NCBI RefSeq assembly: GCF_000219625.1
Contig: NC_018206.1
Span: 496,001-560,000, forward strand
Source: Zymoseptoria tritici IPO323
Taxonomy: Eukaryota > Ascomycota > Dothideomycetes > Mycosphaerellales > Mycosphaerellaceae
Reading direction: 5' to 3'
DNA length: 64,000 nt
Part shown: in pieces, positions 1 to 64,000 of the stretch
How the letters are laid out: the number at the start of each line of letters is the position of its first letter
How positions within the stretch are numbered: the first letter of the stretch is position 1
The notes under the pieces: model-generated
The model's database searches: none
Told to the model about the DNA's origin: nothing
The model's input: the letters and a program-made list of their open reading frames with translations, nothing else
Made by a program: the position numbers and the translations under genes

Positions 1-200
1 GGTAGGGTGGCGATGGAGTTTGGGTTGATGCTTTCTTGGAGTCTGGCATGGTCGGCCTGGCGTTGGGCGGCGGTGGATGCGGTGGATGCGAGTTTGCCTG
101 CTTCGGCCTCTAAGTGAGGCAGACCGGTGAGACAGCTAAGCTCTTTGATCAGGTCGAGGTCATAGTCGCAGGAGAAGAGCGTAAGTGCCCAGGCGCCCAT
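1..200 (-). CDS. Unidentified protein, N-terminal part (MGAW start)
   Basis: The frame opens at the ATG complementary to 198-200 and runs off the left edge without a stop, so only about 66 residues are seen. They begin MGAWALTLFSCDYDLDLI and continue with an alanine-rich stretch. Proteins starting MGAW...FxxDxxxD are a recurrent group of uncharacterised proteins in Dothideomycetes as I recall them. That is recognition of a family, not of a function. No domain, signal peptide or membrane segment is visible in this piece. The next gene is on the other strand more than 1.1 kb away. Confidence 0.5.
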   Translation of the reverse strand, partial: MGAWALTLFSCDYDLDLIKELSCLTGLPHLEAEAGKLASTASTAAQRQADHARLQESINPNSIATL

Positions 201-1363
201 GATGGAGAGAATGGAGGACCTTTGGCTGGGAAGTGTTGCGTCGAGTGAGGTGAAGATCGATCTTTATGGGCACTGAAGCAGATGGCAAGGCAGGCTGGTT
301 GAGGTCAATAAGAGCAGGAATGAAGCAGAAGGTGAAGAAGGAAAAGAGCTCAGGAGTGAAGATTGCTGCGCGAAGACACTGGTGAAAGAAAGGCTTGCTG
401 CTCACGCGTTTGACTGCAGCTTGGAGTCGTGCTGGTAACACAACAGCTGCAGGAGCGGGAGCATACATAAGACTTGGTCTCATTCGAGAAAGGATGCCAC
501 TTCAAAGGTAGTCAGTGTCACCTTTGGTGGATGGAAGACGAAGCACCCCGACACATCGCTTGCGACTTGACTCGCAGACGACTTCCCGTCGACGTGAGCA
601 GTAGACGGAGTCAGCAGTCACTCGTGCCCTGACTGATGGTACGAGACGTCGGCACCTTTGTCCGCCATTGATGGAGTTCCATTGCTCTTCCAAACATCAA
701 GGAACAACCATCTGTGAAGGAGCGAAGGAAAAGGAAAAGCCGCCTGCTGCAACGTGACTGACTAAGCACACCCGTCTGTTGTCTTGCGACATCTTACCTT
801 ACTGCCCTTCCACTCTTCTTCCCTTTCATCCGTTCTATCAGCGTCTTTGTGGCCCAAGTTCGTTCACCACAGTCCCTCACTCTTTCCAGTACTCGAAATG
901 AGCTGGCCGTTTCACAGGCAATGTCTAAAATCCGCGCCTCATTCGCGGACTGGGAGGTCCCAGGATGGTGCCACCAAAGATGATGTAAAGCACTTTGATG
1001 CTGGTTCCAATGGCCTCTGCGAACAGGCCTAATCCGTCATTTTATCATTCCAGAACAACCAATGCTGGACATCGAAGGTCCAAAGAGGCTCTCCAAACAG
1101 GGCTTGGCCTGTCTGTGGGACATCAAGAAAAGGCAGATCCCAGCGCACGATGCTCACACGGCCAGACCCTCATGTCGCAGGTCTTCGCCCCTCTAGACCT
1201 CTCTCTTTTGGCTCTCATGGGCCTTTCAATCACCTCGCTCCGTCGCCAACTCCGTTTCGCAATATATACAGACGCAACCCGCAACGGTCCATCTGAACAC
1301 CAACGCCTCAACCCGCATCGACTGCACGTCGATCTCATCATCTCCAGGAAGCAGGAAGCAAAG
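201..1363. other. Intergenic, no gene recognised
   Basis: The open frames here are short and show no recognisable domain or convincing splice structure. The last 100 bases before 1364 should carry the promoter of the first cysteine-rich secreted protein. Confidence 0.4.
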
Positions 1364-1878
1364 ATGAAGGTCACGCCTCAAATCCTCCTCGCGCTGACGC
1401 TTGCCATCCGCCCTATCGCCGCCGGTCTCGGAGCAGGAGGTACGTTTTCAACAGTCCTCCTCGCAGAGCTCTCGCAGTGATCTAATGAAACCGCCAGGGT
1501 ATTGCGATATATTGAACGCATGCGACAAAGGCTTGGAGTGTACCTACGACCGCGGACGGCTGAGGTGCCACAGTAAGTGTTTCTATACCACGAAACTGTT
1601 CCGGGCGACGACCACTCACATTGCGCAGCTCCCTGCAAACCTTACAATGGCGGTTGGTGCCCTAGAGGCTCGACGTGCTACGCCAACAGCGACTATAGCG
1701 AAGGGCTCTGTCTGTATTGCAGGAAACACGGTGGTGAGTTGTGGACTCCAAATACAGTCTCGGGGCCTTGAGGAATTGCTAATGCGAAGTTGTGATAGAG
1801 GATTGCGAGCAGGACTACGACTGCTGCAGTATGCATTGCAGTGGCAAGGGCGGGAGTTGTCTGAAGAAGAAGAAATAG
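1364..1878 (+). CDS. Small cysteine-rich secreted protein 1 (candidate effector)
   Basis: Four exons join in phase: 1364-1439, 1498-1572, 1629-1733 and 1799-1878, all with GT-AG introns of 55-65 bp. The product is 111 residues. It has a signal peptide of about 20 residues (MKVTPQILLALTLAIRPIAA), then a chain with 14 cysteines, including CC in DYDCCSMHC, and a lysine-rich tail. The motif GGWCPRG and the CYDRGR-like segment are shared with the next gene, and introns fall at the same places in the same phase. This is a tandem paralogue pair. No known family was recognised. Small, secreted and cysteine-rich are the usual features of fungal effectors or antimicrobial proteins, which is inference. 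The first acceptor (1497) is the least certain boundary. Confidence 0.78.
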
Positions 1879-2297
1879 AGGCGGTGAGAGGTTCAATGGA
1901 GAAGTAACGGAGTTCGACTGCGGCAAAAGCCCTTGATCGTTTCTCAGCCTCGTTTGGTGCGAAAGGCAGGGGAGAGGAGAGAGTGGTTTTGAGATACAGG
2001 GGTCACATAGTTTTAGCCGGGTACGTGTAATGAGAGAGGGCAGATCCCAGTGCTGCTTGTAAGACAAAGACTTTCCAGACCAGGTCTTCGCCCTGCCGGT
2101 CCAACTTTCAGTCAACTTTCTCTCTCTGTCTCTCTATTTCTCTCTCCCTGTCGGGCTAAAACCTCTTCGAATCCACTTGTTTTGTGAACTCTCGTTCCCT
2201 GTCCATCGCCGCATCCTAACACCTGCCTGTACACTCACGCTCCTTCCAGCTCCGCATCGACCACCCTCACGAAAACACTCATCGGAAACACAAAAAA
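1879..2297. other. Spacer between paralogues with pyrimidine-rich tract
   Basis: A run dominated by TCTC repeats lies at about 2115-2153, upstream of the second paralogue. Pyrimidine tracts of this kind are common in fungal promoters. No other gene was seen. Confidence 0.4.
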
Positions 2298-2949
2298 ATG
2301 AAATTCCCTACCCACCTCCTCCTCTTCGCCATATCTCTCGCTTTCCCCCTCATCCAAGCCAACTGTCCCGGACCAGGAGGTACGCCGCCCCGTCGTCGTC
2401 GCTCTCCTCAAAAAAAACTTCCCACTCTAACCCTTCCAATAGCATATTGCGTTGATACCACGGATGGCTGTTGTCTAGGACTGCAGTGTCTCTACGACCG
2501 TGGGCGGAGCAGATGTCACAGTACGTCGCTCGTCCATCACCTCATACATTCAATACATTCAAAGCTTTCACCAACCCATACATTCAAAACTTTTAACCAA
2601 AAGAGCGACGCACACGGCGACTGACGGAGAACTTTGCGCTGCGCAGGTCCTTGTGGTAATACCGGCGGCTGGTGCCCTCGAGGCCAAAAGTGCTACACCG
2701 CCAACGACAACAAGACGATTCTTTGTTTGAACTGCATCAAACACGGTGGTGAGTCGAAATCGATTTTGAAGCTCGAAGAAAAAAAAAACGCCGGTGAAGA
2801 TGCTGATTTTGAGAAATTCGATTACTGTAGGTTACTGTACTGCGGATACCGATTGCTGTAATGGCAATTGCATTGGATTGAAATGTGTGCGCAAGCCAAA
2901 GCCTCCCTTGGGAGAGAGGGACTCCGCCTCGGACACATTCATGTCCTGA
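2298..2949 (+). CDS. Small cysteine-rich secreted protein 2 (paralogue of 1)
   Basis: Exons 2298-2379, 2443-2520, 2647-2748 and 2831-2949 join in phase to give 126 residues. The signal peptide (MKFPTHLLLFAISLAFPLIQA) is followed by NCPGPG and 16 cysteines in all. The last exon contains a knottin-like series, DCCNGNCIGLKC. Intron positions and phases match paralogue 1 and each exon corresponds one to one, although the sequences have diverged and intron 2 has grown to 126 bp. The C-terminal tail after the last cysteine is different from paralogue 1. Function is unknown. A secreted effector-like or defence-like role is inferred only from size and cysteines. Confidence 0.8.
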
Positions 2950-3160
2950 GGAGACTAGGAAACGATCGGCGTGGAAAGGACGACAGAAACGGGTATCATT
3001 ATTTTTTACCAAAGAAAAGGATCGTCGTGCACACTCGAGGACAAAAACGCCGGTCGTGTCGATGCCCAAGTCAAACCAGATAAGACGCAACGCTAAAGAC
3101 AAGCAAGTCAATCATTCCCAACCTTTCGTCGTGCTCTTCGTGTCGAAGGAGACGGGACAC

Positions 3161-5807
3161 TCATCGCCCACCGCCTCTCTCCAAGTCTTCCTCCGCCTCT
3201 CGTTCCCGACTCACATCCTCTCGTGCTCGAACGCCATCTTCATGGCCCAACAGCACGGTTTCCTCATCCGCGACTTCGACTCTTCCTCTTCGCTCCTCGT
3301 CCTCTTCGACCAGCTCGAACCCTCTCCTCGTCTCCGCGCTCGTCGAAGGCGGGAAAGACTCGCTCGCTAGGTATGAGTCTTCGGCGGCGCTGCGAGGCGT
3401 GCTACCGCTCGACCGCGCGAGACTCCTCACCACGTCGCCTTTGCAGATGGGACATGTTCGTCTTCGGGTTGTGAGCCAGGGTGTGCTATTCTACACGTCA
3501 GCAAGGTGCACTCTATCAATGATTATATCGAGAAGGGTTTCGAACTTACATGCACTCCGCGTGGAATTCATGCCCACAAGGCAGCGACATGACCCGACTG
3601 ACTCCATCGACATACTCCTCCAAGCAAACCACGCATTCGCGCTGTTTGCCACTATAACGACGACGCCATTCAGCGAGGCCACTCGCGCGCTTTTCTTCCA
3701 ATTGGTCAAGAGTCGGACTTGCGCTGTCAGTTGAGAGCAGGGATGAGGACGCGGGAGGGATGGTGGAGGTGGTGCGTGATCGAGGACGAGGAGGGCGTGT
3801 GGTGATTGGGCGGGAGGATGCTTGTAGTAGAGGCGTGGTAGTTGTTGGTGAGGTTGGTGAGGTAGGCACTGCGGTGGACATGGCCGGTAGGCTGGCCGCG
3901 GCGGAGATTTCAGATTGAGAAGAGGACGTAGTGGTCGACGGCATGGTCTGGTAAGTTCGGACGGGCAGGCGTTCCACGACTGACTTTGGTGCGCGCCAGC
4001 GGCGGCGACGAATGCGAGAGCGGAGGAGAAGCATGGCGTAGACGATGGTCAACGTCACGAGAGGTGAGACGACAAGCACGAGCAGCGTGTCGAAGAAGGG
4101 AGAGGTAGACATGGATGCTGGGGAGAGGGTGACCCAGAGTCCTTCGTGATGAGGTTCGTCATCGCCTGGAGCAGTTTCGCCGTCTGTGGGCGGGAGCAAA
4201 ACGTCGGCATCGTTTGTAGAAGAGGCGGAAGCGGAATGACCTTCGGCGAGACGTGATGAATCATCGCTCTGGCCCGGCGTGGAGAAGAACAGCCGACCGA
4301 ACCAGCTGCGTGATCGCCCAGGGTGGCCATCTTGATATGTCTTGTGCGAAGTTGAATCGACGCTGTCAGATTCGGATCCCTGTTGAAGATCGACTGCGGT
4401 GTGCTGTGACTTCTTGTATTGGCCGCTGCCGGGTGTGATCCTACCACCTTGCAAGGTAGATGTCGAGACTTGGCTCGTCTTCGATCGTGTAGCAGATGTA
4501 GAGCTTGCTGATGTCGAGATACTCTGCTGGCTCTCCTTTGCTGCTGCGACCAAATCGGGATCTCTCCAGTCCTGCACGCCAATCATGAACCCATCTCTGT
4601 TTCCACTTTTTGGCTGCGTATCGCTCTCGGAGGTGGATGTCAACGCGGTCTTGACGACCTTCTTGACACCATCATCCTCGAGCTTCTTCTGGGAAGACCA
4701 GTCAATCTCCCCACTGCTCGGTGGTCGTCTGCTATTCTTGGATTTGGTGGCACTCCCCGTGAAGAAAGAGAACCATCCTCGATGGATGTCAGTTGTCTCA
4801 TCCTCATTTTGTGTGCTGGCTTCTTTGACATTCTTCGCACTGGTAGTCGAAGTCGCCTTCGCCGAAGCCGTGGTGCTTGTGAGCTTTGCCTTCTCCGTCT
4901 TACCTCCCTTGCCATCAACTTTGACGGTCTGACCGAGTCCATCATCTAGATTCCCAGATAATGCACCAGACGGCATTAGACTCGATAGTAGCTGCGCCGT
5001 CATGTGCGAGATGAATACCGAAGGAATGGTGACGTTGGACGTATCCCCACGAGCGTACATCGTCACCAAAGGTCCACCACGAATGTCATCTCCCACAATC
5101 AATGCAATGCCACCTCTTCTCTGCACCCACTTGACCTTTTCCAGAAAGCCGCATCCACCTCGACTGAGCAGCACGACCTTGCCTGCAATCTCCGCGCTTT
5201 CCTGTAAAGACTGAATGTCCGCATGCGCCGTCTTCTTGCCAGTCCCAGCTGGCTTCCCAGTGTCTAGCAGTGGGTGATGGAGATGGTCGTCTGTGCCGTC
5301 GTGCTCTGTCGGTTGTGCCTCGTCATTATCCTCCTCGTCTTCGCCCTCTTTCAGTGATCGCCTCTCCTTGCCCGTACTCGCCATCATTTTCTCCGCTGTT
5401 GTGCCCTTCACGTCGGCCGGAATCTTTTTCGCTCCGTACCACTTGCCATCCTCCCAACCTGGAACATCACTGCATCCCAACTCTGCGCCAGCGCCTGAGC
5501 CACCTCTTCCCAAATGATCATCTCCGAATCCACTTCCGATCCATAGCTGGCCACTCAGACTCTTCGAGGGTAGTAAAGGACCAAACGCAGCAGGTCTGGC
5601 AAGGAAGTTTGTGGAGTTGTCATCGGTAATGCTGATGATCGCCGAAGGAGGGAAGAGGGAGGAAGGCGTGTGCCAGTAGTAGGAGTTGTAGTTCTCTTGC
5701 GTAGATGTCTCTGCGCGGGAAGAGCCTATCCATGGTCCGATGGCGAGAAGAAGGAGGAAGGCGAGGCAGCAGGAGATAAGGGTGAGCAGGAAGCGTAGCG
5801 GTCGCAT
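3161..5807 (-). CDS. PA-domain transmembrane RING-H2 ubiquitin ligase
   Basis: Two exons (5807-3550 and 3485-3161, intron 64 bp, phase correct) encode 860 residues. A signal-anchor-like stretch lies at residues 5-28. It is followed by a protease-associated domain whose core is at about 205-275 (GKVVLLSRGGCGFLEKV), a low-complexity region, a membrane helix at about 571-596, a basic stop-transfer, and a RING-H2 finger. The RING begins CVVCLEEY at about 725. The intron interrupts it just after HEFHAEC, and the second exon supplies ITPWL and CPIC. The architecture (signal, PA, TM, RING) is that of the endomembrane PA-TM-RING E3 family, which ubiquitinates cargo at endosomes or the vacuole. The C-terminal tail is acidic. 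Confidence 0.88.
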
Positions 5808-7607
5808 GGTGGATTATGTTTGTCGAGGTTGTGGCGAAGGTCAGAAGGCAGCCAGCGAGACCGGACGCAGCTGGTCGGCTTAGGTGGTGAGAGATCGCAT
5901 CCAGAAGTGTTGGAATGATCGTATCGCTGGGTATGCAAGAGACGGTGGTGCGGGAGCGAGTGGATTGTGAGAAAGCGATCGAGGCGTTAGTCGTCGGTAG
6001 GAAGTGGGGTCGATCGAAAGTCGAGGTGATCGTGAAGCTGGAGACGGGAGGCGAGGTGGGATGAATCACGCGATGAGGAATTCGACTTCCTTTCCTATGA
6101 CTTCAGAAGCGAAGCAGCTGACGGTAAGAACAAATCGGAGAGGAAATGCACAGGGCCAGAGGTATGATGGAAAAGACCAGGATCACTGGATGATGAAACG
6201 GCAGCTTGTTCGAGGGACTTCAGTAGCATTTTGATGGGCTACGGTATAGAATGGTTCTAAACACTGTCAGGAGACCCCGTCTGGAGAATCCTTTGGACTG
6301 GGCGGAAGGCTTCGATCCGCGACACCCGTTTCTCCTTGATCTTCTACGAAACACCCCACCAGAGTTGTGACGAGCAGCCCGAGAGCATCACGTGTGACAT
6401 ATATGTGCCCTCCCTCCCACATGCAAGCATGCACCGAGGCTTTGCTGAAGTCGCATGATTACATGAGAGACGAGCGACGCACCTTGCCGCAGACGTTGAA
6501 CGCTCGACGACTGAAGTCGAGGTGCGGAATCACTTCGCGGTGCCACGGATGCAGTGCTTCTGTTCGCACGGGATCTGCTCCAGGAAGTCGACACCCCGCT
6601 GCCGGCACTCGCGAATCGGTCATTTGGTGCGTGCACAGGTCGATGACGACGATGTCAGGAGAAGCTGGGAGCTGACCTGCAGTGTTGAATCTCACACGCA
6701 AACCGCAAACTCGGACGGTTCACTGCCAGTCAGCACAACGACGGTCTGCGAGCGGTATGTGTATTCTCCAAGTGACCAAACCAAGACGACAAGATGCAAT
6801 CTCTTCGACGCGACCGAGGAGGGAACCAAGGGATATTTGAGTTGACACGAGCCGAGATGTCGCACGCTAAATTGTACATGCACTCCACACCACCACATCT
6901 CTTGTATATGCAGCATGAGAGCTATAAGACTGCGTTCGCCTCCTCCAGACAAGACCTGCCACCGACGCCTACATGCATGACTGAGCTCGTCAGTCGTCAC
7001 CAGCTCATCATGTCGCCGTCTCCCACCAGTTCGTCTCCTGTCCCGCATTTGGACGCATTCGGCTCTTGCGTTTTGGTTCGACTAGATCAACGCTATCGCT
7101 CTTCCCGCACCACAAAAGTCAATGTTGCTCGCTGATCCGCACGCTTCTTCAACGCGAAAACCGGTAGCCATGACGAATGGGCATTCAGGCCAAGTCGTCG
7201 ATTTCAGTCCAGCCTTTTCCGCGCTTCCTCATCTCTCGCAAGTTCTTCATCAACAACCGAGTACCGGTCCAACGTTCCTGCGGCTGCGAGCTTGTTTCCT
7301 TCCGTCCTTCTTCCTCATTTTTCTATTCCACCACCGTGCCTACCTCGCAGATCCCATGCGTTGCTGATGCTTGAATCGCGTGTTTACCTTGTTCCTCCTG
7401 GCTCCTGGACTTGACCTCTTCTCCGAATCCTCACGAATCCTCACCAAACACACAACACATCGACCTCACAGCCTTATCTACCTCATCAGCTTACCCGCAT
7501 TCCTCGCATCTATCGCCCTGTATTCATTCTCTACAACGGCGCCCTCATCATCAGTATTGGCGACACTACAACACACCTACCGAACTCACCTCTGATCCAC
7601 CGTCACA
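5808..7607. other. Divergent intergenic region, RING ligase / aquaporin
   Basis: This 1.8 kb separates two divergently transcribed genes and must hold both promoters. Open frames inside are short and lack recognisable domains. The last 250 bases before the aquaporin ATG are rich in C and T. Confidence 0.4.
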
Positions 7608-9273
7608 ATGGTCATGGACAATCCCACCCAGAACTTCCACTTCAACATACCCTTCCTCGGGAACTCTCACAAGCCGACACACAGAAATGAGCTCCGCATT
7701 CCATTTCTGGGCTTCCTGCCAAACAAAACCCGCAACCACTTCATCGCCATGGTAGGCGAGTTTATTGGAACGTGTGAGTGTTTTCCGCATTCGGTCCGCT
7801 TCTCTCACTCCCGCTGACAGTCTTCAATGCAGTCCTCTTCCTCTTCTTCGCTTTCAGTGCAACCCAAGTCGCCAACGCCGCCGCGGCCGGTGTGCAAGAC
7901 GGTACGACAGGTACTGCCGGTACCAAGAATGGCATCTCCCAGGTCCCAAATGCCAGCACGCTCATGTACATCTCCCTGGCCTTCGGTTTTAGTCTGGCCG
8001 TCAACGCATGGGTGTTCTTCCGTATCAGCGGTGGTGAGTACAAGAGGCGGCATTCCGTGCGAGCACACACATTGACACCACGCTCCAGGCCTCTTCAACC
8101 CAGCCGTCACTCTTGGAATGGCCTTGATTGGAGCCGTCACGTGGCGGAGAGCTGGACTCATCTTCATTTCGCAGGTACGCATACCGAAGGGCAGGAGGCC
8201 TGTAGCCGTCCGAGATTGTCTCTCGGGCGATGCCAGCAGGTCTCAGTCTGTCCTTATACCCTATGTCCGAACCACTGCTGACCCTTCCGCCCTTCTGTTT
8301 TAGGTCCTGGGCTCCATCGCAGCTTCGGGTATCGTCGCCGCTCTGTTTCCCGGTCCTCTGAATGTCACCACCACGCTCAACTCAACGACCTCTATTACGC
8401 GAGGTCTCTGTATGTACAAAGCTTTCCATGTTTTGACGTCCTTCGCTAATCTTGCTCCTCGCAGTCATCGAAATGTTCCTCACCGTCGAACTCGTCTTTA
8501 CGATCTTCATGCTGGCTGCCGAAAAGCACAAGGCAACTTTCATCGCACCCATCGGAATCGGTCTTGCACTCTTCATTGCTGAATTGACTGGCGTCTATTT
8601 CACCGGAGGTATGTATCGGCTCTCATTCATGCTCTCCAATGCCGTCACTCGCTGACGAATCTACTTCTTCACAGGAGCCGTTAACCCTACCCGCGCTTTC
8701 GGCCCCTGCGTTGTCCTCGGCTCGTTCCCTGGCTACCACTGGATCTACTGGTTGGGTCCGCTTCTCGGCTGCCTCGTCGCTGTCGGCTTCTACCACTTCG
8801 TCAAGACGCTCGAATACGAAACCGCCAACCCCGGACAGGACTTCAACGAGCACGAGGCGGACGCTTTCTCATTCGACGAGGAGAACGCCGCGACCGGAGC
8901 TGATGTGAATCGTCCCGGACTCATGGCGCGGAATAGCATGCCGCCGAACAGCATCGGTCAGGAGAACAGCACCGGGCATAATACCCTTTCCAAGAACCGA
9001 AGCAACGAGCCAAAGCCTGTCGTCGGAGCTTACGGTGATGGTGATACTGTGCAGGAGAGCAACAAGGTCGTCAGTGGAGGGATGGAGGTCGTGCAGCCGG
9101 GCGAGAAGACAAATGGTACGCCCAAACCCAGCAGGCAGAGCAGGGTGGACGGTGCGATCAGTGAAGAGGACGAGGAGAGCTTGGAGGGCGAGCGATCATA
9201 TGAGCGTGGTCCTGATGCGGAGAGTGGCATGATGCATCCTGGCTTTGGCGGCGAGAAGGAACGTCAGGATTAG
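7608..9273 (+). CDS. Aquaporin (MIP family) with long C-terminal tail
   Basis: Six exons (7608-7773, 7833-8033, 8089-8174, 8304-8409, 8465-8608, 8675-9273) join in phase to 433 residues. The first NPA box is LFNPAVTLG in exon 3. The second, in exon 6, reads AVNPTRAFGP, so alanine is replaced by threonine where NPAR is usual. Hydrophobic segments fit the six-helix MIP fold, ending with YWLGPLLGCLVAVGF. About 150 hydrophilic residues follow and are presumably cytosolic, with many acidic and serine residues. The N-terminal segment before helix 1 is about 45 residues. Water rather than glycerol transport is suggested by the compact loops but not proven. Confidence 0.9.
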
Positions 9274-10015
9274 ACTTGAACGACAGAATAAGAGCTGGGA
9301 ACATCTGGAACAGGCAGATGGCCGGCACACTGTACGACTTGCGTGACACGGCTTGACGAGCAACGAACGAGCGGACAACGGCAGCGCCGGATTGTGCGCG
9401 GCCGCACAAATCGGAGGATACAACAGCACAACTGTGACTTTGGGCAGCGAAAAAAGCGAGGCGTTCTTGACTTGGGGGAATGGAACAGGAAGAAATATAC
9501 CCTGGTGCATGGAGTTGGTTGGTGGACCTTTTGCGGGAGCTTTTGGACGACAGCCCCTCGATGGCGGTGGAGTGCATCTATATCATCTTCTACCTGTACA
9601 CATAGGCGTGGTGGATGATGGGTCCTGTTGAGAGTGGACGGGAGAGTATATACATTTGACGAGGACCTGGATACCTAATTTGACGAGCTGATGAGTACTT
9701 GCTACATCTTTGACTGCGCTTTGATCCAGGCTACATGCACCCCAGGAGCCCTTCTGCAGACTCTGGCACTGTCCCAGATACCGTTCCTTTGCACCCGTTT
9801 TCTTGCCAGACGGACTCGAATCCTGCGATATGCAATATCTGAGATCGGACGTTTCTCGGCAGTCTCGATAAGAGCTCCCAGCCACTGCGCATCGCATCAT
9901 CAACATGCCGATAAGCTCTCGCGTCTCAGATTGAACGAGTCACACGACAACCCTCCTTCACCTTTACACTTCTCTTTTCTCTCATCCGACTCTCACTCCT
10001 GCGACCGTTCTCAAG
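9274..10015. other. Intergenic, aquaporin 3' / aminopeptidase promoter
   Basis: No gene was recognised. A pyrimidine-rich stretch at about 9950-10012 immediately precedes the aminopeptidase start. Confidence 0.4.
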
Positions 10016-11563
10016 ATGGCGGTCCTCAAGCAAGCCCTCCTGTCCTATTCCCTCCTCTCCGCTACCGCCCTGACCTCCGCCCTCCCACCTCAGGCACCAC
10101 TCCTCTCCACCTCTGCGGTCGTCGAAACCTCCTCCTCCAAGCTCCCGCTCGTCGACACCGAATCCCTCCAATCCGCCATCAACATCACCTCCCTCCTCTC
10201 CCGCGCTCAAACCCTCTACTCCCTCGCCCAACTCTCCTGGCACGACTACAACCACCCGACCCGCGTCATCGGTTCCGCTGGCCACACTGCGACCTTGGAG
10301 TATATCTACTCTGAACTCGCGCAGTTGGGAGACTACTATACCCTGAGTGAACAGCCGTTTCCGGCGTTCAGCGGGAATGTTGTGGAGAGTAGATTGGTGC
10401 TGGGCGATGAGGTGGTTGTGAATGCGAGTGCGATGAGTTTGACGCCGGCGACGAAGGGGAGGGAACCGGTTTTCGCGGAGGTTGTGCTGGCTGAAGGAGA
10501 GGGCTGTGAAGAGAAAGACTTTGGCGATGAGGTGCAGGGAAAGATTGTGATGGTCAAGAGAGGAATTTGCCCATTCGGCACCAAGTCCAAGAACGCGGGA
10601 CGAGCTGGCGCCGTGGCAGCAGTGATTTACAATTCGGAGAAGGGACCGCTTGGTGGTACGCTGGGAAGTCCGGATGGGGATCATGTTGCTACGTTTGGCA
10701 TTTCGAAGGAGGAGGCTGAGCCATTTGTGAAGCGACTCGGGAAGGGCAAGTCCCTCGATGGGATTGCGTATATTGATGCTACGGTTGAGACGATCCACAC
10801 GAGGAACATCATTGCTCAGACGGTTGGGGGAGATACGGAGAACTGTGTCATGCTAGGAGCACACTCCGACTCTGTCTCAGAAGGCCCTGGCATCAACGAT
10901 GACGGATCTGGAACAATGTCGTTGCTCGAAGTCGCAACCCACCTCTCCCACTACCGAGTCAACAACTGCGTCCGCTTCGCCTGGTGGGCGGGCGAAGAAG
11001 AAGGCCTCTTGGGATCAGACTTCTACGCCGCCAGCTTATCCGCGGAAGAGAACAAGAAAATCCGCATGTTCATGGACTACGACATGATGGCCTCCCCGAA
11101 TTTCGCCTACCAAATCTACAACGCCACCAACGCCGCGAATCCCACGGGCTCGGAGGAGCTACGGGACTTGTACGTCGGCTGGTACGAAGCGCAGGGGCTG
11201 AACTACACTTTCATCCCATTCGACGGGAGGTCTGACTACGATGGTTTCATCCGCGCCGGTATCCCAGCTGGAGGCATCGCGACGGGTGCGGAGGGCGTCA
11301 AGAGCAAGAAGGAGCAGAAGATGTTTGGAGGTAAGAAAGGGGATTGGTATGATCCTTGCTACCACCAGTTGTGTGATGATGTGGGCAATGTGAATCACAC
11401 GGCGTGGGAGGTGAATACGAAGTTGATTGCGCACTCTGTTGCGACTTATGCTGTGAGTTTGAAGGGGTTTCCGGAGAGAAAGGTTGGTGATGCGGAGGTT
11501 GAGAGTTTTGTGGGAGAGTATGAGAGGGAGACGAAGTATCATGGAGATAAGCTCTTTATCTAA
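10016..11563 (+). CDS. M28 aminopeptidase with PA domain (aminopeptidase Y type)
   Basis: A single intronless frame encodes 515 residues. A signal peptide covers about residues 1-23. A PA domain is inserted at about 140-235 (GKIVMVKRGICPFGTKSKNAG). The M28 zinc-peptidase core follows. Its metal and catalytic motifs are all present: HSDSVSEGPGINDDGSG, WAGEEEGLLGS, DYDMMASPNF, RSDYDGFIRAG and the late YHQLCDD. Order and length match fungal vacuolar or secreted aminopeptidase Y (yeast APE3 family), which removes N-terminal residues from peptides. Several N-x-S/T sites support passage through the secretory route. Whether it is secreted or vacuolar cannot be told from the sequence. Confidence 0.92.
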   Translation: MAVLKQALLSYSLLSATALTSALPPQAPLLSTSAVVETSSSKLPLVDTESLQSAINITSLLSRAQTLYSLAQLSWHDYNHPTRVIGSAGHTATLEYIYSELAQLGDYYTLSEQPFPAFSGNVVESRLVLGDEVVVNASAMSLTPATKGREPVFAEVVLAEGEGCEEKDFGDEVQGKIVMVKRGICPFGTKSKNAGRAGAVAAVIYNSEKGPLGGTLGSPDGDHVATFGISKEEAEPFVKRLGKGKSLDGIAYIDATVETIHTRNIIAQTVGGDTENCVMLGAHSDSVSEGPGINDDGSGTMSLLEVATHLSHYRVNNCVRFAWWAGEEEGLLGSDFYAASLSAEENKKIRMFMDYDMMASPNFAYQIYNATNAANPTGSEELRDLYVGWYEAQGLNYTFIPFDGRSDYDGFIRAGIPAGGIATGAEGVKSKKEQKMFGGKKGDWYDPCYHQLCDDVGNVNHTAWEVNTKLIAHSVATYAVSLKGFPERKVGDAEVESFVGEYERETKYHGDKLFI

Positions 11564-12206
11564 AGGGAGAGTGAGGGATTGGGTATGGGGTTGGCGGTCT
11601 TTGTGCTTTCGGTGCATCGCATGTGTACGGCTGGCAACGAGCAAGATAGACAACATTGTTGGAATTGGGTGGGTGATGAGCAGGGAGAGGCATTTACGTG
11701 TGTGTACGGGAACAACGTGTCCGCGGTTGATTACAGCGAGACAGTACCTAAAATACAAGGAGAAGAACAGCATACAGCGCTTTGGCTGAATACAGTTGTT
11801 GATGATCCGTTCTTTCCAGACATATCACAACGACCACAACGGGATCTCCATCATCGAATCTCTATTGTAGAGGGAATACGAAGTCCTTGTTCGATATCAG
11901 ACCGATGACAGCAACCACAACCCTAACCCTAAGACATCGACATTCTCTCTGAAACGCCCGTGAACGCATATATGCCGAAATGACAGCCGAACTCGTGCTC
12001 GTGCTCCTCCGGCCTTGATCCGAACACGAAACGCAGGGAGCGCCCGCCAAAGCTCGTCCTGATCTTCCAACGAGTCACTTGCTCCGATGCTCGTGGATGC
12101 CACAACTTGACTAGCGTGTCGCTTAATGCAAGCCGGGTCGAACCCTCCCCTGACGACGAGTCTCACAACGGAAAAAGGTCGCAGTCACGCTCCGCACGAC
12201 GACGAT
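11564..12206. other. Intergenic between aminopeptidase and transposon
   Basis: No gene was recognised. Two copies of CCCTAA occur at 11921-11932, too few to mean a telomere. The region abuts the transposon target duplication at 12207. Confidence 0.4.
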
Positions 12207-12209
12207 ATC

Positions 12210-12261
12210 AGAGCTGTTCAGCAGGAGGTGTCTTGACACCATACAACCATACGACAACGTC
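12210..12261 (+). repeat. Left terminal inverted repeat of Harbinger element
   Basis: It starts AGAGCTGTTCAGCAGG and matches the reverse complement of 15650-15701 over about 52 bp with two differences. Confidence 0.9.
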
Positions 12262-12879
12262 CGTAAACGGTCGTCACGTGTATTCGTAAGTGAATAAATC
12301 CGGTAAAGCGTGAAAAACGCGTGTGAACCGTGCAATATCTCTTGGCCGTGTCGCTCTCGTGTTAGTGAGCGGTAGTGAGGTTATCCGGTGCCCTCTAGCG
12401 TGTGTTGTATACCCTCAAACCCTCTAATGTTGTCACGAGCTCTTCAGATCTTCGTGTGCTTCGCGTTCTTCCTCTTCGAGTGCGACAAGCCCCCCAAATA
12501 GCGCCGGAAATACGTCTAGTATAAGTATTGCGACTAGCGGTTGGAGGATCAGACTAAGGAGTAGTGTCAGAGCTATACTAGGTGCGTGGCGGCGGTAATG
12601 GACGTCGTGGTAGTTAGTAACAAGTTAATGGTTTTGAAGGAAGTTAAGGAGTCGTCGACGTTATTGTCACCGCCGCTGCTGACTAACTAATATATAAGCA
12701 GATTCACCAAATAACGAATCTTCGAACTGGCCTCTGCACTCGACATTAGATCTATATCCTTCCGCTATCGCCTTAGACCTACTCCAGAGCTCGCTCTATC
12801 GATTGTGCTATAGCGCATGTTATTCCCTAGCCGTTGGCGATCCGCATGCAAGCCCTTTAGCAAGAGCGAGGCATTCTTA

Positions 12880-13640
12880 AGCACTATCTTTATAGACACC
12901 GTCTACTATATCGCTTCGACCTTCGGCTGGCTCGTTGCATAGCATCCACGCCTAAGGAGCAAGAGAAGGATAAACTCGTTCGCAAGGGCAATTAAAGAGG
13001 CTAGGGCAGGTAGAAAGATATAGGGCTTTATAGATAGCCATTTTTAAGGATTCTGTAGGCCTACTAAAGGACAACGGCAGCAGTATTCTGGGCATAAGAA
13101 GGCTCACGGCTACAAATACTAGGCTATTGTTACTCCGGATGGCCTGATCTTAAGCCTTATCGGTCCGTTTAATAGCGCTAACAATAACTGGAGCATGTAT
13201 CTACAGTCTAGAGTCTCTCGACGACTGCGCCGGCTATCTGCTCGCAACTACTAGCCTCTATATCTATTCGGTAATCCGGCATATTACAGCAGCTTTAGAG
13301 TTATAGCTCCATTCAAACACTACCTTAGCTATAGTTACCTTACCGCCGCGCAGAAGAGGTTTAATACAAGGCTCTTAAGGCTCCGGATCTTAGTCGAGCA
13401 CGCCTTTAGCGAGACTACTCGCAAGTAGACATACAACACCTTCTCGAAGCAGCTCTATGTTAGCAGACAAGCCGTTAGCCAGTTCTTTATTGTAAGTGCG
13501 CTGCTCACTAACTGCTTCGTATGCATAGAAGGTCGCAACCAAACGAGCGATAAATACATATATTTACTACCAAGCCTCGAGGAGTACCTCTACCTCGACT
13601 GCGAGTCCTTAGGGGAAGAGTCAAGCGATATTAACTAGCG
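12880..13640 (+). pseudogene. DDE transposase (Harbinger type), broken
   Basis: In one frame, interrupted by TAG and TAA codons, the segments GFIDSHF, GFCRPTKGQRQQYSGHKKAH, AIVTPDGLI and LIGPF can be read at about 13022-13180. They match the core of DDE_Tnp_4 / Harbinger nucleases (family consensus IDGTF..CRP..YSGHKR.HG.K.Q.IVTPDG). Stops occur in place of the expected Trp before GFID and the expected Gln before AIVTP. The upstream frame (EAFLSTIFIDTVYYIASTFGW) belongs to the same protein and has a stop at another likely Trp. Exact ends are not definable. Confidence 0.75.
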
Positions 13641-14149
13641 ATCCACCGCTAAAACGACTGTCCGGCTTCCCCTTAACACTCGTGAACGAGGAACGACTGC
13701 TCTAAGACTCTAAAAGTTGGAATATTAGATATCTAAAGTTTAAGCGGAGCTACCTCCGAACTCCGCAATTCAGGGTCTAACATAACAGCTGCAATTAATA
13801 TAACACTAACACACCTATATTTACTTATTTCCTTTTCCTGTTGCATTTAATAAGATGCGTGCTATATTCCAAAATTAAAACGAGCAAAATCCGTTGTAGT
13901 TTAATAGAGATATTAACGACGAAGATTGTAACGCTAAGACTTAAGATTTCCGAGCTGTTAGCTTCGAATTTACGACAACTAACGACTCCTTATAGATCTA
14001 CTACCTTCTACACGGGGTATATAGTAGCAATGCGACAACAAGAGCTCTTTGTAATATGTTCAAACTATAAGCAGCGCGAATTTAAGCCAAATCGGCCGAG
14101 AAATCATCGTATAAGAGCCTCCGAGGATATCGCTAACTAAACTCGTTTA

Positions 14150-15486
14150 AAGCTTCTAAATTAAAGCCCTCGAGGGGGTCTTTTTGCTGCGACAGAGCAA
14201 ACAATTGCTGCTGCATCTGCTGCTGTATAGCTAACTGCTATTGCATCTGCAGTTGGACTTGCTGCTAGCTTCGCACTATGCCGGTAAGTGTATTTAGACT
14301 GCTCTAAACATCTACTAGCGTCTTAGTTACCTGCATAAGCTTACCGCCGTCGCCGCTGCCGCTGCCGTAATTGACTAAGAAGCGCTTAAACTCCTTCCTT
14401 ATATTAAGGTTATTATCCTTAGCCGGCCTCTTGCTCTTCTTCTTAGCCCTTGCCGACATAGCACCTAGAGTCGGAGTTCCTACAGCGACTGATAAAGCAG
14501 CAGACGATAAACGTAAGGATGCTCGTAGTGTAGCAGCAGGGCTAGCCGCAGCAGTAGTGTCGCGAGCTCTGCGCAGAGTAAGTGTATTCGAGGGCGGCGG
14601 CATTAACGTCTCGCCCTTAGTAAGGTATACCTTACTGTCTAATGCTCTATAGTCTTTACTACCCCCCTCTTAATTAACGCCATTATCTTCGACATTAAGG
14701 AGGCTCTTCTTGAGCCCTTGCCGGACTATTATAGCCGCCCTTGCACGTTATAAAGCGGCACGCTCTTTAGCAGTCTAAGCGACAACGCCCTTGCGTTTAG
14801 CCGCCGTTGCACCGCGCTCTTCTTAAAACGCCATCTATTCCTTTATAGCAGTCGACAAGCCTGTCTCTTCCTCTTTACTAGTCTCGGTAGCAACGCTAGC
14901 TATATGCTCCTTCTACTCCTTCTCTATGCCCTTTACAAGCCTCGGAAGATTGCTGTGCAGCTAGCCGACCTGCTGCTCGAATTAAGTCGTTATAATGGCC
15001 TAGAAGCCGTCGCTAACGAGGTGCCGGTTGTCGAGACATATACGAATAAGGATCTTCTTCTACTCGTCGTCTATGCCCCTGTTGCGATGCCGCTTAACTA
15101 CACTACCTTTAACATTACTAGCCGGTGTTATTAACGGTGTAGCACCGCCGAGGTCGCTATTAGTAACGCTATTAGCTGCCAACACGCTAGCTTGTGCACG
15201 GCGGCGTGCAAGGTAGCTCTTCTTGCTCTTTAGCGCCCGCGGAGCTACCCGCGGAGGTGCCTCTGGCTCTACCGTCTGCTCGATTAAGGGCTGTATCGGG
15301 TACGAATTCGGCTGCTAAGGAGGACGAGGTAGCCCTACCGCGTCCGGCGTAGGCGACTATGCGAAGGGGGTCGGTAAGGGCGAGGTTATCGACGGTCGTA
15401 GCGTCCGCTCTAGCGAGAATTTGACTATTATGGACTCTATGGCTTCTAGCGACGACACGGCGACACGAGGTGGACGCGACATACAC
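14150..15486 (-). pseudogene. Second frame of the Harbinger element, degenerate
   Basis: The - strand shows open stretches at 14304-14603 and 15187-15486, rich in Ala, Arg and Lys. A CAG/CTG-rich low-complexity segment lies near 14180-14270. PIF/Harbinger elements normally carry a second gene for a Myb/SANT-like DNA-binding partner of the transposase. Position and orientation fit that role, but no motif is clear enough to confirm it. Confidence 0.4.
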
Positions 15487-15649
15487 AGAGCATAAGGTTA
15501 AAAGAGAGATAATGGCTAACTTAATGTGGTAGCAGCTAATGAACTATATAGGTCGTCGTGGCCGCAACAACAGTCGTTGCGGCTACGACAGCAGAGATTC
15601 ACTAACATCCGTTTTTGGACGTTACGTAGTGCGCGCTATACCGGATATA

Positions 15650-15701
15650 GACGTTGTCGGATGGTTGTATAGTGTCAAGACACCTCCTGCTGAACAGCTC
15701 T
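15650..15701 (-). repeat. Right terminal inverted repeat of Harbinger element
   Basis: It ends CCTGCTGAACAGCTCT and is the reverse complement of the left end with two differences. ATC follows immediately as target duplication. Confidence 0.9.
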
Positions 15702-15704
15702 ATC

Positions 15705-17837
15705 ACACCCAGATCGAGCATCATCTCGTCGTCGAGACGGATGTGGAAATCTGACCGGCTCACTGGCGTGACTGGCGTGACGGGACGTGGGATGAATTGG
15801 GAGATGACGACGCGCCCAACTGGATACAGTACAGTACGTCCTGGACTCCTGGTCCCAACGCGAGGACTACTGTCCATTCCCTGATGGTGGTACCGGCGAT
15901 TCCGAACTATTTCCATCTGTAAACGAACGATACGTCGCTACTTGCCTCATCCAGGCAACGACATGGGATCCGGAAGCGAGCGCTAATTCTCGCATCCATG
16001 AGACATGCACCTCACTTGCTGCGCAAAACCAGAGGTGAGAATCCGGAGACTGGCTTCTCCATCTCAACAGAGTCATCATGTGATGCCGGGCCGAACACGT
16101 GAGTCCTGACCGCTCGAGGAGTGTGCTGAGTAGAGAGCACCGCACAGCGCGGTCGGTCTCGGAAGTGACTTCGACGCGCCGAAATGTCGAGAGCCATCAT
16201 CGATCATCAAGCACAGCCAATGGAGTATACCAGTACAGGATCCTCGATTTGGACATCTGAGCAAGGCTAAGGTACGTAGCAACCCCGGATTAATCGCTAA
16301 TTTCTGGACCCTCAAGGATCATGAATTCAAGCCCATATCCCCTTGGTCTCCGGAAATATTGAGAATCATCGATCATCAAGCACAGCCATCGAGTATGGCC
16401 CGATTCCGACGTCGATGAGCAAGTTGTCAGCACTGCCAATTGATTGCCAAGTTTGGACCCCGGACGATCATGGTTCTGAACCCATGTCGTGACAATGCCG
16501 AGAAGACCCGGATCGATTCGCGAGACGTTGCGCCTCCAGGTGAACTTTCATTCGCATCGGTATGGTCAATTTGTCCTCGCACGCGGCGATTGGTTCGGAC
16601 CTGACGAGAATAACGAATCCCGGCCTATGCCGTGCTGCGCCGATTCCTGGCCCCGGAGGATCATGACTTCGAATCCATGTCGCGCCAAATGCCTTGGCCG
16701 TCCGAAGTACCGAACCAAACCGATGAAACGTGGCGCCTCCAGGCGATCTCAGGAACGCAACGGTGGTGTTCTCGTGCGCAGCGTTGGGTTCTGGCCTCAC
16801 AGGATCGACACGAAATCCGGCTGATGCCGCGCTGATGCCACGATTTCCTGGGACTACTGCGCCTTTCATGGTTTCAGCATCGCTACCGTGGTCTCTTTTC
16901 ACATGAAGATCCGACAATATGATGACTCCTGAAGCGGAGCGACAAGCAAGAGCAACCTTGATGAAGCTACAGAGCCAAATCTACACAGGAATGTCCACTC
17001 GATTTGTGTCCAGAGAGAGCCATGACCGTGAAGCCTCAGCAATGATGATCTCGATCCAGCCGCCTCTGAGTGGGTTGTATCAATCGTGTCGTCGGCCGAG
17101 CCTCCTGTCGATGTGAGTGCATCGTCCGTGCAGCTGACCTTTGTTTGCAACACGTGTTGCGGCTCTCGCAGCACTGTCCTCACAGAGTCACGACTCCGGC
17201 TCCTGCGTCCCAACGCTCGATCGAAACCCTGCTTCAGCGCTGGATCCATGCTCGTTCCGGTGGGCAATGCAAGCATTGATGGCGAGCTTGACCGGATTGT
17301 ATTAAGATCGACACGGCAGCTGCTTGGAGACAGGCTGTGCCATCCTGGCAGTGCTTATGGTCATTAAACGACCCATGCCGCGATGACATGAGTGACGTCT
17401 TGCAGAACTTGGCGAGTCTGCAATGAGTTGCCAAAATTATCTACACATCCTGGAATCGACGATGCAGCGACCATGTCGAGACATGTTCGTCAGACAACTC
17501 CTCTGCAAAACCCTCGATCGCAAGAGCTGGCCGGCTCACCTCACATGGTTTCTACGAGCTTCCTTCGTTCCGACGCAGGCATCTGGGTTAATTCTATTCC
17601 GGAACCGCTTGTACAACGATCGCACGGCCTGTGATATGTTCACGTCCCACTTGGCAGTGACGAACTAGACTGACAGAGCCTGGTGGCAGTGCACTGCGAA
17701 GCAGCCCATAAAGAGCCGCTCGCCGTCGTTGTTGAGCTTCCTTCTCATCAGCAACATCACAACACTCAACGATCTACAAACCACACACAATCAACCCACA
17801 ACCAACACTTTCAACTTCAACTTCAACTTCAATCAAA
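15705..17837. other. Gene-poor repeat-derived stretch
   Basis: Open frames here are incidental. The short direct repeat CTGGCGTGA occurs twice next to the transposon at about 15765-15780. Diverged longer repeats lie at 16195-16900 and are listed separately. The last 70 bases (17765-17836) are rich in CAAC and TTCAACTTCAA units and lead into the next gene. Confidence 0.4.
16195..16900. repeat. Diverged direct repeats of about 150-195 bp
   Basis: A 24-bp stretch containing ATCGATCATCAAGCACAGCC occurs at about 16196-16219 and 16365-16388. A second motif, of the form TGGACCCCGGAnGATCATG followed by AACCCATGTCG, recurs near 16301, 16451 and 16645, with a weaker copy near 16790. The copies have drifted strongly. 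This looks like an old tandem array or the eroded inside of a transposon, and no coding sense could be extracted. Confidence 0.5.
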
Positions 17838-18317
17838 ATGCAGTTCACTCAGGCTTCCGCCCTCGTGGCCCTCCTATCCGCCACCGCCTTCGGCATTGCC
17901 CTCCCTCAGAACCCAGCCAACGGCAACCATGCAGGCACCGACAACGGCAACAACCACTGCGGAGATACAACCATACCTCAGCCGATCATCGGCCAAGGCC
18001 CGCCTGTCGACAGGAACGACTGCCAAGAACTCAAGAACGCGTTCGCCAATGCTCACACCGACTACTACGTCACTGGACCCGGCCAGTTGATCCTTGCTCA
18101 CGGGACCTGCAAATTTTATGCCACGGTCGATAGGGGTCAAACGGCCATCCTTGGAGGTGACGATGCCAGTGATCTCATTGGGACCGCCTTCAGTTACTGG
18201 GTCGATGGTCAATCCGGCTCTAAGGGAACCTATATCACCGGCCAGAACGCTGAAGCTCCTTGCGACAACGCCAACGGCCAGACCCAGGTCACCGTCACCT
18301 GGCAAGTGAGCTCTTAG
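17838..18317 (+). CDS. Hce2-domain secreted protein (Ecp2-like candidate effector)
   Basis: An intronless frame encodes 159 residues. The signal peptide (MQFTQASALVALLSATAFGIALP) is followed by a short Asn/Gly-rich linker. A domain from about residue 41 to the end carries HCGDTTI, DCQELKNAF, GPGQLILAHGTCKFYATV, DLIGTAF and a late APC. The spacing of the four cysteines and the central GTC block match Hce2 (homologues of Cladosporium fulvum Ecp2), a family of secreted necrosis-associated effectors. It stands alone between the Harbinger element and a decayed gene, and it is intact. The activity on a host is not deducible from sequence. Confidence 0.85.
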   Translation: MQFTQASALVALLSATAFGIALPQNPANGNHAGTDNGNNHCGDTTIPQPIIGQGPPVDRNDCQELKNAFANAHTDYYVTGPGQLILAHGTCKFYATVDRGQTAILGGDDASDLIGTAFSYWVDGQSGSKGTYITGQNAEAPCDNANGQTQVTVTWQVSS

Positions 18318-18674
18318 GTCGCTCTCGACCAAGCAACCGCAGTCATTGGGAGGGGGGGAGGTGGTCGTGCATCGGCATGATCCATGGAATGAGGCATCTG
18401 GCGGAGGATGAGATTGGGATGCAGTGGAGGAATGGATAGACTGGGTGGGAAAAAAAAGCTTGCTGGATGGCTTCACGTTGTACATCAACGATTGGTCCTT
18501 TTTGATGGTAGTGTAATTGGTCAAATGCATACTGTGACAACAATCTTGATTCTCATCGTCTTGTACATCTTTCATGCTCGCTGCCGGATGTTTGACCTTG
18601 GATAAGGCCGCTGTGACATGTTCAAGTCTCTTTCCGTTGCAAAGTTATTCATGTACAAAGCTAGAAAGTAAATG
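18318..18674. other. Short gap after Hce2 gene
   Basis: No gene was seen. A G-run near 18350 and an A-run near 18452 are the only features. Confidence 0.3.
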
Positions 18675-20110
18675 CTACCGTGAGAGGCGCTGTGTCTGCT
18701 GAGTTTCATCCTGATCATCGAGGCTAGCGAGAATCGGCGGCAGTCTGTCCTCTCCGGCAGTCATATCGCGCGCGCTCGCAAATGGGATGACAACTGTCCC
18801 AGACAGACACTTTTTCTGCTTCGAAACAAGGCTGGCCCTCTCTTGCGAAGAGTGCCTTTCAAAAAAGCGAACGCGACGCTGCTCACTGAAGCCGAGCGAC
18901 GCTACGATTTCGCTGGCTGGAACGGCGACATCATTATTGAGGGCATCTGAGCTGTGACGAAATGTCGTTCGCACGAGTTCAATCTCGCTGGCTCTCTTCT
19001 GATTGATGTGCGCTCTGTAGTTTTTCTCAGTCTGATGGACCTTGACCTTGCCAGCAGTGACGCGATCCAAGTGACTGCAAGGTTGTGGAACGAAAGCGCC
19101 GAGAGGGTTGTTGGAGTGCTGCAATGCGTTGTGGTCGGCGAGGCTAGTAGAAGACGCCAACGAGGTCGACTCGCACCCTTTCTTAGGACACGGCCTGGGC
19201 CATGTCTTATGGTTTAGGTAGGTCTCCTTATGCCTGTTCATCTTCGATACCGTGTAGAACATCCTGCTACAATCATACTAACAAGGCACCGTCTTGTCGG
19301 CATTAAGCGCAGCGAGTGCGGCAACGGCCTTAGCAGAGACTATCTTGCACTTCTCCTCGTGAGTGGGAAGGTATGACCTGTTTGTGGTAGTGAACACGCA
19401 GCTATAGATACATGTCGTAAGCCAGGTCCTCGGCTTTCGCGGTCAGTCGGTGACGAAATAGCATCTTGTCCACAGTCTCGACGGACTCTAACGATTCGGG
19501 ATCAATTAGAGGTTCGGATTCTTTGTTGTCGACAGTCTCGGCGGGCTCCAATAATTGCGGATCGAGGAGAAACGCGGGTTCATCGTCTGGAGTGACGGGG
19601 GAAGCTTCATCGATAGTAGACAGAGGCTGCGGAGCTTTATCGAGAGTGGACGGAAGCTGGTAGGAGGGGAGACGGCGCTTGTTAGTCTGATCGGCAATCC
19701 ATTCGTCGCGCTTGCGCTTTCGCAGCCCTAAGGCAGCGGTCGCTCAATCGGCTATAACAGTTGGGTCGAGGTTGGACTCTAAGCATGCTGCCGTAATCGG
19801 CGGGTTTGTGCTAGGTAAGTTGCCGGGAATAGGAGTCGACGGCGGAGGAAATAGTCTCGATCTGCTCGTCGTACGGATTGGCGACACGTGCACTGTAGCT
19901 ATCCACGTTCCAGGTCCCGATGGAGTGTGCGGAGACATTGACAGAGGTTGGAAGATGACCGATGCTAGCAGCGACGGCAGGGTTGGTGACACCTGTCTGG
20001 AGATGTTGAATGTTGGCGAGATCACGCGCGGCGCCGCGACGGAGATCATATGCTTTGAGAGCTGCGAGCGGCCTAGCAGCGAGGGATGCATGCGCCAAGA
20101 TGTGCTTCAT
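18675..20110 (-). pseudogene. Decayed zinc-finger / tyrosine-recombinase-like gene
   Basis: Two separated pieces lie on the - strand. The upstream piece (20110-19811) has AYDLRRGAARDLANIQ...VAASIGH...TWNVDSYSARVANP. This resembles the C-terminal part of tyrosine recombinases (R-x-G-A...L-A, G-H, then a late Tyr), as found in Crypton-type elements. The resemblance is by eye and weak. The downstream piece (about 19400-18675) has zinc-finger-like spacing: C(stop)YDCSRMFYTVSKMNRHKETYLNH and CPKKGCES with following histidines. A TAG interrupts the first finger just before ATG 19262. The linking sequence has several stops, so the gene is dead or the model is wrong. Confidence 0.4.
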
Positions 20111-20218
20111 CTGTGTATTGCGAGCCGGCTTCTTGCGCTGGAGTGCTCCGCCGCGTCCTACTATAGCACAGAGGACTGGGTCTTAGGGAACTCTTCCACG
20201 CAACCTGGCGAGTCGGAG

Positions 20219-20753
20219 CTAGGAATGGTGGAGGAGGGGATCTGAGTCTCTCCGACGGCCCAGGCCAAGTGTCGTGAGGCTCAGCAGGCGGTCCAGTTCC
20301 CAGGTGATGTTGTAGGCATTCATCACACATCCGACGATGTTGAAGATGAAGAATAGCAAGAATATGAGCCAGTAAGGATGATCATCGAAATGATCGCGTC
20401 GTACGTATGCCAGCATGGAGACCAGAAGTGCGATGATACAGGTGAGCTGTGAGATTGTTAGCTGTTGGGGTGAGCTTCGCATCATCTGCAGCTGCAAGCC
20501 ACAGCCGAGCTTCGAACGCAAGCAAGGATCACAATCCGGTATGAAGTAGCTGAGGACGGGAGATGATTCGCTGCCATCTCGTTGTCGAAGGAAGTGCTCT
20601 GTAAGCGAAGCAGTGTCGTGGTCGGAGTCGATGAGTCTCCTGGGCTTTGGCTAGAGTTTCGATATTGCTTCGCCGCTACATGAATCTACAATCATACAAC
20701 AGGTTCCATATTCCAACTTTCTCCTCCTCCATGTCGTCCTCTACTCGGAACAT
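20219..20753 (-). CDS. Possible small two-helix membrane protein
   Basis: An open frame of 100 codons (20518-20219) contains two hydrophobic helices, ISQLTCIIALLVSMLAYV and PYWLIFLLFFIFNIVGCVM. The frame stays open upstream to about 20630. It can be joined by a 62-bp GT-AG intron to a short first exon starting at ATG 20753, giving about 159 residues. That ATG is only 2 bp beyond the stop of the acetyl-CoA transporter on the same strand, which is odd for a fungal gene. The frame could instead be a 3' UTR accident. No family was recognised. Confidence 0.3.
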
Positions 20754-20755
20754 GG

Positions 20756-22930
20756 TCAAGGCGCCAACCTCCAAGCTCTCATCGGCAACGCTTGCAAGCC
20801 CTTCGCCCTCGGCTTAATGAACCCCCAGAATGTAATAATGCCAAAGATGACGCAGAGTACGTTGACCCAATAATATCCGTCTCTTTGGATCTCGCAGCTT
20901 CCACCGCCAGCTGTGCACCTGTGTTTTTCAGCTTCCGCAACGCAGCTGAAAGGTTGCGTGATGAAGTCTCCCGTCAACGCATTCGGCGGGACAGGCGGCT
21001 TTTCCGAGGGTATACAAGTCGCGACGGTGAAGATGTCGACGAATTTGAGGACGAAGAAGCGCGGGAATGTGCCACCTAGGTTGCTCACACTGTAAGAGAT
21101 TGTCAGTCAACTTGCATTTCAGATTCGCCGAGAATGGGAGAAAACTCACGTCGCCAAGAGAGTCATATACGTCCCTCCAATCGCCGGATCAGAGATCTTT
21201 GCGTGGAAAGCGGAGATGGCAACGAACATTACCGTGCTCATGAAGGTGCTGAAGACATGCTCGACAATCACGACGAGCAAGTATGTATTCGTCGTGCCTC
21301 CAGGTGGGAAGAACATGACCACCGCTTGCGCGAAAACGGCGGCCACGAGACGGCCGACGAACGCCCAGCACCAGACGTTGACCGGCTTGTATTGTTCCGA
21401 CCATTTTCCGGCGTAGTAACCCAGCGCGATTTCGAAGGGAAAGTCGATGAGCACTGTCAGGGCAAGGTCTTCTTGGGAGAACCCCTTGTCGAGGAGTTTG
21501 AGATTCGTGACGGCGTCGTTGGCTTGAAATCCGATTTTTGCGATGAGGTGGATGACGATGAAAGTTTGAATGTTCCGCAACCGGAGGATGCCGCCCATGA
21601 TTTTGTACACATCCCAGACGGACTCATTTTCTTTGGTGCGTTCTTCTTTTTTGAGGAATGCGAGTCCGAGGGTGACGAGCAGGTATGCCCAGCCCCAGAA
21701 TGTGAGGTAGGAGTTGAGGGTCATCAGACCAACATCTTGCGGAGTCGAGCGGAAGTATTTGTTTGCGAAGTCGGGGGATTGAAAGGCGAGGAATACGGTG
21801 TAGGAGAGGAATTGGCCGCCTGTCAGACCGACTGTCTGAGCGGTGGAGGCGTATGAGAGGTTGGATTGAGAGAGAAGGGTTAGAGCCCAGCCTGGATGTT
21901 GTTAGCCACGCGTGCAAATTGGCTCCTGGGTATCATATTCCGACTCACCATCAACAGCGATATCCTGCGTCGCACACATGAACACCAACGCGAACCACCA
22001 TCCTGTAAACCCCCAGATCCCGGCACCGTTGTCTGCACCCGCTGTCTCCATCATCTGCTGTGCACTCGCTCCCAACCACAACATGCCAATGCCGCTCAAC
22101 ATCTGAATCGGCAGAATCCAGCTCTTTCTCCTTCCCACCTTCGCACTCCACCATGCATCCACAATCGGACTCCAAAGGAGTTTCAAACTGTATGGATAAC
22201 TCGCCAGCGAGTACACTCCAATTTGTGAGTAACTCAGATGATGCTTCAGCAGGAAAGGTACACTGCCTCCCGCCAGTCCCATGGGTATGCCTTGGAGGAA
22301 GTATAGCAGCACCAGGAGCAGAAAATTCTTCCGATCTTGCAAAGGCAGTTCGAAGAACCCTTTGCTACTCTCCTCTTGCGTGGGTGTGTCTGGAGGCTCA
22401 TTGTCCAAGCTGAACGTATTCCTTCCCATCAAGCGATCTCGAGCGTCGGAGCTGTCTTCATCTTGGATATCGAGTGTGGAAGGGTGTTTCCGCCGCTCGT
22501 GGAATGCTGCGCCGTTCATCTCGGTGCTGGAGGTGTGACCGTTGGGCAGTTCGGTCAAGGAGGACGCGGTCGTCGAGCCGTCCTGGAGGGTCCGACCTCG
22601 AGGGGCGGGCGAGCTCGATTTGGCGGTTTTCTTGGGCATCGAAAAGGGTGGAGGGTTGTTCTGTTGAGGGAGCTGCCGAAGAGAAAAGTCGTCCTCGTCG
22701 TCGTCGTTTCCTTCGTGGCGGAGGGGATGTCGTCCTCTAGCGTCGGTGGAGTCGCGATGCTGGTGGAGCTCCCGCAATGCGACGTCGTCTGCTCCGCGCT
22801 CGAGTTGCCCCTGAGTAGTATGTTCTAGTTCTATTGCTTTGGCTCGATGGACAGGAAGGACGGGTACAATTGCAGTAGAACCAGCAACGACAATGGCAGC
22901 AGGACGACGGTGAAGTTCCGTCTCGTCCAT
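20756..22930 (-). CDS. Acetyl-CoA transporter (SLC33A1/AT-1 family)
   Basis: Three exons (22930-21949, 21891-21150, 21089-20756) join in phase to 685 residues. The first 130 or so residues are hydrophilic. The conserved core then starts LPLQDRKNFLLLVLLYFLQGIPMGLAGGSVPFLL and continues YSLASYPYSLKLLWSPIVDAWW and CATQDIAVDGWAL, all characteristic of Acatn, a major-facilitator family that imports acetyl-CoA into the ER or Golgi lumen. About 11 hydrophobic helices follow. The third exon has paired cysteines in a lumenal loop (CIPSEK...FSC...CTAGGGSC). The start is chosen at the first ATG in frame. The frame continues upstream to 22972 without an ATG. Confidence 0.9.
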
Positions 22931-24206
22931 ACGCCCCAAAATTCTCGAAACTTGCCCCTCCGATCTTGACACGTTCGACAGTCCAGTCCGGACACTGCGG
23001 ATACGCGACCAGGACTTAGCGCCGGGAGATGAGCGCGCGGGAGGAGAAAAGGTTCGGCTCGTGAGCTAGCGACACGTGATATGACGCTACGGTGCAGGAA
23101 GGCGTGAATGTGAATCTTGGAGACGGGAGAGGAGCTTCCACGAACAACATCAATTCTGTCGAATACATTGGCAATATCAACGACCTCCTCGGAGCTCACA
23201 ATGGGTCCTGGGATAAAGAGTGATGTCTCTTACTCCACGTCCACTCCCTGGCCCGTTCAGCCTGACACCGGCCGACAGAAGATATACACGCACAACGCAT
23301 GTCACGGAGCGGCGGCTTCACGATGGTGGGAGTCGACGAATACTTCGTGTTCTGTAATGGCATGCAAGCTCATCATCAGTCAGGTCTGTACCCGCAAAGA
23401 CTGATGATTTCACAGTCCGACCGGCAAACGAGTCATGGACCTCCAACACAACACAAGAACCCAGCAGAATGAAGCTCACCGCTGATTGACACGCCAAGTC
23501 CTGACAGGTCTTGATCGCCAGCGTCAGTGCCATCTCAAAACTCTCCCGAGAATTCGAAACCGCACGGCGTTCATGGACTTTCTCCACCTCCGCGACACTG
23601 CCACTGGGATCGCTTGACCTCTCCCCGCTCCCCGTCTGCCCCGTCTGTTGGTCGGGCTCCGGTTTCATGAATTCTGTGCGATGACAGCGAACATCCCTGT
23701 TCCGTCTTCATCGGCAAAGGTCCCGAGCATCTTCGATTCGCCGGCAATCTGGTTGAATCTGGTTGTTGCAAAACTATTCGCATTCGCTGGCAGCGTGCGC
23801 TGCGCCCTCGGTCAATATTCGCCTCGACGTATGCCTGAACAAATCGCACTATGGCCAGGTTTACGCATGTCAGACGCCAACCTCACCACCTCGTTCGATC
23901 TGCGATTCTTCACCGCATGGTCAAAGCCTGAGTATTTGTGCTGACGAGTCCAATGAACCGCCCAGCCAGCGGATTTATGATGCGGCTGACTTGGAACACA
24001 ACGACTCGGACAAGGTTGTCATGTCTATGAAACCGTTCAAACACGCGAGCAGATGCTCGATTTAGGAGCCACCTCCTGGTAAGTAAAGCCGTGTCTGATC
24101 CTCTCCTCTTTTCAACGCTCTCTCGCCCTCATCTCCCGCAAATCCTCCGCCAGCGCACCTCTTTACACCGCATCCTCTATCTCTCTACCTCGACCCACCA
24201 CCCATC
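22931..24206. other. Intergenic, one possible gene remnant
   Basis: On the - strand, 23318-23668 and the frame before it hold short peptides that read sensibly (for example FATTRFNQIAG and GTFADEDGTGMFAVI). They are broken by stops, and no complete model could be built. The 3' end is the promoter of the next gene, with a CT-rich stretch at 24100-24200. Confidence 0.3.
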
Positions 24207-25672
24207 ATGGCGCACAACGAAGACACTCCACCTCACATCGTCCCGGCGACAGACAACCAAGCCGCAGCCCCATACGTCCCTTATCAAGACGCAATGTACT
24301 ACAATGCCAACCCGCGGCAGCGTAGGAGCAATCACCAGTATCGAGACTCCCGCGACAACGATCTGCGCGACGACAGTTACCGAAACTCCCGAAGGAACTC
24401 CCGCGAGGACAACGACTTCCCTAACGAAAACCTCTACCGCCGCTCTTACAAGAATGCCAACGGTCGAAACCGTGTTGTGGAAGAACATACTCATCGCCGC
24501 CGCCGCTATCGACCGTCCTCTCCCAACGGCAATGGCAACGGAGTCAACCTTGATTCTCCTTTACGTTCAGATGAAGCCGATGTCGATGCCGCGAACGGGA
24601 TTCAAGAAGACCACCGTCCTTCACCGAAAGACTTTTTCGGTATTTCCGACATGGCGCAAGTACGGCGTGGAGGCGTCGGAGGTGTTGGAGAAGATGAACC
24701 TGAATTGGATGAGTATGGGCGACGGACGCTACACGCTGCGGCTTTGGCGAACGCACGTCGCGGCATGGGAATGGGCGGACCTGGCGGAGAGTATTATTCC
24801 GGTGCGGAGTACGCGGACGCACGCAGGAGAGGCCAGTATGATTCTCCGAATCGCGACGAAAACGGGTATCGACGACGAAAAGGGAGGAGAGATGATGAGT
24901 CCGATGATGAACGTTCTTCTAGACATGATTCGCAGCGGGACTCCCAGCGGAGCTCTCAGCGGGAAAGAGACCGGTCGCGGAGAAGAGGCGGCGACGGCGC
25001 GAGAGGTGTGAGGACGAAGCGTGACTGGGAAAGGGAAGCGGAGGAAGCAGAGCAGCATCGGCCGAAGGAGAGTTATACGTTGATGAAAGCGGCGAAGAGT
25101 GCTCTTATGGCTGGAGGCGCGGAGGTATGCTTCCATTTCCATTCCTCCCACCCGTCCCCTCTCCGCAATCAAAATCATGGAACGAAACTGACATGCGTCT
25201 CTCCCAGGCCTTCCGCTGCCGCCAAGAACCCGGCTCCTGGTCCGGACAGAAAGGTAAACGCGTTGCCCTCGCTGCCACCACGGGCGTCCTCATTGGGACC
25301 CTGCGCAACGGGCGCTTGTTGAACAGCGGGAAGATGCCGTATGCCGAAGCGGCGATGACGGGATTCTATTCCATTGACTTCCTCAAGCGGGTCATTCGAC
25401 ACACGGAATTTGATAAGAATTCGAAGAACGAAAAACGGGATTGGAGGGAGGAGGCGAGAGGGGAGGCACCTTGGCAAGTCGCGGATGAGGAGGACGAGAA
25501 CGAGGAGGGTGAGCAAGATGGCGGAAATGAGAAAGGTGGGAAGGACGGGAAAGATGGGAAAGGACAGGATGGGAAGAGTGAGAAAGGTGGAAAGAGCGAA
25601 AGGGGAGGAAAAAGCGAGAGAGACGAGAGCAGGGGAAGGGGTAGGGAAAGGGAGAGAAGCAGGAGGAGGTGA
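24207..25672 (+). CDS. Arg/Asp/Ser-rich protein with conserved Gly-rich core
   Basis: Two exons (24207-25124 and 25208-25672, intron 83 bp) join in phase to 460 residues ending at TGA 25670-25672. The N-terminal two thirds is hydrophilic, with many RR, SR and DR pairs. Residues about 290-385 form an ordered block: YTLMKAAKSALMAGGAEAFR, EPGSWSGQKGKRVALAATTG and PYAEAAMTGFYSIDFLKRV. I have seen this type of block in uncharacterised Pezizomycotina proteins annotated with DUF3824-like repeats, but I am not certain. The tail is Lys/Gly/Glu/Asp-rich. The frame does not end biologically at the TGA; see the next entry. Role unknown. The SR/RD-rich ends resemble RNA-binding nuclear proteins. Confidence 0.7.
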
Positions 25673-26134
25673 CTAGCTTCGGAACGAGAGCGGAGGGATG
25701 AGCGACGATATGATGATCGACGCTCCGACGACAGCCGCTCCAGTGACAGCCGCTCAGATGACAGCCGTCGCTACGATGACAGACGATCCAATGACGGTAG
25801 AAGGCGGAGAAATAACAGGGGAGATGACAGGAGAGACGACAGGAGAGACGACAGAAGGGATGACAGAAGGGATGACAGGAGAGCCGATCGAAGATCCGAC
25901 AAAAGGCGAAAAGACGACGGGAGAGACAGACGATCCGACAGCAGCTCCTCCGACTCCAGATCGCGGAAGGATGTGCGAGTCGACGAGGAACTTAGAGGCC
26001 TAAGCAAAGAGATGCAAGGCCAAGGCGATGAAAAGGAAAAGCCGCAGAGACCGGGACATAGCAGGCACCAAACGGCCCAGACGAACCAGAGCGAGGGCTA
26101 CAGATGGTGGAATACTCCTGTTCTGTTCTATTGA
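25673..26134 (+). other. In-frame C-terminal extension beyond TGA-CTA-G
   Basis: After TGA at 25670 the same frame stays open for 153 codons to TGA 26132-26134. It reads ERERRDERRYDDRR, then tandem RRDD units, then a serine-rich segment and a final YRWWNTPVLFY. Composition is continuous with the upstream protein, so this is coding sequence, not chance. The stop sits in TGA CTA G, the context known from mammals and fungi to give efficient ribosomal readthrough. A rival explanation is a short intron with donor GTGACT at 25669 and an AG in one of several GACAGC units near 25733. These units would also keep the frame. Confidence 0.7.
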
Positions 26135-26569
26135 GTTGGCCTAAAGGAGCGAGGCCTTTGGGAGGCTTCACGGATGAGATTGGTTCTTGTTCTTGTTGGC
26201 CGGATACCTTGGATGCGTGGTCTGTGTAATATAGCTCCTCTTCGAGTCAACCTATCGGTATACATATGGATTGCAATCCAATCAACAGTGCCACCAATAT
26301 CTGCTTCCTGTTTCAGCTGATGTCGTCTTCAGACGCGTATGTACTCTGTACTCCGTAGACCACACTAGCGCCAGATTCTGCCAAGGCCATCCAAAGCTTC
26401 TCAGTCAGCTTCACGACTTCCAGGTTGAATCTTTGAAGACTTCCACGACCGAGCCCGTAACAATCCTCTCCACCACCGCGCGCACGACTTCGACTCACCA
26501 CACTTGCACCAATTCATCAAGCTAATTCAGTCGCCGCACGTATCAACGCCTGAACGCAATCTCCTCACC
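26135..26569. other. Intergenic, promoter of SF3A1
   Basis: 435 bp between two genes on the same strand. The frame of the next gene is open upstream to 26504, but the first ATG with good context (CACCATGG) is at 26570. Confidence 0.4.
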
Positions 26570-28132
26570 ATGGCCGCGCCCAACGGCGACTCCGCCGCGC
26601 CCGCCGACGACGACCTCGCCCACAAAGTCCCAGCCGGCACCGTCCTTCCCCCCAAAGTTGTGCGCAGCAAGATCGAAAAAGTCGCTTCATACGTCGCCCG
26701 CGCCGGCGAGAAATTCGAAGACTCGGTCCGACAAAAGAATGCCGGCACAAACCAGACCACTTTCCTCGAACCGGACGATCCATACTTCCCTTACTACAAA
26801 TGGCGCGTGGGCGAGATAAAAGCTGGTCGAGGTCACGATCCGGATAATAATGCTGCGGCGAAGACGGAGGTCACATTCCAGGGACGAGAGTCGAGGGCGC
26901 CGAAGCCGCCAGCGGAGTTCAAGTTCAGCGCGCGCATGCCGAATATTTCGGCGCAGGATTTGGAGATTGTCAAGGTGACGGCGCTGTATGCGGCGAAGAA
27001 CGGGAGGAGTTGGGTCACGGCGTTGAGTCAACGGGAAGGAGGCAATTATCAATTTGATTTCTTGAGGCCACAGCATTCGTTGAATATGTTCTATACGAAG
27101 CTGGTGGATCAGTACAAAGACTTGTTGGAAGGGGAGACGGCGGATGGTGGGAAGCCGCAGAGAGAGAGGATTGCGGATCTGGAGGCGAATGTCGGCGACC
27201 GATTTCGCATGCTGGAGAGGGCGAAGAAGAGGGCCGAGTGGTTGAAGTGGCAGGAGAAGCAGAAAGTCGAGACGGAGCAGAAGGAGGAGAAGGACCGCAT
27301 TGCGTTTGCGGAGATTGATTGGCATGACTTCACGGTCGTGGCTACGGTTGTGTTTGACGAGAGGGACGAGCAGGCGGATATGCCGGCGCCGAAGACGCTG
27401 AACGACATGCTCTCACTAAGTCTGGAAGAGAAGGCGAATATGCGGGTGGGAGTTGACAAGCGACTCGAGGAGGCAGTGCCGGACTTCACTGACTACGAGG
27501 CGATTTATGGACATGCACAGCCTATGCCTGCTGCACAGATGCCCGCGCCTCAGCAGCAGTACACACCGCAGCCGTCAGTATCCAGCTCTCAGCGATTGCA
27601 ACAGACTACTGACACAGATAACAGCACACCACCCCAAGCAACGCCATATATCCCACCACAAGCGCCCACCCTTGCAGCAGAGCGAGAAAACGCTCGCGCT
27701 GCCACAAAATCCGCTCAACCCACCACCCGCATCCGCAACGACTACATCCCGCAAGCGCAACTTCGCGCACAACGCAACCCCGCCAACACCTCGATCTGCC
27801 CCAACTGCAACCTCGCCTTCCCCAACGACGAGATGGCCGAACACATGCGGATTGAAATGCTGGATCCACAATGGAGAGAGCAAAGCAGGAAAGACCAGAT
27901 GAGGAGTTCGACGACGAATCTGAGCACGAGTGATGTGGCCACGAATCTGAAGAGGCTGGCGAGTCAGAGGAGCGATGTCTTCGATCCGGCCGTAAGTGCT
28001 CACGGCGTGCAGAATGGGAATGAGAGAGGAGCCAAGAGGGTTGAGGTTGAGAAAGGAGTCGGTCATCAAGCGCCGCCTGGGACGGACGTGAAGGAGCAGA
28101 TAAGGAGTTTGCACGAAAAGTATAAGAAGTGA
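26570..28132 (+). CDS. SF3A1: Splicing factor 3A subunit 1 (SF3A1/Prp21/Sap114)
   Basis: An intronless frame encodes 520 residues. Two SURP (SWAP) modules are visible. The first is at about 35-85 (KIEKVASYVARAGEKFEDSV...PYFPYYKWRV), the second at about 125-185 (DLEIVKVTALYAAKNGRSWVTAL...FDFLRPQHSLNMFY). A PRP21-like region with WHDFTVVATVVF at about 255-268 follows. Near the end is a C-x-x-C...H segment (CPNCNLAFPNDEMAEHMRIEML). This is the U2 snRNP SF3a subunit, which uses its second SURP to bind SF3a60 and is needed for pre-spliceosome assembly. The ubiquitin-like domain found at the end of animal SF3A1 is absent, as usual in fungi. Confidence 0.93.
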   Translation: MAAPNGDSAAPADDDLAHKVPAGTVLPPKVVRSKIEKVASYVARAGEKFEDSVRQKNAGTNQTTFLEPDDPYFPYYKWRVGEIKAGRGHDPDNNAAAKTEVTFQGRESRAPKPPAEFKFSARMPNISAQDLEIVKVTALYAAKNGRSWVTALSQREGGNYQFDFLRPQHSLNMFYTKLVDQYKDLLEGETADGGKPQRERIADLEANVGDRFRMLERAKKRAEWLKWQEKQKVETEQKEEKDRIAFAEIDWHDFTVVATVVFDERDEQADMPAPKTLNDMLSLSLEEKANMRVGVDKRLEEAVPDFTDYEAIYGHAQPMPAAQMPAPQQQYTPQPSVSSSQRLQQTTDTDNSTPPQATPYIPPQAPTLAAERENARAATKSAQPTTRIRNDYIPQAQLRAQRNPANTSICPNCNLAFPNDEMAEHMRIEMLDPQWREQSRKDQMRSSTTNLSTSDVATNLKRLASQRSDVFDPAVSAHGVQNGNERGAKRVEVEKGVGHQAPPGTDVKEQIRSLHEKYKK

Positions 28133-30352
28133 TGAAAATGGAGGAGGTGAGAACACAGAAATCATCGAGCGACACAGAGCGAGCGTCGAGGACGACGGTC
28201 AGTCTACAGAGGAAAGAAAGCCCAAGGGTCCGGACGCCGACGACGCAGATGTTGCCATTTTGGCCTCGGACTGCATCATGTCGCCGCGCCACTTCTGTTG
28301 CAGAGCGTTCCCGTCAGTCGCGCGGGCTGGACTATCGCCATTTGAGGCGGAGAGCTCGTGGTTGGAGAGGTATCCCGCTCAATCCCTTCAATGCTGCTCA
28401 CCTCACTGACGCCTCGCAGTTTGTACAGCAGCTACATATTCACGCCGCCGACGGGCCAAGCGTATTGTACCAAAAGTAAACAAGATGACAGACATCACGA
28501 GGCCCTGATTTCTCTTTTTCAGTTTCTCCTTGGCTTCAATCCGGGGTTTGTTCCTGCCTCAACCCTCACCCACCATCCTCGACATATACAACTCAAACCT
28601 CCTCAGTATACGTCGTCTCATCCTCTTCAATGGGAGACTCGTTTGTCATTGGAGGCATATCAACATTTTTGCCCGCTTTCGAGTTCTTACACGACTGACG
28701 TTTGACCAAATGCATCGGGTGCGCTTCGCTTTATCTTTGAGTGATGAGGCGCGCTGGCTTGGGGCGGGGACAGATACTTTTCATGTTGTCGGTTGGGTTG
28801 TTCATGGCATTGCCGACTCTGTGCATACCACACAGCGTCTGATCGCATCGGATTGCCGTCCGCCTTGCGAACAAGCCTCTTGTCTCAGACCAGAATCGCG
28901 GATTTGGCGATCCGGTGGGCCAACACGCTATATGACGAGCACCGCACACTTCTTGCGATCTCGATGGGCGCTCATACGCTTGCCACGCTACAGGCACGAT
29001 GCTGCGGAAGTCTGTCGTGACGAATCAGCGTTCTTCGAGCAAGGTCGCACTGTCTGCTACTTCTGGATCCTGGTGCTTCAAAGCAACGATATGTAGGCCT
29101 TGGTCGTGGGGTCTGCAGGGCATGCTTCCCTGCTCTCTCACGATGGCCACTTAGAGATGGGAGGCCACAGCGGATTGGGATATAGCCGTGTGGGCCATAA
29201 TATGGACTAAATGGACGGGATAGTGGACCAAAGATCCCTGTCCGAGGCTAAAGACGCTACGCAATTCCAAGTTGGCCGATTGACAGCAAAGATCGAGAGG
29301 CTTGCCGTGCGTATCAAATCGTCGAATCGCGGTAACCGTACGGCGTCGGGTGCAGGTGTTGTCGCTGTTGTTGCAAATGCTTAGGTAAAGCCGCTCGTGC
29401 TCAGACTATCAGATACGACTTAGCCGCTACTAAATATAGTTAGTCTAATCTGGTCCATTATAGCTCGAGTCTTCGTCCGTGTGGAAACTGCAGTCCATCT
29501 GCGGATATGGATTCCATCCCTATGGCCACTCCGACTTTTTCGTTCCAGCTTCTCCAGGCGGCCATTGATCCAGAGTGTACAGCACCTTCGCACATCGGAG
29601 TGCTCGCCTTTCAAACCTTGTCTAAGGTTAATGACCGGCCAATCCGGTCCTAGACATGGCCCCCCCTCCATCCGAAAGCAAAACAGCAATTTGTCAAAAG
29701 TCGGCTTTCGAGCTTCAATCTGGAATACTGCGCCGTTTACAGTTGGAAAAGTAACAACTAGATAGCCATAAATAATCTTCAGGATACGGGCTCTTAATTT
29801 ATGTGAGTAAATGTATGTTTCTATCGTTGTTGCGGTGAAGATTGTACGTCTAAAGTTGGAGAGTCGATTCTAAGCCCTGTGCCAAAGTTTCCGTTTTGCT
29901 GTCGGGTGCTTGCCCCCTTGAGCCTGTAAGTGCCCACCAGCGCCGAGCACTCCGATTTAGGGATAAAGATCCAAGATCTGGAGTCGACACAGTCTGTTTC
30001 GAAGCAGCTTAGCGGACGACAATCCAGATTCCGTTCCTTCCTCAGTCCGCGTCCATAGAAGCCGTAAAGTTTCAAGCAAGTCTCGTTTGGGGGTATCTCA
30101 GTGCGATCACCTGCACGATCAACCTCCGAGCGCTGTGCTTGAGCCATCACAGAACAAAAGGCTCGAAGCACCTTCCCGCCGGCGCTGTCAAACCACAATC
30201 TTTTGACTTAGAAAGTGGACGGAGGGTGGCACCATCCTAGTCTCGGATGAAGGTCTAGAACGCCAGTCGACAGGCATCGAGAGCATCCATGTTCAACTTT
30301 TCCCGGACCATGCGCCGCTCAGATCCATTACCATGCATATTCCACGCGCGAC
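28133..30352. other. Long gene-free stretch, probably eroded repeats
   Basis: No gene could be assembled over 2.2 kb. A short frame near 29200-29385 reads as a possible coiled coil (FQVGRLTAKIERLAVRIKS). A 125-codon frame lies on the - strand at 29821-30198. Neither has a recognisable family. The stretch ends at the MITE target duplication. Confidence 0.35.
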
Positions 30353-30408
30353 GGGAAATACTAACGAGCGGTGCCCAAAGAACTACTAACCGGTGCCCTG
30401 CAATATCG
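30353..30408 (+). repeat. Left terminal inverted repeat of the MITE
   Basis: It starts GGGAAATACTAACG and ends GCCCTGCAATATCG. It pairs with 30716-30771 with three mismatches in 56 bp. Confidence 0.88.
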
Positions 30409-30715
30409 ACAGCCATCTTATCTGCGGGATACGATGCATAACCTCCGGAATACAGAATACTGCTTACCTACACAAGTCGCATAGGGGAGCGATCCGAGGG
30501 GCCCCCCTCTCGGCCTAGAGTAGGGGTTTAGGAGGAGGAACGACGACTATCTCCTAACAGCGGAGGGGTGTCGGTCGCGGACACTTCGTCGTTCGTCCAG
30601 TCGCAAAACTATGTTGTTGTCGTTAGCAAAGCCGCGACCGAGGGACGAGGGAGCAAGGCTGCGCAGTTCTAGGCTTGCAAGGTAAAAGACAATGTACTGC
30701 GGGGTGAATTACATC

Positions 30716-30771
30716 CGATATTGCAGGGCACCGGTCAGTAGTTTTGTGGGCACCGCTCGTTAGTATTTCCC
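30716..30771 (-). repeat. Right terminal inverted repeat of the MITE
   Basis: It is the reverse complement of the left arm and ends GTTAGTATTTCCC before the second copy of ACGCGCGAC. Confidence 0.88.
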
Positions 30772-30780
30772 ACGCGCGAC

Positions 30781-31000
30781 GACCCATTTAGATTGATCCC
30801 AGCAACAACATGCAAATTCTAAGGTAAGGCCTGCTCGGGCAGAGTTCAACAAGCGAAATGATCTGGGGGGATACGACGGTCAGAAACGTCTGAGCCGTCG
30901 TAGTACAACTACAAAGAACAGTCCTCCCCACCCTCCCTCTCTTCTCTTCTCATCACCTCACAATCGGATACTTTTTTCCCAAAGCCTCCATCTCGCAACG
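30781..31000 (+). promoter_or_regulatory. Short promoter of the LRR gene, bounded by the MITE
   Basis: Only 220 bp lie between the MITE target duplication and the LRR start codon. A CT-rich block (about 30920-30955) typical of fungal core promoters precedes the ATG. Any upstream activating sites would lie inside or beyond the MITE. Confidence 0.5.
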
Positions 31001-31837
31001 ATGTCTTTCACCGTCAATACCTTCCTCAGTCTAGCCCTGGCAAGCATCGCCACCGCACTTCCCGACTACTCTCACATCGACCGCGACCAGCTCATACTCC
31101 TCGACGTCAAACACGACGTCACGTCCGACCCGACCTCCGCCCTCGCCAGCTGGGATGAAAAGGCCTACCTCTGCACTTTCGACCACACAACCTGCACGTA
31201 CGACACGGCCAACGAGCGCCCTCTTCTCATCGGCCTCGACCTTTCCCACCTCCACCTCTCCGGACCATCCAGCCACCCTCTGGGAATTAACTTCCTGCCC
31301 TACCTTGAAGACTTGACCTCCTTCACCGCCAGCGAGAACACCTTCACCGGAGAGCTGGCGGACATCCCTCTCCCGTCGAAATTGTCTACCATCGACATCT
31401 CCTTCAACCAACTCACCGGCTCCATCCCGGATCCAGCAGTGTGGGAACTCGACTCCCTTCAAAGTCTCGACTTGGGGTATAATCGCCTTTCCGGCAATCT
31501 GCCCAGCACCATCTTTGCGCAGAAGGATCTGCACCTTCTGTTCGTGCCGAATAACAAGCTCGGCGGCGCGATTCCAGAGTTTGCGCATACGGCGCTGAGG
31601 GTTGTCTCGCTGGCATCGTGTTCGTTCACGGGTGCAATCCCGAAGAGTATTGGCAAGGCGAAGAACTTGGAGGAGGTGTACTTTGATGGCAATGCTGGGC
31701 TGAACGGAAAGGTCCCGGAGGAGCTGTGCAGCTTGCCGAAGTTGAGGTCCGCGGATCTGACAAAGACGGGTGTGGATAAGAGTAGATTGGGACCGGCTTG
31801 TCAGAAGGCGCAGAAGGCGGGTGTGTTGAAGTTGTGA
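31001..31837 (+). CDS. Secreted leucine-rich-repeat protein, plant-like LRRs
   Basis: An intronless frame encodes 278 residues. A signal peptide (about 1-19, ending ATALP) is followed by an LRR N-cap-like segment with DRDQLILLDVKHDV, LASWD and a C...C pair, the layout of the plant LRRNT_2 cap. About six repeats follow with the plant-type consensus LxxLDLxxNxLxGxIPxxI, for example LSTIDISFNQLTGSIP and LQSLDLGYNRLSGNLP. A short C-cap with two cysteines (ELCSLPKL, GPACQKA) closes the domain. There is no membrane segment or GPI signal. The binding partner is unknown. It may act at the cell surface in recognition or as a decoy or inhibitor. Such compact plant-like LRRs are uncommon in fungi. Confidence 0.85.
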   Translation: MSFTVNTFLSLALASIATALPDYSHIDRDQLILLDVKHDVTSDPTSALASWDEKAYLCTFDHTTCTYDTANERPLLIGLDLSHLHLSGPSSHPLGINFLPYLEDLTSFTASENTFTGELADIPLPSKLSTIDISFNQLTGSIPDPAVWELDSLQSLDLGYNRLSGNLPSTIFAQKDLHLLFVPNNKLGGAIPEFAHTALRVVSLASCSFTGAIPKSIGKAKNLEEVYFDGNAGLNGKVPEELCSLPKLRSADLTKTGVDKSRLGPACQKAQKAGVLKL

Positions 31838-31978
31838 GCGCAGTGGCCCGGAAACGCCGACCTGTAAAGATAATGCAGTAAAGCAATGCAACGAATAAAA
31901 GGTTGTATGATACGGAGATACAAATGTTTGATCAACGTCGCACATGCCAATGACTCGTTCTACGTGCCACTCCCCTCC

Positions 31979-32699
31979 CTACGATTGTCCTCCTACCTGC
32001 TCCCCGGAGTTTTTGAAGAACGACGCCTTCAACTCCGAGTCGACCGCCGCTTCGGCCGTCGGCGTCGGGAGACACAGTACAATGAAAGACGTGAGCGTGG
32101 CGAATCCCGCGAACGCGGCGGCGAGGATACAGATGCCTAGAGTCACGTCGTCGTTGGTCAAAGAGATGGTTGTGACGAGAGACAGCAGCGTGGTGAGACA
32201 GGCAGCGAAGCAGATGGCTATTTATCATTACGTCAGTCGTCAGTCCGCATGTAGAATGTGAGTAGAGAGCTTGAGACTGACCGGTTCCCCGTTTGCCCAT
32301 GCCCTTCTTCCATTCCGTTTCTGTGATCAACAGCCTCGCTTCTTTGCAGACGACCCATCCATTCTCGTTTCCGAACAGCTGTCTGTACATTTGCGGCGGG
32401 TATCCGAGGAGCTCCTGACCGGAACCCAACCTCCACGCCGAAGCTATTGCCTGGGCCTCGGGGACAGGCAGACCTCGAGTGGCGACCAGCAGCTCAGTGA
32501 GGAAGTCGCGGATCTCTTGAGGAGTGGCCTTCTTGTCTGGAAGAGCGGGACGTTCGCGAGCGGCACTGCTACTGCCTGCTGCGTAGAGAGGGAGTGTGGA
32601 CTCGTCGCGAGACATGTCGTATAGTGGGAGGGAGGCCTCCTCGTCCGCGTCCGAGGAGTAGCTGTTGCGGCCGCGTTTTTCGATGGATGTGGGTGCCAT
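31979..32699 (-). CDS. Small membrane protein with two C-terminal helices
   Basis: Two exons (32699-32282 and 32217-31979) join in phase to 218 residues. The first 140 residues are hydrophilic, with LPLYD and LPLYA repeats near the start (short PY-like motifs) and a helical middle segment (PQEIRDFLTELLVATRG). Two hydrophobic helices follow, AICFAACLTTLLSLVTTIS and VTLGICILAAAFAGFATLTSFIVLCL, separated by a short Asp/Thr loop. No family was recognised. Tail-to-tail with the LRR gene, it is separated by 141 bp. Confidence 0.65.
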
Positions 32700-34037
32700 G
32701 ATGGGTGGTGGTGGTTCTGTTTGGCCCGGTGAGTGTATATCAGAGGAGGTGGATGTTATTTGCAGGAGAAATGGCGCAAGTCAAAGAGGTGTGGTCGGAA
32801 TCCTGTAGGATTCGTGGCGAAGTCGAGGATGACATAGCCACAAGGCAGCAGAATCAGGCATCAACGCTCGAGATTCAGGCCGAAATTTCTGAACAAAGCC
32901 TCTTCCGCTCTTACTTCAGGACATTGTCTTACACCCAATGTCAACCTCACGTCTTTCCGCCACAGCGTAGTGGATTTTACCTGCGACACGAAGGCCATGC
33001 TTTGTCTTTGATCGCAGCCATGCTATAAATGGCGAAGCCGCTACGGTCACTGGCTTGCTGGGCGGCATGAGGGAGATATCCGCGTCGCCTGCGGTCGTGA
33101 GTCCAGCGTGCCAGCGAGGCTCCGCTGGCCTGACTGTGCCTGAAGTTCTGCGGTGGCAGGCTTGTGGTCAGTGTCCCAGCCCACTGGTTTGAGCGGCACA
33201 AGCATGAGAATCCACCAGGAACGATGGTCGAATGGAGACGCAGGTCTCAGGAGATCGTCAACTCGGTTTTCACGGCACGAGACATTGCCAAAAGTGGAGC
33301 ATGTTGTCCACGACAGAAGTCGAATAGGCCCGATACTGGACGAGCCCGCAGCGCGACTTTGCCCGTCGGTCAAGGATCATGACCAGAAGCTCAAGAACGC
33401 GACCTCGGACACGAGCGGTTTCTCAACTCGATCTCCAACAGTTGACAGAATGCACGCGAGCTGCAGACGAAGACGTTGGGCGGAGCTGAGCCGCTGGCCA
33501 CGAGAATTGCGGAGCTTGTCTTCCTGATCCTTGTCGACAACCAGGTTCCCCAAGCGAACGGCCAGCGCTTCGCGTCTCCATGAAAAATGACGGACTCCTC
33601 ACACCTCTGACCAGATTTCATTTATGCACAGTTCGAGACTGAGTCCTTGCTTTCCATGGAAGTTGGACCCAGCTTGTCCTGCACTGAAGTCCACAATTGC
33701 TTACGACTTACAAGCACGACAAGGAACGGATTTCATGCGGCTCACGTCGTCTCAATGCCGAGCCACGAGGTCCGTCACAGTGGCACAGGTTGGTGACACC
33801 ACGCCGAATATATGCAATGCAGAGCAAGTCTTCCTTCTGTTTTTTCGTGTGCAACCTGTCTAAAACGCTCTCCTATATCTCCCCACCATTTCTCTCACGG
33901 CCGAATGTTTCTTCTTGTCGACCTTTCCATCTATCCTTCCTCGCAGTCTTTTCTGGAATCAACGGCTCATCTAGTCTCCTTCGCCCGCCTGGAGGACTCC
34001 ACAAATTGAGGACGATCTTCCAGAACCTCAGTGCACG
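32700..34037. other. Divergent intergenic region
   Basis: Promoters of the small membrane protein (leftward) and the rhodopsin-domain protein (rightward) must lie here. No gene was recognised in 1.3 kb. Confidence 0.4.
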
Positions 34038-35489
34038 ATGGGCATCGTCTTCGAGGACCATGCGCCCAACGTCGCGGCGGCGATCATCATTCTGTCATTC
34101 ATATCTTGCATTGTGTTTCCTTTGCGAGTGTATACGCGGATCAAGTTTGGCTCCTGGGGATTCGATGACTGGGCAATGACCATTGCAGTGGTGGGTCGAC
34201 TAAACGTCAAGCTGCTGATATCTTCGCTGATGTCTTGCAGATACCATATGCCGCCCTCAGCGTCTTCTGCCTCGGAGGTGCTTTCCTCGGCATTGGAGTC
34301 CACAAATGGCATCTCGATGAAGCACAAACCGAGACAGCAATGATGGTATGAACATCATCCATCACCCACAGTTCCCAATCTGATCTCCATCCCAGTGGTT
34401 CTTCTTCTTCGAAATCTTCTTCTGCGTTGCCATAATTCCCATCAAGCTCTCCATCGCCTTCATGCTCATGCGCATCGCCGGTCCGAAACGAATCTACACC
34501 ACCATTCTCTGGGTCGTGACGGTGCTGTTCGTCTTGATGAACGCCATCTCTTTCTTCTACATCATCTTCCGCTGTCAACCAGTCAGTTGGGCTTGGGACA
34601 TGAGTACGCCTGAAGGGCAGTGTTTGCCGACCAAGGATCTGGCGGATATCTACTACGCCGATACCGCGGTGAATATCATTACTGATTGGTGTTGTGCTCT
34701 GCTGTAAGTTTCGGTCGTGCTGCATTTCCTTGTCTCGGTGGCTAATATGAATACGCTGCAGACCGATCCCACTCCTCTGGAACCTCCAACTCAACACCAA
34801 CGCCAAAATCTCCGTCGGCTTCCTCCTCAGTCTCGGCGTCCTCGCCAGTCTCTCCGCTTGCATTCGATTGCGCTACACCGTCAATTTGAACAACACCGAT
34901 GACTACCTCTTCTCCGTCGGCGATGTCGTAATTTGGGGCTGTGCGTTCCATATCTCTTCCCAAAATTGTCTACACAACCACAAACTGACACCTCTCCTTC
35001 TCAGATGCCGAGAACGGCGTCGGCTTCATAGTAGGCTGCATCGCCACTCTCCGCCCCCTCTTCCGCGGCCTCTTTCACCTCGGCGGCAGCAACCCAGCCT
35101 CGCCTAGTCACCATCCTCACCGTAATACCAACTCCCATCGCTCCCAGCCTCGTCGACATGCAAAATTCTCACCTTACAACGATTCCTCTCTCGAAAGCCA
35201 CGGCTCCTCCTCCGATGACCACGATCCGTATTACATCGGAAGTGCGACACGGGAGAAGACGAAGACGAATGTCACTGCTGTGGGTGTAGGAGAGGACCAC
35301 GGTGGTGATGATGGCGGAGGGAGGAAGGAGCAGGGATGGATTGAGCGGGAGAGTGATGAGGAGTATATCTTGCAGGAGGTGAGGGGGAGGAGGGATTGTG
35401 GAGAGGAAGATGGTGGAGGTGAGAGGAGGAGGTGGGAAGGCATGGGTGGGATTCAGGTCTGTAGGAGTGTGGTGCAGATGAGGGATTGA
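34038..35489 (+). CDS. Fungal rhodopsin-domain integral membrane protein
   Basis: Five exons (34038-34190, 34241-34345, 34396-34703, 34762-34940, 35005-35489) join in phase to 409 residues. Seven hydrophobic helices occupy about residues 10-275. Motifs of the large PTH11-like/SAT4 group are present: RVYTRIKFGSWGFDDWAM, RCQPVSWAWDM, INIITDWCCALLPIPLLW and GVGFIVGCIATLRPLF. The remaining 135 residues are a hydrophilic, presumably cytosolic tail that is Asp/Gly/Glu-rich. Members are often expanded in plant-associated fungi and some act as surface-sensing receptors. A specific ligand cannot be inferred. Confidence 0.88.
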
Positions 35490-35672
35490 GGGCGATGGAC
35501 GATCGCTCGCGGAGAGTGAAGTGTACAGAAGTGGAAGTCCTCTGACGCAAGCGCTTGTTCACTAGGATTTCGGAATATCTTTGGCTGGCCAGTTCAGATC
35601 AGGTGTGTTCCGAGGAGTACCTATATCCCTTTTCTCATCACAACCGAAACCCACTCCTGGCAGTCCACCCCC

Positions 35673-37165
35673 TCACAACCACTCCGCGCTCGCACTCCCG
35701 AGTTCCCTGGGCATATACTCATATCCAACCACCTTCCCCTCCACTTCCGCCGCACGCCTGACAGCCTTCTACGTGCCAAGTTTTGTCTCCCTCTCCTGCA
35801 AGAACGTACTTGCCACATCCTTCACACCCTTTCCCTCGAACCGTACATCCTCACTCCCCAACCCCCTCAAAAATATCCCCGTACCCGCCAAGCTAACCCC
35901 GACCTCCCAACTCCCTCCCTCTCTCGCCCTCCTCCACAATGCCGCCAGAATTCCCGTCGCGAGAAAATACCCCGACGCATGATCCAGTGCTTGCACGGGC
36001 AGCACTTTTGCCGGAGGATAAGCATCATCCTGTCCTTCATCGACGACAGCAAAAGCGTCCGCTTTGTCAGTATTCAGCCCAGAGCGGTTTGCGCCATACT
36101 ATCAAACCCTCTCGCATCTTTCCACGACCCGGCTTCACCCCAAGCGTAGAGACTCGCAACAACGATCCCATCAGGACAGATGGCGAGGACTTCTTCTGTG
36201 CTTAGACCTTTTGCGGCCAGTGAGCCGGGACGGTAACTTTGAATCAGCACATCTGCGTCTCGGAGGAGGCGGCGCAGGGCGTCTTTTCCTTCTGCGGAAT
36301 CCAAGTCCAGCTGTATGCTTCGTTTTCCTCGCGACATGTCGATGTCGAGACCCGGTAGGGAAGGGAGATTGGGCGATGTGACCCAGAGTACATCCACGCC
36401 GTGGGCGGCTAGGCAACGGCGTGCGACGGGAGCGGCGATGACGCGGGAGAATTCTAGGACGGAGAGGCCGGTGAGGAGGGAAGGGAAATTGCCTGGTGGG
36501 AGGGGTTTGGGCGGTGAGCTGGAGGAGGTGATGCGACGAATCATGATGGGCGAGGAGGGGAGGAGGTGGTGTTGTGGTAGGGTGGACCGAGTTGGGAAAG
36601 GGCGGACGGCGAAGATGACTGCTTTGTTCGCAAGGGCGGCGGATTCAAGCTCCAGGGCTTTCCAGCCGAGGATTTAGGCAGCGACTTCTTCGCGGTTCGC
36701 GGAAGAGAGGAGGTCGAGGACTTGTAAAGCTGCGGCACGGTGGTTGGGGAAGAAAGCGTGGAATCGAACGTAACCATCTGCCGTCTTGTGTAGGCCGCCG
36801 ATGACACCCCAGCTAGACGGCGGTGGTTGATCGTCGAGAGTCTAGACTTGCTCGGAAGCAGATTCAACAGCAGCATGATGCAGAGGTACTGTGACTTTTT
36901 TGACGGTGCCTGTAAAGTTCCGAGTTGAGTCGAGGAGTGATGCGGCTAGGGCGGAGAGAGCGATTGTAGCGTGGGCGAGTCGGGAGACTTTGAAGGAGGA
37001 GCGGAGAATCTGTTAATCTAAAATGTGTCCAGGATCAAGGGATAGTAAAGCGGATGAAGAAAGCGAGAGAGTATTCCAGATTTGACTTATGGCTGATAGT
37101 GTGCTGGAGTTTGTCAAAACCTGAAAGTGGTCAGGAACAGCATATGCACTTCTTGCCTCGGCCAT
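35673..37165 (-). pseudogene. CoA-transferase family III (CaiB/BaiF type), broken
   Basis: A coherent protein frame runs from ATG 37165 to about 36077 and is interrupted by stops at 37015-37013 (TAA), 36844-36842 (TAG) and 36676-36674 (TAA). All are in the same frame and each is consistent with a lost Gln codon. The intact part 36544-36077 has GLSVLEFSRVIAAPVARRCL, MSRGKRSIQLDLDSAEGK and DVLIQSYRPGS, the hallmark of family III CoA-transferases. A one-base frameshift near 36080 leads to a frame continuing with VQALDHASGYFLATGILAAL. Another TAG follows at 35771-35769, and the original end is probably TGA 35675. No rescue by introns is apparent. This is a dead gene. Confidence 0.8.
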
Positions 37166-37462
37166 ATCGCTCAAATCCCGGCGTTGAGGTATATCTCCTT
37201 CGATTTTCTCGATCCTCAGTCTTGTGTGTTCGATAGTTGACCTTCCAGTAGATGTGAACAGTGATGATTCGTCTTGTGTTGGAGCTGGAGAGCTCGAGCG
37301 AGGCAACACTCACCTGACTCTGACTTTGGCGCTAAGAGCTGGTTGTGCTCTTTTGGATAGGAACGTCAAAGTCGACATGACATCGAGAAGTGTACGTCGC
37401 GACAATATCCGAAGCAAAGCACCATCAAGCTCCATCTCTTGGAAAGGATCGACTTCTATGCA

Positions 37463-39717
37463 TCATACAAACCAGATTGTGTAATTCCAATCGTTGTCGA
37501 CTTCCTCATAGTAATGTCTCGGTACATCATCTACGGCAAACTGTCGATCAAGAACATGTCGGTTGTGCTCGGGCCAAGTTCGTCTCTCCTTGTATGCCCC
37601 TTTTCCCGATTCTCTCGGCCCGCCGAGTTCAACATGCCCAAGACGGCGAAAGCAGGCATCTTTCCCGGTCGGTTCCAGGATCAGACAATCATATCGAGAT
37701 GCACGGCATGACTGATCGATGTCGACATTGTCATGACCGACCAATCGATCGGGTAAGATTAGTGCTATGTTGTCGGCGGGATCCTCGTACTTGCGTCCTT
37801 CTTCATAAATGCGACCATGAAGTAAGTAAAGCGGCTTCTTCTGTACCTCTTCAAAGATCTCAATCGACTTCTCGTCCCAACATAGGGTGCAGCTCTCGAT
37901 CTCCCGGAACCGTGCCTCGCCCACCCTGAAGACAAAATCCTGCTGGTGGTGTTCATCGTCAAACTCCTCATCGAAGAATGTCGGTTCACCGCATCGCTTA
38001 AACACCGCTTCACAGAGCTTCCCACGGATTCTCAATGACTTCCCATGCGCCTGAATTGTATCAAGGTCCATCACATGTAGGCGATCCGTCCCTCGGCCTC
38101 TCGCATTGACGTTGAATCTAGAGGTGCTTTTGGCTCCGGAAATGGATAGCCACGACCACGAAGGTACTTCCATTCCTGGCGTCCGCTGATAGTCATCCCA
38201 TGGACGTCCAATAACACGCCACATCAGTTCGTGAGCAAGCCTGGGTCGCCATATTCCAAAGATGTAGTCCTCTGGCCGGAATCTGAGTAACACGCCGAAG
38301 ATGCGGGCCAGACCGGCTATAGCGACAGACATATCCGACGGGTATGTCAACTTGCAGCTGGAGTACTGGAAGACTAAGGAGTCCCAGAATGATGAAAAAC
38401 AGATCGGGGAGGGCTGGGTGTCAGTGATGTATGGTCGAATGTGCCTGGAAGTCTTTTGAAGGTTTGGACTCTGCCAATGGCTTCGTCGAAAGTATCAGGG
38501 CGGAACTCGCTGGTAGCAAGCTGTAGGCATTCGAAGTGCAGTTGATATTTGCGAAGTGAATGACACGAGGTGCCAGAAAGCGTTCTTGAACCGCCCAAGC
38601 TCGTCCACCGAGAGATGCTGTGTCGTTTACCACGTCGTGTTCCCAAGTGTCGACGAAGCAGAGGTAGTGACCGCTGCTGTTATCCCGTGGGATGAGAAAT
38701 GCGGAAGAATAAACTGGATCGCGTTCTCTGAATAGTCCACCATGCCCATCTTCAGATGCATCGGCCGAAAGACCGACCGACGAGTTGGCGTATACATTTG
38801 TCATCTCTGCTGCTTCGATCGACCAATCTTCATGACTGTCTTGGATGATACAGAGTGCCTGTCTCAAGGATGTCAGCCAATACTCCTACGATATAAGGGG
38901 ACCACGCTGACGTCGATCCAGATGTACTTGATCTTCAGCCGTGCGGTCGTGTAAACAGCGTCCTGAAAAGTCTTGGGCAAAGTATGCCAGTCGATGTCAA
39001 CCGCAAACAACGCCATGTTCCCCTTTGTCAGACGGATAGGCAAGTAGCCACCCCAGCAATGACTGAGGGTAGCATAGCCGATATTGCGGTCTGCCAGACC
39101 GTCAGTATGTACCAAACGTATACGGTATGAGTCGTCAGTGACTCTGATCTCCAGCAGTCGGGTCGGCAGGCGATCACCTGTATGAGCGACTCGCCGCCAC
39201 TGATTGCAAAAGGAATGTCGACGACATCCCCGCAACCATCTCGCGATCTTTGCCATAGCTTCGCTTAACCTGGTAAATCTGCCATTCACCTGCGGACGTC
39301 TGAATAATTCCTCATCTGATCATCTTGAGCTTGGCCGGATAAGCTTCCTCGAGGTCAAACATACCGATGCCAGGCCGTACGCTTATCCAAACTAGAGGCC
39401 AGTCATACTCAGGTGGCTCCACAGACTCTGGCCTAGGATCTCTTCTCGGATGCCAGATTTTCACTCGATCGACGGCAGTGCCGTCTCGGCTGTAAGTCTT
39501 AGCCGTGAGTCGAGCATCCCACCGTTCGAGATCTCGGCGCTCTTCATGTCTGAGTTCGTGCCTCAAAGCAGCATGTACTATCCTGCATACACCGCAACCC
39601 GAGTGATCGAGCGTGCTGACACCTTTCCCACCAGAGGAGTTGTGAACAACTATACCTAGGTCTCGATCTTGCTCCTTTGAGCGTGGATGTGGAAGAGCTG
39701 GCTACATGCCGAGCAGA
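37463..39717 (-). pseudogene. HET-domain (heterokaryon incompatibility) gene, decayed
   Basis: The typical HET order can be read across frames. An N-terminal CSAC and GCGVC segment (about 39717-39560) comes first, then IGYATLSHCWGG...LPKTFQDAVY...YIWID (39289-38912). A 53-bp intron is followed by ALCIIQDSHEDWSIEAAEMTNVYANSS and GGRAWAVQERFLAPRVIHFA (38858-38546). After a frameshift near 38545 the frame continues QLHFECLQLATSEF. After another near 38430 it continues FWDSLVFQYSS, LTYPSDMSVAIAGLARIFG and a long C-terminus to 37463. At least two frameshifts, plus stops in the N-terminal part, break it. HET proteins trigger cell death on fusion of unlike strains, and inactivated copies are common. 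Confidence 0.75.
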
Positions 39718-40392
39718 TCGTACCGTGTCACGATGAATGCATGGCAGGTTGGTGGTCCATGGGAGACTTCGAAGGTGCAAATGGACCAAGGTCTTTGCGA
39801 TTGTGCGAGTGGGTTTCCTGCTGTTTTGTAAGCCAAACCCAGCTCTTTCGACTAGGACTCCGCTCGAGTGTGCAACAGGCCACGCAGACATGTCTAAAAA
39901 GTGAGCAGTCGAGACGCGCGAGCACTCGAGGCGGGTCCACCACAAGGCCGCATGTGCGATGCCTTCAACGCGGATGGCTCACCCGCTTCGATGAGATCGT
40001 TCGTTGCTCGATGAAAGCTGCGCACTGTAAGAGAACGGGGCATCGATGCCGGATGGATGCTGAGTTGGTAAGCAGATGAGAGAGCTTGGGGTGGAGACGA
40101 TGGCCCACGAGTTCAGCCACGCTTAGTCCACCAGGAGACATAACCTTAAGGTAAGGTACCTACCTAAGCCGAATCGGATGCCAATTATGGTGCCTCAAGA
40201 ACGTCAAGACGTCTGGCAAAGTCCATAAAAGGACCGGCTACAGTACAATCGAACATCACATTACCAAAAAAGTATGATAGCGATGCTTTTCTAAACGCCA
40301 AAAAAAAAAAAGAAACTGGGTATCAACCGCCAACCTCCCTTCACAAAACCCTCCCCTCCATGCATCCCCCTCCCTCCCTCCCCTCCCCAATC
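39718..40392. other. Intergenic, nothing recognised
   Basis: Short frames only. An A-run at about 40301 and a C/T-rich stretch lie just before the 3' end of the glycosyltransferase gene. Confidence 0.35.
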
Positions 40393-42291
40393 TTACAAAT
40401 ACACCCTCCCCCCATCCCCCTCCCTCTCCTTCCTAAACCCCTCCCCCTCCACCCCCTCCATCATCTCCTCATGCACCCTCCCAAACCGATGCCGCAACCA
40501 CTCCACCCCTCCATCATCCCTCCAATACATAAGATTAACCGTCTTGAGCACGCCCTCATCGTCCCCCTGTGGTGCGAATCCATTCCATTCTCGGGGGAGG
40601 ACGTGCATGGGAAAGGCGGAGGTGGGGCCAAAGAGGGTGGTTAGGAAGGTGGGGAGGGTGGGTGGAGTTGTTGGTATGGGGGAATCTTCGGAGGGGGGTT
40701 CTTCGGAGGGAGGAGGAGGGGGAGGGGAGTCGTCGCGGGAGGTGAGGCGCCAGGGGATGAGGGTGCGGCGGGTGAGTTGGGATTTCTCGGAGGGGGGGTG
40801 TTGGCGGATGTCGGGTTTACTTGATCGTGCTTCAGATGGTGGCGGTGCCGCTTCCGATTCGACGGCGCCTGGGACGGTCTGTTGGCCAGCCAGCGGCGGT
40901 GACGCTTCATCCGACTTCGAATTTGCATCTGTACTCGCCGCTTCGTCGGCAGTAGAGTCTCCCTCGCCAGGAATAGTCTGCTTCCCCGCACTCGGCGCCG
41001 TCGCAGCAGAATCGCCAGCTGCTTCCAACCCCGCCTCACCCGGCACAGGCTTCGTGTCCGCCACTTCACTCGGCGCAGCAGCAACCGGTGCCTCTCCAGG
41101 TTTCAGCTTCGTACCCATCAACGGCGCCGCACCAGGCGGAATTTTCTCACCCTCTGAGACTGGTCCCGCCGGCAGATCCTTAAGCGGCACCTCCTTCAAC
41201 AACCTCTCCGCCCTCTGCCTCGCCGTCTCCCTCGCCCTCTCCGGTCCCATCGCCATCTCAACCTTCTTCTCCGGCCCCAGAACGCCCAAATACCGCCCCA
41301 CCTCCCGTCCCAACCGTCGCCTCATGCCCAGACTCGGACTTAACACCATAACCCCCGTGTCCACCTCCTTCGCCCTCTCCCCGTCCTCATTCTCCTCTCC
41401 AATTTCCTTCATCACAGCCGCGAAAACAAATCGACAGAGTCCCTTTCCCGTGCCGTGGATTTCCCGATCTTCCACACCCAGTCTGTCGACTTCACACTTC
41501 CTCGTCGTCGCTAGGTCGAAAATCTCATCCACGGGTCCTGTGATGAAGACATTCGGCGCCAAGTACGCGATGCGATCGAAGAGTGTTTGACTCCAGAGAT
41601 TTAACAGGTCAAAGTCCCCTGGTAAATCGTACATGTCCGACACCGCGGTCGCGGCGACAGCTGGAATGAGCGGATCAAGTTCCCGCACCAAACAGCCCAT
41701 TGCGATGAGCACGTTCCGTTGGGCGTCGGACGTTCCCGGTGCGACGAAGACGGTGAAGGGATATTTCGTACTCCTCGTGGGAGGATGCCATAGTAATCGA
41801 TAAGCGAGATGGAGAATAGAGACAAAATTCGGCTCTTTCAAACTCGTCGACGGTACGGAGTAGTACGTTGCGAACGTCGGTTTTCCAGGGCCATGGAAGT
41901 TATGTGGTGCGTAGCGTTTCATGCGATTTAGACCACCGGAAGCTTTGAATTCGGGGGTCGGGAAACCGAGGTCGTCCTCCACCTTTACCGCCGTCGATGA
42001 TTCCGCGCCTTCGACTTTCAACATTCCTTCTGTCGCTTTCAATTTCGCATCGAGGGAGGCTTCTTGCAGGAAATATTTCTCCGACTCCTCGGCCATGGTG
42101 GAGGGTTTGAACTCCGTTTTGGGGATTCCGTAGAAATCATTCTTCGCTTGGACGCTGGAGAAGGCGTCGTGTTCGTGGAGGCGTCCATTTCTTCCGGGTA
42201 ATTGCGCGCGGGAGAGGTATATTGTTAAGAAAATAATGCTGCTCAGAATGGCGAGGGTGAGATTTCGGAGGCCGGGGATGAGGACCACCAT
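40393..42291 (-). CDS. Type II membrane glycosyltransferase-like protein (GT8/GNT1-like)
   Basis: An intronless frame encodes 632 residues. A signal anchor is at about 7-26 (LRNLTLAILSSIIFLTIYLS). The catalytic-like region at about 135-330 includes ATYYSVPS, NFVSILHLAYRLLWHP, LLNLWSQTLFDRIAYLAPNVFITGPVDEIFDL and DTGVMVLSP. The order (sugar-nucleotide fold, YLxxxVFxxxxxDEIFDL, D-x-G-x-x-x-x-x-P) is that of GT8-type transferases. The canonical DxD is not obvious, since YLAPN stands where YLDAD is expected. Residues about 370-530 are low-complexity Pro/Ala/Glu/Ser, including repeats of GE and PPPPS. A conserved-looking tail (FPMHVLPREWNGFAPQ, NLMYWRDDGG) ends the protein. A Golgi location is likely. 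Confidence 0.65.
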   Translation of the reverse strand: MVVLIPGLRNLTLAILSSIIFLTIYLSRAQLPGRNGRLHEHDAFSSVQAKNDFYGIPKTEFKPSTMAEESEKYFLQEASLDAKLKATEGMLKVEGAESSTAVKVEDDLGFPTPEFKASGGLNRMKRYAPHNFHGPGKPTFATYYSVPSTSLKEPNFVSILHLAYRLLWHPPTRSTKYPFTVFVAPGTSDAQRNVLIAMGCLVRELDPLIPAVAATAVSDMYDLPGDFDLLNLWSQTLFDRIAYLAPNVFITGPVDEIFDLATTRKCEVDRLGVEDREIHGTGKGLCRFVFAAVMKEIGEENEDGERAKEVDTGVMVLSPSLGMRRRLGREVGRYLGVLGPEKKVEMAMGPERARETARQRAERLLKEVPLKDLPAGPVSEGEKIPPGAAPLMGTKLKPGEAPVAAAPSEVADTKPVPGEAGLEAAGDSAATAPSAGKQTIPGEGDSTADEAASTDANSKSDEASPPLAGQQTVPGAVESEAAPPPSEARSSKPDIRQHPPSEKSQLTRRTLIPWRLTSRDDSPPPPPPSEEPPSEDSPIPTTPPTLPTFLTTLFGPTSAFPMHVLPREWNGFAPQGDDEGVLKTVNLMYWRDDGGVEWLRHRFGRVHEEMMEGVEGEGFRKEREGDGGRVYL

Positions 42292-43267
42292 GTTTTTTTT
42301 TTTCGTGGCGCGTGTGAGAGAGGGAGAGAAGGGGGTGCCTCCAGGGTGAGGAGGTCACCTCCGCGGTGGGTGGTGGGTGGTGATTGTGGACAAGCTGCCT
42401 GTTTGGTCCCGTTTGTTCTTCAATCGAAGTGTTTTTCTTCGTCCCGGCTGGAGGTGCTCTCCTACTCCCGCTCCCTCTCTCCGACTGGCGTTTCCGAATA
42501 TGGGATATTACCGTGATTATTTTTGTTGCCAGGTTTCCGCTGTAGCTGTAACGACAATCTGCCGGTCTCGGTCGGTCTGGCGTGGATCCGGGGTATTCTA
42601 GGCTGTACCAGGGTTTCTGGAACGTCCAATAATAGACGGTGAGGGTGTGCTGTATTAGTGAATACTTTTAGCGGTCCGGGATGCAGTGACAGTGAATGAC
42701 AAACAGGCCGCTCGACGAGGAAAGAGAGATGCCAAACGATGAAATTGATGTAAAGAAATCCCACGATTGCAGCAAGGTCGGAAGGGAAGGGAGGAAGTGA
42801 GGTCAGTGGTCTTGGTATTGAGTCTAGTGGCAAGGCGTGGCAACAAGCCACATTTACTTACAGCTTCGGCTCTCGGCAGGATTTATGGGCACTGCCAAGA
42901 CCGAGGACGACGACGACGGCGGCGACGAAATGCCTTGAACTTGTATTCATAGCATACCGCCGATCGATCTCATGAGCTTCTAAGACCAGGAGGTCTCGTT
43001 ACGTGGCGAATACCGACAGATGCAAGCAAGTGGTACAACAGGAGCTTGTGTATCTGTATTTGCTTCACTCGGCATAGCGTAAACCCCACCCGAACGTAGC
43101 GGCACGGCATAGCCAGCCGTAGCGCACGAACAGGAAGCGCGGAGGACAACGAACAAAATCATCCTCATTCATCTCAGGTCATCAACATGCTCTCAAGCGC
43201 AATCGGTACTAGTACACCGCAATGCGAACCTCCCAATTTCGCCCACAACTCCGTTCTCGCATCATGA
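42292..43267. other. Intergenic, nothing recognised
   Basis: A run of T next to the glycosyltransferase start (42293-42303) and purine-rich stretches at 42780-42930. No convincing coding sequence was found. Confidence 0.35.
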
Positions 43268-45513
43268 TCAATCCTCATCGAAGATTGCCGTCGCATTCGC
43301 CAAAATCGTCTCCACCACTCTCTGCTGCAGTGCACCGTCGCTGATCTGTGGGCCGGTGTGGTTGCCCATGAGGGTAGGTCTGAAAAGGAATGGTCAGTCA
43401 CGTTCTCGGAAGTTGTCAATGTAAGCATATCAGGGAGACTCACGCAAAACAGACCGCCAAATTCCCGCTCCCCATCCTCGTCCTCTCCTCATTCCCCATC
43501 ACCCGATGCAGATGCAGCACAAGCGCTCTCAAAGTAGCATAATTCGGATCCGGCAAGTCGTTGATGCCCTGATGCAGGGCGTCTCTCCTCACGCCGGGGT
43601 CTTCATGTCTCGCTGCGTCGATAAACTGGCTGTATTGATGGCGCGTGAACAGCGGATCCGGCAGTTCCCGGAAGAAGGATTTCAACAGACTCGCCACGGA
43701 GTTGACATCGTGGCCGAAATTCGCGGGATTGCGGAAGTCGAGAGAAGGGTGGTTGGGTGGCAGTGTGTCAAAGGCGTTGCGGAGACGGGTGACTTGCGAG
43801 CCGGTTCCTGGGGCGCGATAGATCCCCTCCGTGCCGAGGCCGAAGAGGTCGATGGCTTGGATGCATTGGAAGACGAGCATGGGGACTGCGGAGGCGTCGC
43901 GGGCGAAGAGATCGTCGAGGGAGGTGGCGAAGACGCGATGGGCGGGAGAGGGTGAGGGAGATCGAGGGCCTGGGGCGAGTGCGACGGGGATGGAGCCGGT
44001 AGTTTGGTTGTGGGGAGAGGGGGAGGAGAATTGGTCGCCGATTGGGGTGGAGTGGTTGGGAAGGCTGCGCTCGGAGGGATGTTGTGGGTAAGGTGGTGCG
44101 GCGGGAGAATCGTATGCTCGCTGGACGGGTGAAATGGGATCGTGGGATTGCTTGACGGCAAAGGAGGAAGGTGGAGCGGCGTCTGCTGGTGAGTAGGGTG
44201 CGTATGGTGCTGAGCCGGGTTGCGAGTTGCCGGATGTTGGTGCTGCAAAGCTGGATCCTCCCAGTGTGGGTACTGTGAAGCTGGAACCTCCTCCACTTGT
44301 AGGGTTCATCGCTAAAGGTGAGTGGCTTGTTGCTGGAGGCGCTGCTCGTGGTTGTTGCGTTTTAGGTGCCAGAGTTGGGTGTTGCTCGTACTTGATCTCG
44401 CTGGGCCGCGACACCTTGCTGGCGTGTCCAGCCACGAAGTGATGGAAATCAACATCGTTGTCAATCTCGCTGACCATGTCTCGCAAGCTCTTGGGTCCTG
44501 CCGGGCCTGTCGTTTCACTCAATGGTGTGACCGCCAGTCCGTTGCCGAGAAGCAGCTTCTCGTTGAATGTTGCTAGAACGTGTCAGTCAATCCTGTCCAC
44601 ACATCTCAAGATATCCACACTCACCAAACTTCTGCAACTGCAACGTCAACGCACTATCGCTCTCCCTGATCAACTCCAACAACGCCCTCACCGCCTTGGG
44701 CCTCATATCACTCAACAACCACTCCCTCTGACTCTTCGCCCCTCTCACCTTCTCCTCATAATCCGCATCCGCCGCCTGCGTCTTCTTCAACAAATCCTGC
44801 TCATGCTGCTCCGCACTCTTCGGACCCTTCAACCCCAACCTCCTCCCCGCCTTCGTATCCCCCGTCCTCGCACGATCATAATCCTCCGCCAGGGAGTCAT
44901 ACCTCGCCTTGGCCTTTTGCATCGCCTGTTCCGCGTCCGCAGCCCTCTTCTCGGCATCCAATCCTTCATGTTTCCACTGTTTGCGCCCGCGTTCCATGTT
45001 GGCGGAAAGGAGATCGAGGTCTTCGTGCATTTGGTGTAGAGAGAGGGCGAATTGCATTCCGTTGTCGGCCATACGTTCGTGCACGCGGAGGACTTCGCCG
45101 AGTTGGTGAGCGTAGGAACCGCCGCGCATTTCGGTGCGTTTGACATTTTCGAGCTGGGCTTGGGTCAGGCGTTTGAGACCTTTGGCTTGTTCTTCTTCGA
45201 GGTTGGAGCGTTTTTTGAGGAATTGTGCAAAGTCGCGGGTGGAGGCGATGCTTTGCTTGAGGCGGTCGAGGAGGGTGGTGACTATGAAGGAGGTTTGTCA
45301 GTAGGTGAACGGTGTCTTCGAGCGTGTGCTATGCGTACTGCCAATGTTGGAGTAAAGCACCTCGTCCGTTCGAGGGTCGGAGGCAGACGATCTATTTGGT
45401 TTCGATGCACCTCCATTGCTGAATGCTGCTGGTGCGTTCATCTCAGGACTCACCGGAGCGGACCCGTTGTTGGTCGGGCCAGCTCCATTGCTGTCGTCGA
45501 TGAGTTCGACCAT
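43268..45513 (-). CDS. RGD1: F-BAR and RhoGAP protein (RGD1 type)
   Basis: Four exons (45513-45339, 45281-44625, 44572-43444, 43379-43268) join in phase to 690 residues. An F-BAR/FCH coiled-coil domain occupies about 55-300 (LLDRLKQSIASTRDFAQFLKKRSNLEEEQAKGL onward). A Pro/Ser/Ala-rich linker is at about 340-450, and the RhoGAP domain is at about 460-680. The RhoGAP has the arginine-finger segment GTEGIYRAPG, FGHDVNSVASLLKSFFRELPDPLF and the closing GNLAVCFAPTLMG. F-BAR plus RhoGAP in this order is the yeast Rgd1 arrangement, a GAP for Rho3/Rho4 acting at the cortex in polarised growth. Confidence 0.92.
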
Positions 45514-45941
45514 GTCGGTGGTGTTGTATGCAGTTGGGTGAGGCGATCACGATAAGCTGGTCGAGGCGATCCACAAACGAACGAGTGGCCGAGATGGTGG
45601 TCTAGGTGGTGGTGGTGTGTGTAAAGCAATAGAGAACGAGAAGCAAGTTAGCAGGTCGTCTCGCTTCAAGATTCCCTTCGTCTCGCATACGACGTCGCGC
45701 TTCAGCCACCCTTGGGACGCAACCAAGCAACCTCCACGCAATGTGGCTTAACTCAACTTTGACACGCTTCTCTTCGGCAACGGGAAGGGCCGCCTGCCGT
45801 CCCGCTTCCATCTCGATTGCCCCCACCCCGAGCTTCAAACCTTGTACATTACGCATGACGATCGTGTCGAAAGAAGAAGAAGAAGAGCTACTCGACTTCA
45901 TCTTCTCTACAACAACAACATCAACGACACACACCGCCAAA
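45514..45941. other. Bidirectional promoter region, RGD1 / PNPOx-like gene
   Basis: 428 bp separate two divergent start codons. A GAAGAAGAAGAAG run lies at about 45875-45890 and an AACAACAACA run just before the right-hand ATG. Confidence 0.45.
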
Positions 45942-46728
45942 ATGCCCTCCTCCTCCACCACCGACCAACTCCCCACCGAAGTCGTAACCTGCCTCCGCAA
46001 TGCCCGCTTCGTACGTCCTCACGCTCCCCTCCCTCACCACCACCAACTAACACCTCACTCAACAGCTCCACCTCGCAACCTGCACAAACAACACCCCCCA
46101 CGTCTCCCTAATGCACTACACCTTCCTCCCCTCCAACTCCTTCCCCTCAACCAGCTCAACCCTCCCCTCCGGTCCCACAATAATAATGACCACGGACCCC
46201 CACTCCAAAAAAACCACAAACCTCCTCGCCAACCCCTCCGTCTCCCTCCTCGTCCACGACTGGGTTTCCACCCGTCCTCCCTCGACCACCTCCGCCAACG
46301 CCTCCGACCGCGAACGATCCCCCGCGTCCGGTCATCGAAGTAGTCTCGCGGCGATGTTGATGCAAATGAACTCCACCGCTGTATCCTCCATTTCCGCGAC
46401 GATTAATGGCGCGGCGAGGGTACTGGAACAAGGGACGGAGGAGGAGAGGTGGTGTAAAGAGCAGCATTTGGCGAATAACACGTTCAGTTCGGATGGGAGT
46501 GAACAGGGGAGTTTTGGAACGTCACCGGAAGAGAGGACGGGGGATAGTGGGAGAGGGAGTTATATCGCGGATCAGGATGTGAGGGTTGTGGTGGTGGAGA
46601 TTAAAGGGGGGAGGATTAGTGATTGGAAGGGTGGGGTTAAGGAGTGGAGTGTTGCTGGGAGTGGTGGGCGGGATGGGCAGGAAGAGAGGAATGGGGATAT
46701 TAGGACGTTGGTGAATGGCGTGGCGTGA
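45942..46728 (+). CDS. PNPOx-like flavin-binding protein (YLR456W/YPR172W family)
   Basis: Two exons (45942-46010 and 46066-46728) join in phase to 243 residues. The start has LPTEVVTCLRNARFLHLATCTNNTPHVSLMHYTF, followed by IIMTTDPHSKKTTNLLANPSVSLLVHDW. This is the split-barrel FMN-binding fold of pyridoxamine-5'-phosphate-oxidase-like proteins. The central insertion (about 105-185) is Ser/Gly/Glu-rich, and the end, VRVVVVEIKGGRISDW, is the last barrel strand. Enzymatic pyridoxamine oxidation has not been shown for this subfamily as far as I know, so the call is fold-level. Confidence 0.8.
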
Positions 46729-47258
46729 TGAGCACTTCTCTTGCGAAAGGCATGCGAGCATTCATGGCTGGCGAAGTCGAAGGAAGAGCGAGGGCAGGAC
46801 GAGGAGAGGAGGGATGACCGGGGGTTGGGACACGGAAGGGGAACGGAAAGGAAGGGAAAGGCAAAGTAAGCGGACTGGAACATCGCTCGGCTCGAGAATG
46901 ATCGAGCGACAGTGCTAGTGAAGCAACGAAGATACGGCCGTGATAGGAGGGTCTGCCGTGAGAAAAGTCAACCACAGAGTCACGACTTGAACATGTTTAC
47001 TACACTGCACATGTCTCTGGCAAGAGGTCAATTTCAGAACCCACAGACCACCATTCGCGACGAGTGTCAAGACAAACTTGAGTACGCAGAAGGGAGGCTT
47101 ATGCCAGAAGACGAACATAGCGAGCTGGGATTCATCGTTTCTGGATTGTGGACAAACAGAGAAAATCAAGGCTGTTCTAAGATATTCTTCCTTCCTCTCC
47201 CAATTTCACCACTCACACTTTTGCATCATACACCCCCCTCTCCTCTCCCTCACTCCAC
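46729..47258. other. Convergent 3' region
   Basis: 530 bp between two convergent genes. No gene was recognised. It should contain both poly(A) regions. Confidence 0.4.
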
Positions 47259-50172
47259 TCACAACTCATCCCTCCCCTGCTCCGCCTTCGCCTCTCCCGT
47301 TGCCTTGGCCTCCTGAACCACAACCTCCTCCTTCGCCAAATCCTCCGCAACTCTCACATTCTCCGCCGGCACAGTCTTCTCCTCCCCAGCCTCCACCTCT
47401 CCCTTCGTCTCCTGATCCACGCCATCCGCCCTGGTACCCGCCTCAACATCCTGTCCTTCCTCGACAAAATCTCCATCACCCTCGACTTCATTCCCATACT
47501 GATCCACCATCCTCGTCTTCGTCTCGTAACGCGTGGAGAAGCTGACTTCTCCCTCCATGGCGGCCACTTCCTCCGGGTCGAGGAGGTTGCCTTCTTCGTC
47601 GCGGTACTCGATGCGTTCTTCCGTGTAGTCTTCCACGCCGGCGTCGTTGACGTCTGCGCCGGGGGTGACGACGACTTCTTTGGCCGGATCTTCAGCGACG
47701 GGTGGGGCGGGACCGCCGACGGCTGCTTGAGGGGTCTGCACGGCGGCGCCGGCTGCGGAGGGGACGGCAAGGGAGTATTCGGCGTACTGGGATGGGTTAG
47801 TGGTGAGAAAGATGTCGGGATTAGGTTCGACTTACGGAGTCGTAGAAGTTGTTGCAGTCCCAGTCCCAAGTCGAGAAGAGCTTGACGCGGTTGCACTCGG
47901 ATTTGGTCCATGTGTTGCCGTAGCCGAGAGGAGCGTACAGGGAGAAGACGACGACCGACAGCGCGAGGAAGACCGTGGCGACACCCCATCCTGCGACAGG
48001 CTTGTCGCGGAGGGTGAAAGCACCAACCTTGATGCGGTTGAAGTTGAAGTCAAAGATCTGGCACAGAGCGATGATGGCAAAGTACAGTGCGGGAAAGTAG
48101 TGGTGCAAGAAGAGCTGACGCTGCATGAGGAAGAATGGGAAGTAGTGGAAGCCCCAGCCGAGGACCGTCATGCCGACCTCGTAGTCGAAGCGGCGGAATG
48201 TGAGATCTTGGTAGTCGTTGCAGGCGCGTTGCCAGCGGAGGAGAGCGAGACCCTTGAATGCGAAGTAGAGTCCAATGGCGGCAGTGCTGGCCCACCAGAT
48301 AAGTGGGTTGCCAATGAGGTAGATTTGACGATGATCTTTGCCCCAGAAGTTGATACCGCGAGAGAGAAGAGGCCACGATGGAGGGCGCGAGTCCCAAGCG
48401 TGAGAGTCGACCAGCCCGGCGTTGGTGGTCCACATCACTTGTTGAAGCTCCCAGAATTTGCCAAAGAAACCCGGGTTGCGGTAGTTGACCTTTTCGGCGT
48501 CTTGGCCCATATTGGGGTGGACGTTGCTTTCGACATACCAGATGCTGTTAGGAAGAGTTCCCTGCTTAGCGCAGGTAACTTCTTGCTGCTCAAATCCCCA
48601 CTTCGGTAGCTTGACTTTATGCGAGAAGAGAGCACATCCAGACATGATATGGATCAGTCGGAACTTGGTCTCAATAGTCCGCAGGCGCTCCTTGGCAACA
48701 GCACCATCGGACATCTTCTTCTGAATCTCGACTCGGAAAAGATCGTTGGCGTCTCCAGCGAAGCCCTTGTACCCGTACGCTGAAACCTCGTTCTGCCACT
48801 CGGCCTCAGTGACCGGTGGGCGGACGTCATGCGAGTGAACGCGACGGTCGGTGCTGAGGTGGTAAAGCTTGAGGATGCTACCATCAACAATCCACTCTGG
48901 CTTCAGGCTGTCCCACGCCAGTGGTCCTACGACGGATGTGTTGCCAGTCGGGTCCGCCGCCCAGTCAATGGGTTGAGTCTGGTTCTCAACCAGAAAGACA
49001 TTGTTGTCATCCTTGTGCGGGTACAGAGTAATCTGCTGCTGCTTGCTACCCGTCGGGTACATGTGCGGGTGGGAGTGCAGATATCCTCCCTGGGTGTTGT
49101 GGTGACGAATGCTGATGCGCGAACCGAATGCAACGTCGGCAGGAACATCTGCCATGCCTTTAGAGTTGAGCGTAGACTGGAACTCGCTGCTCATGAAACC
49201 ATCGCCGTCACCTGGGTTGACGAGGCAGATGAAGTGAATGGCAAACATGGCCATGTAGAAACCGACCGGGATGATGATCAAGCAGAAAATGCGGGCAAAA
49301 AGGTGCTTGAACCAGACGCGAGTGGTGACATTCCTGGTATCGCCGAGAAGGACCCAAAGTTGGAGAACGGTCAAAGAGCCGACCCAAGCGATTGTGAAGA
49401 GACCAACCCACTTGACACTCGCGGTTGCGCCCAGCGTGAGACCAGTTGCGGCCAACCAGAACCACCAGCTAGGAGTGAAGGCATATCTCGGGCCAAGCTC
49501 ATGCTGATTGATGAAGGAGAACCACGACAGCGCAGTGAGGGCTGTGAAGCCGATCAATGGCGAGTCCAGGAGGATCAATCGAGATTGGGTGGTGAAGCCG
49601 TTCTCAAAGGTGAGAAGTCCCGCAGCGAGGAAAGCAGTGACGCTCCTGCAGCCCACAGCCTTGAGCGTGAGGTACATGGTCGGCACAGAGAGCACTCCCA
49701 GCAGCGCAGGCAGCAGTCGCATGGCCACATATGGCACTTGAGGCTCGAGGTAGTCCTTTCCAATATCCTTGAAGTCGAAGTTGCCATCGAACCCAGCGAG
49801 CCAGCCCGCCAGGGTGATCAACAGCTTGGCGAGCGGCGGGTGGACGTCCATGAAGAACCTGCCCTTGATGTACTTGCTGGCGAATCCTCCAAAGTGTACC
49901 TCGTCGAACACAACGCTGGTCGGCTGGTAGATGCGAAAGAGCCGCACGAACAGCGCAATCAGGGTGACGACTCCGCATAGCTGCCAATCACTGCTCTTGA
50001 GGTTGAGGATGTTGTTGTCGCGCACGCCGACGGATGTGTAGGTGCCATTGGGATAGGGCGGCTTGTCTGGGCTGGTTTGGACGAGGGTGGGCGCTGGCGC
50101 AGCGACGCTGGTTCTCGACTGCGGCAGGTCGGAGCGCCTTCGTGGGGCTGACTTTTCGTCAAAGGCAGCCAT
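47259..50172 (-). CDS. PMT1: Protein O-mannosyltransferase (PMT1 type) with C-terminal RDEL
   Basis: Two exons (50172-47836 and 47786-47259) join in phase to 954 residues. The first lumenal loop has FDEVHFGGFASKYIKGRFF and MDVHPPLAKLL (the acidic residue essential for PMT activity). Multiple membrane helices follow. A MIR region lies at about 325-510 (SRISIRHHNTQGGYLHSHPHMYP, LYHLSTDRRVHSHDVRPPV), and a second hydrophobic half ends about 765. The enzyme moves mannose from dolichyl-phosphate-mannose to Ser/Thr in the ER. The second exon adds a long acidic tail ending GRDEL, an HDEL-like retrieval signal. In yeast Pmt1 the C-terminus is lumenal, which would allow such a signal to work. Subfamily PMT1 is judged from the LPNSIWYVE and NYRNPGFFGKFWELQ segments. 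Confidence 0.92.
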
Positions 50173-51381
50173 GGCGACGGAGGTGATGTTTCGTTCGAGT
50201 CGGTGGTCGCCCTCGAGGGTTTGATAGACCTATATCGTGGGGAGCTTCACGCGCTCATGCGGCGAGCAAGGATGATCTTCAGCCGCTGAAACCTTGACAG
50301 CTGAAGGGGAACGCGTCCGTGATGAAATTGAAGTGAATGAACGACGGCGAGCAATCAAGCACGCGAAGAAGAGTAGAAGGGAGGAAAGAAGAAAATGTAG
50401 CAGTTCACCAAAGGAGGTGAATTGTGGATGAAGACAGGAGTATGAATGGATTGGACGGGATGCAGCTCTCAGCTTCCGGGTCGCTCTCTCCCAATCCTCG
50501 CCGATACGTGTCGTGTATTTTCAGGGCGCGGAACACGACCAATCCAGGGGTCCAGTTCGGGTCCAGTTCGGGTCCACGTTCTCTAGCGCGATCCTCAGAA
50601 ATGCTTCTTCGATGAGACATTGAATCTTGATCTAAATTGCCATCCATCTCCATCAACGATATACGCTGGCCCATCATGTTCGACATAACTTATCCGCCGT
50701 GGTCATTGCCTGCTCGGCGCCGCCGCCACGCACAGACGTCTACAAGGCTTTGAAGCAGTTGAAGCAGTACGCGCCACGACGCTGACCCGCATGCCCGCAT
50801 ACACGAACGTCGATTACAGAGCCTCTTACTGCAGACATGCATCAAGGACTGACTGGCTTGATTGGCCTGCGAAGATGGTTCGGTCTTCCAGTCTCTCTCG
50901 GACCAGCCTTAGAGCCTGCGAATGGCACGCTGTTCGCTTCAAGGCCAGAGTCCAGCTATATACAGACTCTCATCGCACCCATGCCACCTCATGGCACATC
51001 ATCGAAGGAAACGTCTCACGACATCTCGCGATTAGCACTGAGAGAGGAAGAACGAGCCTGCTGCTTCAGCACTCCATCTGAAGCCACATCAATCCCGCGT
51101 TACCTACAAGCGAGCGCTTCGTTAACGACTTTATTGGGTTCGACTCCTGCACTCCGCCTTGTACGATGAGCGGGTAGAGGTACGCGGTCTTTGGAGTGTC
51201 TCGATTTCTTTCGCTCAATCTGCTTTGCTGCTGCGGTTTTCCTTAAATTTCTTCGATCATTGATTCTGTGATATGAATACGCTGTCTGCTATTAATCTTA
51301 GTGTCGGCTTTGCACTAGCAGCACTACGAGCACACGGCGAAAGGATTTCCAGGCGCTCATGGCGCTCGCCATCTTTACAAC
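50173..51381. other. Intergenic, nothing recognised
   Basis: PMT1 promoter on the left and possibly the start region of the next frame on the right. Two adjacent copies of TCCAGTTCGGG occur at about 50552-50573. Confidence 0.35.
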
Positions 51382-52030
51382 ATGCTCGGTGGACGAGTAT
51401 ACGACATCGACTTCATGACCGCGCGGAAACAGCTGTCACAGGAAGAGCCACTAGCCACAGACACCATCACTCTCGCCCTGCCCTGCCGCAACAACCCCTC
51501 CGAGACCGTGACCATGCTTGTGCCCTCCAAAGAGCAAGCCATAATCGCCCACCTCCTGGACTGCCTTCTCTGGAACCATCTCTCATGGAGCATGCATCGC
51601 GGCCTCCGCGACATCCTCCTTGCCTACTCCAAACCCATCATGGACTCCCACCGCTCTCTACTCACAGACCTCTGTCCGCGAAACGGTAACCATCAACCCC
51701 GAAGCTCTCATCGCGCAAGGCTGGCATCCGCACATCGTCCGTTCCAGCATGGGCGACATGGCTGCTTCAGCCATCTTGGCCAGGCAAGGCGACTCGGGCG
51801 ATCTCGTGCGGGTCGTCACTGCGATTGTGCGAGTCATTGCGGAAGGGTGGAGTGTGGAAGAGCTGGACTGCGTAGACTTTTGGCGACGGCAGGGCGCCGG
51901 GCGGAGCGTGTTGGAGCGGCTCGATGTCGCTTCCGCCGTTGCGCTTACAAAAGTGTTCGTTGTGGAGCGGAGCCAGGAATTTGACTATCAGATGTATCAC
52001 GACTTGCCGACGTCGCGGTACTTTGCCTAG
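51382..52030 (+). pseudogene. Unidentified protein, frame broken once
   Basis: From ATG 51382 a frame reads plausibly to about 51640 (RVYDIDFMTARKQLSQEEPL, SKEQAIIAHLLDCLLWNHLSW). From about 51668 the sensible frame shifts by one base (ETVTINPEALIAQGWHPHIV, GDMAASAILARQGD, FDYQMYHDLPTSRYFA) to TAG 52030. Both halves look like one protein of about 215 residues. An intron 51520-51667 would restore phase, but its donor GTGCCC is poor and it would remove well-formed helix sequence. A frameshift, natural or a sequencing error, is equally possible. No family was recognised and no signal peptide is present. Confidence 0.4.
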
Positions 52031-52437
52031 GCATGAGATGTCCGGCCGTTGAGCATCATTCCCCTGCAGGACACTCGCTCGCATCGTCATGCATCCTCTA
52101 CAGGCAAGGTCTGCCCGCATGGACAAGGCCTCGATCTTGCGGGAGGAAGTCGATGAACGATGACGAATCAGCATTCGAGCAAGACAAACGATCCGCGAAA
52201 ATTCCCATTGCAAAGTTACGTTATTCAGCGTTGAGCCTCCAAAAAGCCATACAACACCAAATCGTCCAAACCGAGCAAACGCAAAGGTGCCATCAGAACA
52301 CCAGTGACAAGATCAGAAAGACGATTCACGACATTACAAAGCTCCACCATTCGCTCCGAGCCTCATTCGCAACCCTCAAAACGATTCGCTCCGACTCCAC
52401 TCCAATAACCCTCAGAAACGGTCCTTCGCCGTCCACC
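52031..52437. other. Gap between convergent genes
   Basis: About 400 bp with no gene recognised. Confidence 0.3.
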
Positions 52438-52820
52438 TCATGCCCTCGGCGGATACCCTGGGCAGTCCGAGTCTTGCCCACTAGGATTGATGATACACGG
52501 CTTCGACGTATCCTGGCACGGGTTTTGCTGTCGAAACGTCAGACTGACTCCGGGAGAGAGAACAAGGAGGAGGAATCAGCAAACCTGAGTGCACGGCCTT
52601 TCTATGCGACCCATTCCATTTCCGTAGTCGATGACGCACTGTCCATATTTGTTGCCAGGATCGGCCACAGTGTCGGCTTTTTCGCAGTTCTGTGGAGATG
52701 ATAAGTGTTGGTTCAGGACACGACGTGGATTGTAGGTAGGTGGGTGTGTTGGCGGGGACCTACTGCGAGCGCGCCGGAGAGTAGCGAGAGGAAGATGGCG
52801 GCGGTGGTGATGAGCTGCAT
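52438..52820 (-). CDS. Six-cysteine secreted protein A, 83 residues
   Basis: Three exons (52820-52764, 52689-52585, 52527-52438) join at codon boundaries (phase 0 both times). Exon 1 is exactly the signal peptide, MQLITTAAIFLSLLSGALA. The mature chain starts NCEKADTVADPGNKYGQC and contains RPCTQQNPCQDTSKPC and a final DCPGYPPRA, with six cysteines and 64 residues in all. Protein B, 670 bp upstream on the same strand, has the same exon plan. The block QNPCQDTxKPC directly after the second intron is shared with B and fixes the acceptor. No described family was recognised. Candidate effector or antimicrobial peptide by size and cysteines only. Confidence 0.8.
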
Positions 52821-53487
52821 TGTTGTTGTTGGAGTTCTGAATGCCTGTGTGGTGTGTCTTGGAGTTATCTGCTATTCTGCAATGCGTCGGAGGATGAGAA
52901 GGTGGAAAGAAGGACGGATGAGAAAGGGCTTTATATAGCACTGTACAGCCCGAACGGCCACGGACATGGAATCGCGAACAGGTCACCGCCCTGAATTCCG
53001 AAACACTACGGGCCACCTCACCCACCACGGACCAACTTTGCTCGAAGGATGACATCAAGAAGATACAGGCCAGAACCCGGCGACGACGGCGGCGCTTTTT
53101 CTCCGGACAATGATCACTGTACGACATCACTTGCATGGCCACGTACTATCACATCAAACCCAAAAGTCAAGATAACGGCGAGAAGGAATGTATCGACAAA
53201 GCAAATCTCGACTGGACTGGACCAACCTCTCACACCAGCGCGAATCGACATGGGAAGACGCCGGCTGCAAGCTAGCCAAGGCTTTGCTGCTCAATCGCTT
53301 CAAGCAGAACCTACTAGCAAAGCGAAATTCATATCTCGACTGGACCATGCATACATCCCATTCCCGGTCCCGCAGCACCAACGTGAACAACACGGGAAAG
53401 TCGCCGCCGCCGTCACATCGACCGAGCCATACCTCCAAGAGCGCTCAAAAGACACGACACCCATCTTCCCGTCCATCTCCCCGCCAT
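52821..53487. other. Spacer between paralogues A and B
   Basis: Promoter of gene A. No further gene was recognised. Confidence 0.4.
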
Positions 53488-53860
53488 CTACGGCGGATAC
53501 ATCGGGCAGTCAAACGTCCTGCCATCCTTGCTCAGCTTGCACGGCTTCGTAGTGTCCTGGCATGGGTTTTGCTGCACACACCGCCGGTCAGAAAGGGAAG
53601 TCTCTTTGGCGAGTATGAATGACGGAAACGCACCTCATTGCAATACCCGAAAATCTCTCCTCCGGGGTAGTATTCGATGCAAGATCCCCAGGCATGGGTT
53701 GGGTCTTTGTCGATGGTGGTGTCCGGTTTTTTGCAGACCTGTGGCGTGGTGGTTAATGGAGAGGGCGATGGTGGCGAGGATGAGAGGCGGAACATACGGC
53801 GAAGGCGACGGGCAAGAGCGACGCTAGAGCGAGGAAGATGGTGTATTTGGAGAAGTGCAT
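53488..53860 (-). CDS. Six-cysteine secreted protein B, 83 residues (paralogue of A)
   Basis: Exons 53860-53798, 53738-53634 and 53571-53488 join at codon boundaries. Exon 1 encodes only the signal peptide (MHFSKYTIFLALASLLPVAFA). Exon 2 is 105 bp, the same as in A, and gives VCKKPDTTIDKDPTHAWGSC and GYCNE. Exon 3 starts QNPCQDTTKPC and ends FDCPMYPP. Total length is 83 residues, equal to A, and the six cysteines align with A. Outside the QNPC block and the cysteines, identity is low, so the duplication is old or the surface evolves fast. The first donor (GTATGT) is good; the second is GTGCGT. Confidence 0.8.
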
Positions 53861-55003
53861 CTTCGAAGTCTGGAGTGAGGTAATTATCTTTTCCTGCAAG
53901 CGTGGAAGCGGAGCGTTGACAAGAAGCAAATGAGAGGGAAGGCGGACGGGAAGATGGTTATAGCCTGGCAAACCGAAACGTCCAAGCCTGGAGCATGGTC
54001 CCGACACGCGGAAGGGAGCTACGTCAAAGGTCACCACGAACAGGCCACAGCCTTGCAACCGCAGCACCAACGGGATCACATCATTTTTCGAAATGTCGGG
54101 ACTACCCCGTTGCATTGGAAACCATAATCGCGCAACTTCTGAAAAGTTGAGGAGGCGGTAATAACTCGTACAGCGCGTTCCCGGTCTACGGCGGCGCCTC
54201 GAAATAGTCATCCTGGCGAGTCTCAACCCTGGCCGAAATGTGAGTCCAACATGGTCTGGACACCCATCCGGGCCCACCAACCCCTCGTCCACCCTTCTCC
54301 GTTAACCACCCCCACCTCGCCGATTCGCACCCTCCTCAGAGTACTTGAGGCAATAGGGATGATTCGTTGAGGGACGGAGGGAGGGAGGATTTAAGATTGC
54401 GAGGACGGCGGAGAGGAGGGTAAGAAGCAGGGTGATTGTGAGGAGCTCCGTCGTCGGTCTGAGGACCCGTTTTGTGCGCGAGGTCCGGAGATGTGGCTAA
54501 AACACGAATGCGGCGGCAGTGTGGAGTGCGGCGAGCAAGAAAGTGAGGCGGGAAAGCAGGGCGGTCGGATCACTGTCAGCCAGCATCGACACGAAGTCCC
54601 GTCCAGGATCGTCATGGGGCCAACTTTGCGAACACGAGCATCACACGCAGTCGCGACCTGGTTGGAGTTGGCATTCGTCGACTGCCAGCATTGCGGCACG
54701 TTTTTACCAATCCACTGCTGGGTCAACACGAACAGGCTTGTATTCGAACACCCGGTCACTGGAACAATGCAGCACGGACGACCTGTAAACCGCTGTTGGC
54801 ATTGCGAAGATACAGTCGCTAAGCCTTCCAAGCTCGAGAAGCAGCTTTCAACTCGCGATCGGTACCCATCGTTCCGGTCCAAATCCTCAGTCCCATTTCC
54901 CATCTAATGGCACTTCCCAATTCCGGCAACTGAACGCTCCGATCACCACGAAACCTATGAATATTTTCAACACTCCAAACACTCAAACGACCCAAAACCA
55001 AAG
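53861..55003. other. Intergenic with an uncertain Cys-rich open frame
   Basis: A 170-codon frame on the - strand (54903-54391) has about 15 cysteines (RPCCIVPVTGC, SCRCW). It lacks a signal peptide in any frame I could join, so I do not call it a gene. An alternative frame over 54590-54500 ends in a hydrophobic tail. Confidence 0.3.
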
Positions 55004-55418
55004 ATGAAGCTCCACACGTCCACCCGGCTCATCATCGCTGCGGCCGCTCTCGGTGTATGCCGCCGCCAGGTGTCGTTTCCCTGCATTTCCGGCACCAACG
55101 ACACGCAGATCATCATCCTCCCATTGCTGCCAATTCCTCCAACGGATACTGACGCCTTTCCCAGCATGATGCCAAGCCGGCGCCACATGCTGTGGTCAAA
55201 ATCACTGCGTTGCCAACCAGTGCACACGTACGTGCCTTCTCGTGCGGTCTCGGTTATACGTCGAACTGACAGAATCATCAGTGCCTTGTGAACAGGGTGG
55301 GAATTGGTGCTCGTCGGACTTGGTCTGCTGCGACGACAAGACCTTTGGACGAGTCTGTGTGAAACCGGATATCGAGTCTTGCTGGGCCTACGTAGATCTT
55401 CACGCGACTCCACGTTGA
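55004..55418 (+). CDS. Knottin-like cysteine-rich secreted protein C
   Basis: The best model has exons 55004-55052, 55177-55227 and 55282-55418, in phase, 78 residues. A signal peptide (MKLHTSTRLIIAAAALA) is followed by GATCCGQNHCVANQC and, after the intron, LPCEQGGNWCSSDLVCC and a last pair of cysteines: ten in total. The repeated CC and CxxxxC spacing resembles disulphide knots. Exon 3 is the firm part. The first intron is uncertain because its acceptor is AAG, and a better CAG 12 bp earlier would bring in a TGA. It lies 1.1 kb from gene B, on the opposite strand. Function is unknown. Confidence 0.5.
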
Positions 55419-56752
55419 CAACACCGTCGCGGGTACCGACGGCAACCCTTGATGGGCGAGACTTGAGGTCGGCAACCCTGAGCATTGATGCGACCAGAGG
55501 AGGAGTCAGTTATACAAAGCAGAACAGACAGCTTGCACAATTCCTCTGCTCTTCTCTGTTCGACCCTGTGTCATTCGCATCTCGTCCCGACTCCAGCATC
55601 TCGTACTTCACATGTCAGTGGTATGGCTTTGCAACGCCTTCGCCTCGCGAGCTGGGAGCTTAGCTTCCTCCTCTTCCATCCTGCATCATGCCTCCCTCGC
55701 CTTCTAATCTAACATCGTCCCCTCCTCCGGTCCGTTCTCATCCGCCCTCCCTCCATATCCCGCCCCACGATCATCCTCGCCATCCTCATCAGACGCCACC
55801 ACCAGAACCCCAGGTCGAATCTCTAACCCCGTCTCAGGCGCCCTCATCGAGAACACGACATCACGCATCGAAGCCAAGACGAGTTTGAGAGTATCCTACT
55901 TCCCGAAGCGTCATCAGTCCACGATACCATTGAGTTCCAAGCAAAGAGCGGAAAAGGCCAGGCAGAGTCGAAACCTACCATCTTTAGATCGTCGTTCGAA
56001 AGCTTGATTCCTCGTCGCTCAAAGATCATTCCCTGCAAGCTTCACTTTTCGTCGGTTGAGTGAAAGTCTTAGTCGTGCTTGAAACCAGTATATATCTTCC
56101 TCCGCGACAATGTCTCGAAGAAGCGACGCTTCGCCACAGAGATGGAGGTGGATGTCGGTTGTTCGGACATCATCTAGCGAAGGGCCATGATGGGGTACTT
56201 ATACGCCTCCACCTCCCTTCATCCATCGACTGATAAGTGGACAATCGATGAGCCATGATGCGGCTCGACGCATGTGCACATGCACGATCGCAGTGGTGCG
56301 GAAGCTAATAGAGCTGGGATTTGTGGAGACTGTACAGACCTGGGGAAAGACTTGCCTATCGAGGAAGGAGGGCACGTGAGGTGCTTCTCCATCGGGAGCT
56401 TTAGAGCTTTTTTGCCGGCGAAATGCATTGCGGTAGTTCCAATGGTGCCTGGCGAAACTTCAAAGCTCGAGGACCTACTTCGTGGCGAGCTGAGTCATCA
56501 TGTTATGGTCGTGTCGTTCTTGTTGGCGTCGCCGAGTCAGGACTATCGTACATAATGTTTGAGAACTCCCTCTCTGGTCGAGGACGGACTCCCTCCGGTC
56601 TCGTCCTTGGATCAGCTGCACACCTCTTGCTCCCAAAGTCGTCGATTCTTCCTCACTCATCAGCTCACGTTCTCCACTCCCATCTTCTCGGCTTCCCATC
56701 GACTCCCTCTCCACCACATTCCTTCATATTCCTCCATTCCTCCTCGAACGCT
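55419..56752. other. Intergenic, nothing recognised
   Basis: Pro/Ser-coding low-complexity DNA at 55690-55870 (CCTCC-rich) and CT-rich DNA at 56640-56780. No domain or splice model could be supported. Confidence 0.35.
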
Positions 56753-58100
56753 CTACTTCTTCTTCTTCTCCTCCACCGGCACATTCTCATGCTTAATCGT
56801 CAAACACCAAATATCCAAATAATCACAAATGCTCACAATCACATCCAGCACGAAACTCCCGTGCACACCCACCGCGAGTCCCAAACACGTAAACATGAAC
56901 GCGACCTGGTACGTTCCCTCGCCCAGAGAACTTGGCCATCCGGCCCAGTGCCCGACATTCCTCTGCAGCACCGGTCCCAGACTGTCCAGCACGCCATAGA
57001 CGAGCGGGAGGACGATGACGTTGTGGTAGGGGAAAGAGGACTTGGTGAGGTGTGCTGTGATCATCAGGCCGACGGAGTAAGCGTTGATCAGCGCCACGTA
57101 GAGGATGAAGGGGACCAGGTGGTGGTGTAGGATGATGGGTTGGAGGTACAGGTAGGAGATGATCAAGAACCAGGAAGCGGCGAAGGGGAGTAGACCGAGG
57201 AGTGCGACGCGGGTTCGTTGGCCGCGCTCGCGACGGGCTTTGAGGACGTTGCGGGAGGACTCGAGGACGTTGCCGATGAGCATCAGGCCGCCGTACCACA
57301 TGTAAAAGTCGCCGAAGTCCATGGTGTAGAAGACGGAGGGGAGGAAGGAGAAGTGCGGCACGCCGAGGGTGGGGAGCATGGGTTGTAGCCAGTAGGAGCC
57401 GCCGGTGAAGGCTGTGATGCCGTAGACGATGCAGAGGGTGAGGATTCCTTCGACGGGGCCGGAGACCAGGCCGAGGGTGAGGGTGTGGGTGTGGTATTCG
57501 TCCCAGGTTTGGACGTAGAAGGTGAGGAGGCCTGAGTCGTGTGGTCAGTATCATGACGCCTTCAGATCTGGGCCAAGAAGGAACTCACCTCCAAACATAA
57601 TCATAACCGTCCTCCATCCCATCCCAAACCTCATACAAGCCGCGAAGACCAGCACTTCCAGCCCGGTATTCAGTGCATCAACACCATGATCGAACAGCTC
57701 TCCCAGCGGTCCACTCTGTCCTGTGCGACGAGCCTGCGTGCCATCAATCGCGTCCAGTGTTTGATACAGAAACAAGCCAATCGACCACGACGCATACACC
57801 CAGCTTGGACATTCCTGGTCGAGAGTCGGAGTGTAGTAGAGAAGAGTGAGGATGTTGATGATGACGAAGGAGAATCCGAGGAGGGTGATGGCGTTGGGCG
57901 CAACGGTCAAGGGGAAGAGTTTGACGACTTGCGACCACCAGTAGGGTTTGAGGATGTACTGGGAGAGAAGGGATTTGTCGACGCCTGGTGGTGGGTGTTA
58001 GTGGTGAGTGCCGAGACATTGGAGTGAGGCACCTTAAACACATACCGGAGTATTTGTACTCTTTCAGCTTGGGGAGCTGTTCTTGTCGGATGTAGCCCAT
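56753..58100 (-). CDS. EPT1: Ethanolamine/cholinephosphotransferase (CDP-alcohol type)
   Basis: Three exons (58100-58046, 57984-57589, 57531-56753) join in phase to 409 residues. The CDP-alcohol phosphotransferase signature DG-x2-AR-x8-G-x3-D-x3-D is complete in DAIDGTQARRTGQSGPLGELFDHGVD at about residues 90-115. About eight to ten helices follow, with FGDFYMWYGG in the middle. The N-terminus GYIRQEQLPKLKEYKYSGVDKS is typical of the eukaryotic EPT1/CPT1 group. The enzyme makes phosphatidylethanolamine or phosphatidylcholine from CDP-alcohol and diacylglycerol in the ER (Kennedy pathway). Head-group choice cannot be read from sequence. The C-terminus ends EEKKKK, a possible ER-retrieval lysine signal. 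Confidence 0.93.
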
Positions 58101-58867
58101 CTTGATGAGGACACCTTGGCGGTGTTGTGCTGTGCTTATAGTCGACGCGTAAACGTGCGTGCAGGAGCTCTTCGCTGTGAGCCGAGGATGTCAATCGAAA
58201 GTGTCTCCCAGTAGCAGTGATGTTCCGGAAAGAAGTGAAATGTTGTATCTTGCTCAGAGCATTCAGACCTGATGAAGTGAGGTCGAGTTTCGCGCTTTTT
58301 TGGCAGGTTTACAAGTTTCGAGTCGCGCTTGCCAAATGACGTCGCCGAGTCGCGAAAACAATTTAGATTCCTCGAGCCTCGACGGGAACACGTGCATCAA
58401 GATATGCAATTGATAGAAGTGATGGCGGGCATTGCGGCTCAGAGACAAGAGAGTGCATCAGAGCGAAGTGCACGTGGAAAGGGACAATGCTGATATGATA
58501 TGATATGCTATGCTCAACTCTGCTCTACTGTGCAGGGCCGAAGCAGGCTCACTATTGCCCAGTTCTCTCGAGTCTCCAGCGTAGCATGTCTAGAGCTTGT
58601 CGACGGGGCTCGTGTTGATGGGAGAGAAGCAGCCATGTCCTGCCTCTTCGCTGTCAAGAGCGCCCGCCTTCGCACAGAATAGCCTATGCTTCCCTCTGCT
58701 TGTGGTATCCATGCCTCTTCCCGTGTCATTTTGCCCCTTCGTTTTTCATGTTTCCGTCCTCTCGCTTACTCCGTACACCGACACATTCTCGGACTTCTTC
58801 CAACCGCATAGACTACCGCCCTCCTGATGTGCCTGCTCTTTCATACACTACATGCAAGATGCGTTGC
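58101..58867. other. Intergenic, EPT1 promoter / NIPSNAP 3' end
   Basis: No gene was recognised. A short ATATGATATGATATGCTATG repeat lies at about 58493-58513. Confidence 0.35.
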
Positions 58868-60241
58868 TCAACCGATCGGGCTCCACGGCAGAGGCATCAT
58901 GATGCGGCTCTTCATGGACTGGATAAGCGGGACTGTCTTGTGGACCTGCAATCGCGTAAAGTCAGTCCGAAGTCCTCGTGTACATCATGTACATCTCCAT
59001 TAGACTCACCGTCTCGCCCCAACCGGGCACACTCCAGCTCTGCTCTCTGTTCGCGCGACGCTGCTCCAGATCCGCGAATTGCCACAGATGGTGGACCTCA
59101 TTGAGAGAACCGATTTGAACGAACCAAGCTGTGTCACGTCAGCACTCCATCTCTCACACCATCCCAGCATATCCGGAACATACCTCCAACGCCCTCCATA
59201 ACCTCCCTCCTCGCGGCCAATCCCTTCTGCCAATGGGTCTCCCACTCGAGCAGATTACCCGGGTGCAGTGTGTATGACCGTAACTCGAAGACACCACCGA
59301 GCTGACGCGGCGGAGAAGTCGGCCAGAAGCGGAACTCTTGCATCAGAGAGACTTCCTTCTTGGTGATGAGCGTCTTGAGTTTCTTGTCGAAGCCGGCGAA
59401 GTCGGGGTGGTGTTGGATCGTGTTGAGGGAAGCGTGGTAGCCTTCATAGCGCTGGTATTCCCAGATGTGGACTGGGGTAGCATATCGCGTCAGCAGTGCC
59501 AATCTTCATCCATATTCTCAAGGTATCCTCACCGAATGTGTCGCAATCTCCCACCTCCGTCCTCCAGCTGCCCACCAGATGCACCTTGTTCTCCGCCGCA
59601 TCCGCCACCTTCGGATACCACCCCCCGACCAACTCCACATACTCGTCCACCTTATCCGGCTTCACCTCATGCAGCACAATACTATGCACATACTTGCCTC
59701 TCGCCAGAACCTGGGAGAAGCTCCTCTCAATCTCACGATCCATCTCTCTCCCCTCCTCAGTCCCATGAATCAGACTGCTAAACAATCCCGTCCCCTTCTT
59801 CTTCCCATCAGCAGAGGAGGACTCCAATCCGCGCGCGGCTTCGGCTTCTGCGGAAGAATTCAGTGAGCCTAGACCCTGCGTGACGACGTCGGGGGTATCT
59901 TTGGCAGCGACGGGGGTGTTGTTGTCGACGATGGAGGCAGCAGAGGACATGTAGGAAGAAGAGGAGGAGGAGGAGGAAGATGACGACTTAGCGGCTTCTG
60001 ATGCAGCATTAATGGACGCAGACTGACTGTCTTTTTCTTTCTTGGCGCGGTGGTGCTCGGCGAGGTTGTCGCGGAAGGCTTTTTGTTTGGCGGCGAAGGT
60101 TTGGGCGTCGTTGGGTTTGATGTCGGAGAGGGCGGGGGCTTTGAGCCATGGAGAGGTGGTGGTGAAGGTGCGGAGGGAGGGGGTGGTGGTGGAGGAGGAG
60201 GTGGATGCCGCGAGGCGGGGTACGAGGCGACGGGTGTACAT
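58868..60241 (-). CDS. NIPSNAP-domain mitochondrial protein
   Basis: Four exons (60241-59533, 59471-59184, 59128-59010, 58945-58868) join in phase to 397 residues. The N-terminus is Arg/Ser/Thr-rich without acids (MYTRRLVPRLAASTSSSTTT), as in a mitochondrial presequence. A run of 11 serines is at about 85-95. Two ferredoxin-like NIPSNAP units follow. The first, at about 180-285, has YVHSIVLHEVKPDKVDEYVELV and VHLVGSWRTEVGDCDTFVHIWEYQRYEGY. The second, at about 295-395, has GVFELRSYTLHPGNLLEWETHW, LNEVHHLWQFADLEQR and the closing MMPLPWSPIG. In animals NIPSNAPs sit in mitochondria and mark damaged ones. The fungal role is not established. Confidence 0.9.
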
Positions 60242-60946
60242 GGTTGCAGATGTGTCTGCTTGCTGTAACGAGCAGGCGTGGGTGTAGGGGTGGATGTGTG
60301 GTATGAGGGTGTTGTGAGGGTGGTGATGCTATTGTTTGGTGTTGTCCAGTCGCGGGGAGTACGTCGGCCCGTCGTCGGTGTGAATGGAGCTCACTCTTGC
60401 TCTTCTCGGTTCAGTCAATGTCTGCGTCCCGCTGCGTTCAGATGCCCTCCCTGGTCGATGGTCGCTTTGTACCGGTCTTGGTTGGTGTGCAGCACGTCGT
60501 TAGCGAGACGGTCAGCTCTGCGAACGTGATGAGCTCCATGCTCCTTCCCCACTTTCCCCAGGCATCTTGCCCAATCAGCGATGATGCCCAGTCTTACTAC
60601 GACATGGACTACTCGAACCGAACTAGTACTCCACACACAGAATGGTCAGGCCTCAGGCAGACGCAACGATAGCAGTGAAGACCCCTCACGGTATGACAGT
60701 ACACAGGGCTTCCAACGGCATGAACAAGAATGTGTAAACAAGAGTGTGTGGGCAGTAGGAATGCTGAAATGTCGCTCACTATAGACGGCCAGAATCTCAA
60801 CGTAGTCTATTCGCTCAATACGCAACAAGAATCCCAAGCCATGCCTCTATGTGTCCCATATGCACAACGCCCTGCTCTTCCATATATGCCAAGCAGACCA
60901 AATCTCCCTAAACGCAAGTCTCCCTTCAGAGGCTCTGTTCCCACGC
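60242..60946. other. Intergenic, nothing recognised
   Basis: G/T-rich DNA next to the NIPSNAP start (60265-60340). No coding evidence elsewhere. Confidence 0.35.
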
Positions 60947-62440
60947 TCACTTCCACTCCTCAACAACCCACCTCCTAACAGCCTTCATAAACTTAAAGAA
61001 CCCCACATTAAACTCCTCATGCCCATACTTCCGATCCACCACCCTCTCCGGAAACGCAATCCCCGCGCCTCCCAAACCCGGCACAACCTCCTTCCCACCA
61101 GCAAACTTAAACACCCCCCGATCATGATCAAAGACCACCTGAATCTCCCTCCCCGTCTTCCCGTCCTTCAACGTCGGCAATGGATTACGTGTATACCCAA
61201 CCGCTTGCACGACGTGACTGCAATCTTTCATCTCCTTCTCATACGTCTCCTTTTCGGCACCCTTTTCGTATGCGACTTTCGTGATGACGTTCTTGACTGG
61301 GCTGTTGGGCATTGTTTCGGGTTCGAGGTTTTCCCTTGCCCAGGCTGCTGCTTCGCCTTTTAGACCGGTGTTGTCGCGGGCGATGAAGTCGGCTTCGTAC
61401 TCGGCGTAGCGGAGGGGGTGGCGGGTGAACCATTTGACGTGGAGGTCGGGTTTGCTGGACAGGGCGAGACGGGTGAGGTTCATGAGGACCAAGACGGCGG
61501 AGTGGGAGGCTCCGACGACTCCGATTGTGGTCGGACCCAGCGCCGCTACTAGTGCGGACAGTTTCGTTGGCGATAGGGCGTCGTCCAGCTCGATGTGTTG
61601 AACCGGCAAGTCGACAGGAAGAGTTGGCTCAGAGGGGTGCGAGCCCGTACAAAGAATCACCCGCTTCGTCTGCACGGTCGTCGCGGGCTGACTCTTCCCC
61701 GCCGCGATCGCCACAGACCATCCACCTTCCCCACTGTTCAATATCGCCTCCCTGACATTGCCCTTCTCCGCCACAACACCAGGAGTCCTTACCAACCCCT
61801 CCGTCAACATCGAACAAATGTCTCCCGCCCTGCCAAGATCACACCCTTTCTCCTGATCCAGCTCCCGAATCGCCTTCAACACTTCCGGCTGAGACTTGCC
61901 ACCCACAATATCTCGAAACGGAGCCGTTGCTTCGGCAAAGTCGACGAATAGCTTCACCTTTGTGTTGGACGGTACTTCACGGTAAGCGCGATTGATACGC
62001 CCGCCGTTGAAGGCGCCGTCGACCCAGAGGATTGGTTGAATTTGTTGTTCGAGGAGGTTTCCGACGGCTGTGATTCCTGCTGGGCCGGCGCCGACGACGA
62101 GGGCTTCGTAGGATGGGTGAGAGGAGGGTGGGTGGTTGGAGGTTGATGCGGAGCGGGTTTGAGAAACATGGACGTTCAAGTGTTTTGTCTGGACGGAGTA
62201 GTACCGTACTGGAGAAGGAGATCGTATCGCGGACGGCATGGCTTTTCGATGGGATGTTCCGAGAGTTGCTTTTATTGTCCTGGCTGGGCTGCAAGGAAGG
62301 TAGGAGAACGAAGAAAGGTCTCTCGTCCCTCTTGTACTCTCGCTCCCGCTTAAGGTGACAAGCCATCGCGATGGTCCGCCGAGCTGACAGCGCGAGACAG
62401 CGCGCAGGGCATGGTTGGTAGGTCCGTGAGCGAACGACAT
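60947..62440 (-). CDS. FAD-dependent oxidoreductase, putative
   Basis: An intronless frame from ATG 62440 (context CACCATGTCG) encodes 497 residues. An inner ATG at 62239 is an alternative that would give 430 residues. The FAD-binding Rossmann motif EALVVGAGPAGITAVGNLL is at about 112-130, with a later TKRVILCTGSHPSEP (the ATG-like FAD contact). A second Rossmann-like GVVGASHSAVLVLMNL at about 310 is where NADPH would bind. VVQAVGYTRNP near the end is the last FAD contact. The pattern is that of flavin monooxygenase-like or pyridine-nucleotide oxidoreductases. The Arg/Ser-rich start suggests import into mitochondria, but this depends on the start chosen. Substrate is unknown. Confidence 0.8.
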   Translation of the reverse strand: MSFAHGPTNHALRAVSRCQLGGPSRWLVTLSGSESTRGTRDLSSFSYLPCSPARTIKATLGTSHRKAMPSAIRSPSPVRYYSVQTKHLNVHVSQTRSASTSNHPPSSHPSYEALVVGAGPAGITAVGNLLEQQIQPILWVDGAFNGGRINRAYREVPSNTKVKLFVDFAEATAPFRDIVGGKSQPEVLKAIRELDQEKGCDLGRAGDICSMLTEGLVRTPGVVAEKGNVREAILNSGEGGWSVAIAAGKSQPATTVQTKRVILCTGSHPSEPTLPVDLPVQHIELDDALSPTKLSALVAALGPTTIGVVGASHSAVLVLMNLTRLALSSKPDLHVKWFTRHPLRYAEYEADFIARDNTGLKGEAAAWARENLEPETMPNSPVKNVITKVAYEKGAEKETYEKEMKDCSHVVQAVGYTRNPLPTLKDGKTGREIQVVFDHDRGVFKFAGGKEVVPGLGGAGIAFPERVVDRKYGHEEFNVGFFKFMKAVRRWVVEEWK

Positions 62441-63482
62441 GGTGAGAACCGGAGCGGATATCAATCTGCCCTGGGGATGTTTGTGTCAAGACGGCAATCC
62501 AACACAGTCTCTACAATCTTGTTGCAGTTCCAGGTGTCCAGCCGAGATCCAGCGATTCGTGGCGATAGCTTGTAGAAATCCTCGAAGTTCGTCCCGATCC
62601 GGTCAACCCTTGGGATGCACTTCCAACACGCCAGTCGAACTCTCAATGCGATGTATGCCCTTGTCGTCGTCGTCGCTGGCAGTCTGCACCGGGCGATCGG
62701 CCGAAGAAGTGTGATCAGTCGATGTGAAGTTCGATTTCTTTTGCCCTGGCTTGTCTGTGATGACTCTTCAGAAAATTTCTAGCACGCCGGTTATGCTCCA
62801 GCCTGAAAGATTGTCCTTGATGCCCTGGGGTACTGCGGAGAGTTGATTTCTTTTCTCCTTTGGGCTTGTCGGAATCGTGTTTTATCGGAGTGTTCTTTGT
62901 GAAAGGACAATCTCGACAAGTTGAGGTGGCGTTATACAGAAAAGCTTGGCGAAGGGAAAGACAGGGCAGCAGGGGTCGCTCGTTCGAGATCGTCGACGAT
63001 TCCAATGGGCAAGTCACTTTTCGCCGATGTCAAAGTATTTTGTGTTCAGGACGATCGAACTGGACTGGTGGTAGCTGTTCTGCATGTCACGACGTGTTGG
63101 AGAAATTCATGATCGCGTCATCACGCGTCGAAGCACGACATTTCAATGCTCAGATCACACTGTGGCATATCGGAGTGAATCTGAATTGATGCAGATAGTT
63201 TTCTGGCGCATGTCCGCTTCTCTATGCACACTCATCATCAATGCCAACACGGTCCTGTCTCTTCCACCCTGTAGACTTCTCTGATTCGATAGCTCGTGTT
63301 TCCGCGATCGCTGTTCACATTATACACACCCTATGTCCAAAACTCCCACAGGCAGGGAGTCAGACTCGACAAAACAAAGCACGCGCTAAAGGCAGCCCTT
63401 GCCATTCTCGCGGCGTGAATGCACGCATCGCTTTTTGCGTTGATGGAAAAGATAAAAGCAATTTGACGAATCCAATCCACGA
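62441..63482. other. Intergenic, nothing recognised
   Basis: Promoter of the FAD enzyme on the left and the 3' side of the PAP2 gene on the right. Short open frames show no recognisable domains. Confidence 0.35.
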
Positions 63483-64000
63483 TTAAGCCACCTCCAAACT
63501 GGAGCTCGTGGCCGCACTCGGGCGCTCCGCCTTGATCCTCCTCGTCGACGGTCTTGGCTTCCTCAGTCGGAGCATGCGGAGCAGGAAAGCTTCCACAGGC
63601 AGGAGGAACAGCCAGATTCGATTGCAGAGAAACGACATCGCGACGCTGAATGTCGCAACCACCGCATCGAGGTAGTAGTGATTCGCTGTCGCCACAATGA
63701 CAGATAGCACCAGAAGCGGGTAGAGGATGCCAGCGACCACATACACAAATGAGAAGAACGGCGAGCGACCCGATCTGCGGCCACGCCATGATTGCAGCAG
63801 ACCAGAGGTGTACAGGAACGTGCAGCCGATGGTAAAGGCGTAGGTGAAATGCAAGCTGGGCATGGCGGCCAGCTGGTTGACGTTGGAGCCGCCGACCCAG
63901 ACGCTCTCGGCGTGTTCCTGACGGACGGTGTCCTTAAAGCCGAATGATTCGGGGAGGAGACGGGGTGGCATGCAGGGGTAGAAGCTGAAAATGAAGAAGG
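63483..64000 (-). CDS. PAP2-superfamily membrane protein (partial, 5' end outside)
   Basis: The frame enters from the right edge (FFIFSFYPCMPPRLLPE) and ends at TAA 63483-63485, giving the last 172 residues or so. It has the PAP2 catalytic pieces NQLAAMPSLHFTYAF (motif C2 with SLH) and VIVATANHYYLDAVVA (motif C3 with His and Asp), set between three or four membrane helices. The loop order and CMPPRLLPE...GFKDTV segment resemble the fungal PAP2_3 / inositolphosphorylceramide-synthase-like group more than soluble acid phosphatases. Substrate (a lipid phosphate or phosphoinositol) is not determined. The C-terminal tail is Arg/Ser-rich. Confidence 0.85.
   Translation of the reverse strand, partial: FFIFSFYPCMPPRLLPESFGFKDTVRQEHAESVWVGGSNVNQLAAMPSLHFTYAFTIGCTFLYTSGLLQSWRGRRSGRSPFFSFVYVVAGILYPLLVLSVIVATANHYYLDAVVATFSVAMSFLCNRIWLFLLPVEAFLLRMLRLRKPRPSTRRIKAERPSAATSSSLEVA

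Follow-up and report, generated by a model that had tools for sequence, protein, structure and literature searches.

Where the protein MYCGRDRAFT_97369 of Zymoseptoria tritici IPO323 (P0001 in the public record) comes to an end is the question raised by this locus. Its gene lies in a window of 64,000 nucleotides (C13:496001-560000), the whole stretch of DNA analysed, in a genome of 39,686,251 bases on 21 contigs. The main frame runs from ATG 24207 across an intron at 25125-25207 to TGA 25670-25672 and specifies 460 amino acids. Beyond this TGA the same frame stays open for 153 codons (25673-26131), up to a second TGA at 26132-26134. An initial annotation had pointed to the stop at 25670 and to the 153 open codons after it, and the bases TGACTAG at 25670-25676 and the frame that follows bear this out. 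The features on which the argument rests are collected in the table.

Table. Features of the host gene, its candidate extension and its neighbour (positions within the window)
Feature	Positions	Strand	Evidence
Exon 1: R/D/S-containing N-terminal region, first part of the conserved domain	24207..25124	+	Open frame from ATG 24207; relatives P0002-P0008
Intron, 83 nt, GTATGC...CCCAG	25125..25207	+	CTGAC branch-like site at 25188
Exon 2 including TGA: end of the conserved domain, K/E/G linker, tail DESRGRGRERERSRRR	25208..25672	+	Frame; orthologue alignment; C-termini of P0002 and P0003
Intron of the public model (486 aa, P0001), into the frame ending at 26003; judged unlikely	25578..25743	+	Exact reconstruction; no branch motif
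Small in-frame intron of the initial annotation, 66 nt; judged unlikely	25669..25734	+	Donor GTGACT; no CTRAC/YTNAY
Stop and leaky-type context TGA CTA G	25670..25676	+	Bases read TGACTAG
In-frame extension, 153 codons, and second stop TGA	25673..26134	+	Open frame; 21 of 5,000 shuffles
Degenerate array of 15-nt repeats, RSDDS-like when read in the frame of the extension	25721..25795	+	Tandem Repeats Finder; phase of changes
Degenerate 12-nt repeat array	25806..25883	+	Tandem Repeats Finder; from 25823, five DDRR copies in the frame of the extension
Neighbouring gene, PRP21/SF3a1-like splicing factor	26570..28132	+	Pfam Surp and PRP21_like_P on frame 26429-28129

Removal of the intron at 25125-25207 joins the conserved domain, and the spliced protein aligns to orthologues across the junction. 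Seven relatives, P0002-P0008, carry a close version of this domain; five of the seven bear fungal names, P0005 being from Zasmidium. A profile search relates it distantly to DUF3824 proteins, with three proteins of that name at E values from 6e-6 to 6e-4, among them Aspergillus nidulans AN1250 at 6e-6. Unlike DUF3824 proteins, the 460-residue protein lacks a Pfam DUF3824 (PF12868) match, with 0 families at E <= 10. Elsewhere in the genome, a single Pfam DUF3824 match above the cut-off was found among three candidates scored, at C6:2382869-2383423. In a predicted structure of the orthologue P0002 the conserved domain consists of three long helices, but this model is of low confidence (mean pLDDT 50, with 193 of 325 residues below 50), and so is the assignment of a helical segment. 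Literature searches outside subscription papers and preprints, both on DUF3824 and by locus names, returned nothing, and within the same scope the literature on readthrough in Zymoseptoria or Mycosphaerella graminicola held no report on MYCGRDRAFT_97369. Downstream, the PRP21/SF3a1-like gene begins on the same strand at ATG 26570 and bounds the host gene on its 3′ side. Upstream, an acetyl-coenzyme A transporter lies on the minus strand at 21902-22969 (PF13000, E 3e-45), with a 251-codon open run past its TAA that probably consists of an intron and the exon after it. A scan for bacterial promoters and terminators gave nothing useful.

The sequence around the TGA shows features of the UGA CUA class: UGA followed by CUA, a G in fourth place, and an in-frame extension to a later stop. 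In both fungi and animals, termination is reported to be weak at UGA CUA (G) (PMC4207609); the initial annotation had likewise named it as a known high-readthrough context. Three human UGA CUA contexts are given readthrough of 0.6-2.3% in HeLa reporters (PMC4359377), and the sequence upstream of the stop is described as a further influence (PMC12233894). The context is rare here. Across a reference set of 264 kb, made up of the window and 20 sampled stretches of the genome, CTA follows 55 of 8,701 TGA triplets and CTAG follows 9 of 8,701. The 120 bases downstream of the stop show no unusual RNA fold that might stimulate readthrough (45 of 200 shuffles fold equally well, z -0.77), so that if readthrough occurs, its likely scale would be a basal level near 1%, judging from other organisms.

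How often the frame after the stop would be open by chance was gauged with dinucleotide shuffles of the 459 bases at 25673-26131, which do not model the repeats there: 21 of 5,000 shuffles contained no in-frame stop. Of 72 non-overlapping long ORFs in the 264 kb, 71 were scorable, and one of these 71 has at least 153 open codons past its stop; runs of at least 100 codons follow seven of the 71, and some of those are probably introns. Stops preceded by 150 or more open codons and followed by 100 or more number 31 in the reference set, two of them TGA CTA. The second of these, at 51982, apparently lies in an overlapping wrong frame and appears to be due to chance. TGA CTA and a long open frame can thus meet by coincidence, and their combination at 25670 is unusual but falls short of proof. 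In the same region, the open frame at 51319-52030 (MLGGRVYDIDFMTARK...) seems to switch frame near 51690 into ...RETVTINPEALIAQGW..., perhaps through an unannotated intron or because the gene is broken; neither piece has a Pfam match.

The repeats within the extension offer a more direct view of coding. Five successive 12-base copies from 25823 all read DDRR in the gene frame, where their pairwise codon differences are without exception synonymous (18 synonymous to 0 non-synonymous); the corresponding counts for the two remaining frames are 0:18 and 0:20. Among 15-nt copies registered by hand the contrast is weaker, at 9:18 in the gene frame and 6:25 in each of the others. Compared with perfect 12- and 15-base arrays built by hand, the extension shows 24 differences in the gene frame, 14 at third, seven at first and three at second positions (binomial 0.010). 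Counting by column in the hand-registered units puts eight of 12 changes on third positions, with a binomial value of 0.019 and 0.004 from column permutation. In a register-free scan of the extension, third positions hold 68 of the 126 mismatches, a level reached by one of 500 simulations; in exon 2 they hold 47 of 94. Units cut mechanically at Tandem Repeats Finder coordinates show no third-position bias (counts of 3,0,3 and 6,4,5), the second of these sets being out of register owing to one extra codon. Scored for codon usage in six frames, the extension is negative in each of the three forward ones, and the gene frame is not the best. This measure is not decisive, because the low-complexity part of the real exon 2 scores badly too. 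Together these patterns give a modest signal, within this one sequence, that the same frame after the stop has been subject to protein-level constraint.

Composition is a poorer guide. From a composition like that before the stop, the initial annotation had concluded that the extension is coding. This was too strong, and the third-position bias among repeat copies is the better evidence. The likeness holds for the first 95 residues of the extension (R 37%, D 29%, S 17%) and, in milder form, for residues 1-284 of the host protein (R 18%, D 11%, S 8%). It fails for residues 386-460, directly before the stop, which are rich in G and E (G 21%, E 21%, R 16%, K 11%), and for the last 58 residues of the extension (R 12%, D 5%). 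Predicted peptides of the extension include HQTAQTNQSEGYR, WWNTPVLFY and EMQGQGDEK. The last 58 residues have no homologue at E <= 10 among six candidates from the protein collection. That null says little, because the search with the main domain also listed no other Zymoseptoria protein, either among its best 7,991 or among its best 7,990 candidates by shared words. A scan of viral contigs for relatives with DNA found none.

These observations bear first on the possibility that the TGA is the sole true stop, the purine-rich repeats being 3′ UTR that is open by chance and any leakage functionless noise. Such a reading is favoured by codon usage past the stop that is not gene-like, by a tail lacking a homologue, by the lack of phase bias in mechanically cut units and by the occurrence of other long open runs after stops, and it agrees with the ends of the two orthologues that stop at this TGA. 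Against it stand the rarity with which shuffles keep the frame open, a third-position bias that falls precisely in the gene frame, and the rarity of the leaky context. We regard it as unlikely, although it survives the evidence better than the other alternatives.

How old the stop is can be read from orthologue ends. The IPO323 protein ends in DESRGRGRERERSRRR before the TGA, P0002 in DEGRGRSRSRSRRR and P0003, from Lecanosticta acicola, in DEDRGSSRSRTRSRRR. We slid orthologue tails along the 460-residue protein joined to its extension, excluding windows that span the stop; the comparison took in four of the seven relatives, P0002, P0003, P0007 and P0008. For the last 16 residues of P0003 the best window ends at the TGA (rank 1 of 583), with the window ending at residue 260 second, and for the last 14 residues of P0002 the best window again ends at the TGA (rank 1 of 587). 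With the last 10 residues of either protein the window ending at the TGA comes first of 595, in the case of P0003 tied with the residue-260 window. The tails of P0007 and P0008, two more remote relatives from Teratosphaeria, do not place at the stop (ranks 207 and 85 of 595). The stop is thus the best-matching end in two of the four relatives tested, and those two, P0002 and P0003, are the best-scoring orthologues. Being the usual protein end in these relatives speaks against a recent lesion, and from this comparison TGA 25670 looks like an old, native stop. The recorded proteins of all seven relatives lack the RD-rich extension, although an extension made by readthrough would go unrecorded.

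A nonsense mutation, in the isolate or in the species, could also have truncated a once longer protein and left the downstream coding signature as a relic. It would account for R/E-rich sequence in one frame on both sides of the stop, as well as for the coding signature past it. The position of the stop at the C-terminus of the two best-scoring orthologues weighs against such a lesion, as does the lack of a recorded RD-rich extension in P0002-P0008, within the limit just given. A random lesion would, moreover, seldom fall before CTA, whose share of codons in long ORFs is 145 of 23,945. We consider this explanation decidedly improbable.

Splicing, constitutive or alternative, is the other way in which the stop could be removed, whether through 25669-25734, through another in-frame pair or through the intron of the public model. 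An intron here would be expected to carry a branch-site motif of the form CTRAC or YTNAY and a donor close to GTRNGT. The interval 25480-26131 contains neither CTRAC nor YTNAY, whereas the real intron at 25125-25207 has CTGAC at 25188. Possible junctions are nevertheless plentiful: six GT donors (25480-25670) and 36 AG acceptors (25690-25959) allow 61 in-frame combinations, each spanning 40 bases or more, in which the stop is removed. A YAG acceptor is used in 21 of the 61, of which 16 start from GTGACT 25669 and five share the acceptor at 25757. Scored with a rough donor matrix built from 31 candidate acceptors, GTGAGC 25509 (2.1 bits) and GTGAGA 25578 (1.74 bits) exceed the real intron's GTATGC (1.52 bits), whereas GTGACT 25669 reaches 0.53 bits, is third of the six and lacks the usual +5 G. 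Each of the two stronger donors has one in-frame YAG acceptor, at 25757, and use of these upstream donors would excise the tail that matches the orthologue ends. For the small intron proposed in the initial annotation, 66 nt long, both ends exist, GTGACT at 25669 and a CAG that keeps the frame at 25734, but neither a +5 G nor a branch motif supports it, and the segment itself, when read in the gene frame, gives R/E/D-rich protein.

The public model places an intron here as well. Its 486 residues are reproduced exactly by introns at 24836-24922, 25125-25207 and 25578-25743, the last of which skips the stop by jumping to another frame that ends at 26003. No CTRAC/YTNAY branch motif occurs in 24836-24922 or in 25578-25743. 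The repeat signal contradicts the frame that the model enters past its last intron, where the changes among the 12-nt copies are all non-synonymous (0:18), and the model probably reads the wrong frame after the stop. Separately, its in-frame 87-base intron at 24836-24922, within exon 1, may be spurious or may represent an alternative form. Taking together the wealth of pairs, the two high-scoring donors and the public annotation on one side, and the missing branch motif, the lack of a +5 G at GTGACT, the protein-like reading of 25669-25734, the loss of the orthologue-matching tail with the upstream donors and the repeat signal against the public model's frame on the other, we rank intron removal as the least probable of these three alternatives.

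Two further routes were rejected: A-to-I RNA editing, which favours an A after U and has been described in Sordariomycetes, as the A of this stop comes after G, and selenocysteine insertion at the TGA, which is not known from ascomycetes.

Readthrough of a native, leaky stop is the best supported of the four readings, at close to even odds (about 0.5) on the sequence evidence. The 460-residue protein would be made as the main product and end at the old TGA 25670, while the TGA CTA G context would lead a small share of ribosomes to insert an amino acid and continue for 153 codons, yielding small amounts of a form about 614 residues long, whose mixed-charge tail is rich in arginine and aspartate. 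Its level would be near 1% if the human-cell figures for UGA CUA apply. The proposal of two forms made in the initial annotation is partly supported, as a prediction, by the rare context, the modest coding signature, the ends of the two best-scoring orthologues and the lack of a branch motif.

More tentatively, and on balance rather doubtfully, the leaky stop could serve to attach the 153-residue R/D mixed-charge tail to a small share of the product. Arginine-rich mixed-charge domains, composed mainly of R and D, are described as accumulating in nuclear speckles or the nucleolus according to their patterning (PMC9324279). An altered nuclear placement of the protein is accordingly the most natural guess at function, and if it is right, the readthrough rate would set the share of protein that enters RNA-rich nuclear bodies. 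This would be a fungal use of readthrough other than peroxisomal targeting, and so long a mixed-charge extension would show leaky stops varying disordered, condensate-type parts of proteins in fungi. Similar genes may be mis-annotated where gene finders add introns to avoid stops.

Known fungal readthrough cases mostly add short peroxisome signals, and GAPDH, PGK and TPI are fungal readthrough genes. The extension described here ends in VLFY, which we take not to be PTS1-like. Taken as a positive control, these genes count against the readthrough reading: with gene frames judged from open-frame lengths, TGA CTA is found at none of the three GAPDH, PGK and TPI genes of this genome, nor at a second TIM-family locus: GAPDH ends in TAA, PGK and TPI in TGA ATC, and the second TIM-family locus in TAG CCG. 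The next in-frame stretches after PGK and TPI end in ...GTKL and ISNRL, ends that loosely resemble weak peroxisomal signals, possibly by chance.

The closest known systems are the UGA CUA (G) genes, described for LDHB, MDH1 and AQP4 of mammals and for fungal glycolytic enzymes (PMC4207609, PMC4359377), with which the host gene shares UGA-CUA-G and an in-frame extension. Whereas the known fungal UGA CUA cases add a short peroxisomal signal, the predicted readthrough at this locus would add 153 residues rich in R and D. A second point of comparison is YIP3 of filamentous ascomycetes, whose programmed -1 frameshift is also discussed for Mycosphaerella graminicola (PMC3777964). YIP3 and the candidate described here are alike in that two polypeptides come, or would come, from one mRNA by recoding; they differ in the device, since ribosomes on YIP3 shift frame at a slippery site accompanied by a pseudoknot or stem-loop (PMC3777964), whereas on the host gene they would read through a stop codon.
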